DNA of 53,542 nucleotides from Candidatus Heimdallarchaeota archaeon. Lineage in GTDB: Archaea; Asgardarchaeota; Heimdallarchaeia; Heimdallarchaeales; Heimdallarchaeaceae. Positions 1 through 53,542 of this stretch are shown here, piece by piece. The position numbers and the translations under genes were made by a program. Every line of letters starts with the position of its first letter. Position 1 is the stretch's first letter. The stretch spans positions 1 to 53,542 of the forward strand of contig JAAFKJ010000079.1 in assembly GCA_021399395.1 (NCBI GenBank), given 5' to 3'. The notes under the pieces are model-generated. The model saw nothing but the letters and a program-made list of their open reading frames with translations. It did not search any database and was not told the DNA's origin.

Positions 1-1334
1 CTCACTAGGATGACATCTTGTTGTTTATCAGCTACTTCTTTTGCTCTATCAGCATCAAAAATCGCTAACCCAGTTGCTGCTGCCGCACCTGCGGCTAAAC
101 CAGAACCTAGGAATTTATCATCCATGCTTGCTTTAACTTGTTTAATTGGGGCATTGGCGTCTATTTTTCCCCAATCCACAGATGGAAATAGTGTGTTTTC
201 GACATCACTTGGGTTGACTCTTAATATTGCTTCTTCCTTTGAAATTTTACCTTCATTAACTAAATCATATGCTATCTGACCAGCAGCTATACCTGTTCTT
301 TTTCCGTTTCTTGTTTGGAGCATGAACATTTTTCCTTGCTGGATAGTAAATTCCATATCTTGCATATCGCTATATCTTTCTTCTAATAATCCAGAGATTT
401 CTAGAAGCTGATTATATAGTTCAGGCATTGTTTTTTGAAGATCTTCAATTGGTACTGGTGTTCGAATTCCTGCAACAACATCTTCTCCTTGAGCATTTAC
501 TAAGTATTCACCATATAGTTTCTTTTCACCATTTGATGGATTACGTGTAAAAGCTACTCCAGTAGCTGATGTTTCTCCAAGGTTTCCATATACCATAGTC
601 ATAACGTTAACTGCTGTACCTAAATCATGTGGAATACCTTGATGGTTTCTATAATCAATTGCTCTTCTAGTATTCCAACTTCTGAAAACAGCACGAATGG
701 CATCATCTAATTGTTTTCTTGGATCTTGAGGAAATTCTTCTCCTAGATGTTCTTTGTAAATTGTCTTGTATGTTTGTATTAACTTCTTGAGATCATCAGC
801 AGATATTTCAGTATCATTTTCAACATTTAATTCATGTTTGAGTTTTTGTAATTCTTTCTCAAAATGTTCTTTACTTACACCTCTGACTACATCAGCATAC
901 ATGTACATGAAACGTCGATATGAATCATAAGCAAATCTTGAATCGTTAGAAACTTTTGCTAATCCCTCTACTGAAACATCATTCAAACCCAGATTTAGTA
1001 CTGTATCCATCATACCAGGCATTGAAATTTTTGCCCCTGAACGAACAGAAACTAGAAGCGGATCTTTCTCATCACCTAATTTCTTACCCATGTGATTCTC
1101 CAATGCTTCTAGTGTTTCATCAATACTTTCCTTTAATCCTGGAGGATAGGATTCATTGTTCTCTAAGAAATGAAGACATGCTTGAGTAGAGATTACAAAA
1201 CCAGGTGGAACAGGCAAACCTAAAGAAGTCATTTCTGCCAAATTTGCTCCTTTTCCACCAAGTGTATCTTTTAAATCTGCACTCCCTTCGCAGATTTCTT
1301 TATTAAAAAATTTGTAAACGTATTTCTCTGTCAT
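1..1334 (-). CDS. ppdK: pyruvate, phosphate dikinase (N-terminal part; runs off the left window edge)
   Basis: Reverse-strand translation from ATG at 1334: MTEKYVYKFFNKEICEGSADLKDTLGGKGANLAEMTSLGLPVPPGFVISTQACL...SVRSGAKISMPGMMDTVLNLGLND...; PPDK N-terminal ATP-grasp signature. Absent from the ORF track because no stop lies in the window. Confidence 0.95.
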   Translation of the reverse strand, partial: MTEKYVYKFFNKEICEGSADLKDTLGGKGANLAEMTSLGLPVPPGFVISTQACLHFLENNESYPPGLKESIDETLEALENHMGKKLGDEKDPLLVSVRSGAKISMPGMMDTVLNLGLNDVSVEGLAKVSNDSRFAYDSYRRFMYMYADVVRGVSKEHFEKELQKLKHELNVENDTEISADDLKKLIQTYKTIYKEHLGEEFPQDPRKQLDDAIRAVFRSWNTRRAIDYRNHQGIPHDLGTAVNVMTMVYGNLGETSATGVAFTRNPSNGEKKLYGEYLVNAQGEDVVAGIRTPVPIEDLQKTMPELYNQLLEISGLLEERYSDMQDMEFTIQQGKMFMLQTRNGKRTGIAAGQIAYDLVNEGKISKEEAILRVNPSDVENTLFPSVDWGKIDANAPIKQVKASMDDKFLGSGLAAGAAAATGLAIFDADRAKEVADKQQDVILV

Positions 1335-1446
1335 CTAATTGACACCTTCTGGTTAAGCTTTGAAACATTAGGTTTAAAAATTTATGATTAAGCAAGTTTT
1401 TCTTTGAAAGGGATAAATTTAACTAATCTCAAAAGAAAACAATAAT

Positions 1447-2259
1447 GTGAAAGATAAATTAATACTATTAACAAATGATGATGGAATTAAATCCCAGGGT
1501 CTAAATTCCTTAAGAGAAGAAGTAAATAAAATAGCGAAAGTTGTCTGTTTTGCACCTGCAGAACCAAGTTCAGCCGTTTCTAAAGCACTTACTTTCCACA
1601 AACCAATAAGATTCTTTCAAGTTGATTATGAGGATGGATCTATCGGATATAGTACAACTGGTGCTCCTGCTGACAACATCTTTGTTGGATTTCATGTTCT
1701 TAAAAGAAAACCTGATCTTGTAATTAGTGGTATTAACTATGGAGATAATTCATCTATTCATTCGATTCTCACTAGTGGTACTTGCGCCGCTGCCTTTGAA
1801 GCTGCTTTCAACAATGTTCCTGCAATTGCTTTTTCAACTGATGTTGCTGACGACTCGCAGTTAATTGATCAAAAGGGAGTGGATTTTAGTAAAATAGCAA
1901 AAATATCAGCAGAAATCGTAAAAATAGTTCTAGAATTAGATTGGCCTGAGAATTTAGCATTTCTTAATGTGAATTATCCAAAAGAAATTACAAAAGACAC
2001 TCAAGTTTTCATTACATCTCCAACACTCTACAAATATGACAATTACATGGTTGAGAAGTCTGATCCTCGGAACTTACCCTACCTATGGTTATGGGGCGAA
2101 AGAAAAAAGACATTTCAAGAAAACACAGATAGTTGGGCAGTTGTTGAACAGAATGCCATCAGTATTTCTCCAATCAGTTTGGATTTGCACCGTATATCTG
2201 AACCTGCAACTAAAATTATGGAAAAATTACAGGATCAGATTAGAATTAATATAAGCTGA
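1447..2259 (+). CDS. surE: 5'/3'-nucleotidase SurE
   Basis: LLTNDDGIKSQGLNSL N-terminus and ISGINYGDN...TSGTCAAAFEAA motifs; GTG start. Confidence 0.93.
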   Translation: MKDKLILLTNDDGIKSQGLNSLREEVNKIAKVVCFAPAEPSSAVSKALTFHKPIRFFQVDYEDGSIGYSTTGAPADNIFVGFHVLKRKPDLVISGINYGDNSSIHSILTSGTCAAAFEAAFNNVPAIAFSTDVADDSQLIDQKGVDFSKIAKISAEIVKIVLELDWPENLAFLNVNYPKEITKDTQVFITSPTLYKYDNYMVEKSDPRNLPYLWLWGERKKTFQENTDSWAVVEQNAISISPISLDLHRISEPATKIMEKLQDQIRINIS

Positions 2260-2319
2260 CACTCAATCCTCAAAAATCCATTAATCTTTTCCTTTAAATA
2301 CTAAAATCTTGATAAGAAA

Positions 2320-3729
2320 GTGATTGGTTTGGCCATTGAATCACGCGAGTACCAGAATTTCATAATTGAAAAAATATCCTCACTAGTTAAGGATAACCAT
2401 AGCGTTATTTTGGAGCTTGACTGTGGAATGGGCAAGCGCGTTATGATGTACAGACTTCTAACTGAGACATTCAAAGAAAAGAAAGTTATTGTTTTTCTTC
2501 AGACCCATTCTTCTCTTGAAGAAACAGTTCTGTACCTTGAGAGAGAATATGGGGGCATAGAAAAGTTAGCAGCAATTAAAAGTGGTACCAATGCAAATTA
2601 TAGGAAGTATATCATTGAGAATAATAGAGTAATTTTATCATTACCCACTGTTTTTTCAAATACTCTAAAGAAATATCCTGAGTTAGCTAAGGATATTGAA
2701 TTCATAATCATTAATGAAGTAGATCAAATAATTAGAAGGGTTTCACATCGTAGAGTATTGTGCGTTCCTTGGAATATGTTGCTCCCAGCTTTGGAAAACT
2801 CAAAAGTAATAGGTATGAGTGGTACATTAAGAGATGACCACGTTGTATTAGATGAAGATCAACTGAAGATTCGAAATGAATTGAAGACCTTGCTAGATTT
2901 TATTCCTAGAAGTGCAACAATCACAATTGAGGATTTTATGGATACAGATATTAAAGAATATATTCAAGATACAGAAGTTCTCATCAATCCTGTAAAAGAT
3001 GAAAAAACAGCTACCATAATCAATACGATTACAGAGCACATTAAACTTACGAGAGAAGAGATCATCAAGGAAGTAGGAGAAACATCTCCTAAAGATTTAG
3101 CAAAACTGCGAAAGGATTTCTTCAATAATCTACCGCTTATTGCAGTTGAAACAGAGTTGGTAGAAAACCTAAATAGTCTTCTATTATTGCGCAAATATGT
3201 TTATTCAATGCCTGCTAGTTCGTATAGGAACTATCTTTTTAGATATGATTTTGAGAAAAAAGAAACCTTCGATTTACCAGAAATTAGTGGGAAGGAATTG
3301 GAAATTGTAAAAATTGCAAAAGAATATCAAAAAATAACAGTTCTGTGTTCTTTTCTATCTACTGTTGATTCCCTAGCTTCGTTGTTAGAAAAAGAAGGGT
3401 TTGAAATATTCATAGTTACAGGAAGAATAAAAAATAAAGGAGAAATTATTGAAGCGTTTAAGAAATCAGAGAAGCAATCAGCTCTTATTTTATCACCCGT
3501 TGGGGAGAGAGATTTAGATCTTCCACAAACTGAGGTTATCATAGTATTCGATTTAGTTAATTCTCCCAAGACCGTTTATCAAAAAATGAAGAGAGGTAGA
3601 GGTGGGAAGGTAGTGCTACTTTTCTACGAAGACACTTCTGAGAAACAAAAAGTCAAAGGTGTTGTTGATAAGATAGCAATCCGTTATCCTTGGTCACTTA
3701 TCTTTCACGTTAATAAGAACAAGAAGTAG
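2320..3729 (+). CDS. SF2 helicase-like protein with degenerate ATPase motifs
   Basis: Two-RecA layout: CGMGKR (motif I-like), NEVD (motif II position), SGTL (motif III-like), QKMKRGRGG (motif VI-like). GTG start. Confidence 0.65.
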   Translation: MIGLAIESREYQNFIIEKISSLVKDNHSVILELDCGMGKRVMMYRLLTETFKEKKVIVFLQTHSSLEETVLYLEREYGGIEKLAAIKSGTNANYRKYIIENNRVILSLPTVFSNTLKKYPELAKDIEFIIINEVDQIIRRVSHRRVLCVPWNMLLPALENSKVIGMSGTLRDDHVVLDEDQLKIRNELKTLLDFIPRSATITIEDFMDTDIKEYIQDTEVLINPVKDEKTATIINTITEHIKLTREEIIKEVGETSPKDLAKLRKDFFNNLPLIAVETELVENLNSLLLLRKYVYSMPASSYRNYLFRYDFEKKETFDLPEISGKELEIVKIAKEYQKITVLCSFLSTVDSLASLLEKEGFEIFIVTGRIKNKGEIIEAFKKSEKQSALILSPVGERDLDLPQTEVIIVFDLVNSPKTVYQKMKRGRGGKVVLLFYEDTSEKQKVKGVVDKIAIRYPWSLIFHVNKNKK

Positions 3730-3823
3730 TCTAGTAATAGCAGTCTTGATTCATAAGCTTTTTAATATAACAGAAAACCACTTTACTGCGAGGAATTAAT
3801 TTTTATTTGGTTAAGGTGTTTAA

Positions 3824-6800
3824 ATGGCCAAAAAGAAAAGTAAAGCAGACGCTAACAGTCGTTGGGTTTTAGTTAACTCTATGTTTGAGGAACTAGGTTT
3901 AGTTCGCCAGCATCTTGATTCTTTTAACGATTTCATTGAAAACGGTCTTCAATCCGTTATTAAAGAAATAAAGGTTATAGAACCTGAAGATTCTGAATTT
4001 TATGTTAAGCTGGAAAAAGTTGAAGTTGAAGAACCCACAATCCGAGAAGCAGATGGATCCCAAAGTTCCATTTATCCTATGGAAGCAAGAATTAGAAATC
4101 TTACCTACGCATCTAGATTAAATCTTCATATGACACCTATTCGAAAAGGTGGTAGCGATGGTGTCGAGATTCCCTTGGAAACAATCAGTGTTTTTATTGG
4201 ATATCTTCCCATAATGCTGAAGTCTAAAAGATGCCAATTATATAACCGTGCTCCAGAATCTTTAGTTAAACTTGGAGAAGATCCAAAAGATCCTGGTGGT
4301 TATTTCTTAGTTAACGGGAGTGAGAGAGTCATTGTTACTCAGGAAGATTTAGCTCCTAATCGAATTCTAATTGAGAAACTAAAAAGTAAAGGAAACGTAA
4401 CAAGTGAAGCTAAAGTTTTCAGTGTTATTCATGGTTTTAGAGCACCTGTTACTGTTGAACATACAAATGATGGTCAATTAAGAGTCAGTTTTCCAAGTAT
4501 GCCTAGAAAAATCTCTCTAATATTGCTTATGAGAGCACTAGGAATTGAGAGGGATGACATGATTGCAATGGCTATAAGTCCAACTCCAAAACTTCGTGCA
4601 AGAGTTATGTCCATCTTAATGAGGGAATCTTCAGAAATTGATACTACTGAAGAATCTTTAGATTATATAGGAAAGAGAGTTGCTGTAGGACAAACCAAGG
4701 AATATCGTATTAACCGTGCGATGCAAGTGTTAGATAAATATTTACTACCTCATCTTGGAAGTGATGAGGATTCAAGATTAAAGAAAGCATTCTTCTTAGC
4801 AAGAATGGCTCAAAGATTACTGGAACTTGAATTAGGTATTAGACAACAAGACGATAAAGATCATTATGCAAATAAAAGGCTAAAACTAGCTGGTGATTTA
4901 CTATTAATGCTATATAGAGTAGCTTTTCATGCCTTATGTCGTGACATCAAATACCAGTTAGAGAGAGTTACTGTCCGCGGTCGAAAACCCAATCTCAAAA
5001 CAGCTGTTCGTGCAGATTTAATTACAGAGAGATTGCGTCATGCTTTAGCAACAGGAAATTGGACAGGTGGAAAATCTGGAGTAAGCCAGCTTCTTGACAG
5101 AACAAATTACATGTCAGCATTAAGCCATCTTAGAAGAGTTGTAAGTCCACTAAGTAGAAGTCAACCTCACTTCGAAGCAAGAGATCTTCATCCAACACAT
5201 TTTGGTAAAATATGTCCAAATGAAACACCTGAAGGACCAAACTGTGGTCTAGTGAAGAATCTTGCCCTTCAAGCTTTCATAAGTGTTGGTTTGGATAGTG
5301 CAGATGTCGAAAAGAAACTTATCAATGAGTTGAAGTTAAATAAAATTGAACCAAAAGATATGATTGAACCTAGCTCACCTCTTGCTAAGCTTGTTGCTGA
5401 CGCTGAGTATTGTAAAGTATTCTTAAACGGTAGTTTTCTAGGTGTTGTTCAAGATGCTAACGAATTTCGTAAAATAATTATACAAAAGCGTAGATCAGGT
5501 GACCTTCATCATGAGATTAATATTTCACATTATTCTGATACAAATGAAATCATGGTCAGTTGTGACGCAGGTAGAGTTCGTCGCCCTCTAATAATTGTTA
5601 ATGAGGGGACTCATGCACTCACAAAAGAGATGTTCAACTGGATTAAAAGCAATAAATGGTCATGGAGTGATTTAGTAAGAAATCAAGTTGTTGAATATGT
5701 TGACGCTGAGGAAGAAGAAAACCTATTCATCGCCATTGATGAAGATTATTTAGTATCCGAATCTTCTCATATGGAAATTACTCCAAGTACAATTTTAGGA
5801 ATTTGTGCTTCATTAATTCCATTTCCAGAACACAATCGTTCAGATCGTAACGTCTATGAAGCTGGGATGGCAAAACAAGCCCTCGGTATATTTTCAGCTA
5901 ATTTCAGATATCGTATGGATACAAGAGCTCATATCTTGCATTATCCGCAGAAGCCGTTAGTAAAAACTCACGGTATGGATTCCATTCATTTTGAAAGCCG
6001 TCCTGCTGGGCAAAATTTCATTGTAGCTATCTTATCTTATGAAGGATATAACATGGAAGATGCTTTGTTAATTAATAAAGCAGCCATAGAAAGAGGTTTG
6101 GGAAGAAGCACATTCTTCCGAACATATGATGCTGAAGAACGAAAATATCCTAATGGTCAAGAGGACACCTTTGAAATCCCTGATGATACAGTTAGAGGTT
6201 ACAAAGACGAATCCCAATATGTACATCTCGGAGAGGATGGAATTATTGAACCAGAAATTTCTGTTGATGGCAGTCGAGGAGAAGTTCTTATCGGCCGTAC
6301 CAGTCCACCTAGATTTCTAGAAGAATATACTGAATTTGAAGTTCCTCCTCAAAACAGAAGAGAAACAAGCAAGGCCATGAGACATGGTGAAAAAGGCATC
6401 TCTGACACGGTAGTGCTTACAGATACTAACGAAGGAAATAGGCTCGTAAAAGTCAAAGTAAGATCTGAAAGAGTTCCTGAAATTGGTGATAAATTTGCTT
6501 CACGACATGGTCAAAAAGGTGTAATTGGTTTAATCATCCCACAGGAAGATATGCCTTTTACTGAGGAAGGATTAGTACCTGATATTATTATCAATCCCCA
6601 CGCCGTTCCATCAAGAATGACAATAGGGATGCTAATGGAATTGCTTGCTGGTAAAGTTGCAGCACATTCTGGTGACGCAATTTACGGAACAGCTTTTAGC
6701 AAAATGAAGATTAGCGGATTGCATGAAGCTTTAATGAAACTTCAAATGCACCCACTTGGTAGAGAAGTAATGTATGACGGTAAAACAGGAAGAAGATTAG

Positions 6801-7222
6801 AGGGAACCATTTTTGTTGGATCTCAATTTTATCAAAAACTCCACCATCTAGTCCAAGACAAAATACATGCTCGTGCCCGTGGTCCTATTCAGATGCTCAC
6901 TAGACAACCAACAGAAGGAAGAGCTCGTGAAGGTGGTCTTCGTTTTGGAGAAATGGAAAGAGATTGTCTTATTGGTCATGGAACCTCCATTCTACTTAAA
7001 GAAAGATTGTTGGATGAATCAGATAAAACAGATGCTCTTATTTGTTCGAAATGTGGATTTCTTGCAATGTATGATAGAAATAGAGATAGATATCATTGTC
7101 CAATTTGTAAAGAGGAAACCACAGTCTCTAGAGTTGTCATAAGTTATGCATTCAAATTGCTAATGCAAGAACTAATGAGTTTAGGTATTGCACCCCATAT
7201 TGAATTAGAAGATGTAGCTTAA
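3824..7222 (+). CDS. rpoB: DNA-directed RNA polymerase subunit B (unsplit)
   Basis: 1132 aa; GSERVIVTQEDLAPNR, HPTHFGKICPNETPEGPNCGLVKNLA, GDKFASRHGQKGVIG, C-terminal zinc ribbon CSKCGF...CPIC. Confidence 0.98.
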   Translation: MAKKKSKADANSRWVLVNSMFEELGLVRQHLDSFNDFIENGLQSVIKEIKVIEPEDSEFYVKLEKVEVEEPTIREADGSQSSIYPMEARIRNLTYASRLNLHMTPIRKGGSDGVEIPLETISVFIGYLPIMLKSKRCQLYNRAPESLVKLGEDPKDPGGYFLVNGSERVIVTQEDLAPNRILIEKLKSKGNVTSEAKVFSVIHGFRAPVTVEHTNDGQLRVSFPSMPRKISLILLMRALGIERDDMIAMAISPTPKLRARVMSILMRESSEIDTTEESLDYIGKRVAVGQTKEYRINRAMQVLDKYLLPHLGSDEDSRLKKAFFLARMAQRLLELELGIRQQDDKDHYANKRLKLAGDLLLMLYRVAFHALCRDIKYQLERVTVRGRKPNLKTAVRADLITERLRHALATGNWTGGKSGVSQLLDRTNYMSALSHLRRVVSPLSRSQPHFEARDLHPTHFGKICPNETPEGPNCGLVKNLALQAFISVGLDSADVEKKLINELKLNKIEPKDMIEPSSPLAKLVADAEYCKVFLNGSFLGVVQDANEFRKIIIQKRRSGDLHHEINISHYSDTNEIMVSCDAGRVRRPLIIVNEGTHALTKEMFNWIKSNKWSWSDLVRNQVVEYVDAEEEENLFIAIDEDYLVSESSHMEITPSTILGICASLIPFPEHNRSDRNVYEAGMAKQALGIFSANFRYRMDTRAHILHYPQKPLVKTHGMDSIHFESRPAGQNFIVAILSYEGYNMEDALLINKAAIERGLGRSTFFRTYDAEERKYPNGQEDTFEIPDDTVRGYKDESQYVHLGEDGIIEPEISVDGSRGEVLIGRTSPPRFLEEYTEFEVPPQNRRETSKAMRHGEKGISDTVVLTDTNEGNRLVKVKVRSERVPEIGDKFASRHGQKGVIGLIIPQEDMPFTEEGLVPDIIINPHAVPSRMTIGMLMELLAGKVAAHSGDAIYGTAFSKMKISGLHEALMKLQMHPLGREVMYDGKTGRRLEGTIFVGSQFYQKLHHLVQDKIHARARGPIQMLTRQPTEGRAREGGLRFGEMERDCLIGHGTSILLKERLLDESDKTDALICSKCGFLAMYDRNRDRYHCPICKEETTVSRVVISYAFKLLMQELMSLGIAPHIELEDVA

Positions 7223-7266
7223 AGTCTCCATTCTTCAAATTTCTTTATTTCTTTTCTTAAAATCGT

Positions 7267-7668
7267 TTAAGTACGAGATAGTATTAGGTCATCATATTCC
7301 TTATTGGAAATTTTCTTTATATTATAGTGGTGAAATTTTTCTCCTATAATTTTAGCAAGAAGATGATAGCACAGATTTTTTTCCCCTCTACTTAAAACTC
7401 TAATTTGATAATCTGTACATTCACAGAAGTTATCTTCGATTATCAAATAATTCTGGCTCTTTCCTTCTACTTCCCAAATGGCAATTTTCTCATTTAAAAC
7501 GTGTTTGTGCAATTTGTTTTCTTTGAGAATATTGAATGCTTTCGCACCCCTATTTTCAAAAAGAGACATCATTTCATTCTCGAATATTTCCGAGAGAGTT
7601 CCTTCATTTTGAATAAGAGCTAGTAATTTATCCAAATTCTTTTTATCATCAGTAGAAGATTGCCTCAT
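7267..7668 (-). CDS. SWIM zinc-finger protein, Shu2/SWS1 (ZSWIM7)-like
   Basis: CEC...CYHLLA matches the CxC...CxHxxA SWIM signature; flanking context resembles ZSWIM7. Confidence 0.6.
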   Translation of the reverse strand: MRQSSTDDKKNLDKLLALIQNEGTLSEIFENEMMSLFENRGAKAFNILKENKLHKHVLNEKIAIWEVEGKSQNYLIIEDNFCECTDYQIRVLSRGEKNLCYHLLAKIIGEKFHHYNIKKISNKEYDDLILSRT

Positions 7669-7774
7669 TTATTCTAACCTTGTTTTATTTTGCTATAATT
7701 TTACTTATGTTCAGTATTAGAATTTGTTTCTCTAAAAGTTTTTGACAAAATAGATGAAAGTAAAAGGTCTGATG

Positions 7775-8212
7775 CTATTGTTTGATCATTACATCAACAA
7801 TATCAAATTGTCTAAGAACTAAATTCTTTACTTTGTTGATGTTCTTACCGTTTCTTCCTATGGCCCTGCCTTTATCTTTATTATCAACTTCAACAGTTGC
7901 GACTTTTCCATTTTTCCTTTCAAGTAATGAGATATTCTTGATTATAATGGGTAAGAAACAGTTTTTGATGAATTTTGCAGGGTCAGAGGAATGTTCAATG
8001 ATTTCTACATCCTTTGCTATCATTTCTTTTAATTTATTGATGTTAATCCCTCTTTTACCTATCGCTAAACCAGCTTGTCCCTCAGAAACAACAAAGACAA
8101 CCTTGTTGTCTTCTTCCTCAACTATGCAATCGTTTATTGTAACATTTACAATTCCTTGGAGAATTGTTATATATTGCATTTCAGTTTGGGAAAGTTTGAC
8201 AGAAGGCATTTT
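7775..8212 (-). CDS. nusA: archaeal NusA-like transcription factor (two KH domains)
   Basis: VSEGQAGLAIGKRGININKLKE and DKGRAIGRNGKNINKVKNL KH motifs; adjacent to L30e. ORF extends to 8224, but MPSVKLSQTEMQ is the likelier start. Confidence 0.9.
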   Translation of the reverse strand, partial: KMPSVKLSQTEMQYITILQGIVNVTINDCIVEEEDNKVVFVVSEGQAGLAIGKRGININKLKEMIAKDVEIIEHSSDPAKFIKNCFLPIIIKNISLLERKNGKVATVEVDNKDKGRAIGRNGKNINKVKNLVLRQFDIVDVMIKQ

Positions 8213-8427
8213 TTGTACTCCCACATTTTGGATAGTGTTTTGTTGATTTTTTCGCGTTGCTTAAACACGCCTATTTCTTTATGATTCAAGTTAATTTTAG
8301 TATTCAGTTGTTTAAAAGTGTATTCAAACATAAGTTTGTATCATTTTCTTTGGATAACAAATTTACATTAAACACGCTATAATAAAGAAAATGATTTGTT
8401 ATTTGCATCTATTCTTTACTCCCTATC

Positions 8428-8730
8428 CTATTTTTTCTTAACAGCTTTAATTATGTCACTATCTCCCATTGACAAAATTGTTAAAGCAGCTACGAAATGT
8501 GGACGACCACAAACAGCTCCCAGATCAAGAGATGACCCAGAAAATACCAATGTTGGTACTTCAGAGATTTCAGCATATCTATTTATATCCTCTTTAATGT
8601 CTTGAGGAGTGTTTTCTGCTAAAATTACTAACTTTGCTTGTTTGTTGAGTAAAGCTTGTTTAGCTGAATCTGCACCATAGGAAACTTTTCCTGTGTCGAC
8701 AGCTATTCTTATACTGCGGTTAATATCCAT
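8428..8730 (-). CDS. rpl30e: 50S ribosomal protein L30e
   Basis: MDINRSIRIAVDTGKVSYGADSAKQALLNKQAKLVILAENTP...GRPHFVAALTI; start moved inside the 120-aa ORF. Confidence 0.93.
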   Translation of the reverse strand: MDINRSIRIAVDTGKVSYGADSAKQALLNKQAKLVILAENTPQDIKEDINRYAEISEVPTLVFSGSSLDLGAVCGRPHFVAALTILSMGDSDIIKAVKKK

Positions 8731-8863
8731 ATGTTTACACCTTTCTTTTACTTGTGGTCTTTTTTTACTTAAATTCTTAAATATTTGCACTTTCGAGTTT
8801 TATATAAAATAGTTATTTGAGTCAAAGGTTTTTCAGATATCATAAATTTGCATGATTATGTAA

Positions 8864-9757
8864 TTAGACTTTGAAAGCTCCTGAGAAAAGAACATCCCAA
8901 GCTTTACTCCAACGATCAGGATGAGCAACATCAATCCAGAATGCATTTTTGGGGCACAAATATGCTTTGACTTTTTTCTCTGTTATAATTTCAGGTAAAA
9001 TATCACCCGAGATAGATTTTCCTTCTGCATTAGATAGATAATCAATAATCTCAGGTTCAAAAACATATATTCCTGTATTAATGAAGCCGCTTTGTTGGGT
9101 TTTTGTAGGGGTTTCCTCAAATCTAGTAACTAAATTAGTTGTAAAATCATCCACATAAAAAACACCATAGTCAGAAAAAAGGCCCTTATCAGTTTTCTTT
9201 CCCATAGATTGATAGTAGTCATTGACACCTATTCCACAGAGAGTTACAATGTGATTTTTTCTATGTTTCTTATGATATTCAATAATACTGTTAAGATTGA
9301 TATCTGTCAAAATATCTGAGTGCATAACAACAAATGTATCTGAAATGAGATTACGTGCATTATATATTGCCCCAGCTGTATCTAGATTTGCTGTTTCGCT
9401 TACATAACTTAAATTCAAATCATTCCAGTTTTGACCAAAATACTTCATTATTCGGTTTCCTAATTTTCCAATTAGAAGTATAACGTCAGTAATTCCGCTT
9501 TTAGATATTAGCTCTAAGTTATATTCAAGTAAAGGTTTGTAACCGACTGGAATCATTGCTTTAGGGATAGTTTCAGTTAGTGGTTTTAATCTAGCTCCTT
9601 CTCCTCCTGCAAGAATGAAAGTTTTAATTTTCCTTAGTTCAAACTCTTTTTCAATTAGTTTGATGAGAAAGTCTTTAATCGACCCGGGACCTTTTTTTTC
9701 ACAAACAGCATCCCATATTCTCTCTGGAAACTCAACTGTAAATTTATGAACCATCAA
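8864..9757 (-). CDS. sugar-phosphate nucleotidyltransferase with N-terminal RHH-like extension
   Basis: FILAGGEGARLKPLTETIPKAMIPVGYKPLLEYNLELI nucleotidyltransferase signature, preceded by about 40 aa (VHKFTVEFPERIWDAVCEKKGPGSIKDFLIKLIEKEFE). Confidence 0.85.
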   Translation of the reverse strand: MMVHKFTVEFPERIWDAVCEKKGPGSIKDFLIKLIEKEFELRKIKTFILAGGEGARLKPLTETIPKAMIPVGYKPLLEYNLELISKSGITDVILLIGKLGNRIMKYFGQNWNDLNLSYVSETANLDTAGAIYNARNLISDTFVVMHSDILTDINLNSIIEYHKKHRKNHIVTLCGIGVNDYYQSMGKKTDKGLFSDYGVFYVDDFTTNLVTRFEETPTKTQQSGFINTGIYVFEPEIIDYLSNAEGKSISGDILPEIITEKKVKAYLCPKNAFWIDVAHPDRWSKAWDVLFSGAFKV

Positions 9758-9933
9758 ATTTCACCTAGCATAACTGTTGTTATGACTAGTTATTCCAACT
9801 CTTAATTCCTTTTTAGTTTTACCCTTTCTATTTCAAAAAGATAATAGTGAATTTTCTAGTACTCTCCATTAACCAATAGGTTTTTTTAACAGCTTTAGCA
9901 TAAAATGTTAGTCCAGATTGTGAAGGAATTCAA

Positions 9934-11037
9934 ATGTCTAACAAAATCTCAATTACGGGTTCTGCACTTGAAAGAAACAAAAGACATCAGGAAATTGCAG
10001 AGAAGTACAATCTTACACTTGATCAAATTATTGATTTGAGTCTTGGAGACAACTTATTCATCCCCCCTTCCCTTATTCAAGAACTTGTAATAAAGGACAT
10101 AAAATCGATTGATCCAAGAGACAGTTATCCAATTGATTACTATTCCTTTTTAGAAGAAATATCACGTTTTATTGGAGTTGAAACATCTTCGCTTTATCCC
10201 GGTTTAACTCACAATCAGCTCATTCAGAGAGTTTTGTCTACACTTACTAAATCAAAGAATGGAGTTATTTTGGTTTCACCAGACAAGGATATCTATTCAA
10301 CATTCGCAAAAAGCCAAAAGCTGAAAATTAACAAGGTTAGCTTACTGGATGATTTTGAATTAGATATCAATAGTATTTTAGAAGAAATTGAAACAAGTTC
10401 AGCAAAAGCAATAATATTCACTTCACCTCATTACCCTACAGCAAATCAATTTCGGGAAAGTGATGTGTTAACATTAGCCAAAGAAACGAATATACCTATC
10501 ATCATAGATGAATCTTATGTTGAATTTGGAAAGTATAGTCTTGTAAATCAAGTAAAGTTCTTTGAAAATTTAATAATTGTTAGATCTTTCTCCAAAGCTT
10601 GGGGTCTAGGTTCTTTATCTAGTGCATATCTTGTAGCAGACCCTAAAATTGTAAAAATGCTAAAAGATACTTATTTCATTGAGGAAATCCCCCCTATTCA
10701 TGCTTTAGCGACCAAGCACATTTTACAAGCCCCTTACAAATTTGTTGAACTGATCAATGCTTTTAATGTTGAAAGAAAGAGAGTTCAAGACCAATTGAAA
10801 ATGTTGAGTGGGTTGAAGGTTTATAGAAGTGACACAAACTTCCTTTTTATCAAATACAAGAAAAACATCAGAGAACTATACGAACAGCTTTGTAGCAAGG
10901 GAATTATTGTACAAACCTTTGATGAAACCCACGAATTTAATGGTTATGAACAATTTTTTGTTGTAACCTTAGGAGATAGTGAAATCAATAATAAATTCGT
11001 ACTAGCGATAATTGAATCATTAGAAGCCTTATCGTAG
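9934..11037 (+). CDS. PLP-dependent class I/II aminotransferase (histidinol-phosphate aminotransferase / CobD-like)
   Basis: IIIDESYVEFGKYS and VRSFSKAWGLGSLSSAYLVAD (PLP lysine); C-terminal SDTNFLFIKYK. Confidence 0.85.
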   Translation: MSNKISITGSALERNKRHQEIAEKYNLTLDQIIDLSLGDNLFIPPSLIQELVIKDIKSIDPRDSYPIDYYSFLEEISRFIGVETSSLYPGLTHNQLIQRVLSTLTKSKNGVILVSPDKDIYSTFAKSQKLKINKVSLLDDFELDINSILEEIETSSAKAIIFTSPHYPTANQFRESDVLTLAKETNIPIIIDESYVEFGKYSLVNQVKFFENLIIVRSFSKAWGLGSLSSAYLVADPKIVKMLKDTYFIEEIPPIHALATKHILQAPYKFVELINAFNVERKRVQDQLKMLSGLKVYRSDTNFLFIKYKKNIRELYEQLCSKGIIVQTFDETHEFNGYEQFFVVTLGDSEINNKFVLAIIESLEALS

Positions 11038-11067
11038 AATTTGATTCTCATTCTAGAACTTTTCTTG

Positions 11068-11586
11068 TTATTTTCTTTTGAAAAATCGTTTTACTGGACT
11101 ACCACAATCGATACAAGTTTTGCTTTCTTGGGAAAATTTACTCCCACACACTGTACATTTCCAATAGTATTCCCTCTTATGCCTTATACTGAAGTGTTGT
11201 GATACCACTTTGATTTTTAGAAACGCACTAACGTTTTGAACAGCGTTGTCATCACTATAGATCACAGAATCAGAAAAATCTAATGCTAATGCTAACACTT
11301 GAGTGTCAATTTTAGATAAAGCGCCATAGTCTCCTGATTTTTTAGCAATCTCTATAATCCGCTCTAGGGACTCTGAAGAAGGGGTTGCACGTATTAGTTT
11401 TCCTTCAGCTTCCAATATCGTTAATACTGATTTTGACTCAAATGACTTTAATTCAATCTCTAATAATTCAGGTATAATTAGAAAATCGTTTTCTTTCAAT
11501 CTACCATCAAGTACAAAATGATGCATTATTGCAGTAGAATCAACTATGAAATAGTTTAATCTTTCTTTGTCATTATTTTCATTCAT
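11068..11586 (-). CDS. nob1: NOB1-like endoribonuclease (PIN domain plus zinc ribbon)
   Basis: YFIVDSTAIMHHF, IDTQVLALALDF...YSDDNAVQNVSAFL PIN residues; C-terminal CTVCGSKF...CIDCGSPVKR. Overlaps the NAD kinase 3' end. Confidence 0.87.
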   Translation of the reverse strand: MNENNDKERLNYFIVDSTAIMHHFVLDGRLKENDFLIIPELLEIELKSFESKSVLTILEAEGKLIRATPSSESLERIIEIAKKSGDYGALSKIDTQVLALALDFSDSVIYSDDNAVQNVSAFLKIKVVSQHFSIRHKREYYWKCTVCGSKFSQESKTCIDCGSPVKRFFKRK

Positions 11587-12433
11587 CTGTATCATCAGGA
11601 TTGAATCGTAGAAGCTTTTCCCTAACCCTAGTAATGTAATTCTCTTCGAATCGGATGAAATTAATCTTATCTTCAGATTGCTTTATTTCTATAGAATCAT
11701 TGTGACCTAGATTGTAGTGTACTTTTCCATCAATTACAACACTCCCAAATTTAGTCTTACTCAAATTTGTAACTTTAAGTTTTGAGCTCAAAGGAAAAAC
11801 CATAGGTACTACTCTTCTAGAAAAAGGACAGATTGGCACCGTTATTATTGCCTCAACTGTTGGAACGATTAGAGACCCTCCAGCTGACAAGCCATAGGCA
11901 CTAGAACCTATACTTGTAGCGACAATCAAACCATCTCCATCAAGAGTGTAAACATATTGATTATCTACATGCAATTTTAGGCTAATTGACTGACCAATTG
12001 TATCACAAGTGACTACAACATCATTTACTGCTGAGACTGTTTCCAAATCTTTTGAAGATATTTCAATGGTGCTGAAACTTTCAATGAAACCCTCACCATT
12101 TTCAAGAGCATTTAGAGCTTTATCTATTCCACTTGGATCAATTTCTGTAAGAAAACCAACTTTTCCACAGTTAATGGCAAAAATTGGAATGTTTTTCCAA
12201 ATTTCATAGGTTTTAAGAATTGTTCCATCTCCTCCAAAAACGAAAATTATAGTGGGTTTTTTTCCTGGACAAGATAATTCAGGTTGCTCTAATGTGTCAG
12301 CCAAATATGTATCAAGAAATGAAGTATATCCTTTCTCCTCCAGTTTCTCGTGAAAGGACACAGCTAGTTGTCTACTATCTTTGTGTCTAGAGCTTGTAAT
12401 CAGAATGCACGCATCTTTATTCAAAAGACTCAT
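11579..12433 (-). CDS. nadK: NAD kinase
   Basis: FVFGGDGTILKTYE (GGDGT), GKVGFLTEIDP, LDGDGLIVATSIGSSAYGLSAGGSLI. Confidence 0.95.
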   Translation of the reverse strand: MSLLNKDACILITSSRHKDSRQLAVSFHEKLEEKGYTSFLDTYLADTLEQPELSCPGKKPTIIFVFGGDGTILKTYEIWKNIPIFAINCGKVGFLTEIDPSGIDKALNALENGEGFIESFSTIEISSKDLETVSAVNDVVVTCDTIGQSISLKLHVDNQYVYTLDGDGLIVATSIGSSAYGLSAGGSLIVPTVEAIITVPICPFSRRVVPMVFPLSSKLKVTNLSKTKFGSVVIDGKVHYNLGHNDSIEIKQSEDKINFIRFEENYITRVREKLLRFNPDDTDE

Positions 12434-12474
12434 TTCATGTTAAAGAAAGAACAGAAATTAAAAAAGGTTCGGTA

Positions 12475-13656
12475 TTAACTCTTAGACTTCTTTAATTTAG
12501 CTATGAAATATCCTAAAGTCCTATCTTGTCCTGGCAAAAATCTTTGTACATAGGGGGAGAAATCAACATCAATTGACCCCATTTTGGAAGTTTTATAGTT
12601 GTGATCAACAATCTCTAAACCAAATTCTATAGCTTGATTTATTACGCTTTCATTTTCCTCTTTAGTTATTGTGCAGGTTGAATAAACTAACTCTCCACCT
12701 GGTTTCAGCAATTGCTCACACGCAAAAAGTATTGCTTTTTGATAGTCTGAAGTTGCCTTAATCGTTTTCTTGTCTGTTCCAAGAATTAATCTAGGTCTAA
12801 GTCCAAGAGCAGTACATGGAGGATCAACTAGTATTTTATCAAATTTAACATTCCATTCTTTACTTAATTCTATAATGTTTCCAACCACTGTTTTAACATT
12901 CTTTATTCTAAATCTTGAGAGTTTATCTTCTAGGTGATTGAGTCTTCCTTTAGATCTGTCTACTGCTATTATCTCTCCTGTACCTTTACTTAACTCACTC
13001 AAATGAACTGTTTTATTTCCTGGAGCTGCACAACAATCTAGTATCTTATCTTCTGGTTGCGGGTCTAGATTCAGACTGGTCAAGTATGCCGGAACACTCT
13101 GAAAATAAACCGGATATCCTTCCAATTCTAATTGGGGTACACTTGGCACTTTGTATGGAGATTCAAGATTTTTTGCTGCAATTCCTTTTCTTTTAGATAA
13201 AATTGTTTTGTGACTCATCATAGCTTTTGCTTTTGCAACAGATATCCCTCTCTGATTTTTAATTTGCACAAAATCATTTTCTCTCACTTTGCCTGCCTTT
13301 TTAACCCCAGGAACAAATACATCTGATCCTTGATATATCATTTCAGCAGCTCGATTATCTACAATTACTTCTTTCAAATCTTCAGAATAATCCACATCAA
13401 ACGGTCCTTTCGGTTGTGTTATTATTAAATTAGCAAAATTTGGGTGTTGATCTGCTTTGAACCCATTTTCCTCAATTTTTTCTATTATTTCCTGTGCTAA
13501 TTCTTGTTTTTGAAAAATGTGTAAAGTGTATTCTTCCATAGGAGTGGTTATAGCTTTCAGATATTTTTCAGCTGTTTCAATGCCTAAAAGTTCACCTAAG
13601 TATTCTCTTAGCTCCTCCGTTATCAGTGGTACTCGAGTAGAAGGCATTGTTTTCAT
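12475..13656 (-). CDS. RsmB/NOP2/Sun-type RNA m5C methyltransferase with PUA domain (NSUN6-like)
   Basis: DCCAAPGNKTVHLSEL, DPPCTALGLRPRL, YSTCTITKEENE; PUA-like region VDNRAAEMIYQGSDVFVPGVKKAGK. Confidence 0.92.
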   Translation of the reverse strand: MKTMPSTRVPLITEELREYLGELLGIETAEKYLKAITTPMEEYTLHIFQKQELAQEIIEKIEENGFKADQHPNFANLIITQPKGPFDVDYSEDLKEVIVDNRAAEMIYQGSDVFVPGVKKAGKVRENDFVQIKNQRGISVAKAKAMMSHKTILSKRKGIAAKNLESPYKVPSVPQLELEGYPVYFQSVPAYLTSLNLDPQPEDKILDCCAAPGNKTVHLSELSKGTGEIIAVDRSKGRLNHLEDKLSRFRIKNVKTVVGNIIELSKEWNVKFDKILVDPPCTALGLRPRLILGTDKKTIKATSDYQKAILFACEQLLKPGGELVYSTCTITKEENESVINQAIEFGLEIVDHNYKTSKMGSIDVDFSPYVQRFLPGQDRTLGYFIAKLKKSKS

Positions 13657-13666
13657 ATCTCTTTTC

Positions 13667-14161
13667 TCATTTCAGTGAATGAAATTCTACTTTTCTATCT
13701 ACTAGATTGAGAATTGCTACAGTTGGATCTTCATATAAATCGAATGTTTCTCCAGGATTTATGATCACTTTCTTTTCCACTTTTTTCAGAAGTTTCTTGT
13801 GTGTATGTCCAGTTATAACATAATCGTAAGGTAATTTTGAGTAAATCAATGAATTCAATTTCAGCTCATCTGTTCCATGGTACAGTGCAAAAGTTTTACC
13901 CTCTATTTCAAACTCTCCTATATCTTCGTAGAAGAATCCCACTTCTTTCATCATGTTACTTATTACTTCTGTATCCCCTAGATTGTTACCTGCACACAGG
14001 TAAAATTTTCCTTTGAACTCTTCAAACATTTTCACACAGAAAGGAGATATCAAATCACCTGCATGGATAATGACTTCAACCCCTTTCTCTTTGAATATTT
14101 CTAGAGCTTTCTGTATATTTGGTCTATGGTCATGACTGTCGCTCATTATTCCTATTTTCAC
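13667..14161 (-). CDS. YfcE/MJ0936-family metallophosphoesterase
   Basis: IMSDSHDHRPN, HAGDLI, CAGNNLGD, YHGTD, TGHTHKK. Confidence 0.93.
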   Translation of the reverse strand: MKIGIMSDSHDHRPNIQKALEIFKEKGVEVIIHAGDLISPFCVKMFEEFKGKFYLCAGNNLGDTEVISNMMKEVGFFYEDIGEFEIEGKTFALYHGTDELKLNSLIYSKLPYDYVITGHTHKKLLKKVEKKVIINPGETFDLYEDPTVAILNLVDRKVEFHSLK

Positions 14162-14198
14162 TTATTCCACCTCATTTTACGCTAAAAAATGATTACTT

Positions 14199-14283
14199 TG
14201 GTGCGGGGAGGGAGATTCGAACTCCCGAACCACTAAGGACTAGAACCTGAATCTAGCGCCTTTGTCCACTCGGCAATCCCCGC
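14199..14283 (-). tRNA. tRNA-Leu(CAG), 3' CCA encoded
   Basis: Reverse complement GCGGGGATTGCCGAGTGGACAAAGGCGCTAGATTCAGGTTCTAGTCCTTAGTGGTTCGGGAGTTCGAATCTCCCTCCCCGCACCA; long variable arm, anticodon loop TTCAGGT. Confidence 0.95.
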
Positions 14284-14376
14284 CAAGAGGATTGATTTTG
14301 CTATCGATTTTTTTCTAACAAGATATTTAAATCATTGTATCTTATGTTTTTTGTATCTAGAGGAAACTGTGATTTT

Positions 14377-15657
14377 ATGAGTTTAAGACCTTATCTTGAG
14401 ACCCTCAAACAAGCTGAGTTATTGATTGATATTCCTTCTGAAGTTAAACCTGATTATGAGATTACTGAACATCTTCAAACACATTCTAACAAAGCTGTTT
14501 TATTTTCTAATGTTGAAGGTTCATCTTTTCCTCTTTTAGGCAATGGTCTCTCTTCCCGAGATCAACTCAAGTTTGTTCTCAATGAGCATGAGGATTACTA
14601 CTCCTTCTTTCAGCAAGCTCTTCTTTCTCCTCAAGTTCCTTCATTGGTTGATTCCAGTCTCACTTTCTCTAATAAGGAACCTGCCAACCTTTCTCTTCTC
14701 CCCATCCCAAAATTCTTCCCTGTTGATGGTGGAAGATATCTCACTTCAGGCATTGTTTTTGCACAATTTCCAGGTACTGACGTTCCCAATCTTAGTATTC
14801 ATCGAATCATGGTGTTGAATGATCAGCAAGGAGCTATTCGTCTCGTTCCTCGTAATTTGCACCAAATTTTCTTAGAGAATAAGCAAAAGGGTTTGGATAC
14901 CCCTATTGCCTTTGTTAATGGTTATCACCCCATCTTAGCTTTAGCTGCTTCCTCCTCTACTCCTTCTGGTAGCTCTGAGCTGGTTATTGCCAATTCTCTT
15001 ATGCGTGGCAATCTTTCTGTTATTAAGACTCCCAAGTATGGTATTCTTGTCCCCTCTGATGTCGAATTTGTTCTAGAGGGCAAAATTCTCGCTGACCATG
15101 AAGTTGCTGAAGGACCTTTTGTTGACATCACTGGCACCCCCGATGATATTCGTTCCCAACCTGTCATTCAGTTTGAACACATGTACTATCGCGATCAACC
15201 TATCTTTCAGACTATTCTTCCTGCTTATGAAGAACATTTCATTCTCATGGGTTTTCCCCGTGAAGCCGCTATCCACAACCGTGTTAGTAAGGTTGTTTCT
15301 GATGTACACGGAGTTCATCTTTCTCCTAGTGGATGTGGATGGTTAGATGCGGTTATAGCTGTTACCACTCAATCTGATATTGACGCCTATAAGGTAGGGT
15401 TAGCAGCTTTTGAAGCCCACCCTTCCCTTAAGTGGTGCACAGTTGTAAACGAAGATATCGACATCTATGACGAGAAAGCTGTTCAGTGGGCAAGAATAAC
15501 AAGAGCCGGGGCCAACGACATAACAATTTTGGATAATATGCGAGGGTCGTCTCTTGATCCGTCGAGAAGAAGAGAAGATAACGTGTCAATAAAAGTCATA
15601 ATAGATGCGACGAAGAAGAAAGAAAAGGAAGGGTATGAAAGGGTAATAAAGGTCTAG
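14377..15657 (+). CDS. UbiD-family decarboxylase
   Basis: MSLRPYLETLKQ...; VPNLSIHRIMVLNDQQGAIRLVPRNLHQIF; EGPFVDITGTPDDIR; start moved from 14335 to 14377. Confidence 0.9.
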   Translation: MSLRPYLETLKQAELLIDIPSEVKPDYEITEHLQTHSNKAVLFSNVEGSSFPLLGNGLSSRDQLKFVLNEHEDYYSFFQQALLSPQVPSLVDSSLTFSNKEPANLSLLPIPKFFPVDGGRYLTSGIVFAQFPGTDVPNLSIHRIMVLNDQQGAIRLVPRNLHQIFLENKQKGLDTPIAFVNGYHPILALAASSSTPSGSSELVIANSLMRGNLSVIKTPKYGILVPSDVEFVLEGKILADHEVAEGPFVDITGTPDDIRSQPVIQFEHMYYRDQPIFQTILPAYEEHFILMGFPREAAIHNRVSKVVSDVHGVHLSPSGCGWLDAVIAVTTQSDIDAYKVGLAAFEAHPSLKWCTVVNEDIDIYDEKAVQWARITRAGANDITILDNMRGSSLDPSRRREDNVSIKVIIDATKKKEKEGYERVIKV

Positions 15658-15708
15658 GGAACAGGGGAGAGAAGAAAAAGAAGAAAAAAGAGCAAAGACA
15701 GAGGATGA

Positions 15709-15752
15709 GAATATCTTACCACGCGCGGGTATTTTTTTGTGGTAAGATATTC
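15709..15752. repeat. inverted repeat, 14-bp perfect arms (GAATATCTTACCAC / GTGGTAAGATATTC), 16-nt loop
   Basis: Directly readable; shares its core with the repeat at 46754..46788. Confidence 0.95.
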
Positions 15753-15831
15753 AAAACTGTGTTTTTGCGTATTAGTGTGATTGAAAAAAATATTTAAAGA
15801 AAACTTTGTGATATTCTTCTGAGGATAAAAT

Positions 15832-17160
15832 ATGAACTTAATGAATGATATTTCAAGCTCTGATCCTGAAATAGCAGATATGCTTCTTAGAGAATTAAAA
15901 CGTCAAGAAGAAGGAATAGAATTAATTCCTTCAGAGAACTATACCTATCGTTCTGTTTTCCAGGCTATGGCGAGTGTTTTTACTAACAAATATTCCGAAG
16001 GATACCCTAAAAAAAGGTATTATGGTGGAAACGAAATAGTTGATGAAGTTGAGATTCTAGCAATAGAACGAGCAAAGAAGCTTTTTGGTGCTGAGCACGT
16101 AAATGTACAACCTTACTCTGGTTCTCCTGCTAATCAAGCAGTTTTCTTCGCTTTACTGAATTTGAAAGATAAATTTTTAGGGTTCAGTCTTACATCAGGC
16201 GGTCACCTTACCCATGGAAGTCATGTAAACTTCTCTGGTAAGAATTATGTTTGTGTTAGTTATGATGTTGATAAAGAGACAGAAATGCTAGATATGGAAG
16301 TAATTCATGAATTAGCTAAAAAAGAAAAACCCGAGATGATAATATCTGGTCTAACAGCTTATCCAAGAAAAATAGATTTCAAAGCTTTCCAAGAGATTGC
16401 AGATGAGGTAGATGCTTACCAACTTGCAGATATCTCTCACATCTCAGGTTTGATTGTAGGTGGAGCACATGAAAGTCCTGTACCATATGCAGATGTTGTA
16501 ACAACTACAACACACAAAAGTCTTAGAGGACCACGAGGTGCAATAATAATGTGTAAAACTGAAGATAGATTACATGAAATTCACCACCCTGAGAAGAAAA
16601 CAAAGAATGGTGAACCTTTCAGTTTAGCACGTTTAATAGATTCAGCAGTCTTTCCAGGACTACAAGGAGGACCACATGATCATACTACTGCTGCAAAAGC
16701 TGTTGCTTTCGCCGAAGCTATGAAACCTGAATTCAAGGATTACGCAAAACAGATTGTCAAAAATGCAAAAGTATTAGCTGATGAATTAATGGCTCTGGAC
16801 ATTAAACTTGTTACAAATGGAACTGACAACCATCTAATTCTTATCGACTTACGTCCTGAAGATTTAACTGGTAAAGGAGGACCTATGCAAACAGCTTTGG
16901 ATGAAGCAGGTATAACTCTAAACAAGAATACTGTTCCATATGAACCTTCAAGTCCATTTCATCCATCAGGATTGAGATTAGGAACACCAGCCATAACCTC
17001 TAGAGGAATGAAAGAATCAGAGATGAAAGTCATTGCTGAGGGTTTAGCAAAGGTCATAAAAGCAAAAGGTTACACCAAGGTAAATGAAGCAGTCAAAGAA
17101 GACATTCTTGAACTTACCAAGCAATTTCCGTTATATCCAGGATTATCAATCCTAAAATAG
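15832..17160 (+). CDS. glyA: serine hydroxymethyltransferase
   Basis: LIPSENYTYRSV, YSEGYPKKRYYGGNEIVDEVE, VNVQPYSGSPANQAVF, VTTTTHKSLRGPRGA. Confidence 0.97.
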   Translation: MNLMNDISSSDPEIADMLLRELKRQEEGIELIPSENYTYRSVFQAMASVFTNKYSEGYPKKRYYGGNEIVDEVEILAIERAKKLFGAEHVNVQPYSGSPANQAVFFALLNLKDKFLGFSLTSGGHLTHGSHVNFSGKNYVCVSYDVDKETEMLDMEVIHELAKKEKPEMIISGLTAYPRKIDFKAFQEIADEVDAYQLADISHISGLIVGGAHESPVPYADVVTTTTHKSLRGPRGAIIMCKTEDRLHEIHHPEKKTKNGEPFSLARLIDSAVFPGLQGGPHDHTTAAKAVAFAEAMKPEFKDYAKQIVKNAKVLADELMALDIKLVTNGTDNHLILIDLRPEDLTGKGGPMQTALDEAGITLNKNTVPYEPSSPFHPSGLRLGTPAITSRGMKESEMKVIAEGLAKVIKAKGYTKVNEAVKEDILELTKQFPLYPGLSILK

Positions 17161-17181
17161 AAGCCAGATCTCAGTGCTTCT

Positions 17182-17529
17182 TTACTCTTTTTCTTCTTCT
17201 GTAAACAATTCTTTTTCGATGTTTTCCATGATTTTTAGTAAAATATCATTTGAAATATCTTGAATATTAAGAGAAACCAATACCAACTTTTGTATTCTTG
17301 TTGCTAATCGCTCTCCAATCATTCTTACATATTGTTCATTCTTTTGACCTGTAATATACAATGTAGATGCGGACATAAGCTCTGTTGATGGAACTGATAC
17401 TCCAAAAGTACCGAATCTAGGCGCATCTTCATAAATATATAAAGAAACAGCATTTTCTAGTGAAACTATAATTAATTCGTATTTTTGATCCTGTATTTCA
17501 AAAGATTTAGTAAGAGTTACTTCTTTCAT
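17182..17529 (-). CDS. proteasome assembly chaperone 4 (PAC4/PSMG4)-like protein, putative
   Basis: Resembles recalled human PSMG4 throughout, e.g. MIGERLATRIQKLVLVSLNIQDISNDILLKIMENIEKEL vs GLAQRLARKTNKQVFVSYNLQNTDSNFALLVENRIKEEM. Confidence 0.55.
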   Translation of the reverse strand: MKEVTLTKSFEIQDQKYELIIVSLENAVSLYIYEDAPRFGTFGVSVPSTELMSASTLYITGQKNEQYVRMIGERLATRIQKLVLVSLNIQDISNDILLKIMENIEKELFTEEEKE

Positions 17530-17574
17530 CAAAAAGAAGTAACCTTGTTTGTTCTAAATAACTTTGCGTGTATT

Positions 17575-18525
17575 TTATAAACAGGAATCTTTGTTTTCGA
17601 TTGCTTCGTAATTTGCATAATATTTTCGGAGACATCTTTGATGTTCTTCATTCATTTTTACTTGTTTCAACTCAAAAGCCAAAAATAGATTGCTTGCTAG
17701 CATGCAAACTGTCGCAGGACCACTTCCTCCTGGAACAGGGGATATTAAACTTGCATCTTCCTTTAAGTCGTCAAAATCTGTATCTCCCATTAACTTGCCA
17801 TCTTCAAAATTAACTCCTACATCTACTATGATTACACCTTTCTTTACCATACCTTTTCTAATCAGATGAGCACGCCCAACAGCTGCAATAAGAATATCAG
17901 CATCTAGAGTATATCTTTCTAGAGGTCTTGAACGTGAATGGCAAACTGTTACTGTTGCATGTTCTTTAAGGAGAAGATGAGCGACTGGTTTACCTACTAT
18001 CATACTTCTACCTACGACTACAACATGCTTTCCTTGTAGAGGAACTTGGTAATGCTTTAAAAGAGCAAGGACACCTAAAGCTGTTGCGGGAACCAAATTT
18101 GGTGCAGATTTTGTCCAAGCATGTACATTTCCTGGAGATAATCCTTCAATATCTTTGTTTGGAGAAATGCTTTCAATAACCAAATCTTCATCCATATGGT
18201 CTGGTAGAGGTAGTTGGACCATTATCCCGTCGATACTATCATCATTATTCTGTTTTGCGATTAATTCTAGCAGTTCTTCTTGTGTTGTTTCCTCTGGTAA
18301 ACTAGATACATCATAATCTACACAAAGACTTGCAAAAAACTTTTCCCTTATTCTCCGATAAGATTCGGAAGCTGGATCATTACCCACGATTATAGTAGAC
18401 AACTTAGGTATACTACCGTATTTCTCTTTAAAAATCTCACAACGTGGCCTTAGTACATTGTCAGTATATTCTTTCGAGAATTTCCTACCATCAATAATAT
18501 TGTTTTTTTCTTCAATGGAACTCAT
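17575..18525 (-). CDS. folD: methylenetetrahydrofolate dehydrogenase/cyclohydrolase
   Basis: VGNDPASESYRRIREK, DGIMVQLPLPDHMDE, VVVVGRSMIVGKPVAHLLL, PVPGGSGPATVCML. Confidence 0.97.
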   Translation of the reverse strand: MSSIEEKNNIIDGRKFSKEYTDNVLRPRCEIFKEKYGSIPKLSTIIVGNDPASESYRRIREKFFASLCVDYDVSSLPEETTQEELLELIAKQNNDDSIDGIMVQLPLPDHMDEDLVIESISPNKDIEGLSPGNVHAWTKSAPNLVPATALGVLALLKHYQVPLQGKHVVVVGRSMIVGKPVAHLLLKEHATVTVCHSRSRPLERYTLDADILIAAVGRAHLIRKGMVKKGVIIVDVGVNFEDGKLMGDTDFDDLKEDASLISPVPGGSGPATVCMLASNLFLAFELKQVKMNEEHQRCLRKYYANYEAIENKDSCL

Positions 18526-18675
18526 TCTTCTTCACTTGCAATATGACTTTGTATCTTATTATTATATAAATTATAAGAATTAACATTTTTTTAAACAGTC
18601 TTCCCCTTCTAGTATATTATATTATTAGTAAATGGTTTGTAATCGAGTAAAATAAAGATATTCTGAAGAGTAAAT

Positions 18676-20247
18676 TTAGAAATTGGTTATTGAAATTCTC
18701 ATTCTTGCTTTCTTTCTACTTATGCTTGTTAATCCAATAAAGGATAGAATGAAGATAATTAAAACTGAATGTGTTTCTTCTGTAGGTACATCTGTATTAT
18801 AACAATCATAATCATATACAAAAGGATAAGGATCTGTTCTGTTAGTCCTCCCATCAATCTGATACTCTCCTTCACCACTATAATCACTGTAGTAATTTCC
18901 GGTGTTTGTATTCTCATCGTACCAATCATTAAAACTTTCATCATAAGCTTGTGAATACCCGTCTTCTGTTCCATTCAGATTATTACACAGAAAATAATTA
19001 GAGTAAATTACATTCGAAGTAGAAAGCGAAGTATCTATCTTAAGTCCATATTTTCTGTTTTTTAGAAGAATATTATTTACAATTTCTGTGTATTTTGAAT
19101 CGACAAGTAGAATCCCTTGTCCATTAGATTCAACTGTATTATTCCAAATTTTTGCATGGAATGTTTCCCAAATTCTCATTCCTAATGTATTATTTCTACA
19201 AGTATTGTCTTCAATTATAAGGGGAATAACAGATGTAGATGAATCATAGTATGTATAGATCCCAGCATCTTTGTTTTCTGTACAAGTGTTTTTAAGCACC
19301 GTCATATTTGAACAACCATCTATTCTGATACCTGATTCATTATTTCTATTACTATAATTGTCCAATATCAGTGAATCATCTGTGTCCCTTGAAAAAATCC
19401 CATCTATATTATTTTTTGAACACTCATTATTAATTATCGTAATGTTCTGAGCCATATCAGTTATAATTCCAAAAACACCTCCAGTGCAATAATTATTCTC
19501 TATTCGATTGTGCTCTCCCCAAATCAAACTTATTCCACATAAACCATAATTAACTATGACATTGCGTTCAAATATCGAATAATCTACGTAATACGTTATA
19601 ATTCCTCCACCGGATAAGGTGTTATCTGTGACAATCGCATGATTTGAATAGACTGATTTGATGCTGTTCCCATTATTGTGACAATAGTTTTCTTTAATCT
19701 CAAGATAATCCACATGATCAGTAGCTATTCCATTCCGGTTTCCATAACATTCATTTTTTCTAATAAAGATATTATTAGATCCCCAAACGTAAATCCCCTC
19801 GGAATTGTGATATGCACAAGTATTGTTTTCTATGACAACAGTTCCAGCAATAATATCAGTGATTACTATTCCATCTTCTAGAGCAGATATGAAGCAATTA
19901 GAGATTATGAAACTCTTAGTAGTATTGAATACATATATCCCAACTGCAAAGATTGTTGAGATTTCGTAATTCTCAATCCGATAAGGATTAGTAGGTGTTC
20001 CTTCACCTGGAAACCCTTGTGTTATGAAATCCTCGTCTGATAGGATAATTATACTTGAGTGAGGTGTCAAACCTGATTTTGCTTTAGTTATTCCAAGAAG
20101 AGGTTTATCTTGCAGGTTTTTTATTTGAGATAAAACCCTCATATTATCAGAGTCTGAATCTAGCTGATCTAGCTGATGACTTATTGTAGCACAAAGAAAA
20201 ATTAGGACTGTGGAATAAAAGTAGATTTTTAAGAGTTTATTTGACAT
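18676..20247 (-). CDS. secreted/surface right-handed parallel beta-helix (NosD-like) protein with C-terminal TM anchor
   Basis: N-terminal signal; repeated IENNTC/IRKNECYGN/IKENYCHNNGN units; C-terminal VLIIFILSFIGLTSISRKK. Confidence 0.87.
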   Translation of the reverse strand: MSNKLLKIYFYSTVLIFLCATISHQLDQLDSDSDNMRVLSQIKNLQDKPLLGITKAKSGLTPHSSIIILSDEDFITQGFPGEGTPTNPYRIENYEISTIFAVGIYVFNTTKSFIISNCFISALEDGIVITDIIAGTVVIENNTCAYHNSEGIYVWGSNNIFIRKNECYGNRNGIATDHVDYLEIKENYCHNNGNSIKSVYSNHAIVTDNTLSGGGIITYYVDYSIFERNVIVNYGLCGISLIWGEHNRIENNYCTGGVFGIITDMAQNITIINNECSKNNIDGIFSRDTDDSLILDNYSNRNNESGIRIDGCSNMTVLKNTCTENKDAGIYTYYDSSTSVIPLIIEDNTCRNNTLGMRIWETFHAKIWNNTVESNGQGILLVDSKYTEIVNNILLKNRKYGLKIDTSLSTSNVIYSNYFLCNNLNGTEDGYSQAYDESFNDWYDENTNTGNYYSDYSGEGEYQIDGRTNRTDPYPFVYDYDCYNTDVPTEETHSVLIIFILSFIGLTSISRKKARMRISITNF

Positions 20248-20330
20248 TTTTCTCCTCTTGTTTGATTAATTTCTTATTTATTAAAACTTCCTCTCTTTTC
20301 CAAAAAAAAAAGAAAGAAATGTGTTTGGCA

Positions 20331-21401
20331 TCAGCCAAACCACTGTGTGTCAAGATTGTCATATAGCTGGCAGACTTGAGTTTGTGTTTTATTCAGATAA
20401 GTACTGAAGTAGGTAGCAGAATATGGACCTACTGAGCTATTTGCATTCGAGAAAGCAATATTTTCGCTATAATCATTTGCTAGATTATCAAAGAAGTAAT
20501 AGGAAAACGCTCCACCATATGAATTGTAAAGGGGAGGGTCATTAGCATCCCAATAAGTATAGTTGTCTCCAAACCACATTACAGCCAAATAGTCATCTGG
20601 GTGTTCATAGTATGTTGTTGCAATTATGAAAATATCTTCACTTGCGCGTGATGGTTTTTTATACTCGAAAACAAAATCTCCACTGTCACAACTCTCGATT
20701 ATTACGATGATATTTTCGGATTCTAGACATTCAATTTTATCGCAAAATTCAGAGCTCAATATAGCATCATCCATATTATCTTCTGTATTTTGACATACCA
20801 TAGAATCACCGCCATTGGCCCAATCAGAGCCCCCGGTTGTATCTCCATGGGCTATCACATATAAGAAAACTAGAGAATCTGAAGTTTCCAAATCATCTAC
20901 GTCATCTATGCTATCCTCCCAAATTTCTTGATCTTCCCTGTATAGTATATCTGAGAACCCTTCATAATCCACTAAATAATCGCCATACTCTTCCATAACA
21001 GTTTCATTAGTTGCATCAGAAGCCCACATAAAGAGCGCTACTCTTCCATCTATCTCAAAATCTTTATTGTGGGTAGAACTTGGAAAGGTTGCCCAAGTAG
21101 ATTGGTCTCTGTAACCCGATTTTTCAATTTTCATAGTATAAAGTTTGAACCTAACAATCGTCCAAGTAAACGAATAATTGCCATTAGAGTCTGTGGTATC
21201 TGTACATTTTACAACTCCATCTTCTAGAAGTTTCACAGCTACACCGCTAATAGCGTCTTCGGATGTCTTTATGGTTACTCTACCTGTGAAATCTACTGAT
21301 CCATAATAGACAGCGGATACAGGCTGAGTTTCACTTAACATAACTGGTAGAACAAGAGATACTACCAGTATACTAACTAATATCATTTTATTTTTATTCA
21401 T
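20331..21401 (-). CDS. secreted caspase-fold (clan CD, C13/legumain-like) peptidase candidate with N-terminal carboxypeptidase-regulatory-like domain
   Basis: Signal peptide; VTIKTSEDAISGVAVKLLEDG...TDSNGNYSF; His motif FLYVIAHGDTTGG; Cys motif IIVIIESCDSGDF. Confidence 0.72.
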   Translation of the reverse strand: MNKNKMILVSILVVSLVLPVMLSETQPVSAVYYGSVDFTGRVTIKTSEDAISGVAVKLLEDGVVKCTDTTDSNGNYSFTWTIVRFKLYTMKIEKSGYRDQSTWATFPSSTHNKDFEIDGRVALFMWASDATNETVMEEYGDYLVDYEGFSDILYREDQEIWEDSIDDVDDLETSDSLVFLYVIAHGDTTGGSDWANGGDSMVCQNTEDNMDDAILSSEFCDKIECLESENIIVIIESCDSGDFVFEYKKPSRASEDIFIIATTYYEHPDDYLAVMWFGDNYTYWDANDPPLYNSYGGAFSYYFFDNLANDYSENIAFSNANSSVGPYSATYFSTYLNKTQTQVCQLYDNLDTQWFG

Positions 21402-21411
21402 ATTTTTTCAC

Positions 21412-21424
21412 CTTTGGTATAAGG
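21412..21424. repeat. direct repeat copy 1, CTTTGGTATAAGG
   Basis: Identical 13-mer at 21582..21594. Confidence 0.9.
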
Positions 21425-21554
21425 AACTTATTCTATGATTTTTCAGTATAAAAATACAATAATCATTTAGTGACATTTCCTCTATTGTTCTTTCTTTAAC
21501 AACAGACTTTAGTTTTTGGAATATCTTTTTTAATATGTTAAATAGGAATAATAC

Positions 21555-21617
21555 TGATGAGTGGGATGAAAGATTCAACATCTTTGGTATAAGGTAGTTC
21601 TGAAGTTCCACTCATCA
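21555..21617. repeat. inverted repeat TGATGAGTGG ... CCACTCATCA enclosing direct repeat copy 2
   Basis: 10-bp arms at 21555..21564 and 21608..21617; CTTTGGTATAAGG lies inside. Confidence 0.9.
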
Positions 21618-21672
21618 TTAAAAGCAACCATTTTTGACCCCTTCAAAATAGCTATTCCATCAATGTGTTGCA

Positions 21673-22875
21673 TTAGGATTTCAAAATTAAATTTCTTCTT
21701 CTGAAAACAACCAAAGAAAACAAAACGCTGCAAGCTAAGACAAAACATCTATCTACGGTGGTATAATTCTCTGTATTGTAACCATCTGGAAGAATGACTG
21801 GTTCTTGTAAGGGAAAATAATCTACTGATTCTGCATCCCCATCAATAAAGTATGGTGAGTCATGTTCAGCTTCTGACCAATAATTGCCAGCGTTTTCGTA
21901 TTTATCAAACCAAATATTGTTTTTTCCACTGTCGTATGATTGAGTATATTTTGAATCACCATTATCTATGAAATCATTGAATGATACTTCCCCAGATTCA
22001 CATCCCTTATCTAAGAATAAAGCAAAATCAATATTCTCAAGAAATAAATTATAGTTAAAATGGAAACGAGTAGAATCAGCAACAAATGCTCCTGTAAAAT
22101 GGTTCTTTATCAATTCGTTTTTCGATAGAAATACTTGATCGCTGTTTTCTAAATATATCCCTGAATCAAGATTTCCTTCACAGATGCTTAAGAAACATCC
22201 TGTTATATTGGAAGAAATAATAGATATACCATACATTGAATTATAGGAGCAGTTATTGGCAATAAGATCGCTGTATTCAGAGGCACCAACAGTTATACCT
22301 GAGTAGTTGTTCTCAAAACAAGTATTTTCGTAAATTATTGTGAAGGGAGAAAAAAATGCAGCAATCCCAAATTTCATGTTTCCATAACATGTATTGTTAT
22401 AAACCACTATTTTTTCTGAAAAGAGAATACCTATACCCATACCATTAGTACTCTTACTATTTACACAAAAGTTGTTAGCAACACCAGCTGAATCACTTGC
22501 TACACTTTCAATACAAATACCAGCGTACGAAGCATCTATGTAACAATTCTGAATAATAAAGTGTTTAGAAGTAAAACCTACATAAATACCATAGCTTTCG
22601 TTTGTTGAGATGTTTAGTCCTTCAATTATGTATGGATCATCAAGAATTCCTGTTCCATTGAAATCTACGAAATCCCCGTCAGATGTTATAGAGATGGGGT
22701 CATGTTCAACATATTTGTAATTTAGGGGAGTGTTCAAAGGTTGAAAACTCCTAGTTGAAGAATTTGACATCATGCTAGGTATGACCAGGAGTACAATTAT
22801 GAGTGGAATGGTTGCTTTGAAATTTACTTTTCTCATTTTATTAATTTTAAATCCAAAATTACTTATAAAAACCAA
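21673..22875 (-). CDS. secreted/surface right-handed parallel beta-helix (NosD-like) protein with C-terminal TM anchor
   Basis: Signal/TM N-terminus; IQNCYIDAS, VYNNTCYGN, IYENTCFENNYSGI repeats; C-terminal FVLACSVLFSLVVFRRRN. Confidence 0.87.
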   Translation of the reverse strand: MVFISNFGFKINKMRKVNFKATIPLIIVLLVIPSMMSNSSTRSFQPLNTPLNYKYVEHDPISITSDGDFVDFNGTGILDDPYIIEGLNISTNESYGIYVGFTSKHFIIQNCYIDASYAGICIESVASDSAGVANNFCVNSKSTNGMGIGILFSEKIVVYNNTCYGNMKFGIAAFFSPFTIIYENTCFENNYSGITVGASEYSDLIANNCSYNSMYGISIISSNITGCFLSICEGNLDSGIYLENSDQVFLSKNELIKNHFTGAFVADSTRFHFNYNLFLENIDFALFLDKGCESGEVSFNDFIDNGDSKYTQSYDSGKNNIWFDKYENAGNYWSEAEHDSPYFIDGDAESVDYFPLQEPVILPDGYNTENYTTVDRCFVLACSVLFSLVVFRRRNLILKS

Positions 22876-22950
22876 AAAGAAAAAAACTACAAATGTCCAA
22901 GTTTTTCTCTCGTTTTTATATGAAACTAATTATTATAATTTGAATATAAT

Positions 22951-25900
22951 GTGAAAATAAGGATAGCTATACTCTCTCTCATAATTTTGGGTAGCATGTT
23001 TATTGGGGAAAATCAGGTGATTTCTAGGGAAAAGCCTTCAGAAGTCCGAGCTGGAAATGAATCCCCACAGTTTATATTAGATGAAATAAGGTTTGAGTAT
23101 GATTCAATCTCTAAAAGTGAGTGTGTTTATTCAACAACTCTAGATCTTAACTTAACTACTTATAACGCTATTTCATTATATTTCGCCGTAAGTGGTGATC
23201 AAACCAATAGTGAGGGATTAAAAGTAACATTCTATGTTAAAGATATCATAACACAATTTATTGTTGATAGATATTATCAGAATGGTGAAACTCACAATCT
23301 AACGCAAACATTTTCTCTCCCAGAAAATTATAACGGATTTGTAGATGTCACAATTATTTGTGAAGGGCAATCATCATATCTAAATCAAAAAGGAACATTG
23401 ATAATCAGAGAGCAAACTAGCATCAAACCTATTCCCATTCTTACTCTCAACAATAATATAGATAATCTCCCTATAGTTCCAGAGTATCTATGGTTCCAAG
23501 GGAACATTGGTACTTCTAAATCGGAAAGCATTGTTTCAAAATTTATCTGTCTAAATGCATCTTTAAGCTTAAATCTCACTTTAATGTTCAAATCAAAGGA
23601 ATTCAGTTCATCATCCCAAGATTATACCATCAAATTAAATAATGAGATTTTGGTTACAGAGAAATTTGATGATGGAATAGAAATAAAAGATAACCATATT
23701 TTACCAATTCAAGAAGGTTTGAACACTATTGAGATATTTTTCACCATCGTTCAATGTCTTACTTACATTGAAATTTATGATATCGGTTTACAAGCTAATG
23801 CTTTCTCCTATGAGAAGTATCTCGAAGAAGTATGCTTTGATTTTGTTCAGTTAAGCGAAGAGAACAATAATCAGATTATTGTTTTATCAGATTTAAAACC
23901 CTCAGAGAGTAAAATAGAATGTGTGTTACTGATATCTCTTGACTATGATTGTTTAGGAGATATTAGTTGGTCAGAGTTAAATTACGAGATATTTTCTGGA
24001 ACTGATAAAATCAATGATGGCATTATTACTGATTCGGATAGTTACTCTTCTAAAACACTTCGAGTTGAAACATATACTAAGAACTTCAATGAAATACTCT
24101 ACCTTAGACTATTTGGCGAAGTAGAAGGTGAGGGTATGTTTTTACTTCTCCGAACAAGTTATATTTCGACTAATGATATATTTTTACTAGAAGATCGGAT
24201 AATAGATAAAACACTCTCTGAGGATAAGGTTTTTTCAATTGAGCCAAACAAACCCAAGATTCTGGAATTTTACGAGGTTCTGAAAATAACAGATTTGGAA
24301 AACTCAGAAACACAACTTGGGGTAATAATCGATTGTTATTCAACGTATGACAGACACATTGATTACGTAACCATAGTAGTCATATTAGGGGAGGAAAAAA
24401 TCATCGATTCCGTCATAGCTTTCACAAGTAATACAACAAGATGTGATAAAAGAAAGACAATCAATTTCAATAGTAAATATAACGAAATTAGAATCATAAT
24501 CTCAATCTATGGTGACGACGATACGGTAGAATTTAACCAGATTAAATTGTTGGTTATACCTACCAATGTGTTTTCTCAAATCGAGTTACCAACAGCTATT
24601 AATGTTAGTATGGACATTCTTTGGTCTTTGTATGGTTTAATACTGCTCAAACTTGTAGGGGGATACTTCAGTCGAAGGAGGAAAATTGTGAAAATTTCTC
24701 AGGAACCTCAGCTAGAAAATGAACCCACCGAGATAAGAAACACTAAGAAGGAATCCGTAAAACAATTATGTGTTGCAATTACAATTTCCACGATTACATA
24801 CTTGTTGATGTTTTACTTCATGGTACTAGTTGTACACTTCAATAGCTTAATTGCATTTACAATCTCTCTAATCTATGGAGTTTTTGTTGGTTATATCTCT
24901 GATTCTCTTGAATTATATAAAATTAGAATCAAAGATTTAAAAGCAAAATTAGTACAACGAAGATTTAGTGATGCTAATACTTGTGAATCTTCTTCAAGAT
25001 TCATGAATTTCTTCTCTTCTTCTGAATTTCTAATACTTCGAGCTACTATCATACTAACAGTTCTACTATTTTGCTGGCGTTGTATGGATTTTCTTTTTAT
25101 TTTATATACAGAAATATATTCAGCAAACTTCTCTGTTAAGTATTATTGGTTCTTTTATGCGGTTATTGCCCTTAGTGTTGCAATGTTACAGTGGAGTATT
25201 AAGTTGTCTCTAAATTTCACATTTTTGGAAGATAACCTTAAAAGAGTCAGGATTTTTGGTCTTGTATTAATAGGTCTTATATTGTCATTTTGGTTTCCAA
25301 TAATCTTTAGCGTAATCATCCAAACAAAAAATCTCGAAATTCTTCTTACAGTATTTACACCCTTGTTTCTCGGCTTAAATGTTTATTTCAGTAACTTCTT
25401 AGGAAAACGTATAGCTATGGAAAATAATGAATTTTTCAGGAATTTTAGGAAAAGAGGGATTATTTTTACAAAACAAGAAGATGTTAAACAGGCTCTTTCG
25501 TGGAATATAACGACACGTAAGGAGTGGATTAAAAAGAAAAACGAAGAGAAAAGAAAGAAAGATAAAGAAAAATTGCGAAGTAAAATACTGTGTGAAATTG
25601 AGGAAAAGGATCCAGTGTATCTTAGAAGACTATCTGAATTGATTGACGAAACAGCTGAAACAACAGAAATCTACCTTCAAGAAATATTAGAAGAAGATAA
25701 AGAATTGGGAACATACAATAAAGGATCTCAAGTGTTTAGAAAAAACAAAATAGAGAATAATGTTGAATATCTCAATTTAATGCAAGTAAATGAAACTGAG
25801 ATAGACGTTAGAGAGAAAGATGCTGAGCCTACTGTAGAACTATCAACTATTCGAAATGATGATGAAGAAGATTTGGAGAACATTCATTTTATCAAATTCA

Positions 25901-28900
25901 ATAAGCAATCAGGTCTATTTCGGATCAATCAAGAACTAGAAAAAATAATTGCCAAACTAAAAAACGGTGACAAAATTATTCTTGTCCACCGAAATGAAAG
26001 CGGAGAAGAAATGGAAAAAACCATTTCATTTGAATTCTTAGCAGACGGACACTCTTCTGCTCTGGTGTTAGCTAAAGCCCTTATGCAGAGAATACGAGGA
26101 TTGGTGAAACAAGCCAATAAAACAGCAACAGAATATTGGGGAGAACAGAAAATAGATTTTTCTTCACTTGATGAGGAGAAAAAGCGTATTCATCTTAGCA
26201 CCTTAGCTATGAGAATTAATGTAGGTCTTTCCGTGAGTAAAATCTTTACAAAGGAACAATTTGAGCGTGATGCGGTATTGTTCTGGAATGACGATTATGA
26301 ATCATTTGCCAAAGATGCTGAACCCATGGATATTCTTTCAGCCAATTTATCAACAACCCTTAAGGGAGAATTTGCAATCATCATGGTTTTTATTCAGTCA
26401 TTACTTCTAATGCAGAAGGATTCTCTAGAAGCAAATAGAAAGAGGTTTAACAAAATCAAAGAAAACCTTGAAAGAAGAAGAAAGGAACTAGAAGTAGGTT
26501 CTGTGAAGGAGGGTTGTTTATGTTATACTCTGACGGATTATTACAATCCTTTCATCAAACTAATCTATTCTATAGATGAGAATGGCATTGCAAAATTGGT
26601 AGGATGGGAGTTCATACGACCAGAAGAGAGAAGTTATGTCAATTCTTTATGGGGTGAAAAACTACCATATAACCCAGAAAATGAGGGTTCTGTTATTGAA
26701 GCAATCAAAAATGAATGGGAAAATTTGTCTACTAGAAGAAAGGAGAAAGAGTTCAACAATCTTCCAGAAATCACTCAAAAGAAGATTACAAGGTTTGTTG
26801 AGAAAAATTATGGTAAAGGAACAAGCTTACTTGCACTCTATGCTCATCTTAGATACTTCTCAGATGTTTCTACACAGAAATTCAAAGAAAAAATTCAAGC
26901 GATTTTAAAATTCTTTCCTACAGAGATTGCAGATTGGTCTTTGTATATTGTTGATCGTCAAATACAATGGATCAATAGGGGACAGGACATGTTTGGTTCA
27001 ACCGCCTATCTTCTGATGAGAAGTAGGATCAATGAACGAGGTGAAGTCTATTCTTATGCTCTCCCTAACCCTTCTCCTTCTGGTCATAAATGGTTGAGAG
27101 AAGGTTGGGCAGAGATAGAAGCTAAATCTGGCTGGGATAAGAACCCCAAAGCGCTAGACACAAACCTTATCCGTTTCACCAACAACCCCGAGCATGGATC
27201 TAGTATATATCTTTCTGACGATTCATTATTTCAAATAGCGAAAGCAGTCAAGAGGAAAGAATATGATGTTTTGGTTAAACATAAAGGGAAAAAGAAAAAA
27301 ATCTCAGAACTAATAACGGCAAAATCAGGTTATAGACAAATTGCTGGAATGTTAAAAGGTGATTACTTTAACATCATTTTTCGTTCAATAGATAGAGTAG
27401 ACATCAATACCGCCATCAGCACACAAAAACACCTTCTACGCAGATTGTTGGATGCAACAGTTACTTTCCCTCACCTAATTACTAATGACGAATGGTTAGA
27501 AGCGTTAACATCTAAAGAAAATAGCAATCAGTTCTTTGAGCTTGTTCAAGCAGTAATTACCAATAAACCCGAGTGGAAAGGATTAAGACTTCAACCTGTA
27601 GAAGACAATAAAGTCGTTAAAGAGATCTTTTCTGAGTTCTTCAGCTCTCTTCTCTATTACAACATACTCCTCTTCGCTTCAGGTTTGCCTGTCCTTCAAT
27701 TCAACCAAGATCTGCTCAACAAGGGGTTCTATCTACCTCAAACCATTGGTCTTGATGAAGATATGAAACAGATTAAGTTAAACACTAAGGAACCTCCAGT
27801 TTACCGAAATATCAGAGGGAGGTTAACTCAGCTGGTTTATGGTGGAACTAATCTTAGTGTTATGATCACCATTCCTCGAGCTAACAAACCTCTTCTAGTC
27901 GATCTGTCTCATAACACTTTCCAACGACCTATTTACGTCCGAAGGATCATCGAAGATGTTCATCTAGAGGAAAAGATTGTTTATGCTCCAAGAGTTATGG
28001 TCAATGGGAAGGAGAAGGTGATCATTCTTAGTTCTCAGGGATATGTTTTGAAAGAACTTGTCCTCGCAGCAGATAAAAGGGAGACTATGGTTCTAACTTC
28101 CGCTCATGAAACAGTCTATGGTGCGGTAGCTGTTGTAGAAGGGGGGTTGTATGTTAACAGCTATGCCAGACAGATGCTCACTCAACTGTTAATTTACGGA
28201 GGTATGCATATTGATGGAAAGGTGTATGAAGCCGTAATTGAGCTGTTTAACAAAGAAAAAGTGGATAGTCTAACCCTAGAACCTAAACAGACTCCGTTTT
28301 TGTTCTTTTCGCTCATTTCAGCAACAAGAGCAAGAGGAGAAGGGCAGCTAAAGGGGTTAACTAGTCCTGTAAAACACCAAATAAAGAAAGGGAGAAAAGA
28401 GTACAACTACCAGCATAGACCGGTTATTTTAGGAGTGGCTCTGACCAGTATGGAAGAGATGTTGTGTAAGGAGGTAGATTATTCGATAGCTTTTGGAAGT
28501 GGGTTAGAAAAGTATGACCTACTATATTGGAACAGATCAAGAGTAAAAGGAGAAAAAGATGTAAGGTATAATGTAAAGGGGAAGAATGGGTATGTGAACA
28601 AGTTACTGCATACTTTTCAATTGGTGTTCAGAAATGCGTTCAATATAGTTTCAATGGAAGGTAAAGGGGGGGAGAGAATACATCAGCAGTTGTGGGCACG
28701 CGTTCATAACAAAAGAGTAGAGGTTTCTTTCACTAAACCAAATGAAGAAAAGTGGCACAATGCCAATCTTAGTATTCCATTGATTACTACAAACAAATAT
28801 AGTAAGAAAGACTGTTATTATTCTATAAAAACTATAGCACAGCGAATCCCCCACATATTATTGTCTAAGGATATAAGTGAGAGAAGGATAAATGATCTGA

Positions 28901-29763
28901 AAAAGATATCAATGAGTTTCCTTCTCATGATGAAATATTCAGAAGAGAGTTTTCATAATAAGATACAAAACTCAGTTTGGAAAAGTCTAAGAAAAATAGC
29001 TGTTAAATATAATATAGAAAAACAACCATTAATTGATAGAAAAGACTGGGCAAAAATTATCACATTCTTATTTCCAGAGGTCTTAAAAGCTTCCAGACTT
29101 ATCTCCTCTACTCATGCAGAGAAATTCAAAAAACAGTCTCTCAAAAGCATTAACATAGATGAATTAGAAAAAACCAATCCAAACCCTGATGAACTTCTAA
29201 AGATCTTCCCACCTGAAACTAGAAGTGATTGGCATTTGAGAGTGCCATATCATGCCTTTTTCATTTTCTTTGGTTATTATCTAGGAAATAATTGGACGCT
29301 TCTCTATACAAAAACAAATAGCCATAAAAAATATAACAAAGTTTCTAACTCCAAACCAGATTCGCTTATTGAAAAAGTATACAGACTATATGTACCTTGG
29401 TTATTTTGGAGAGCTGAAGCTTTGAAAACATACTTTGAAGAAGGAATGAATGGTTATTCAAGTATTCATGAGTTATTATGTAAAGGATTACTCGATAAGG
29501 AATTAAGGGGGCTATTAGATTACACCTATCAAGATATCATTACTACTCAAGACTTTAGTTCACAAGTTGTCAGCCATAAGAAATTAACATTTATTGAAAA
29601 AATGATATGGTTTCATATTAAAGAAGTGCAAATTCTGGATATAATAGCGTTTAATCACTCCGGATCATTTCAAATTATGGATGAAATTACGAAAAACTTT
29701 GGTGAGTTTGATAAAATTCAAGAGGTTGCAGAAAACATTGACTCGCTGTTCGAGTTGGTTTAA
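22951..29763 (+). CDS. giant (2270 aa) multi-TM protein of unknown family: secreted beta-rich ectodomain, about 7 TM helices, very large cytoplasmic C-terminus
   Basis: Single uninterrupted ORF; signal IRIAILSLIILGSMFIG; TM segments between about aa 550 and 830; basic/charged linker; no recognised catalytic motif. Confidence 0.9.
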   Translation: MKIRIAILSLIILGSMFIGENQVISREKPSEVRAGNESPQFILDEIRFEYDSISKSECVYSTTLDLNLTTYNAISLYFAVSGDQTNSEGLKVTFYVKDIITQFIVDRYYQNGETHNLTQTFSLPENYNGFVDVTIICEGQSSYLNQKGTLIIREQTSIKPIPILTLNNNIDNLPIVPEYLWFQGNIGTSKSESIVSKFICLNASLSLNLTLMFKSKEFSSSSQDYTIKLNNEILVTEKFDDGIEIKDNHILPIQEGLNTIEIFFTIVQCLTYIEIYDIGLQANAFSYEKYLEEVCFDFVQLSEENNNQIIVLSDLKPSESKIECVLLISLDYDCLGDISWSELNYEIFSGTDKINDGIITDSDSYSSKTLRVETYTKNFNEILYLRLFGEVEGEGMFLLLRTSYISTNDIFLLEDRIIDKTLSEDKVFSIEPNKPKILEFYEVLKITDLENSETQLGVIIDCYSTYDRHIDYVTIVVILGEEKIIDSVIAFTSNTTRCDKRKTINFNSKYNEIRIIISIYGDDDTVEFNQIKLLVIPTNVFSQIELPTAINVSMDILWSLYGLILLKLVGGYFSRRRKIVKISQEPQLENEPTEIRNTKKESVKQLCVAITISTITYLLMFYFMVLVVHFNSLIAFTISLIYGVFVGYISDSLELYKIRIKDLKAKLVQRRFSDANTCESSSRFMNFFSSSEFLILRATIILTVLLFCWRCMDFLFILYTEIYSANFSVKYYWFFYAVIALSVAMLQWSIKLSLNFTFLEDNLKRVRIFGLVLIGLILSFWFPIIFSVIIQTKNLEILLTVFTPLFLGLNVYFSNFLGKRIAMENNEFFRNFRKRGIIFTKQEDVKQALSWNITTRKEWIKKKNEEKRKKDKEKLRSKILCEIEEKDPVYLRRLSELIDETAETTEIYLQEILEEDKELGTYNKGSQVFRKNKIENNVEYLNLMQVNETEIDVREKDAEPTVELSTIRNDDEEDLENIHFIKFNKQSGLFRINQELEKIIAKLKNGDKIILVHRNESGEEMEKTISFEFLADGHSSALVLAKALMQRIRGLVKQANKTATEYWGEQKIDFSSLDEEKKRIHLSTLAMRINVGLSVSKIFTKEQFERDAVLFWNDDYESFAKDAEPMDILSANLSTTLKGEFAIIMVFIQSLLLMQKDSLEANRKRFNKIKENLERRRKELEVGSVKEGCLCYTLTDYYNPFIKLIYSIDENGIAKLVGWEFIRPEERSYVNSLWGEKLPYNPENEGSVIEAIKNEWENLSTRRKEKEFNNLPEITQKKITRFVEKNYGKGTSLLALYAHLRYFSDVSTQKFKEKIQAILKFFPTEIADWSLYIVDRQIQWINRGQDMFGSTAYLLMRSRINERGEVYSYALPNPSPSGHKWLREGWAEIEAKSGWDKNPKALDTNLIRFTNNPEHGSSIYLSDDSLFQIAKAVKRKEYDVLVKHKGKKKKISELITAKSGYRQIAGMLKGDYFNIIFRSIDRVDINTAISTQKHLLRRLLDATVTFPHLITNDEWLEALTSKENSNQFFELVQAVITNKPEWKGLRLQPVEDNKVVKEIFSEFFSSLLYYNILLFASGLPVLQFNQDLLNKGFYLPQTIGLDEDMKQIKLNTKEPPVYRNIRGRLTQLVYGGTNLSVMITIPRANKPLLVDLSHNTFQRPIYVRRIIEDVHLEEKIVYAPRVMVNGKEKVIILSSQGYVLKELVLAADKRETMVLTSAHETVYGAVAVVEGGLYVNSYARQMLTQLLIYGGMHIDGKVYEAVIELFNKEKVDSLTLEPKQTPFLFFSLISATRARGEGQLKGLTSPVKHQIKKGRKEYNYQHRPVILGVALTSMEEMLCKEVDYSIAFGSGLEKYDLLYWNRSRVKGEKDVRYNVKGKNGYVNKLLHTFQLVFRNAFNIVSMEGKGGERIHQQLWARVHNKRVEVSFTKPNEEKWHNANLSIPLITTNKYSKKDCYYSIKTIAQRIPHILLSKDISERRINDLKKISMSFLLMMKYSEESFHNKIQNSVWKSLRKIAVKYNIEKQPLIDRKDWAKIITFLFPEVLKASRLISSTHAEKFKKQSLKSINIDELEKTNPNPDELLKIFPPETRSDWHLRVPYHAFFIFFGYYLGNNWTLLYTKTNSHKKYNKVSNSKPDSLIEKVYRLYVPWLFWRAEALKTYFEEGMNGYSSIHELLCKGLLDKELRGLLDYTYQDIITTQDFSSQVVSHKKLTFIEKMIWFHIKEVQILDIIAFNHSGSFQIMDEITKNFGEFDKIQEVAENIDSLFELV

Positions 29764-29838
29764 TTCATTGTAAGATCTACTCTTATTTGAGAAGTCCAAA
29801 ATCAAAAGGTTTTTATCAATTATTAGAACCCGTGAGTA

Positions 29839-29850
29839 AGTCACGTGACT
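29839..29850. promoter_or_regulatory. 12-bp perfect palindrome AGTCACGTGACT upstream of rpoA1
   Basis: Self-reverse-complementary; about 25-30 nt downstream of TATA-like GGTTTTTATC and 41 nt before the rpoA1 ATG. Confidence 0.5.
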
Positions 29851-29891
29851 AGTGTAGAGATTCAAAATTATTTTTGGGAGAAATATAAAGA

Positions 29892-33790
<3,899 letters not shown>

Positions 33791-33948
33791 ACCAGCTTAC
33801 TTCTTTTTCGTGTCTTTTTTAATTTAACTTGTTGTGACGCATAAGTAAGTGAACAGAAAGTTTTTATTAAAAACTAAGGAGGAAACTCTAACCAGAGTTT
33901 AAAGTCTAACAATGGTACATACATTCGCACTAAAAAATGTGATTTAAT

Positions 33949-34392
33949 ATGACTGGATCAAAAAGTCCGAAAGGAGAATTTGCTGCAAGAAAGCTAAAAA
34001 ATAAGAGAAAACACTTCCGTTGGAAAGACATCCATTATAAAAGAAGAATGTTAAGATTGGACAAGAAAACAGATCCATTAGAGGGCGCTCCAGCTGCAAG
34101 AGGGATTGTCATAGAAAAATATGGTGTTGAAAGTAAACAACCTAACTCAGCAATGCGAAAGTGTGTAAGAGTTAGACTAACTAAGAATGGAAAACAAGTT
34201 GGTGCTTTTGTTCCTCACGATGGTGGTCTTCTTTATATTGATGAACACGATGAAGTCCTTGTTTGCAGTATAGGCGGTGCCCAAAAAGGAGCTATGGGAG
34301 ACATTCCAGGTGTAAAATGGCAAGTAACACACGTTAATGGTACTGCTATCAACCAAATTGTTATAGGAAGGAAAGCCAAACCTCAAAGATAA
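33949..34392 (+). CDS. rps12: 30S ribosomal protein S12
   Basis: [49 protein letters not shown]. Confidence 0.98.
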
Positions 34393-34533
34393 TTCATTCT
34401 TTTTCCTTTACCAGTTCTTTCATATATTTCAAATATCTTCGACTTGCATTATTGTAACCAAAATCCTTTAAATATATTATATTAATAAAAGTTAAATAAT
34501 AAAGAAAGAAGAACTCGTAGGAGATATAAACAA

Positions 34534-34944
34534 ATGTCTGAACACGATATCAACCCTGTAAAAGCAGGCCAAATAAAAGAAGGCTATTATATTATTCACA
34601 ATGATGATGTTTACTTAGTCCGTTCTACTGAAAAATCAAAAAGTGGTAAACATGGACATTCGAAATGTAGAATGAAAATAGAGAATATTTTCACAGGAAG
34701 TAAAACTGAAATCAACCTCCCTGGTGATTTTAAATTACAATCTCCAGTAATTGATAAGAGAAGTGCCCAAGTTTTATCTCTATCTGTAGATAGTGTTCAA
34801 CTGATGGATCTTGAATCATATGAAACTTTTGAAGCAGCTGTACCTGATGAAGAAGATATCAAGAATAATATCAAGGAAGGATCAGAAGTTGAATATTGGA
34901 ATGCTATTGGAAAAAGTAAGATTATGAGAGTCAAAAGTTCTTGA
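34534..34944 (+). CDS. eif5a: translation initiation factor 5A
   Basis: Hypusination-site loop STEKSKSGKHGHSKCRMKIENIFTGSK. Confidence 0.96.
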   Translation: MSEHDINPVKAGQIKEGYYIIHNDDVYLVRSTEKSKSGKHGHSKCRMKIENIFTGSKTEINLPGDFKLQSPVIDKRSAQVLSLSVDSVQLMDLESYETFEAAVPDEEDIKNNIKEGSEVEYWNAIGKSKIMRVKSS

Positions 34945-35032
34945 TGGAATTCTCATAAATTTATCATCTTTCCCCATCAGTGTTTATTTTATTTTATCAG
35001 TTTACAAAGAAACCGATATTCTTGTCTCTCTT

Positions 35033-35109
35033 GGGCCGGTAGATCAGTCTGGGAGATCGCTTCGTTCGCAATGAAGTAGCCCCGGGTTCAAATCCCGGTC
35101 GGTCCACCA
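35033..35109 (+). tRNA. tRNA-Ala(CGC), 3' CCA encoded
   Basis: GGGCCGGTAGATCAGTCTGGGAGATCGCTTCGTTCGCAATGAAGTAGCCCCGGGTTCAAATCCCGGTCGGTCCACCA; anticodon loop TTCGCAA. Confidence 0.93.
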
Positions 35110-35247
35110 CCTCATTTTTAACACAATTTTTCAAAGTTAAATGGCGTTTTCACAAGTAAAATCCTTTTTGTCGCAATTATAGATTAGAGCAAAAAGATTA
35201 AAAGGTTATTACATTAATTAAACATTAAGTATTGCGGAGGAACTACT

Positions 35248-36624
35248 ATGAGAGATGTATTAAACTTCACTCGTACTATCAGAGACCCTATTTACGACGA
35301 AGTACGTATGACAGACATAGAAAATAAAATAATCGATACACCTATCTTTCAAAGATTACGCTGGATAAGCCAGCTTTCAGGAGTTCGACAGGTTTATCCT
35401 TCAGCTATTCACTCTAGATTTACACATAGTGTTGGAGTTATGCATTTAGCAGGTAAATATTGTGAAGAAGTTTTCAGAGAACATGATGATGTAGTCGAAA
35501 TAACTCAAGCTGCTCGAGTCGCTGCACTTCTACATGATATTGGTCATGGTCCTTTCAGTCACACTTATGATGATGTTGTTTTCAAGAGAGTGTATCCTGA
35601 TGCACCTCATGGACATGATGTTCACAGAGATAAAATGGTTTTCTCTGAATTTCTCAAACCATTTATAGAGGAGTTTACTAATCCAGAAGAGTTAATGAAA
35701 ATCTGGAATGGTGAGAACTATCTCGTTCATCCACTAATCCAAGGTGCGCTCGGAGCTGATCGTTTAGATTTCATGCTTAGAGACTCATTCTTTGCAGGTA
35801 CTCTTCATTTTGGCATAATAGCAGTAAACCGCATTATCAATAATACAACTATACAGACTCATATTGATAAAGAAGCAATTCATTATAATTGGAAATGTTT
35901 AGATGACATATATTCTTCGCTTATCGGTCGATTTTTTGAATATAAGAACGTATATTTCCATAAAACAGCAAGAGCAGCTGATATTACAATACATGAGATG
36001 CTTAGAGAGGCATGTGAACCTCTTGAACTTATTGAACGAACAAACGATTTGTCCAGATATACATATCTTAACGAATATACTCTCCTAGGAGAAATATTTT
36101 CCAAAGAATCAGAAGAATTAGCTGTAGCAAAATCACTAGCAAAGGATCTATTTGATCGTCGTTTATACAAAGCAGTTTGGGAAAAAATCATTGATGAATC
36201 AACCGCAGATAGTTTAGGCATCAGTGTTGAAGAGCTATGTAATCTAACTGCACAAGAATCTTTCATTAAAAAAGTTAAAAAATATGCAAAGGGAAACAAA
36301 ATCAGATTCAAATTTGATATGAAAATCGATTCAACATATAAATTATCTACAATAAATGAGCAAGAGTTTCAAGCTTCAAACATATATATTTATGACCCAT
36401 ATGATCGAATTCGACCAGGTACAACTTCATTCACACTAAATGAAGCACTCAATACCACATCATATATAACTACATTTTCGGGACCTAAAGCCTATAGAAC
36501 ACTATTTACTCTAGTCAGAGCATATGCTCATCCAATTGATGCAGGAAAAATTAGAGAAATATGGAAGAACATAAGACCTGAGACATCTGATAAAGAACCG
36601 GATGTGTCAGTTACATCTTATTAA
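35248..36624 (+). CDS. HD-domain phosphohydrolase (SAMHD1/dGTPase-like)
   Basis: FQRLRWISQLSGVRQVYPSAIHSRFTHSVGVMHLAG; LLHDIGHGPFSHTYD; GADRLDFMLRDS. Confidence 0.93.
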   Translation: MRDVLNFTRTIRDPIYDEVRMTDIENKIIDTPIFQRLRWISQLSGVRQVYPSAIHSRFTHSVGVMHLAGKYCEEVFREHDDVVEITQAARVAALLHDIGHGPFSHTYDDVVFKRVYPDAPHGHDVHRDKMVFSEFLKPFIEEFTNPEELMKIWNGENYLVHPLIQGALGADRLDFMLRDSFFAGTLHFGIIAVNRIINNTTIQTHIDKEAIHYNWKCLDDIYSSLIGRFFEYKNVYFHKTARAADITIHEMLREACEPLELIERTNDLSRYTYLNEYTLLGEIFSKESEELAVAKSLAKDLFDRRLYKAVWEKIIDESTADSLGISVEELCNLTAQESFIKKVKKYAKGNKIRFKFDMKIDSTYKLSTINEQEFQASNIYIYDPYDRIRPGTTSFTLNEALNTTSYITTFSGPKAYRTLFTLVRAYAHPIDAGKIREIWKNIRPETSDKEPDVSVTSY

Positions 36625-36641
36625 TTGAAACCAAGTTCTAC

Positions 36642-37049
36642 TTAAGCAGATGAAAATAATTTCTCTGCTTCCCTAATTATATCTATGCTGGACTTATAAT
36701 CAAGTAGACTATTTTCTACTTGTTTTATTGCATGATCTAATTCTTCTGAGGAGATAATTGTTTGATTTTCTGCAAGAGAGTAAATCCCATTATTCGTAAA
36801 TTCTACAGTCTTATTACAACACATATGGCGTAAATACGATGAAACAGTCTCTGAAATAACAGAATAGCCATTGAAATACCAATCAAAAATATTGAAATCC
36901 TTCTGTTTAGAAGACATTAGAAACAGACCACTGTGTATTGTTTCTTCATGTTTTGGTAGAAATTTATGCACAAGACCAGCGATGTAAGAATTAATTTTTA
37001 AATCTTGTTCCCCCATAATTATTCCCTCATTGATTCTCCTCAAAAGCAA
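36642..37049 (-). CDS. hypothetical protein
   Basis: 135-aa ORF, no overlapping alternative, no recognised motif. Confidence 0.55.
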   Translation of the reverse strand: MLLRRINEGIIMGEQDLKINSYIAGLVHKFLPKHEETIHSGLFLMSSKQKDFNIFDWYFNGYSVISETVSSYLRHMCCNKTVEFTNNGIYSLAENQTIISSEELDHAIKQVENSLLDYKSSIDIIREAEKLFSSA

Positions 37050-37156
37050 TTGTAATACGGAAGCTTTTTACTTATTGTTTCAAACAAATTTTGAAAACAA
37101 ATTATGATTTTATAGAATCTTCTAAGAAGGTGTATCAATTCATTTTAACTCAGAAA

Positions 37157-38569
37157 TCAAGCTATAATTGTACCATAAAGTTTGGCTTTTAGTGAATCAT
37201 TGACCAACACATCAGTAAGGGTTAAGTGAAGAACGTTATATTCATTCAGTAATTTACTGGCACTTTCTTCCATTACATCCGCCACAACTATACAAAGAAA
37301 TTTGTTTCTTAAGCCTGCAATTGAGCTCAAGTTTTCAACAATTTCGTAAGCATCACGTTGATTCAATATATCTTTGAAAAATCTGACAAATACATAATCT
37401 GAGCCTTTTCTTAGTACTAAGTCAAAGTTCTCTTCAAAAATCATAGTTTCTTTGAACTCAAATTCTTTGAAGATCTTGTTTATTCTTACTTTCAGGTATT
37501 CAGTATCAAAAACTGCATTCATCGTTCTTGGGGCAGGTACAGTAAGTTCTTCAATATTACTAGGGGAAAACTCCTTTATCGTATCGTTGACTACACCAAT
37601 TGCAGGTTTTTTATGTATAATTTCTGCCTCTACCTTTTTTCTTACACTAGGATATGGTTTCATTCTTTGAAACATATCTTGAGTTATCGCTGTTTCCATT
37701 TTTCTTGGCTTGGGTGTTACTTCAGGTTGAATAGAAACAGCCTTCACCTTTTCAGTAGCAGGAAATGGAACGACTATGCGTCTGCCTTGCATTGTTGTGC
37801 TTAGCAATTTAGGTACGTCAACTACATCATTGAGTACTCCATAATGCTTTATCCAAGGGACAAATAATCTAAAATTTGTTTTGTACCTAGTTATTTCCCT
37901 CTTTGTAAGAAATTGAAGTTGACAATTCAATTTTTCTGTACTAACAGAAATATACCTCTGAAATTCCTTTTCTTTTTTCTGAATCAACTCTTTCTCATTA
38001 CTTCTTGTCATAAACATTATTCCCCAAGTATTAGCACGTTGACTAGCATCGTCCCTTGTAGCAAATTGTGTCAGTATAATTGAGAAAATATCAGCTTGTA
38101 CAAGATCCTTAGCGAAATTACCAAAATTTCTACTAATCGATTGAAGGTTAGTACCTACGCCAGATAACAAACAAGTTAAGAAATACTGCTTAGTTGTATT
38201 ATTGTTGTAATTAAGAACAGTAAATTTACCATCTTGTTCTACTTTTCTTATCGCAGGAATAAAAAAATCTTCTGTATTTGCCACCTCTTCTAGAGAGTAT
38301 GATCCTTGCAGATGTTTCAACAGATTATCTCTTGTTGACTCATTTCTATATAGATTGTTCAGACTATAGATGACTAGATGGGTTTTTTCTTTAGAGATTT
38401 TTATTGAAAATGTGACACCTCTTGAATAAAGCTCATTTATTAAGTGTGAAGAATTTTTCTCAAAAACCTTAGTAGTTACCTCGTAGACTCTAATATTTAG
38501 ATTTGTTTCTTGATTAATATCTGAACTTTTTGGAAAATCGTCTATTATAGTTGTTGCACTCATATTCAT
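37157..38569 (-). CDS. hypothetical protein, possible degenerate PD-(D/E)xK-like C-terminal domain
   Basis: 470-aa ORF; C-terminal FDLVLRKGSDYVFVRFFKDI...IVVADVMEESASKLLNEYNV loosely resembles restriction-endonuclease-like folds. Confidence 0.75.
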   Translation of the reverse strand: MNMSATTIIDDFPKSSDINQETNLNIRVYEVTTKVFEKNSSHLINELYSRGVTFSIKISKEKTHLVIYSLNNLYRNESTRDNLLKHLQGSYSLEEVANTEDFFIPAIRKVEQDGKFTVLNYNNNTTKQYFLTCLLSGVGTNLQSISRNFGNFAKDLVQADIFSIILTQFATRDDASQRANTWGIMFMTRSNEKELIQKKEKEFQRYISVSTEKLNCQLQFLTKREITRYKTNFRLFVPWIKHYGVLNDVVDVPKLLSTTMQGRRIVVPFPATEKVKAVSIQPEVTPKPRKMETAITQDMFQRMKPYPSVRKKVEAEIIHKKPAIGVVNDTIKEFSPSNIEELTVPAPRTMNAVFDTEYLKVRINKIFKEFEFKETMIFEENFDLVLRKGSDYVFVRFFKDILNQRDAYEIVENLSSIAGLRNKFLCIVVADVMEESASKLLNEYNVLHLTLTDVLVNDSLKAKLYGTIIA

Positions 38570-38666
38570 CTACTCATCCATTGAATAACTTCTTCTGTAT
38601 TTTATACTGAAGTAATTATTTAAACACAAGAATTCCTTCTTCATTCGGCACAAAATCGCTCTGTCT

Positions 38667-40085
38667 TCATTGAGTCTCATAAAAAATAGAAATAGAAGAT
38701 ATGAGATCACCTAAACCCACTATTACTTTTGGGTTCTTTACTACTATTGTGGGCACACCTATCAAAGAAAAGGAAGAAGAATGAACAATCCCATTTTGTA
38801 GCAGATTATTTTTTATGGAATAAGTTGTTTCTAGATGTTCTTGGAGTTGTTTTATGTCCTCAAGTCCTTCTTTTGAAATATCTATAGAAGCACTCTGGAT
38901 TTCATCTAAAGAAGTAATTTCTTTGCCTTCTGCCTTTATCGCGGCAAGTAATGAAGACATAAGGAGCCCTTGTTTCCGTATAATTGCTTTCCTTTGTTCA
39001 ATAGGCTTAGAAAGGATCAGATAGTAACCAAGATAATGAAAATGAATTCTGAGATTCGGATATCTGTTCAAAATCTCGTTCAATGCTTTAAACACTAATA
39101 CAGAACCCATAGATTCTCTTAAATTATCAGTAAGCTTGGAACTTATTACTTCAATGAAAGACATCAATTCTTGCTCATTTAAACCAATAGAATCAACTAA
39201 TGGAAACAATGTTTCGATGATTGTTTTTCTTAATTCAATATCCTTTGTAGAAGCAATTTCCATATGTAAACAGAGGTTAGGGGTTGTAAGTTTCCATTTC
39301 TTAAGCATTGTTTCAACAGGTTTTATTACATCATAGAAAGAAAGAGATGGATTCATTTTTCGATCAATTAGATGAAACCCAGAGATTATTGCGAGGGAAT
39401 ATTCTGAAAGAAACTCACCACAATAATCTAAGAAACCTACATTGAACTTCAATTTTGTGTTTATCTCATCATGGGAAAGAATGAATCTATTTGCCCTATT
39501 ACAATCAATCTTTTGATTACCGATCACATAAGTTCCTGTTGAAAATTCGAATATATAATGCACAAGTGGCTTTTCTATTGGGTCATCTTTCCTTGAAATT
39601 TTATTAATAGAATAACCGGTATCACTGTTTGAGAGGGTTAGAATATTAGAATTTAGTAAACTAATCAGATTATTATCTAATACGGGTAAACTCAGTAATA
39701 CTTGCTTTAAACCCAGTGTGCTATACAAATTTGCAATTATTCCTGCTTGACCACCAATTTTAGTTTCTTTAATCTCGAAAGTTTTTTCAATCCAGTTTGA
39801 CAACTCCTGAGAGTTTGTTAATACTTCGTCTGCTTTTCCATGTTTAATTGAATGAAATAAACATAAGAAGAAATCAACGACACTTTCAATATAGGAAGGG
39901 GGATTTTTGGTTAAATCAGTTTGATCAAATGCTTCTGAAGAGATTATTTTTGAAATTATCATTGGATTTATTTCAATAATTTTGTCGATATTGACGTTGA
40001 AACCTATCAAAACACCTTTTCTTTTATCAACTGCATGAGGTTTCAAATTTACCATCATTGAATAAGTATCAATCCAATTTTCCAT
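38667..40085 (-). CDS. ADP-dependent glucokinase/phosphofructokinase family protein
   Basis: LIGFNVNIDKIIEI; KIGGQAGIIANLYSTLGL; C-terminal IVGLGDLISS (GxGD). Confidence 0.85.
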   Translation of the reverse strand: MENWIDTYSMMVNLKPHAVDKRKGVLIGFNVNIDKIIEINPMIISKIISSEAFDQTDLTKNPPSYIESVVDFFLCLFHSIKHGKADEVLTNSQELSNWIEKTFEIKETKIGGQAGIIANLYSTLGLKQVLLSLPVLDNNLISLLNSNILTLSNSDTGYSINKISRKDDPIEKPLVHYIFEFSTGTYVIGNQKIDCNRANRFILSHDEINTKLKFNVGFLDYCGEFLSEYSLAIISGFHLIDRKMNPSLSFYDVIKPVETMLKKWKLTTPNLCLHMEIASTKDIELRKTIIETLFPLVDSIGLNEQELMSFIEVISSKLTDNLRESMGSVLVFKALNEILNRYPNLRIHFHYLGYYLILSKPIEQRKAIIRKQGLLMSSLLAAIKAEGKEITSLDEIQSASIDISKEGLEDIKQLQEHLETTYSIKNNLLQNGIVHSSSFSLIGVPTIVVKNPKVIVGLGDLISSISIFYETQ

Positions 40086-40261
40086 TGATTTACTTGGGCG
40101 ATATTCTTATAAAGAGTTTTTTCTTAAAAACATTTGAGAGTGGTAACTTGGACTGGAAATAGCCTTTCTTGGATTGTTTTCCCTAATCAGTAAGTTAGAG
40201 GAGATTCCAGTACAAGATAATCAAGCTTTTAATTGTAGTTTCTTTTCTATGAGGTGTAAAA

Positions 40262-41377
40262 ATGAATCAAAGTACGGAATCCCACGATATTGAAAAACGA
40301 GAAGACTATGAACAAATTCTCAAAGAATTTGGTATTTCAAAAATAGATAAAATTCTCCCTAGAATTGGAACAGAACATCTATTCTTCAGAAGGCGTGTTG
40401 TTTTTGCCCATAGAGATTTTGACAAAATCTTAGACAGGGTTGAAAAGAATAAATCTTTTGCCATAATTAGTGGTCGAGGACCTTCTAATGATTTACACTT
40501 TGGTCATCTAATATTATTTGATTTAATTCGATATCTGCAAGACAAATATAGTTGCCAGTATTTCCTACCTTTTTCTGATGATGAGAAGTATGTATTTCGA
40601 AAGGTTGATACCTTGGAAGGGACTTATAAGTTAGCTATTCAAAATGCAATTGACATCTTTGCTATTGGCTTCAAACCAGAGAATGTACATGCATATGTTT
40701 CAAGCATAACTCCTAGAATACATTATTTAGCTCTTACTTTTTCAATAAATCAAACCTATAATGCAGTCAAAGCTGCTCTTGGTCTTACAGGAGAGGAAAA
40801 TGTTGGTACTAGTTACTATACCTTTATCCAAGCAGCACATATTCTACAACCCACAGTTGATCATGATTTACCAGTGGTTGTACCCATTGGATTAGATCAA
40901 GATGTATATATGAGATTAACTAGAGATATATCGAGAAGAAGAAAAATAACATTGCCTGGTTCTCTATATATCAAGTATCTAAAAGGCTTAACTGGAGGAC
41001 CTATGTCTTCCTCAATTGAAGAAACATGTGTATTTCTAAGGGATGAACCTGAAGTCATTAAGAAGAAAATTATGAATGCACTTACTGGCGGTAGAGCCAC
41101 TATCAAAGAACAAAGAGAGCTTGGAGCGAATCCCGTTATTTGTACTGTGTTTGATTGGTTCAGAAAATATTTCGTAGAAGATGATGAAGAACTACAAAAG
41201 ATAGAAACTGGATGTAAATCTGGAGATTTAATCTGTGGTCTTGATTGTAAACCAAAACTTATCGAAAAGATACTGAATTATCAAGAAGGTTACAATAGAA
41301 GGAAAAAGGACGTTATCAAGAATATTGACAAATACTTTGATCATGAAGTTGATTTATCAGTACTTGGAAGTGATTAA
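40262..41377 (+). CDS. trpS: tryptophanyl-tRNA synthetase (archaeal/eukaryotic type)
   Basis: SGRGPSNDLHFGHLI; DDEKYVFRK; IGLDQDVYMRLTRDIS; GGPMSSS at the KMSKS position. Confidence 0.9.
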   Translation: MNQSTESHDIEKREDYEQILKEFGISKIDKILPRIGTEHLFFRRRVVFAHRDFDKILDRVEKNKSFAIISGRGPSNDLHFGHLILFDLIRYLQDKYSCQYFLPFSDDEKYVFRKVDTLEGTYKLAIQNAIDIFAIGFKPENVHAYVSSITPRIHYLALTFSINQTYNAVKAALGLTGEENVGTSYYTFIQAAHILQPTVDHDLPVVVPIGLDQDVYMRLTRDISRRRKITLPGSLYIKYLKGLTGGPMSSSIEETCVFLRDEPEVIKKKIMNALTGGRATIKEQRELGANPVICTVFDWFRKYFVEDDEELQKIETGCKSGDLICGLDCKPKLIEKILNYQEGYNRRKKDVIKNIDKYFDHEVDLSVLGSD

Positions 41378-41379
41378 TT

Positions 41380-42492
41380 GTGACAAAAAATCAACATAAA
41401 GGAAACCCATTTAGAATTGTCAAGTATGTTCCTTCAGTTGATGAAATAATTTCAGTTGCATTTAAGCAAGCAAAGTCTGTGAGAATGAAAACCTCTAAAC
41501 GCAAATCAAGAGAAGAGAAAATTGCCTCACTCGAAAGAGACCGAATCTCAAAACTTTCAGACGTGATAACCGACAAATTACACGGCATAAGTAAACAATT
41601 TCCTTGGATAGAAGATATACATCCTTTCTATATTGAGCTTTGTGATTTACTGGGAAGTATAGATCAAATCAGGAGAATTCTGGGGAGAGTAGAAGGTATA
41701 GCTAATCAAACTAAAGAAATTGAGAGAGAACAGTTGTCTAAACTAAGATTAACTGACCATCCTTTAGAAATGTCTAAAATCAGAAAAGAAAACAGTGGCA
41801 GAATTGCCTCTTTGGTCAAAAAATCTAGAGGAGATGTTAACTATCTCATAAGAATCATAAAAAAACTGAAAACTATCCCAGATTTTAACGTCACATATCC
41901 TACAATTGTTATTGCAGGAGCACCCAATGTGGGAAAGTCATCTCTTGTAAGAGAAATTTCTTCAGGAAAACCAGAAGTTGGTGAGTATCCATTTACAACA
42001 AAAGAAATTGTTTTTGGTCATAGAGATTTGACTCTTACCAATGTTCAAATTGTAGATACACCAGGTCTATTAGATAGACCATTCAAAGAACGAAATATAA
42101 TAGAAAGACAAAGCATTGCATCAATGAAACATGTTTCAGACATCATTGTATATATCTTTGACATTTCTAAGGATGCAGCAATTACACCCGATGAACAATT
42201 AAGTCTTCTTGAAGATATTGAAAAGGAATTCCCTAATGTCCCAATAATAAGGATTTTGAATAAAACCGACCTATTGTTAGAAGATGAAATTAGTAAAAGT
42301 AGAACAATATTCGAAACTGAATTTCATATATCCACTAAAGATGTAAGCAGTTTGAATTCTTTAATATCTGTTTTAGAAGAGAAAATAATAAACATCGTTA
42401 AAACTGCTGAAAAATTCAAAGAATCACAGAAAATAAAAATATCTGAAGAATTTCTTCCCCCTAACGAGGAAGAAATTAATTATGAATTTTAA
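41380..42492 (+). CDS. NOG1-family GTPase
   Basis: NOG1-type N-terminus; GAPNVGKSSLVREIS; DTPGLLDRP; NKTD; GTG start 2 nt after the trpS stop. Confidence 0.93.
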   Translation: MTKNQHKGNPFRIVKYVPSVDEIISVAFKQAKSVRMKTSKRKSREEKIASLERDRISKLSDVITDKLHGISKQFPWIEDIHPFYIELCDLLGSIDQIRRILGRVEGIANQTKEIEREQLSKLRLTDHPLEMSKIRKENSGRIASLVKKSRGDVNYLIRIIKKLKTIPDFNVTYPTIVIAGAPNVGKSSLVREISSGKPEVGEYPFTTKEIVFGHRDLTLTNVQIVDTPGLLDRPFKERNIIERQSIASMKHVSDIIVYIFDISKDAAITPDEQLSLLEDIEKEFPNVPIIRILNKTDLLLEDEISKSRTIFETEFHISTKDVSSLNSLISVLEEKIINIVKTAEKFKESQKIKISEEFLPPNEEEINYEF

Positions 42493-42501
42493 TCTATGTT
42501 G

Positions 42502-43245
42502 TTAAACAAACATTCCCTCATCTGAATCCTTCTCAGAATCTTTTCTGGATCTGCTTGCTTGCAGAAGAGATTCAATTTCCTTTTCTATCTTTTGTGCCTC
42601 ATCAAGCAACTCTTGAACATTGACATCAATATCTAGAATTTTGTTGATTTCTTTTACTGCAATACTTGCTGCAACAGGGTCTGGTCTTGATCTTTCTGCA
42701 TATGGTAAAAGCGCTATTGCCTCAAAATCATTCAATTCATAGAACATTAACATATAGGCTAAAGGACCTGTAACATATAATCCTTCATCAAGAAAGGGTA
42801 TTTCTACATCAGTTCTATTTTCTCTAAAGGCTTGTGTATATATTGCCTTAATCTCCGCTTCATCTTGCAAACGTCTGTCCAATCCACCGATTAGGACGGC
42901 TTGCTTGAATTTTTGGTCTATTGACCATTGAACAACAGACTTTGTAAATATTAGATGTTCAGATTTAATAGGTTCGAAAATCGGTAAAATAACCACCATA
43001 TCATCTCTTCTATAAATTTCAAATGGAAATGTTATTTTGTTGTTCTTTATTGTTATAAATTGTGGAATGTTGCTTGTAATAATGTAACCTATTCTTTCTG
43101 CACCCAATTTGTCTACAAGATGACTCATTGAGATAAAACCACATTCACCAATTCCATGCCAACCATTAAGTAATGTACAACCTTCAAAGTTTTGGGGCTC
43201 CTTAAAAACAAACTCTAGGTCCCCATAAAGATTCTTGTCTTTCAT
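42502..43245 (-). CDS. PAC2-family (proteasome assembly chaperone) protein
   Basis: LLNGWHGIGECGFISMSHLVDKLGAERIGYI; AVLIGGLDRRL; AYMLMFYELNDFEAIALLPYA. Confidence 0.85.
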   Translation of the reverse strand: MKDKNLYGDLEFVFKEPQNFEGCTLLNGWHGIGECGFISMSHLVDKLGAERIGYIITSNIPQFITIKNNKITFPFEIYRRDDMVVILPIFEPIKSEHLIFTKSVVQWSIDQKFKQAVLIGGLDRRLQDEAEIKAIYTQAFRENRTDVEIPFLDEGLYVTGPLAYMLMFYELNDFEAIALLPYAERSRPDPVAASIAVKEINKILDIDVNVQELLDEAQKIEKEIESLLQASRSRKDSEKDSDEGMFV

Positions 43246-43402
43246 AATTATCTCCTTGATGTAAAATTCCTAACTTGCTTTATAATGACTGACTTACCAT
43301 CTTCATATTAAACTTATGTATAATCTGTTTAAAGTCTGTTTAAAGGAATAGTGAAAAGAGATATTACGGGGGCTTTTATAGGAAAACCAGAGAAAATTAC
43401 TG

Positions 43403-44677
43403 ATGATAACATCGTTGAGAATAGAGTGCATAGAATTAACCTATACTCCAGCTTTAAGCAAGCTTTGTCATCACGTTAAGAATCTCTACAACCGAGCGAA
43501 TTTTCTGATAAAATCTTCACTCAACAAACAGAACAAGGTGTTAAGTTATTATGAACTGAATAGCTTACTGAGATCTGAAGAATGTTACAGAGTACTACCT
43601 GCTCATACTGCCCAACATACTCTCAAACTCCTATGCAGAAATTGGAAGGCATTTTTTCAAGCTCAAGAGGAGTTTAAGAAGTACCCAGACAAATTCTATT
43701 CTAACCCAAAACCTCCTAAATACAAACCTAAGAAGGGAGAAGGAGTGGCGATTATATCAAACCAGCAAGCAAAGATAAGAAATGGGTGGGTAGTCCTTCC
43801 CAAGAAAGTAGGGTTCTACTACAAAAAACGACTAACTAAGCGTATTGTTTTGAAAGAAGCAAGAATCGTTCCTAGAAACGTAGGTTACACCTTAGAACTT
43901 GTTTATGCGAAAATCCTTCCAAAACGGAGGAAGAAGAACACTAGAAAGGGAGCTATTGATTTAGGATCTGTCAACCTCATGACCTTCGTAGATAACCTCG
44001 GGAATCAGCCGATTGTTGTCAAGGACCACGGCAAAGGTATCAAAAGTATTATCCAGTATTATATGAAAAAACAAACTCAGTTAAGAGCAAGGTATGTCCA
44101 ACAGCAAAAAAAGAATTTGAAGCAACAACAGAAATTGGTTTATGGGAAGGGCTACTATAAACTTAGTGAGCGGTACCGTAAGAAACTCAAGAACGCTATT
44201 CATCATCTTACCAAATATTTAGTAGACTTGTTCGTCGAACGAGACTTACATGAAGTAGTTATAGGTTACAACCCCAAGTGGAAACAACACGTAAGATTGG
44301 GGAAGAAGAACACACAGATGTTTGTTACTATTCCCTTTCTTAAAATTATCAATCAATTGAAGTATAAAGCTGAAGAACAAGGGATTGATGTAGAGACTAT
44401 ACCTGAGAACTATACATCTAAGAGTAGTTTTCTTGATAATGAAATGTCACAAAAACGAGACAAATATATTGGTAAACGCTCCTCTCGAGGATTGTTCACT
44501 TCTGCTCAAGGACACAAGATCAATGCAGATGTGAATGCAGCATATAATATCTTAATCAAAAGCGATCCGAAAGCCATACCTAAGCGTACGGTGAACGGGG
44601 TAGGAGGGTACGTGATGTACCCACGTAGGGTGTGTGTGGACCCACCAAGAATGATATGCACATCGACTATGAAATAG
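43403..44677 (+). CDS. tnpB: IS200/IS605-family TnpB-like RNA-guided nuclease (OrfB)
   Basis: GAIDLGSVNLMTFVD (RuvC-I Asp); VVIGYNPKWKQ; ENYTSKSSFLDNE; RGLFTSAQGHKINADVNAAYNI (RuvC-III Asp). Confidence 0.93.
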   Translation: MITSLRIECIELTYTPALSKLCHHVKNLYNRANFLIKSSLNKQNKVLSYYELNSLLRSEECYRVLPAHTAQHTLKLLCRNWKAFFQAQEEFKKYPDKFYSNPKPPKYKPKKGEGVAIISNQQAKIRNGWVVLPKKVGFYYKKRLTKRIVLKEARIVPRNVGYTLELVYAKILPKRRKKNTRKGAIDLGSVNLMTFVDNLGNQPIVVKDHGKGIKSIIQYYMKKQTQLRARYVQQQKKNLKQQQKLVYGKGYYKLSERYRKKLKNAIHHLTKYLVDLFVERDLHEVVIGYNPKWKQHVRLGKKNTQMFVTIPFLKIINQLKYKAEEQGIDVETIPENYTSKSSFLDNEMSQKRDKYIGKRSSRGLFTSAQGHKINADVNAAYNILIKSDPKAIPKRTVNGVGGYVMYPRRVCVDPPRMICTSTMK

Positions 44678-44700
44678 GCTCAACTATGTTCGGCTAAGAT
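44581..44700 (+). ncRNA. putative omega-RNA / right-end region of the TnpB element
   Basis: Overlaps the tnpB 3' end; GGGTAC-GTGAT-GTACCC perfect hairpin (44606..44622) plus GGGT/ACCC. The 3' boundary is not determined. Confidence 0.4.
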
Positions 44701-44752
44701 GCCAGTATGACAAAAACACATCATAATGACTAATTTTTGTACACTTTGAATC

Positions 44753-44985
44753 AAATATACGTCCTATTATTTGGAAAAATAAGACGAAATTTTTCCTCCA
44801 GCTTGGTTTCCAAACTAAATCTACTCTTTTTCTTTTTTCTTTCTTGTCACATTCTTTCTTGAGGTGTTTTAATAGTTTCCTTGCACTATTAAGGTAACCC
44901 TTTCCTACGAGTGATTTATAATGTATAACAAAATATACGACCCTGATGAAGGTGACGATGGTATCCTCCCCCCAGCTTGGCTCCC
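44753..44985. repeat. pair of imperfect direct repeats (AAATATACGwCC ... CCAGCTTGGyTyCC) with an intervening hairpin
   Basis: Copies at 44753..44811 and 44931..44985; hairpin TTAATAGT/ACTATTAA at 44869..44892. Confidence 0.6.
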
Positions 44986-45113
44986 TTAGTAAAAGAGAGC
45001 TATCTTCTTCTTTATTTTTCTTCCAATTCTAAACTAGATATTTCCCTAGTTTATATATGAAAGTAAGCATTATAGTTTGAATAAATCTCTAAGATTTATC
45101 AAGGCTGAGTTAT

Positions 45114-46694
45114 ATGAGACCAATAGAGATAAGGAAGAAACTATCTGTTTTAAATTCCAAAGATGAATTGAGAGAAATAATATCTCAGTTAAAAATTGTT
45201 GCTTCAAATAGAAGATCTGATGAAAATATAATCCATATAATCGAAGACAGTATTGGTGTAGCAACAGAGATTAAGGATTTTGAATCTCTAGTCATTCTAA
45301 AAGGTCTTCTAATCCTTCAATACATTCAACAATCGACTAATATGGAAAAATCTATCCGAATTCTTGAGAAAATGCAATCTTTAGCAACTAAAATAGATTA
45401 TAAAGAAGGATTAGCGTTTTCCTTTTCTTTTGCTTGGTATATAGCACGAATTAGAGGAAATAAAGAAGAGAGAAGAGAGTCTATTATTAGTGCTGTAACG
45501 TTATTAGATGAAGTTAACCAACCAAATCAGTTTATCTACTATTTTGTAAAGTACACTCAAGCATTAGAAATGTGGTTTGTATCAAGAGATATTAGATGTG
45601 TAGACATCTTAGAAAATTGTATTGTCTATTTTTCTGAAAAAAGACTTTACCATAGTCTCGTAATGTCACTTGGTATTCTAAGCTTGATTTTTCAGCAAAC
45701 TCAAAACAAAGAGAAAGCTATAAATTTAACAAAAACAATTCTTATGAGAAGAAACTTTCTTAATCAAGTACCTGAGGAAATCAGATCTAATATTCACTTC
45801 TTTATTGGTTTTAGTCAAGAATTATCATTTAGCCTCAATGTGGCAGAGAAGCATCTAAAGGAAGCAATAAGGATACTACAACCTATCTATGAAACCAGTA
45901 TTTACTCCAGTTACTATTTGACTGCTCTTTCCTATCTTACTGCAACCTATGCACTTCAAGGAAAGCTAGAATTAGCTTACAATCAGATAATAGAAGTAGA
46001 TGAACTGATAGAAGAAGGAATAGCAACAAGAAATCTAGATGACTTTAATAGAGGGCAGATGAAACATATCTTTGACTTAACAAAATTCTATATCCTTTCA
46101 AGATTACGAAATTTTGCACCCAAAAATTTGTATGAATTAAAACAAAAAATCCTTGAGAATATAAGCAAATATTATAGCAACGCAATCTTTTTCAGTGAAT
46201 TTCTCTTAAATGCTGAATTAACAAAAGAGCAACTTATAGAAATAAAGGATTTAAAAACCCCAAGTACTAAGAGGATTGAGCACATACTTAATTTCCTAAT
46301 AGAAAGAGCTATTATAACTAATGAGCAAGATTTAATAAATTCAATTTTTGAATTGAAGAGAAGACCTGCGAAAAAGCGAATGACTTATGAGGAAAAAGCT
46401 TTTGCTGATTTGTTAGCTGCACAGGAATATTACAAAATCAGACGCTTCTCCGAAATCTATCCTCTTCTCAAGAAGTATAAAAATAATCTAAATCGAATTG
46501 AGGTGCTTGAACTCCGTATCTTTATGGAAGCATTTATCCAAATTAGTGCCTTCAAGAACGGTGATCCTATGGGACTTGCTTTACAATATGTGGCTATCAG
46601 AAAATGCCAACAGTATGGTTTCAGTGGGTTAGAAAACAAATTGTTAAGCTACTTAGAACTTCAACGCAAGGATGTTGTTAAAGCTTTATTCTAA
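45114..46694 (+). CDS. TPR-like helical-repeat protein, unknown function
   Basis: 526 aa of repeated amphipathic helices, e.g. AEKHLKEAIRILQPIYE, YLTATYALQGKLELAYNQIIEVDEL. Confidence 0.75.
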   Translation: MRPIEIRKKLSVLNSKDELREIISQLKIVASNRRSDENIIHIIEDSIGVATEIKDFESLVILKGLLILQYIQQSTNMEKSIRILEKMQSLATKIDYKEGLAFSFSFAWYIARIRGNKEERRESIISAVTLLDEVNQPNQFIYYFVKYTQALEMWFVSRDIRCVDILENCIVYFSEKRLYHSLVMSLGILSLIFQQTQNKEKAINLTKTILMRRNFLNQVPEEIRSNIHFFIGFSQELSFSLNVAEKHLKEAIRILQPIYETSIYSSYYLTALSYLTATYALQGKLELAYNQIIEVDELIEEGIATRNLDDFNRGQMKHIFDLTKFYILSRLRNFAPKNLYELKQKILENISKYYSNAIFFSEFLLNAELTKEQLIEIKDLKTPSTKRIEHILNFLIERAIITNEQDLINSIFELKRRPAKKRMTYEEKAFADLLAAQEYYKIRRFSEIYPLLKKYKNNLNRIEVLELRIFMEAFIQISAFKNGDPMGLALQYVAIRKCQQYGFSGLENKLLSYLELQRKDVVKALF

Positions 46695-46753
46695 ACCAAG
46701 AGACAACAAGATGAATTTCTGCTCTTACAGCGAAGCGAGAACAATAGATTTCC

Positions 46754-46788
46754 ATCTTACCACTTAATCAAAAATTACGTGGTAAGAT
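46754..46788. repeat. inverted repeat, 10-bp arms (ATCTTACCAC / GTGGTAAGAT), 15-nt loop
   Basis: Directly readable; core identical to 15709..15752. Confidence 0.95.
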
Positions 46789-46927
46789 AAATTTTCGAGA
46801 AATTTGTGTACTGCAAAATCTGAATCATAAAATTCATTTTATCAGACTAATTATGCATAACATATATAGTGATTTGCGCTTAGAAAAATCTCGAATAAAA
46901 ATAAAAAAAGAAATAAAGTGGGTAAAA

Positions 46928-47662
46928 CTACTTTTTACCTCTTCTTCTACCACTTCTTCTAGCCGCAATCAAACCAACCTTTCTACCAGGTTGTGCATGC
47001 CTTGATACTGTTGTTGATCTTGGAGGACCTTGATGTGCACCACCACCATGTGGATGGGAAACCGCATTCATCGCTACACCTCTAACCTTTGGATAGTAAT
47101 GTCCTTTGGCTTTCTTTAGATGGAATTTATTACCAGCCTTTACAAAAGGCTTTTCTGTTCTTCCACCACCAGCAACAATACCAATAGTTGCCCTACATCT
47201 TTGTGGAATTTCTTTCATTTCTCCACTTGGAAGCTGTAGAGTAACTTTTCCTTTGTCTCTACCAAGAATTGTTGCATATCCGCCACTAGAGCGTATTAAT
47301 CTTCCTCCATCTCCGGGTGTTAATTCTATGTTAAAAACAGGAGAACCATCTGGAATTGATTGTAAAGGCATGGTGTTACCTAATTGAACTGCTGCTGTAG
47401 CGCCATATTCAACTTTTTGCCCTACTCGCAAGCCTTCTGAAGGTAGAATAATTTTCTTAAGACCATCTTCAAATAAGACTCGAGCTACAGGAGCACCTCT
47501 ACCGGGATCGTGTACTAAATCTCTAATTTCACCTGTAATGGTTCCTGTATATTCCAGCTTCGCTAGTTTTCTATATTTAACACTACCTTTTTTCTTGTGT
47601 GAAGCGGCTCTAAATTGTGAAGTTCCTCTTCCGCGTCTTTGAACTAATATCTTCTTACCCAT
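46928..47662 (-). CDS. rpl2: 50S ribosomal protein L2
   Basis: GRGAPVARVLFEDG; MNAVSHPHGGGAHQGPPRSTTVSRHAQPGRKVGLIAARRSGRRRG. Confidence 0.97.
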   Translation of the reverse strand: MGKKILVQRRGRGTSQFRAASHKKKGSVKYRKLAKLEYTGTITGEIRDLVHDPGRGAPVARVLFEDGLKKIILPSEGLRVGQKVEYGATAAVQLGNTMPLQSIPDGSPVFNIELTPGDGGRLIRSSGGYATILGRDKGKVTLQLPSGEMKEIPQRCRATIGIVAGGGRTEKPFVKAGNKFHLKKAKGHYYPKVRGVAMNAVSHPHGGGAHQGPPRSTTVSRHAQPGRKVGLIAARRSGRRRGKK

Positions 47663-47676
47663 TCATATCACCTTCT

Positions 47677-47937
47677 TTAGAACAAGCCCATCCTTGATGC
47701 AATATCTGCTGCATCATCAAAATCACTAAGTCGCACGTATGCTTTCTTAGTTCCTTTTGGAGTTATCAGAGTATTAACACTATCAACTTTAACGCTGTAA
47801 AGTTTCTCTATTGCTTCTTTGATTTGCTGCTTAGTTGCTTTGAGATCGACTAATATTACAAGTTTATTTTCCTGTTCTATTAACTCAAAATCTTTTTCAG
47901 ATATGAGAGGTTTCTTGATTATTTTATATGGATCCAT
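47677..47937 (-). CDS. rpl23: 50S ribosomal protein L23
   Basis: IIKKPLISEK...NKLVILVDLKATKQQIKEAIEKLYSVKVDSVNTLITPKGTKKAYVRL. Confidence 0.96.
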   Translation of the reverse strand: MDPYKIIKKPLISEKDFELIEQENKLVILVDLKATKQQIKEAIEKLYSVKVDSVNTLITPKGTKKAYVRLSDFDDAADIASRMGLF

Positions 47938-47944
47938 TTTTTAT

Positions 47945-48736
47945 TCACCCAAAACGTTCAGTTAGAGATTGTATCGCATCCTCTGTCCAGATAGTAAGTC
48001 TGCCTGGATAAGTTCCTGGTGCTAAAATCTCGGTAGTAAGCTCATTGATTGTTATAACTTCTGTACCTAGAATGTTCCTTCCTGCTTTAATTAGGGAGCT
48101 TTCTTTATCCTTTACTACAATTAAAGGTCCTACTGGAACTTTGTATTTGCGTCCCCTCATTTTACCTTTGCCTGCACGAACTTTCTTACCTATTTTTATT
48201 CGCATAAGTTCTAAAGATAGTCCTAGATTGTTTAGCAATTGGATAGCATCACTAGTTTTTTCAATGGTTTCAGCTTTAGATTCAATGATAATTGGAAACT
48301 CCATTTTACTCTCAAATCTATGTCCTCTGTCACTTACGGCATCTTTCTTAGATGTATAAGCAATTGCAGATTTTAAAGCGAGTAAATGTTCCTTTCTGTT
48401 AATCTTCTCTATTATGTTCTTCTCAGCTGTTGGTGGATGTGCTTTGTGACCACCTCTAGCTTGTGGAATGAACGCTGTTCTTTGAGCACTGTGTGTTCGA
48501 GATCCCTTTATACGAGGAACACGTGCTACACCTCTACCAGTACCCCAATTTTCAACAGCAACCATTTTACCTGCTAATGGACTTACGCCTTTTGGTTGTC
48601 TCTTCCAACTTTGTTCAGCAAGAACAGCCCTCTTAATAACATCAGGACGCAAGGTTGATTCGAAAACATTTGGAAGTTCAACTTTTTCACTCATTTTTTG
48701 TCCTTTGATTGAGTATTTTGTTACATTCATTTTCAT
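47945..48736 (-). CDS. rpl4: 50S ribosomal protein L4
   Basis: LPNVFESTLRPDVIKRAVLAEQSWKRQPKGVSPLAGKMVAVENWGTGRGVARVPRIKG. Start may be at an internal Met. Confidence 0.96.
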   Translation of the reverse strand: MKMNVTKYSIKGQKMSEKVELPNVFESTLRPDVIKRAVLAEQSWKRQPKGVSPLAGKMVAVENWGTGRGVARVPRIKGSRTHSAQRTAFIPQARGGHKAHPPTAEKNIIEKINRKEHLLALKSAIAYTSKKDAVSDRGHRFESKMEFPIIIESKAETIEKTSDAIQLLNNLGLSLELMRIKIGKKVRAGKGKMRGRKYKVPVGPLIVVKDKESSLIKAGRNILGTEVITINELTTEILAPGTYPGRLTIWTEDAIQSLTERFG

Positions 48737-48746
48737 CTACCTCTTT

Positions 48747-49748
48747 CTAACCTTGCTGACTCTTCGTTGAGATGAAGAGAATTTGTGGCTCTTTTATCGC
48801 TTGAGGAACTTGTCTAACAGGTCCTCTTAGCATGACTGTTCGCTTTTTGGATCCTGGAATTGATCCTTTAACCAACAGATAGTTATTTTTCACTATACCA
48901 TATTTTACAAAACCACCTTTAGGAACAATTTGTGCTCCATCTGAACCAATTTGCATAATCCTTTTATTATAATCTGTTCGCATATGGAAACCCATTTGAC
49001 CATATCTTGGTATGGTCCACATAGTTCTTGCAGGAGTCCATGGTCCTATAGAACCTACTCCTCGTTTAGTTCCTTTAGATTTGTGTTGGAGAATTTTAAC
49101 TCCATGTCTTTTAACTGGTCCTTGGAAACCTTTACCTTTGGTTACACCCATTGCATCAACAAATTCTCCTGCTTTGAAAACATCTCTTATCAACAGTTCT
49201 TTACCTAATAGAGAAAGACCATATTCATATCCTTCTTTAATAGAGTTACAGCCGATTTTGATTTCAGCAATTTGAGGTGTCTTCATCCCAATCCCAGTTA
49301 AATATGGTTGTGTATGAACAACAGCTCTGAGTTCCACAATAGCTTCAAGATTATCGTCAAATTTCTTTTTAGATTTCTTAAAGTCATAGTTCTTTGGAAG
49401 CTTAATCTTTCTTTTGAGTTCTTCTTTAGTTTCAGATGCCATAAGATCTGCTGCAATCTGAAGCCCATAAGCTGTTTTCTTGTAACCTCTTAGACTAAAT
49501 ATAACTATTGGAGGTGTTTCAATACAAGTTACAGCTGTAGTAACCTCTCTATTCGCCAAGTGACTCCTTGGTCGATCCTCAATGTACGCACAGTGTGTCA
49601 TCCCTGCTTTTATTCCCAGAAATCCTAACAATTTCGGAGCACCCTCGTATTGTTGCCAATCGCGAGGTGCGGGGACGATCCTTCTTGCTCTTACCCTTCG
49701 GTATCCGAGTGATGACCGATGGGGAGCACTGACCCTTCGATGCCCCAT
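48747..49748 (-). CDS. rpl3: 50S ribosomal protein L3
   Basis: MGHRRVSAPHRSSLGYRRVRARR; FVDAMGVTKGKGFQGPVKRHGV; start moved inside the ORF. Confidence 0.96.
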   Translation of the reverse strand: MGHRRVSAPHRSSLGYRRVRARRIVPAPRDWQQYEGAPKLLGFLGIKAGMTHCAYIEDRPRSHLANREVTTAVTCIETPPIVIFSLRGYKKTAYGLQIAADLMASETKEELKRKIKLPKNYDFKKSKKKFDDNLEAIVELRAVVHTQPYLTGIGMKTPQIAEIKIGCNSIKEGYEYGLSLLGKELLIRDVFKAGEFVDAMGVTKGKGFQGPVKRHGVKILQHKSKGTKRGVGSIGPWTPARTMWTIPRYGQMGFHMRTDYNKRIMQIGSDGAQIVPKGGFVKYGIVKNNYLLVKGSIPGSKKRTVMLRGPVRQVPQAIKEPQILFISTKSQQG

Positions 49749-49878
49749 AAACATCACATTTGTTTATTTTAGTTTATTATGACACTTTTATACATATGTC
49801 GTACTTCGGCACAGGTAGCATCATATAAATATGTCGTTAAGAAAGAACTTCAGACAAAATTACCCATTAAAAGTAGTT

Positions 49879-50910
49879 TTAACTCACAATGATTCTGAAA
49901 CAATTTTCTTCCTTTTCGTAACTGACATTTCGTTTCATAAATCTACGAACCAATTCAATATTAGTCCTTGTATGATTTGTTATTTCAGTTGTTGTAATCT
50001 CAGATTTACCTTCAGTTAAAGCCATTGGAACAATCAATTGATCAGCTGCATAAGCGTCGATTGAAGCAGAACTATTAGAGTTCTTTTTCCAAAGTAAAGC
50101 ACACATTTCACCTATTTTTTCTGAAGATAATTTTCTTTCTCCTGGAACAAAACATCCCATTCGAGTTCCTGAAGAGTAATGATCTACAACAGTTAAACCA
50201 GTACCAGCTGACAAACTATCCACATATTGAATATGCTCAATCACATCAACTCTAGAATTTACTCCCTTACGGAATGATGTTATTTGACGTTCAGCTACGT
50301 TTCTTTCGGCTAAGCTTTTTGAGGTTGTAGAATAAATCTCAATCTTCTCAAGTTCTCCTCTGTCAACCATAGTAAGCGGTACTAGACAATCGTGAGAACT
50401 GAAATTAATACTCACTTCAGCTCCACCTCTTGGAAAGAAACCATATCTAGATGGTGAAACGGTGATATTCTTGTTCATTTTTCCAACAATTTCATTTGTT
50501 ACATGCCGAATATACTCAATTGAGGGTGCCCATTTACCATGAGTTGCACCACCTTTGATAATTAACTCAAGATCTCTCTTTTGCGAAAAGGAATAGAACA
50601 TAACAGCTTGAGCAACTAAACCAATACTACCTGCCGTTCCTATGTTAACATAAGCAACATCATTTTCATTATTTTCTTTTGTAAGAGCTAATTGAGATTT
50701 ACCTACCTGTAAATCTTGGGATGTCATGCCTGAGAATTGTTTTATTGCACTTATTGCTTCAATATGCTGAGCTCTAAGTCCAGGTTTAGTCCTATTTGCC
50801 CGGATATTGAATAGTTTGATGTCATTATTTTGACCAGCAGCTAAAGCTACTGATACTCTGACTACTGACCCTCCTCCTTCACCCATAGAACAATCTAATT
50901 CAACAGTCAT
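49879..50910 (-). CDS. rtcA: RNA 3'-terminal phosphate cyclase
   Basis: DCSMGEGGGSVVRVSVALA; RTKPGLRAQHIEAI; RYGFFPRGGAEVSI; AADQLIVPMAL. Confidence 0.93.
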   Translation of the reverse strand: MTVELDCSMGEGGGSVVRVSVALAAGQNNDIKLFNIRANRTKPGLRAQHIEAISAIKQFSGMTSQDLQVGKSQLALTKENNENDVAYVNIGTAGSIGLVAQAVMFYSFSQKRDLELIIKGGATHGKWAPSIEYIRHVTNEIVGKMNKNITVSPSRYGFFPRGGAEVSINFSSHDCLVPLTMVDRGELEKIEIYSTTSKSLAERNVAERQITSFRKGVNSRVDVIEHIQYVDSLSAGTGLTVVDHYSSGTRMGCFVPGERKLSSEKIGEMCALLWKKNSNSSASIDAYAADQLIVPMALTEGKSEITTTEITNHTRTNIELVRRFMKRNVSYEKEENCFRIIVS

Positions 50911-50942
50911 TTAATTAAAAATAAAGTAAAGAAATAAAATAG

Positions 50943-51347
50943 TTATCTATATGATTTCTGGAATCGAGATCTTGAACTTTTTCCACCAAAATGTTTTGGC
51001 TCAGTTCTTCTAGGGTCGCCGGATACGATTGTCTTATCATACAGAACAAATTTTTCCTTCATACCAAGATCATCGAAATACTCGATTAAACCTCTAGCAA
51101 TGGCTGTTCTTATTGCTTCAGCTTGTCCCATATAACCTCCACCCCTTACATTGATTTTTACATCAATTGATTCTCTTTTGTCTTCCCCGGCTATAACAAA
51201 AATCTCACTAATCTTAATCCTGCTTAACTCATTTGGCAAAACTTCTAGAGGAACACCATTTACTCTTATTCTACCTTTGCCTTCCTTGAGAGTAGCTCTA
51301 GCGATTGCAGTTTTTCTTTTTCCTGATGATACAATTACTTTACCCAT
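50943..51347 (-). CDS. rps9: 30S ribosomal protein S9
   Basis: SSGKRKTAIARATLKEGKGRIRVNG; GGGYMGQAEAIRTAIARGL; RSRFQKSYR C-terminus. Confidence 0.97.
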   Translation of the reverse strand: MGKVIVSSGKRKTAIARATLKEGKGRIRVNGVPLEVLPNELSRIKISEIFVIAGEDKRESIDVKINVRGGGYMGQAEAIRTAIARGLIEYFDDLGMKEKFVLYDKTIVSGDPRRTEPKHFGGKSSRSRFQKSYR

Positions 51348-51360
51348 AATTTTCACCTTT

Positions 51361-51834
51361 TTATTCCTTCCATCCGAACTCTTTGCATAGTTCACCGATT
51401 GTTACTCTTTTGCTTGTAAGTTTATTTGCATCTGCAAATTTAGGTTTTATAATCTCACTTTTGGTGAATTCCTCTGGAACTCCAATATAAGTTAATAGTC
51501 TATGATATGCTTGTTTTCCTCTGGGTTTTTTCCAGGGGAGCATACCTCTAACAGTTCTTCTTACCAAACGATCTGGCCTTTTAGGATGGAAAGGACCTCT
51601 TCTTGGATTTGTATGTGTATGTATCTGTTGCATAACTCGGTATTCTTTTAAGATAGAGTGTTTTTTACCAGAGATTATGGCTTTTTCACAATTTAGAATA
51701 TTAACTGCATATCCCTCTAACAGGTATTTGGCTACTTCGGAACTCAACCGACCCAAAATTGCATTGTCTGCATCTATATTGATTTTTTGTCTTACGACTT
51801 GAGTTGCAGCCACATTATTCTGTTTTTTTGACAT
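51361..51834 (-). CDS. rpl13: 50S ribosomal protein L13
   Basis: INIDADNAILGRLSSEVAKYLL; RGPFHPKRPDRLVRRTVRGMLPWKKPRG. Confidence 0.97.
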   Translation of the reverse strand: MSKKQNNVAATQVVRQKINIDADNAILGRLSSEVAKYLLEGYAVNILNCEKAIISGKKHSILKEYRVMQQIHTHTNPRRGPFHPKRPDRLVRRTVRGMLPWKKPRGKQAYHRLLTYIGVPEEFTKSEIIKPKFADANKLTSKRVTIGELCKEFGWKE

Positions 51835-51848
51835 TTTTATTTCCTCAA

Positions 51849-52214
51849 TTAGATAATTATTTTCATTTTGCTTACTTCTAACCCAGATTCCATTAGTTCG
51901 TCGAGAGTAATTGTCTTACTATTAGTAGAACTAATTTTCTCTTTTGCTCCTTCTGAGAATCTGAGAGCAGCAATAGTGACCTTGTGTTTAAGATCACCTG
52001 AACTTAAAACAGAACCTGGAACAATAACAATATCATTGGTTTTTGAAAACCTATTTATTTTACTGAGATTCACCGCGACTCTTTGTCGTCTAGGTTTTTC
52101 TATCCTATTTGCGACAGTTTTCCATAGAGCTTTGTTTGTTTCAGCTGATTTTTTCTTTAGTTTATGTATCAGTTCAAGTATGTTTGGATCAGTTGGTCCT
52201 GTTCTTCTTGGCAT
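51849..52214 (-). CDS. rpl18e: 50S ribosomal protein L18e
   Basis: MPRRTGPTDPNILELIHKL...WKTVANRIEKPRRQRVAVNLSKINR; start moved inside the ORF. Confidence 0.95.
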   Translation of the reverse strand: MPRRTGPTDPNILELIHKLKKKSAETNKALWKTVANRIEKPRRQRVAVNLSKINRFSKTNDIVIVPGSVLSSGDLKHKVTIAALRFSEGAKEKISSTNSKTITLDELMESGLEVSKMKIII

Positions 52215-52224
52215 TTTGATCACT

Positions 52225-53058
52225 TTATGATTCTTTTTCTTTATCAATCAATGTTGATTCTAATGTCTTTTTGAATTCGTCGATGTTGGAGATAAGTAAC
52301 TCACCGGCTTTTGTTAAAACTGTAGCAGGGTTCATACCTCCATTGGTCTCAAACGAGAAGATAACTTTTGTAGGATCATTGTTAATAGTTATAGCCCCTG
52401 GTTCACACAAATCTAAACAATAACCACACAAAGTGCAGTTTAGAGGATTTGCAACTTGGACATTGTCACCTACTTTTTGAAAAACACCTCTGTAGCATGC
52501 TTCTATGCAAATAAGGCAGTTTGTACATTTGTCTTTGCTTATCTTTGGAATTGGAAAAATCTGGTAACCCATAGCTGAAACAGGTTGCCATTTTGCATGT
52601 TCTTTACCTTGACCAAGTTGTGCCATGCATTCAAGTTCCAAAGCTTGATTTGGACCCAATTTTACGATGGGGATGGTTGAACTTATTGGTTCAACACCTT
52701 CAGTTGACGAAATCAAATCAGAGCTATAAACGACTGTAGTTGTTTGATTATCTGTTTCTTTAGAAATTGTTAAAGTTACAGTACACATATTACAACCAAT
52801 TCCACCGCAATCACATTCATCTCTGAAATTCAAATCGAGATCATTGATATCATATTTCAATGGTACTAATCCGAGCCGATGTGCAATAAACTCATCAAAT
52901 AGTGGAGAAGTATTTTTTAGAACGTAGACATCCTCAATTACTAAGGATGAAACTTCGGCTAAACCTGTCCTTCTGATCGCATTAGCAAAAGCTAAAGATA
53001 CATCTGATAAGATAAATTTTATCGAATTAGGAAACAGTTCTATAAGCTCTATATCCAT
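52225..53058 (-). CDS. rpoD: DNA-directed RNA polymerase subunit D with ferredoxin-like domain
   Basis: ANAIRRTGLAEVSSLVIEDVYVLKNTSPLFDEFIAHRLGLVPLKYD; CTNCLICIEAC...CTLCGYCLDLC; start moved inside the ORF. Confidence 0.97.
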   Translation of the reverse strand: MDIELIELFPNSIKFILSDVSLAFANAIRRTGLAEVSSLVIEDVYVLKNTSPLFDEFIAHRLGLVPLKYDINDLDLNFRDECDCGGIGCNMCTVTLTISKETDNQTTTVVYSSDLISSTEGVEPISSTIPIVKLGPNQALELECMAQLGQGKEHAKWQPVSAMGYQIFPIPKISKDKCTNCLICIEACYRGVFQKVGDNVQVANPLNCTLCGYCLDLCEPGAITINNDPTKVIFSFETNGGMNPATVLTKAGELLISNIDEFKKTLESTLIDKEKES

Positions 53059-53271
53059 AGACACACCCGGCAAAGGATTCTATATCGCACCCCCTTATGA
53101 TACTAAAAAAGGTTTTCCATATCCAAGTTTTTTAGTTAGAGTGTTATAGGGTTGGTTTTGATTGTTGAAAATAAATTTACTGTTGATTATCAATATTACT
53201 GTAAAACGTAGAATCTAACGTTCTCGATTTGTGGTGCTTAAATATCCGCATCAGTATAATAGCTGAGAATT

Positions 53272-53448
53272 ATGTTGAGGATATTATTATTTAAAGAGCT
53301 TAAACTCTTCAAAAAGAAGAGAGGATCACCTATACTAGAGGAGATTTTACTCATTGGCATCGCAATCTTAATCTTCGCAATTATCTTTGGAGTTATTTTC
53401 AGTCTTATTGATTGGTCAACAACATCTATAGATAATTTATTTGGCTGA
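53272..53448 (+). CDS. small (58 aa) type IV pilin-like or single-TM protein
   Basis: ATG...TGA: MLRILLFKELKLFKKKRGSPILEEILLIGIAILIFAIIFGVIFSLIDWSTTSIDNLFG; basic KKKRG then a hydrophobic helix with Glu at +5. Below the ORF-track length cut-off. Confidence 0.55.
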   Translation: MLRILLFKELKLFKKKRGSPILEEILLIGIAILIFAIIFGVIFSLIDWSTTSIDNLFG

Positions 53449-53459
53449 AAAGTAAAATT

Positions 53460-53542
53460 TGGTGCGGAGAGGGAGATTCGAACTCCCGGACCACTAAGGA
53501 CTAGATCCTCATTCTAGCGCCTTTGACCACTCGGCAATCTCC
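53460..53542 (-). tRNA. tRNA-Leu(GAG), 3' CCA encoded, truncated by about 2 nt at the right window edge
   Basis: Reverse complement GGAGATTGCCGAGTGGTCAAAGGCGCTAGAATGAGGATCTAGTCCTTAGTGGTCCGGGAGTTCGAATCTCCCTCTCCGCACCA; anticodon loop ATGAGGA. Confidence 0.93.

Follow-up and report, generated by a model that had tools for sequence, protein, structure and literature searches.

A folD-like gene and rpoA1 flank an island of 11.4 kb in the window, i.e., the whole stretch of 53,542 nucleotides analysed here (Table 1). Since folD and rpoA1 usually adjoin each other, an island at this place next to rpoA1 sets this genome and a few of its relatives apart. Together with other cargo genes, it carries the long open reading frame of a 2270-amino-acid receptor protein, named P0001 in the following. 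In agreement with the earlier note, this frame is single and uninterrupted: it starts with GTG, contains 0 stops in 2270 codons (an event with a chance of about 6e-74, given the local composition) and is favoured in every full 150-codon block when the codon preference of the conserved genes of the window is taken as reference. The P0001 open reading frame is real and coding over its whole length. The possibility, raised in the same note, that a misassembly had fused several genes was considered and is unlikely, because the homology break at aa ~950 described below is common to the family, the two halves are separate adjoining genes in some genomes (L038, L067), one frame codes across the entire P0001 sequence, and in another assembly a relic of the very C-terminal end occupies the corresponding position next to rpoA1; independent confirmation of the sequence covers aa 1 to ~960 and aa 2198-2270.

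Table 1. Positions in the window of the island, of its flanking and cargo genes and of the parts of P0001.
Feature	Position	Strand	Basis
folD-like gene bordering the island on the left	17575..18525	-	name based on sequence; syntenic in 12 genomes
Island of 11.4 kb separating folD from rpoA1	18526..29891		gap in almost every relative: a few hundred bases
beta-helix/NosD surface protein, cargo	18676..20247	-	Pfam
carboxypeptidase-regulatory-like domain protein, cargo	20331..21401	-	Pfam, below cut-off
beta-helix/NosD protein, cargo, divergent from receptor	21673..22875	-	Pfam
P0001, whole 2270-aa receptor ORF	22951..29763	+	ORF call, GTG start, codon preference
Signal peptide, aa ~1-20 (aa 1-19 by hydropathy)	22951..23010	+	hydropathy
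Beta-rich ectodomain, aa ~26-550 (~520 aa)	23026..24600	+	family profile, model, unit comparison
Seven TM helices, aa 552-817	24604..25401	+	hydropathy; conserved with winged helix in profile A2
Winged-helix domain, aa ~870-936	25558..25758	+	conserved with TM helices in profile A2
Class B module, C-terminal and cytosolic, aa 960-2270	25828..29760	+	paralogue homology stops at aa ~950; no full-length homologue
Last 72 aa, sole module part found elsewhere	29545..29760	+	relics in G006 and G003
rpoA1 (RNA polymerase Rpb1 domains 1-5), right flank of the island	29892..32579	+	Pfam, synteny

The signal peptide proposed earlier is borne out by hydropathy. The same holds for the proposal of about seven hydrophobic helices followed by a cytoplasmic C-terminal part: transmembrane (TM) helices are predicted at aa ~552-570, 603-653 (two), 687-720, 734-756, 762-795 and 795-817, and the basic loops place the C-terminus inside, according to a positive-inside topology. 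Concerning the ectodomain, the suggestion that it consists of several related sandwich domains is confirmed in part, since units 2 and 4 are related by profile comparison (hhalign 95%). An AlphaFold model of the ectodomain, built on a three-sequence alignment, is all-beta at low confidence (pLDDT 39). Foldseek matches of this model (Cry proteins, reelin, CBM22, C1q) reached TM-scores of ~0.2 or less and were set aside as meaningless beyond the all-beta character.

Searches with P0001 returned no Pfam family above cut-off and no match in PHROGs, PADLOC (0 families) or the PDB. In the earlier note the protein was regarded as an orphan, a description that is wrong for its N-terminal 950 aa. This part, comprising ectodomain, seven TM helices and winged helix, defines a sensor family of ~60 copies or fragments distributed over 23 of 232 Asgard genomes, all 23 belonging to one Heimdallarchaeota family. 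The P0001 ectodomain is homologous to its paralogues over ~500 aa, with BLAST-type matches up to E=4e-106; accordingly, the ectodomain profile A1 and the profile A2 of TM helices and winged helix, both of which include P0001 itself, match it at E=3.8e-164 and E=9e-79, respectively. A scan of a genome collection with a standalone sensor matched only close Heimdallarchaeota/Asgard records. The genome of P0001 itself contains at least one further sensor copy and one relic. Rapid turnover is observed in the family, with relics carrying stop codons, one split gene and the island location.

The stretch following the helices, described before as a basic/acidic linker, contains a winged helix that had been overlooked. 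Nearly every fused family member carries this domain, and the same winged helix is also found in cytosolic RING-type zinc-finger proteins of Heimdallarchaeia. In one relative it gives a weak PCI match, and by such sequence resemblance the winged helix may be of a protein-binding type.

Homology to all paralogues ends sharply at aa ~950 of P0001, and beyond this point the relatives carry several unrelated cytosolic modules of 500-1560 aa. Classes F, D and E are related to one another and have in common a GFDD...ExK nuclease-type core flanked by hydrophobic strands, in which D78, K97 and three more columns are invariant and E95 is present in at least 90% of the 13 sequences; in class A, the D and the K are invariant. 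On motif conservation, the F, D and E cores, and class A in part, would fit the pattern of PD-(D/E)XK nucleases, a likeness that does not extend to P0001 itself, which has no such motif. Profiles of the nuclease-type modules gave no supporting match and no named family in Pfam or the PDB. The nuclease-type core also occurs free-standing and in fusions with giant surface proteins whose ectodomains and TM helices are unrelated (L119, L130). Class G, in turn, shows a MazE/AbrB match in 5 of 6 members and a weak LAGLIDADG_3 match in 3 of 6.

The sensors have repeatedly exchanged their C-terminal modules. Specifically, the ectodomain tree implies 14 module changes against a minimum of 9, and its starred branches force at least 4 changes for class A, at least 4 for class G and at least 3 for class F. 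A case in point is given by L058 and L034, sister sensors in one genome that carry different modules. Some sensors, namely class H and truncated relatives, are module-less. A Cas12f1/TnpB-like gene (Cas12f1/TNB matches) adjoins module-less sensors in 8 loci, some of them are next to a gene whose HEPN-like RxxxxH motif is invariant, and 10 loci have the standalone sensor within a stable operon. A SIR2-TPR gene, matched by the PADLOC Aga_SIR2 models at 2e-35, adjoins two class H sensors; this neighbour belongs to the class H loci and lies outside the P0001 locus. It recalls the SIR2 effectors of short Argonautes, with the difference that here it follows a membrane sensor.

The module of P0001, class B, stands apart. 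Its ~1310 aa have no match in the 232 Asgard genomes except two relics of ~70 aa, in G006 and G003, with 39-41% identity to the C-terminal end; the G006 relic lies directly upstream of rpoA1. Tblastn against phages and plasmids found nothing, and the PDB matches of C-terminal segments, all at E>=0.2, were discarded. The earlier note had recognised no catalytic signature and had named a strong match of the C-terminal 1400 aa to a characterised family as a refutation: Pfam and the PDB offer none, and the C-terminus shows no convincing nuclease-type D...(D/E)xK core and no other enzyme signature. Profile comparison with classes A, C, D, E and F gave no significant match, the scores falling within those of shuffled sequences. 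By-eye alignments to the nuclease-type cores of classes A and E were dropped after hhalign and hmmsearch against shuffled sequences, and an AlphaFold model of aa 1061-1680, computed without alignment, was unusable (pLDDT 34). As judged by sequence comparison, class B is a truly orphan module, unique to P0001. The previous interpretation, a large surface receptor to which a novel intracellular module is attached, is thus well supported, by the conserved sensor family on one side and by a C-terminal part with no relatives other than relics on the other, while the orphan label does not hold for aa 1-950. Judged by analogy to the modules of the paralogues, the P0001 effector would most likely act on nucleic acid, although no nuclease signature is recognisable in it.

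Taken together, we give an even chance to the reading of P0001 as a modular surface receptor with an exchangeable cytosolic effector that acts as an immune response. The parts of it that the data show are the shared sensor, the topology deduced from hydropathy, the swapping of modules and the nuclease-type motifs in several of them. As the relatives share the outer sensor and swap the inner parts, several of which have DNA- or RNA-cutting motifs, P0001 is probably a cell-surface alarm that sets off an internal attack, perhaps on viruses, and an antiviral role is probable. In this mechanism, the beta-sandwich ectodomain would bind a virus, the coat of a mobile element or a foreign cell; the seven TM helices and the winged helix, linking it to an interchangeable cytosolic effector, would relay the signal; and the effector, silent at the membrane until then, would act on nucleic acid or on the metabolism of the host close to where entry takes place. 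The effector of P0001 would be a new module. Points against the immune reading are that the C-terminus of P0001 has neither nuclease motif nor homology, that the PD-(D/E)XK assignment of the paralogue modules is based on motif conservation and found no profile support in Pfam or the PDB, that phages gave no match, and that the AbrB domain, like the winged helix, would suit gene regulation as well.

Gene regulation, indeed, leads to a different explanation, rather unlikely in our judgement, in which a membrane-anchored regulator senses a nutrient, a surface or a neighbour through its ectodomain, with the winged helix and the module acting on the DNA or the transcription of the cell itself. The winged helix of nearly every fused member, its occurrence in cytosolic RING-type proteins and the AbrB/MazE-like domain of class G would all suit such a protein; however, conserved nuclease-type D...ExK cores, neighbouring genes of the SIR2, Cas12f-like and HEPN-like kinds and a fast module turnover are unusual for regulators, and the winged helix may bind protein instead. 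The seven TM helices bear on another unlikely possibility, that is, a self/non-self or contact-dependent competition system, in which the variable C-terminus of a polymorphic surface protein hits another cell or a fused partner. Polymorphic toxins of the CdiA/Rhs type conserve their N-terminal part and swap the effectors at their C-terminus, and the receptor family shares this hallmark and has several copies per genome. In contrast to these toxins, its variable part is predicted by hydropathy to remain in the cytosol of the producing cell, and the strips of genes after the sensors revealed no conserved small gene and no immunity gene, short genes lying outside the screen.

The remaining explanations turn on the modules and on the island. 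An ordinary giant surface or adhesion protein, whose C-terminus is a scaffold with no enzymatic action, would be in keeping with the beta-helix surface proteins encoded by further island genes and with the absence of an enzyme signature in P0001; it is distinctly unlikely, as the corresponding position of the paralogues bears conserved motifs of nuclease type. That these are selfish or homing islands, in which nuclease modules (LAGLIDADG, TnpB/Cas12f-like) spread themselves with the sensor as passenger or anchor, we regard as very unlikely: the LAGLIDADG-like and Cas12f1/TNB matches, the island location and the relics point in this direction, but most modules are of non-homing type, the sensor is well conserved, with a standalone form that is part of a stable operon at 10 loci, and an unsystematic look identified no terminal repeats or integrase.

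To return to the immune reading, to our knowledge no known membrane-placed antiviral nuclease joins a large ectodomain and interchangeable effectors in one chain. SNIPE, a membrane-bound anti-phage nuclease of E. coli whose varying N-termini are believed to determine its specificity (PMC13190303), unites in one polypeptide a membrane part at the N-terminus and a nuclease kept at the membrane on the cytosolic side; P0001, to go by its topology predicted from hydropathy, may follow a similar plan. SNIPE, however, keeps one nuclease (GIY-YIG and DUF4041) and varies a short N-terminus (PMC13190303), whereas the receptor family keeps the large ectodomain and seven TM helices and varies the cytosolic modules; no sequence relation between the two was found, and GIY-YIG and DUF4041 are absent from the Pfam scan of P0001. 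Kiwa and Zorya, membrane-localised defence systems (reviewed in PMC12904381), similarly couple a membrane sensor to DNA-acting effectors, but they do so with separate proteins and with no large ectodomain of the P0001 kind, and no PADLOC model of their proteins matches P0001. A keyword search of the Asgard defence survey (PMC11291487) and literature searches found no description of such a receptor family.

A broader proposition, tentative and on balance doubtful, is that Heimdallarchaea possess an undescribed class of surface immune receptors in which a single chain connects one extracellular sensor, by way of seven TM helices and a winged helix, to freely exchanged intracellular nucleases and other effectors, and that the effector of P0001 has a previously unknown fold. 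Membrane-placed nucleases such as SNIPE, Kiwa and Zorya represent an antiviral strategy that is just emerging. The receptor family would yield several effector families recognised by no library, that of P0001 included. If true, it would be a prokaryotic counterpart of the surface receptors of eukaryotes, in a lineage close to them, and such a modular family of Heimdallarchaeota would open the origin of surface-receptor immunity to testing.

The 2270-residue receptor-type protein P0001 is encoded by a single real ORF, as the earlier note had held: a stop codon would be expected at 7% of its positions and, when six frames were compared in blocks of 150 codons with the conserved genes of the window as codon-preference reference, its frame outscored the other five in each full block, so that the ORF cannot be due to chance. 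The layout proposed there, with a signal peptide followed by a beta-rich ectodomain and about seven hydrophobic helices, is borne out as well. Among the supposedly related sandwich domains of the ectodomain, hhalign detects a relationship between units 2 and 4 (95%), and the presumed basic/acidic linker after the TM helices turns out to enclose a winged helix. The protein had also been considered an orphan, a description that applies to its C-terminal module (aa 960-2270) but not to its sensor (aa 1-950), which is a multi-copy family.

Features of P0001, module classes and related proteins (positions at L-numbered loci, from related genomes, are counted within the locus)
Feature	Position	Size or detail
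P0001 ORF	window 22951-29763 (+)	GTG start, 2270 codons
Signal peptide	N-terminus of P0001	
All-beta ectodomain	after signal peptide	
Seven TM helices	after ectodomain	basic inside loops
Cytosolic part	P0001 from aa ~818 onward	
Winged helix	P0001 aa ~870-936	
Class A module		1320-1560 aa
Class B module	P0001 alone	
Class C module		1305 aa
Class D module		991 aa
Class E module		~890 aa
Class F module		~720 aa
Class G module		520-650 aa
Class H		sensor ends without module
Giant surface protein ending in F/D/E core domain	L119:1-10944 (G021)	4635-aa frame
Giant surface protein ending in F/D/E core domain	L130:1-8940 (G007)	at least 2979 aa
Winged helix/RING-like proteins (examples)	L094:1684-2586; L103:918-2705	
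Small gene of standalone-sensor operon	L081:10559-11098	
Cas12f1/TnpB-like proteins (examples)	L028:1602-3500; L057:3808-5766	630-650 aa
Surface-type cargo, G003	L109:767-3114; L064:5511-6899	
ORF with TnpB-like start	window 43403-44677	424 aa
Further window ORF	window 45114-46694	526 aa

Searches with P0001 retrieved homologues in 24 of 58 related genomes, often in several copies each. The ectodomain profile matched 23 of the 232 genomes of the phylum, all belonging to the taxonomic family of the window and to three genera, and the profile of TM helices plus winged helix is equally restricted, with the exception of the winged helix by itself. The latter occurs in many cytosolic Heimdallarchaeial proteins, usually directly before a RING-like zinc domain. 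This pairing, common in Heimdallarchaeia (L089-L104), comes after TPR, HEAT-like, LRR or coiled-coil regions, and the proteins have the look of an extensive E3-ligase-like or adaptor family. A standalone sensor of about 613 residues (ectodomain and TM helices) forms a separate clade of the ectodomain tree (support 98/96), with conserved companion genes, including an AAA_25/RecA-like ATPase, beside it in 10 of the 10 loci of the cluster examined; its presence in a distant genus (genome G023) suggests that this form is ancestral. The operon also contains a small gene, possibly a PD-(D/E)XK variant, whose homologues conserve the motif 'RIDLAAYD...IIFVEAENG', and an adjoining 1049-aa gene matches PADLOC mad8 (8e-7).

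In every paralogue, windowed identity to P0001 falls to background at aa ~950. The module classes found beyond this point require 14 changes on the ectodomain tree (minimum 9); branches with good support call for no fewer than four for class A, four for G and three for F. Moreover, the sister sensors L058 and L034, from one genome, carry different modules, and at L038 and L067 sensor and effector are two separate adjoining genes. Sensors have repeatedly exchanged their C-terminal modules. Profile comparison among the classes links module F to D (92%) and to E (73%), and keeps A, B, C and G separate from other modules.

Classes F, D and E have in common the core '[GS][FI]D[DENS]..hhxL ... hhxExK', in which D78, K97, Y109, G171 and K177 are invariant among 13 aligned sequences and E95 is found in at least 90%. 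By motif this is a predicted PD-(D/E)XK nuclease signature; HMM searches of the core gave no match to any named family. Its profile matches about 38 places, mostly in the taxonomic family of the window, plus one strong match from G049, which belongs to a different family in the same class. The domain also forms the C-terminus of giant surface proteins whose ectodomains and TM helices are unrelated, and it occurs in soluble, free-standing proteins about 740-1000 aa long. Class A displays a G.D...K pattern with invariant D and K, and class C a D...ExK motif, which visual inspection shows in just two close relatives. Class G, whose module is also found free-standing, matches AbrB/MazE in 5 of 6 members and, weakly, LAGLIDADG_3 in 3 of 6. 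The enzyme assignments made from motifs denote predicted activities.

At eight loci from few independent lineages, class H sensors or truncated relatives adjoin a gene whose product includes a Cas12f1-like TNB domain. Inspected by eye, this protein seems to have His in place of the third RuvC aspartate. In two of the eight loci a SIR2-TPR gene, matching short-Argonaute SIR2 models (2e-35), follows 48 bp downstream. Four of these class H-type loci and one class G locus include a gene that shows an invariant HEPN-like RxxxxH motif and a weak DUF4145 match.

As for the module of P0001 itself, the search covered the 232 phylum genomes together with phage and plasmid collections: the former contain no relative apart from a stretch of ~70 aa matching the end of the module, and the latter none. 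It lacks significant profile similarity to all other classes and, in agreement with the earlier failure to recognise a catalytic signature, any standout nuclease motif; structure prediction without relatives gave no usable model. By current evidence it is therefore an orphan module, and none of the assignments made for paralogues transfers to it by homology.

Almost every relative examined has folD and rpoA1 as divergently oriented neighbours separated by a few hundred bases; the corresponding gap in the window measures 11.4 kb and contains four genes. The gap in G006 holds an 84-aa ORF with 39% identity to the C-terminal 72 aa of P0001, and the folD side in G003 holds other cargo and a 67-aa relic. 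A P0001-like gene therefore probably existed at one time in other lineages, where it then decayed. The different surface-type cargo of G003 suggests that this spot is an integration hot spot. The rpoA1 match is in two pieces in G008 (C182) and G011 (C115), and in G014 (C117) lies in a 1443-aa frame with lower identity; insertion, intein or paralogue are possible explanations. Elsewhere in the window, the start of a 424-aa ORF resembles, by eye, a TnpB-type transposon protein, and a 526-aa ORF is probably the local member of a family also found near class F sensors (L038, L049, L050). Stop-containing relics of sensors and of class F also occur at other places in the compared assemblies, which are MAGs, and this pattern of gain and loss fits accessory conflict genes.

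Membrane-associated defence is known from SNIPE, a membrane-held nuclease able to cut incoming phage DNA while the host is spared (PMC13190303), and from Kiwa and Zorya, which use membrane sensors (PMC12904381). With respect to SNIPE, the P0001 family is reversed, as its sensor is constant and its effector variable. Such a family might also serve in regulation, in contact-dependent competition or in homing. The fixed sensor with an exchangeable, cytosolic effector, the nuclease motifs of several modules, the fast turnover and the known defence effectors adjoining module-less sensors suggest a surface alarm with intracellular attack. That is, something, most likely viral entry, would trigger the alarm by binding the ectodomain outside the cell, and this would release or activate intracellular attack by the effector.
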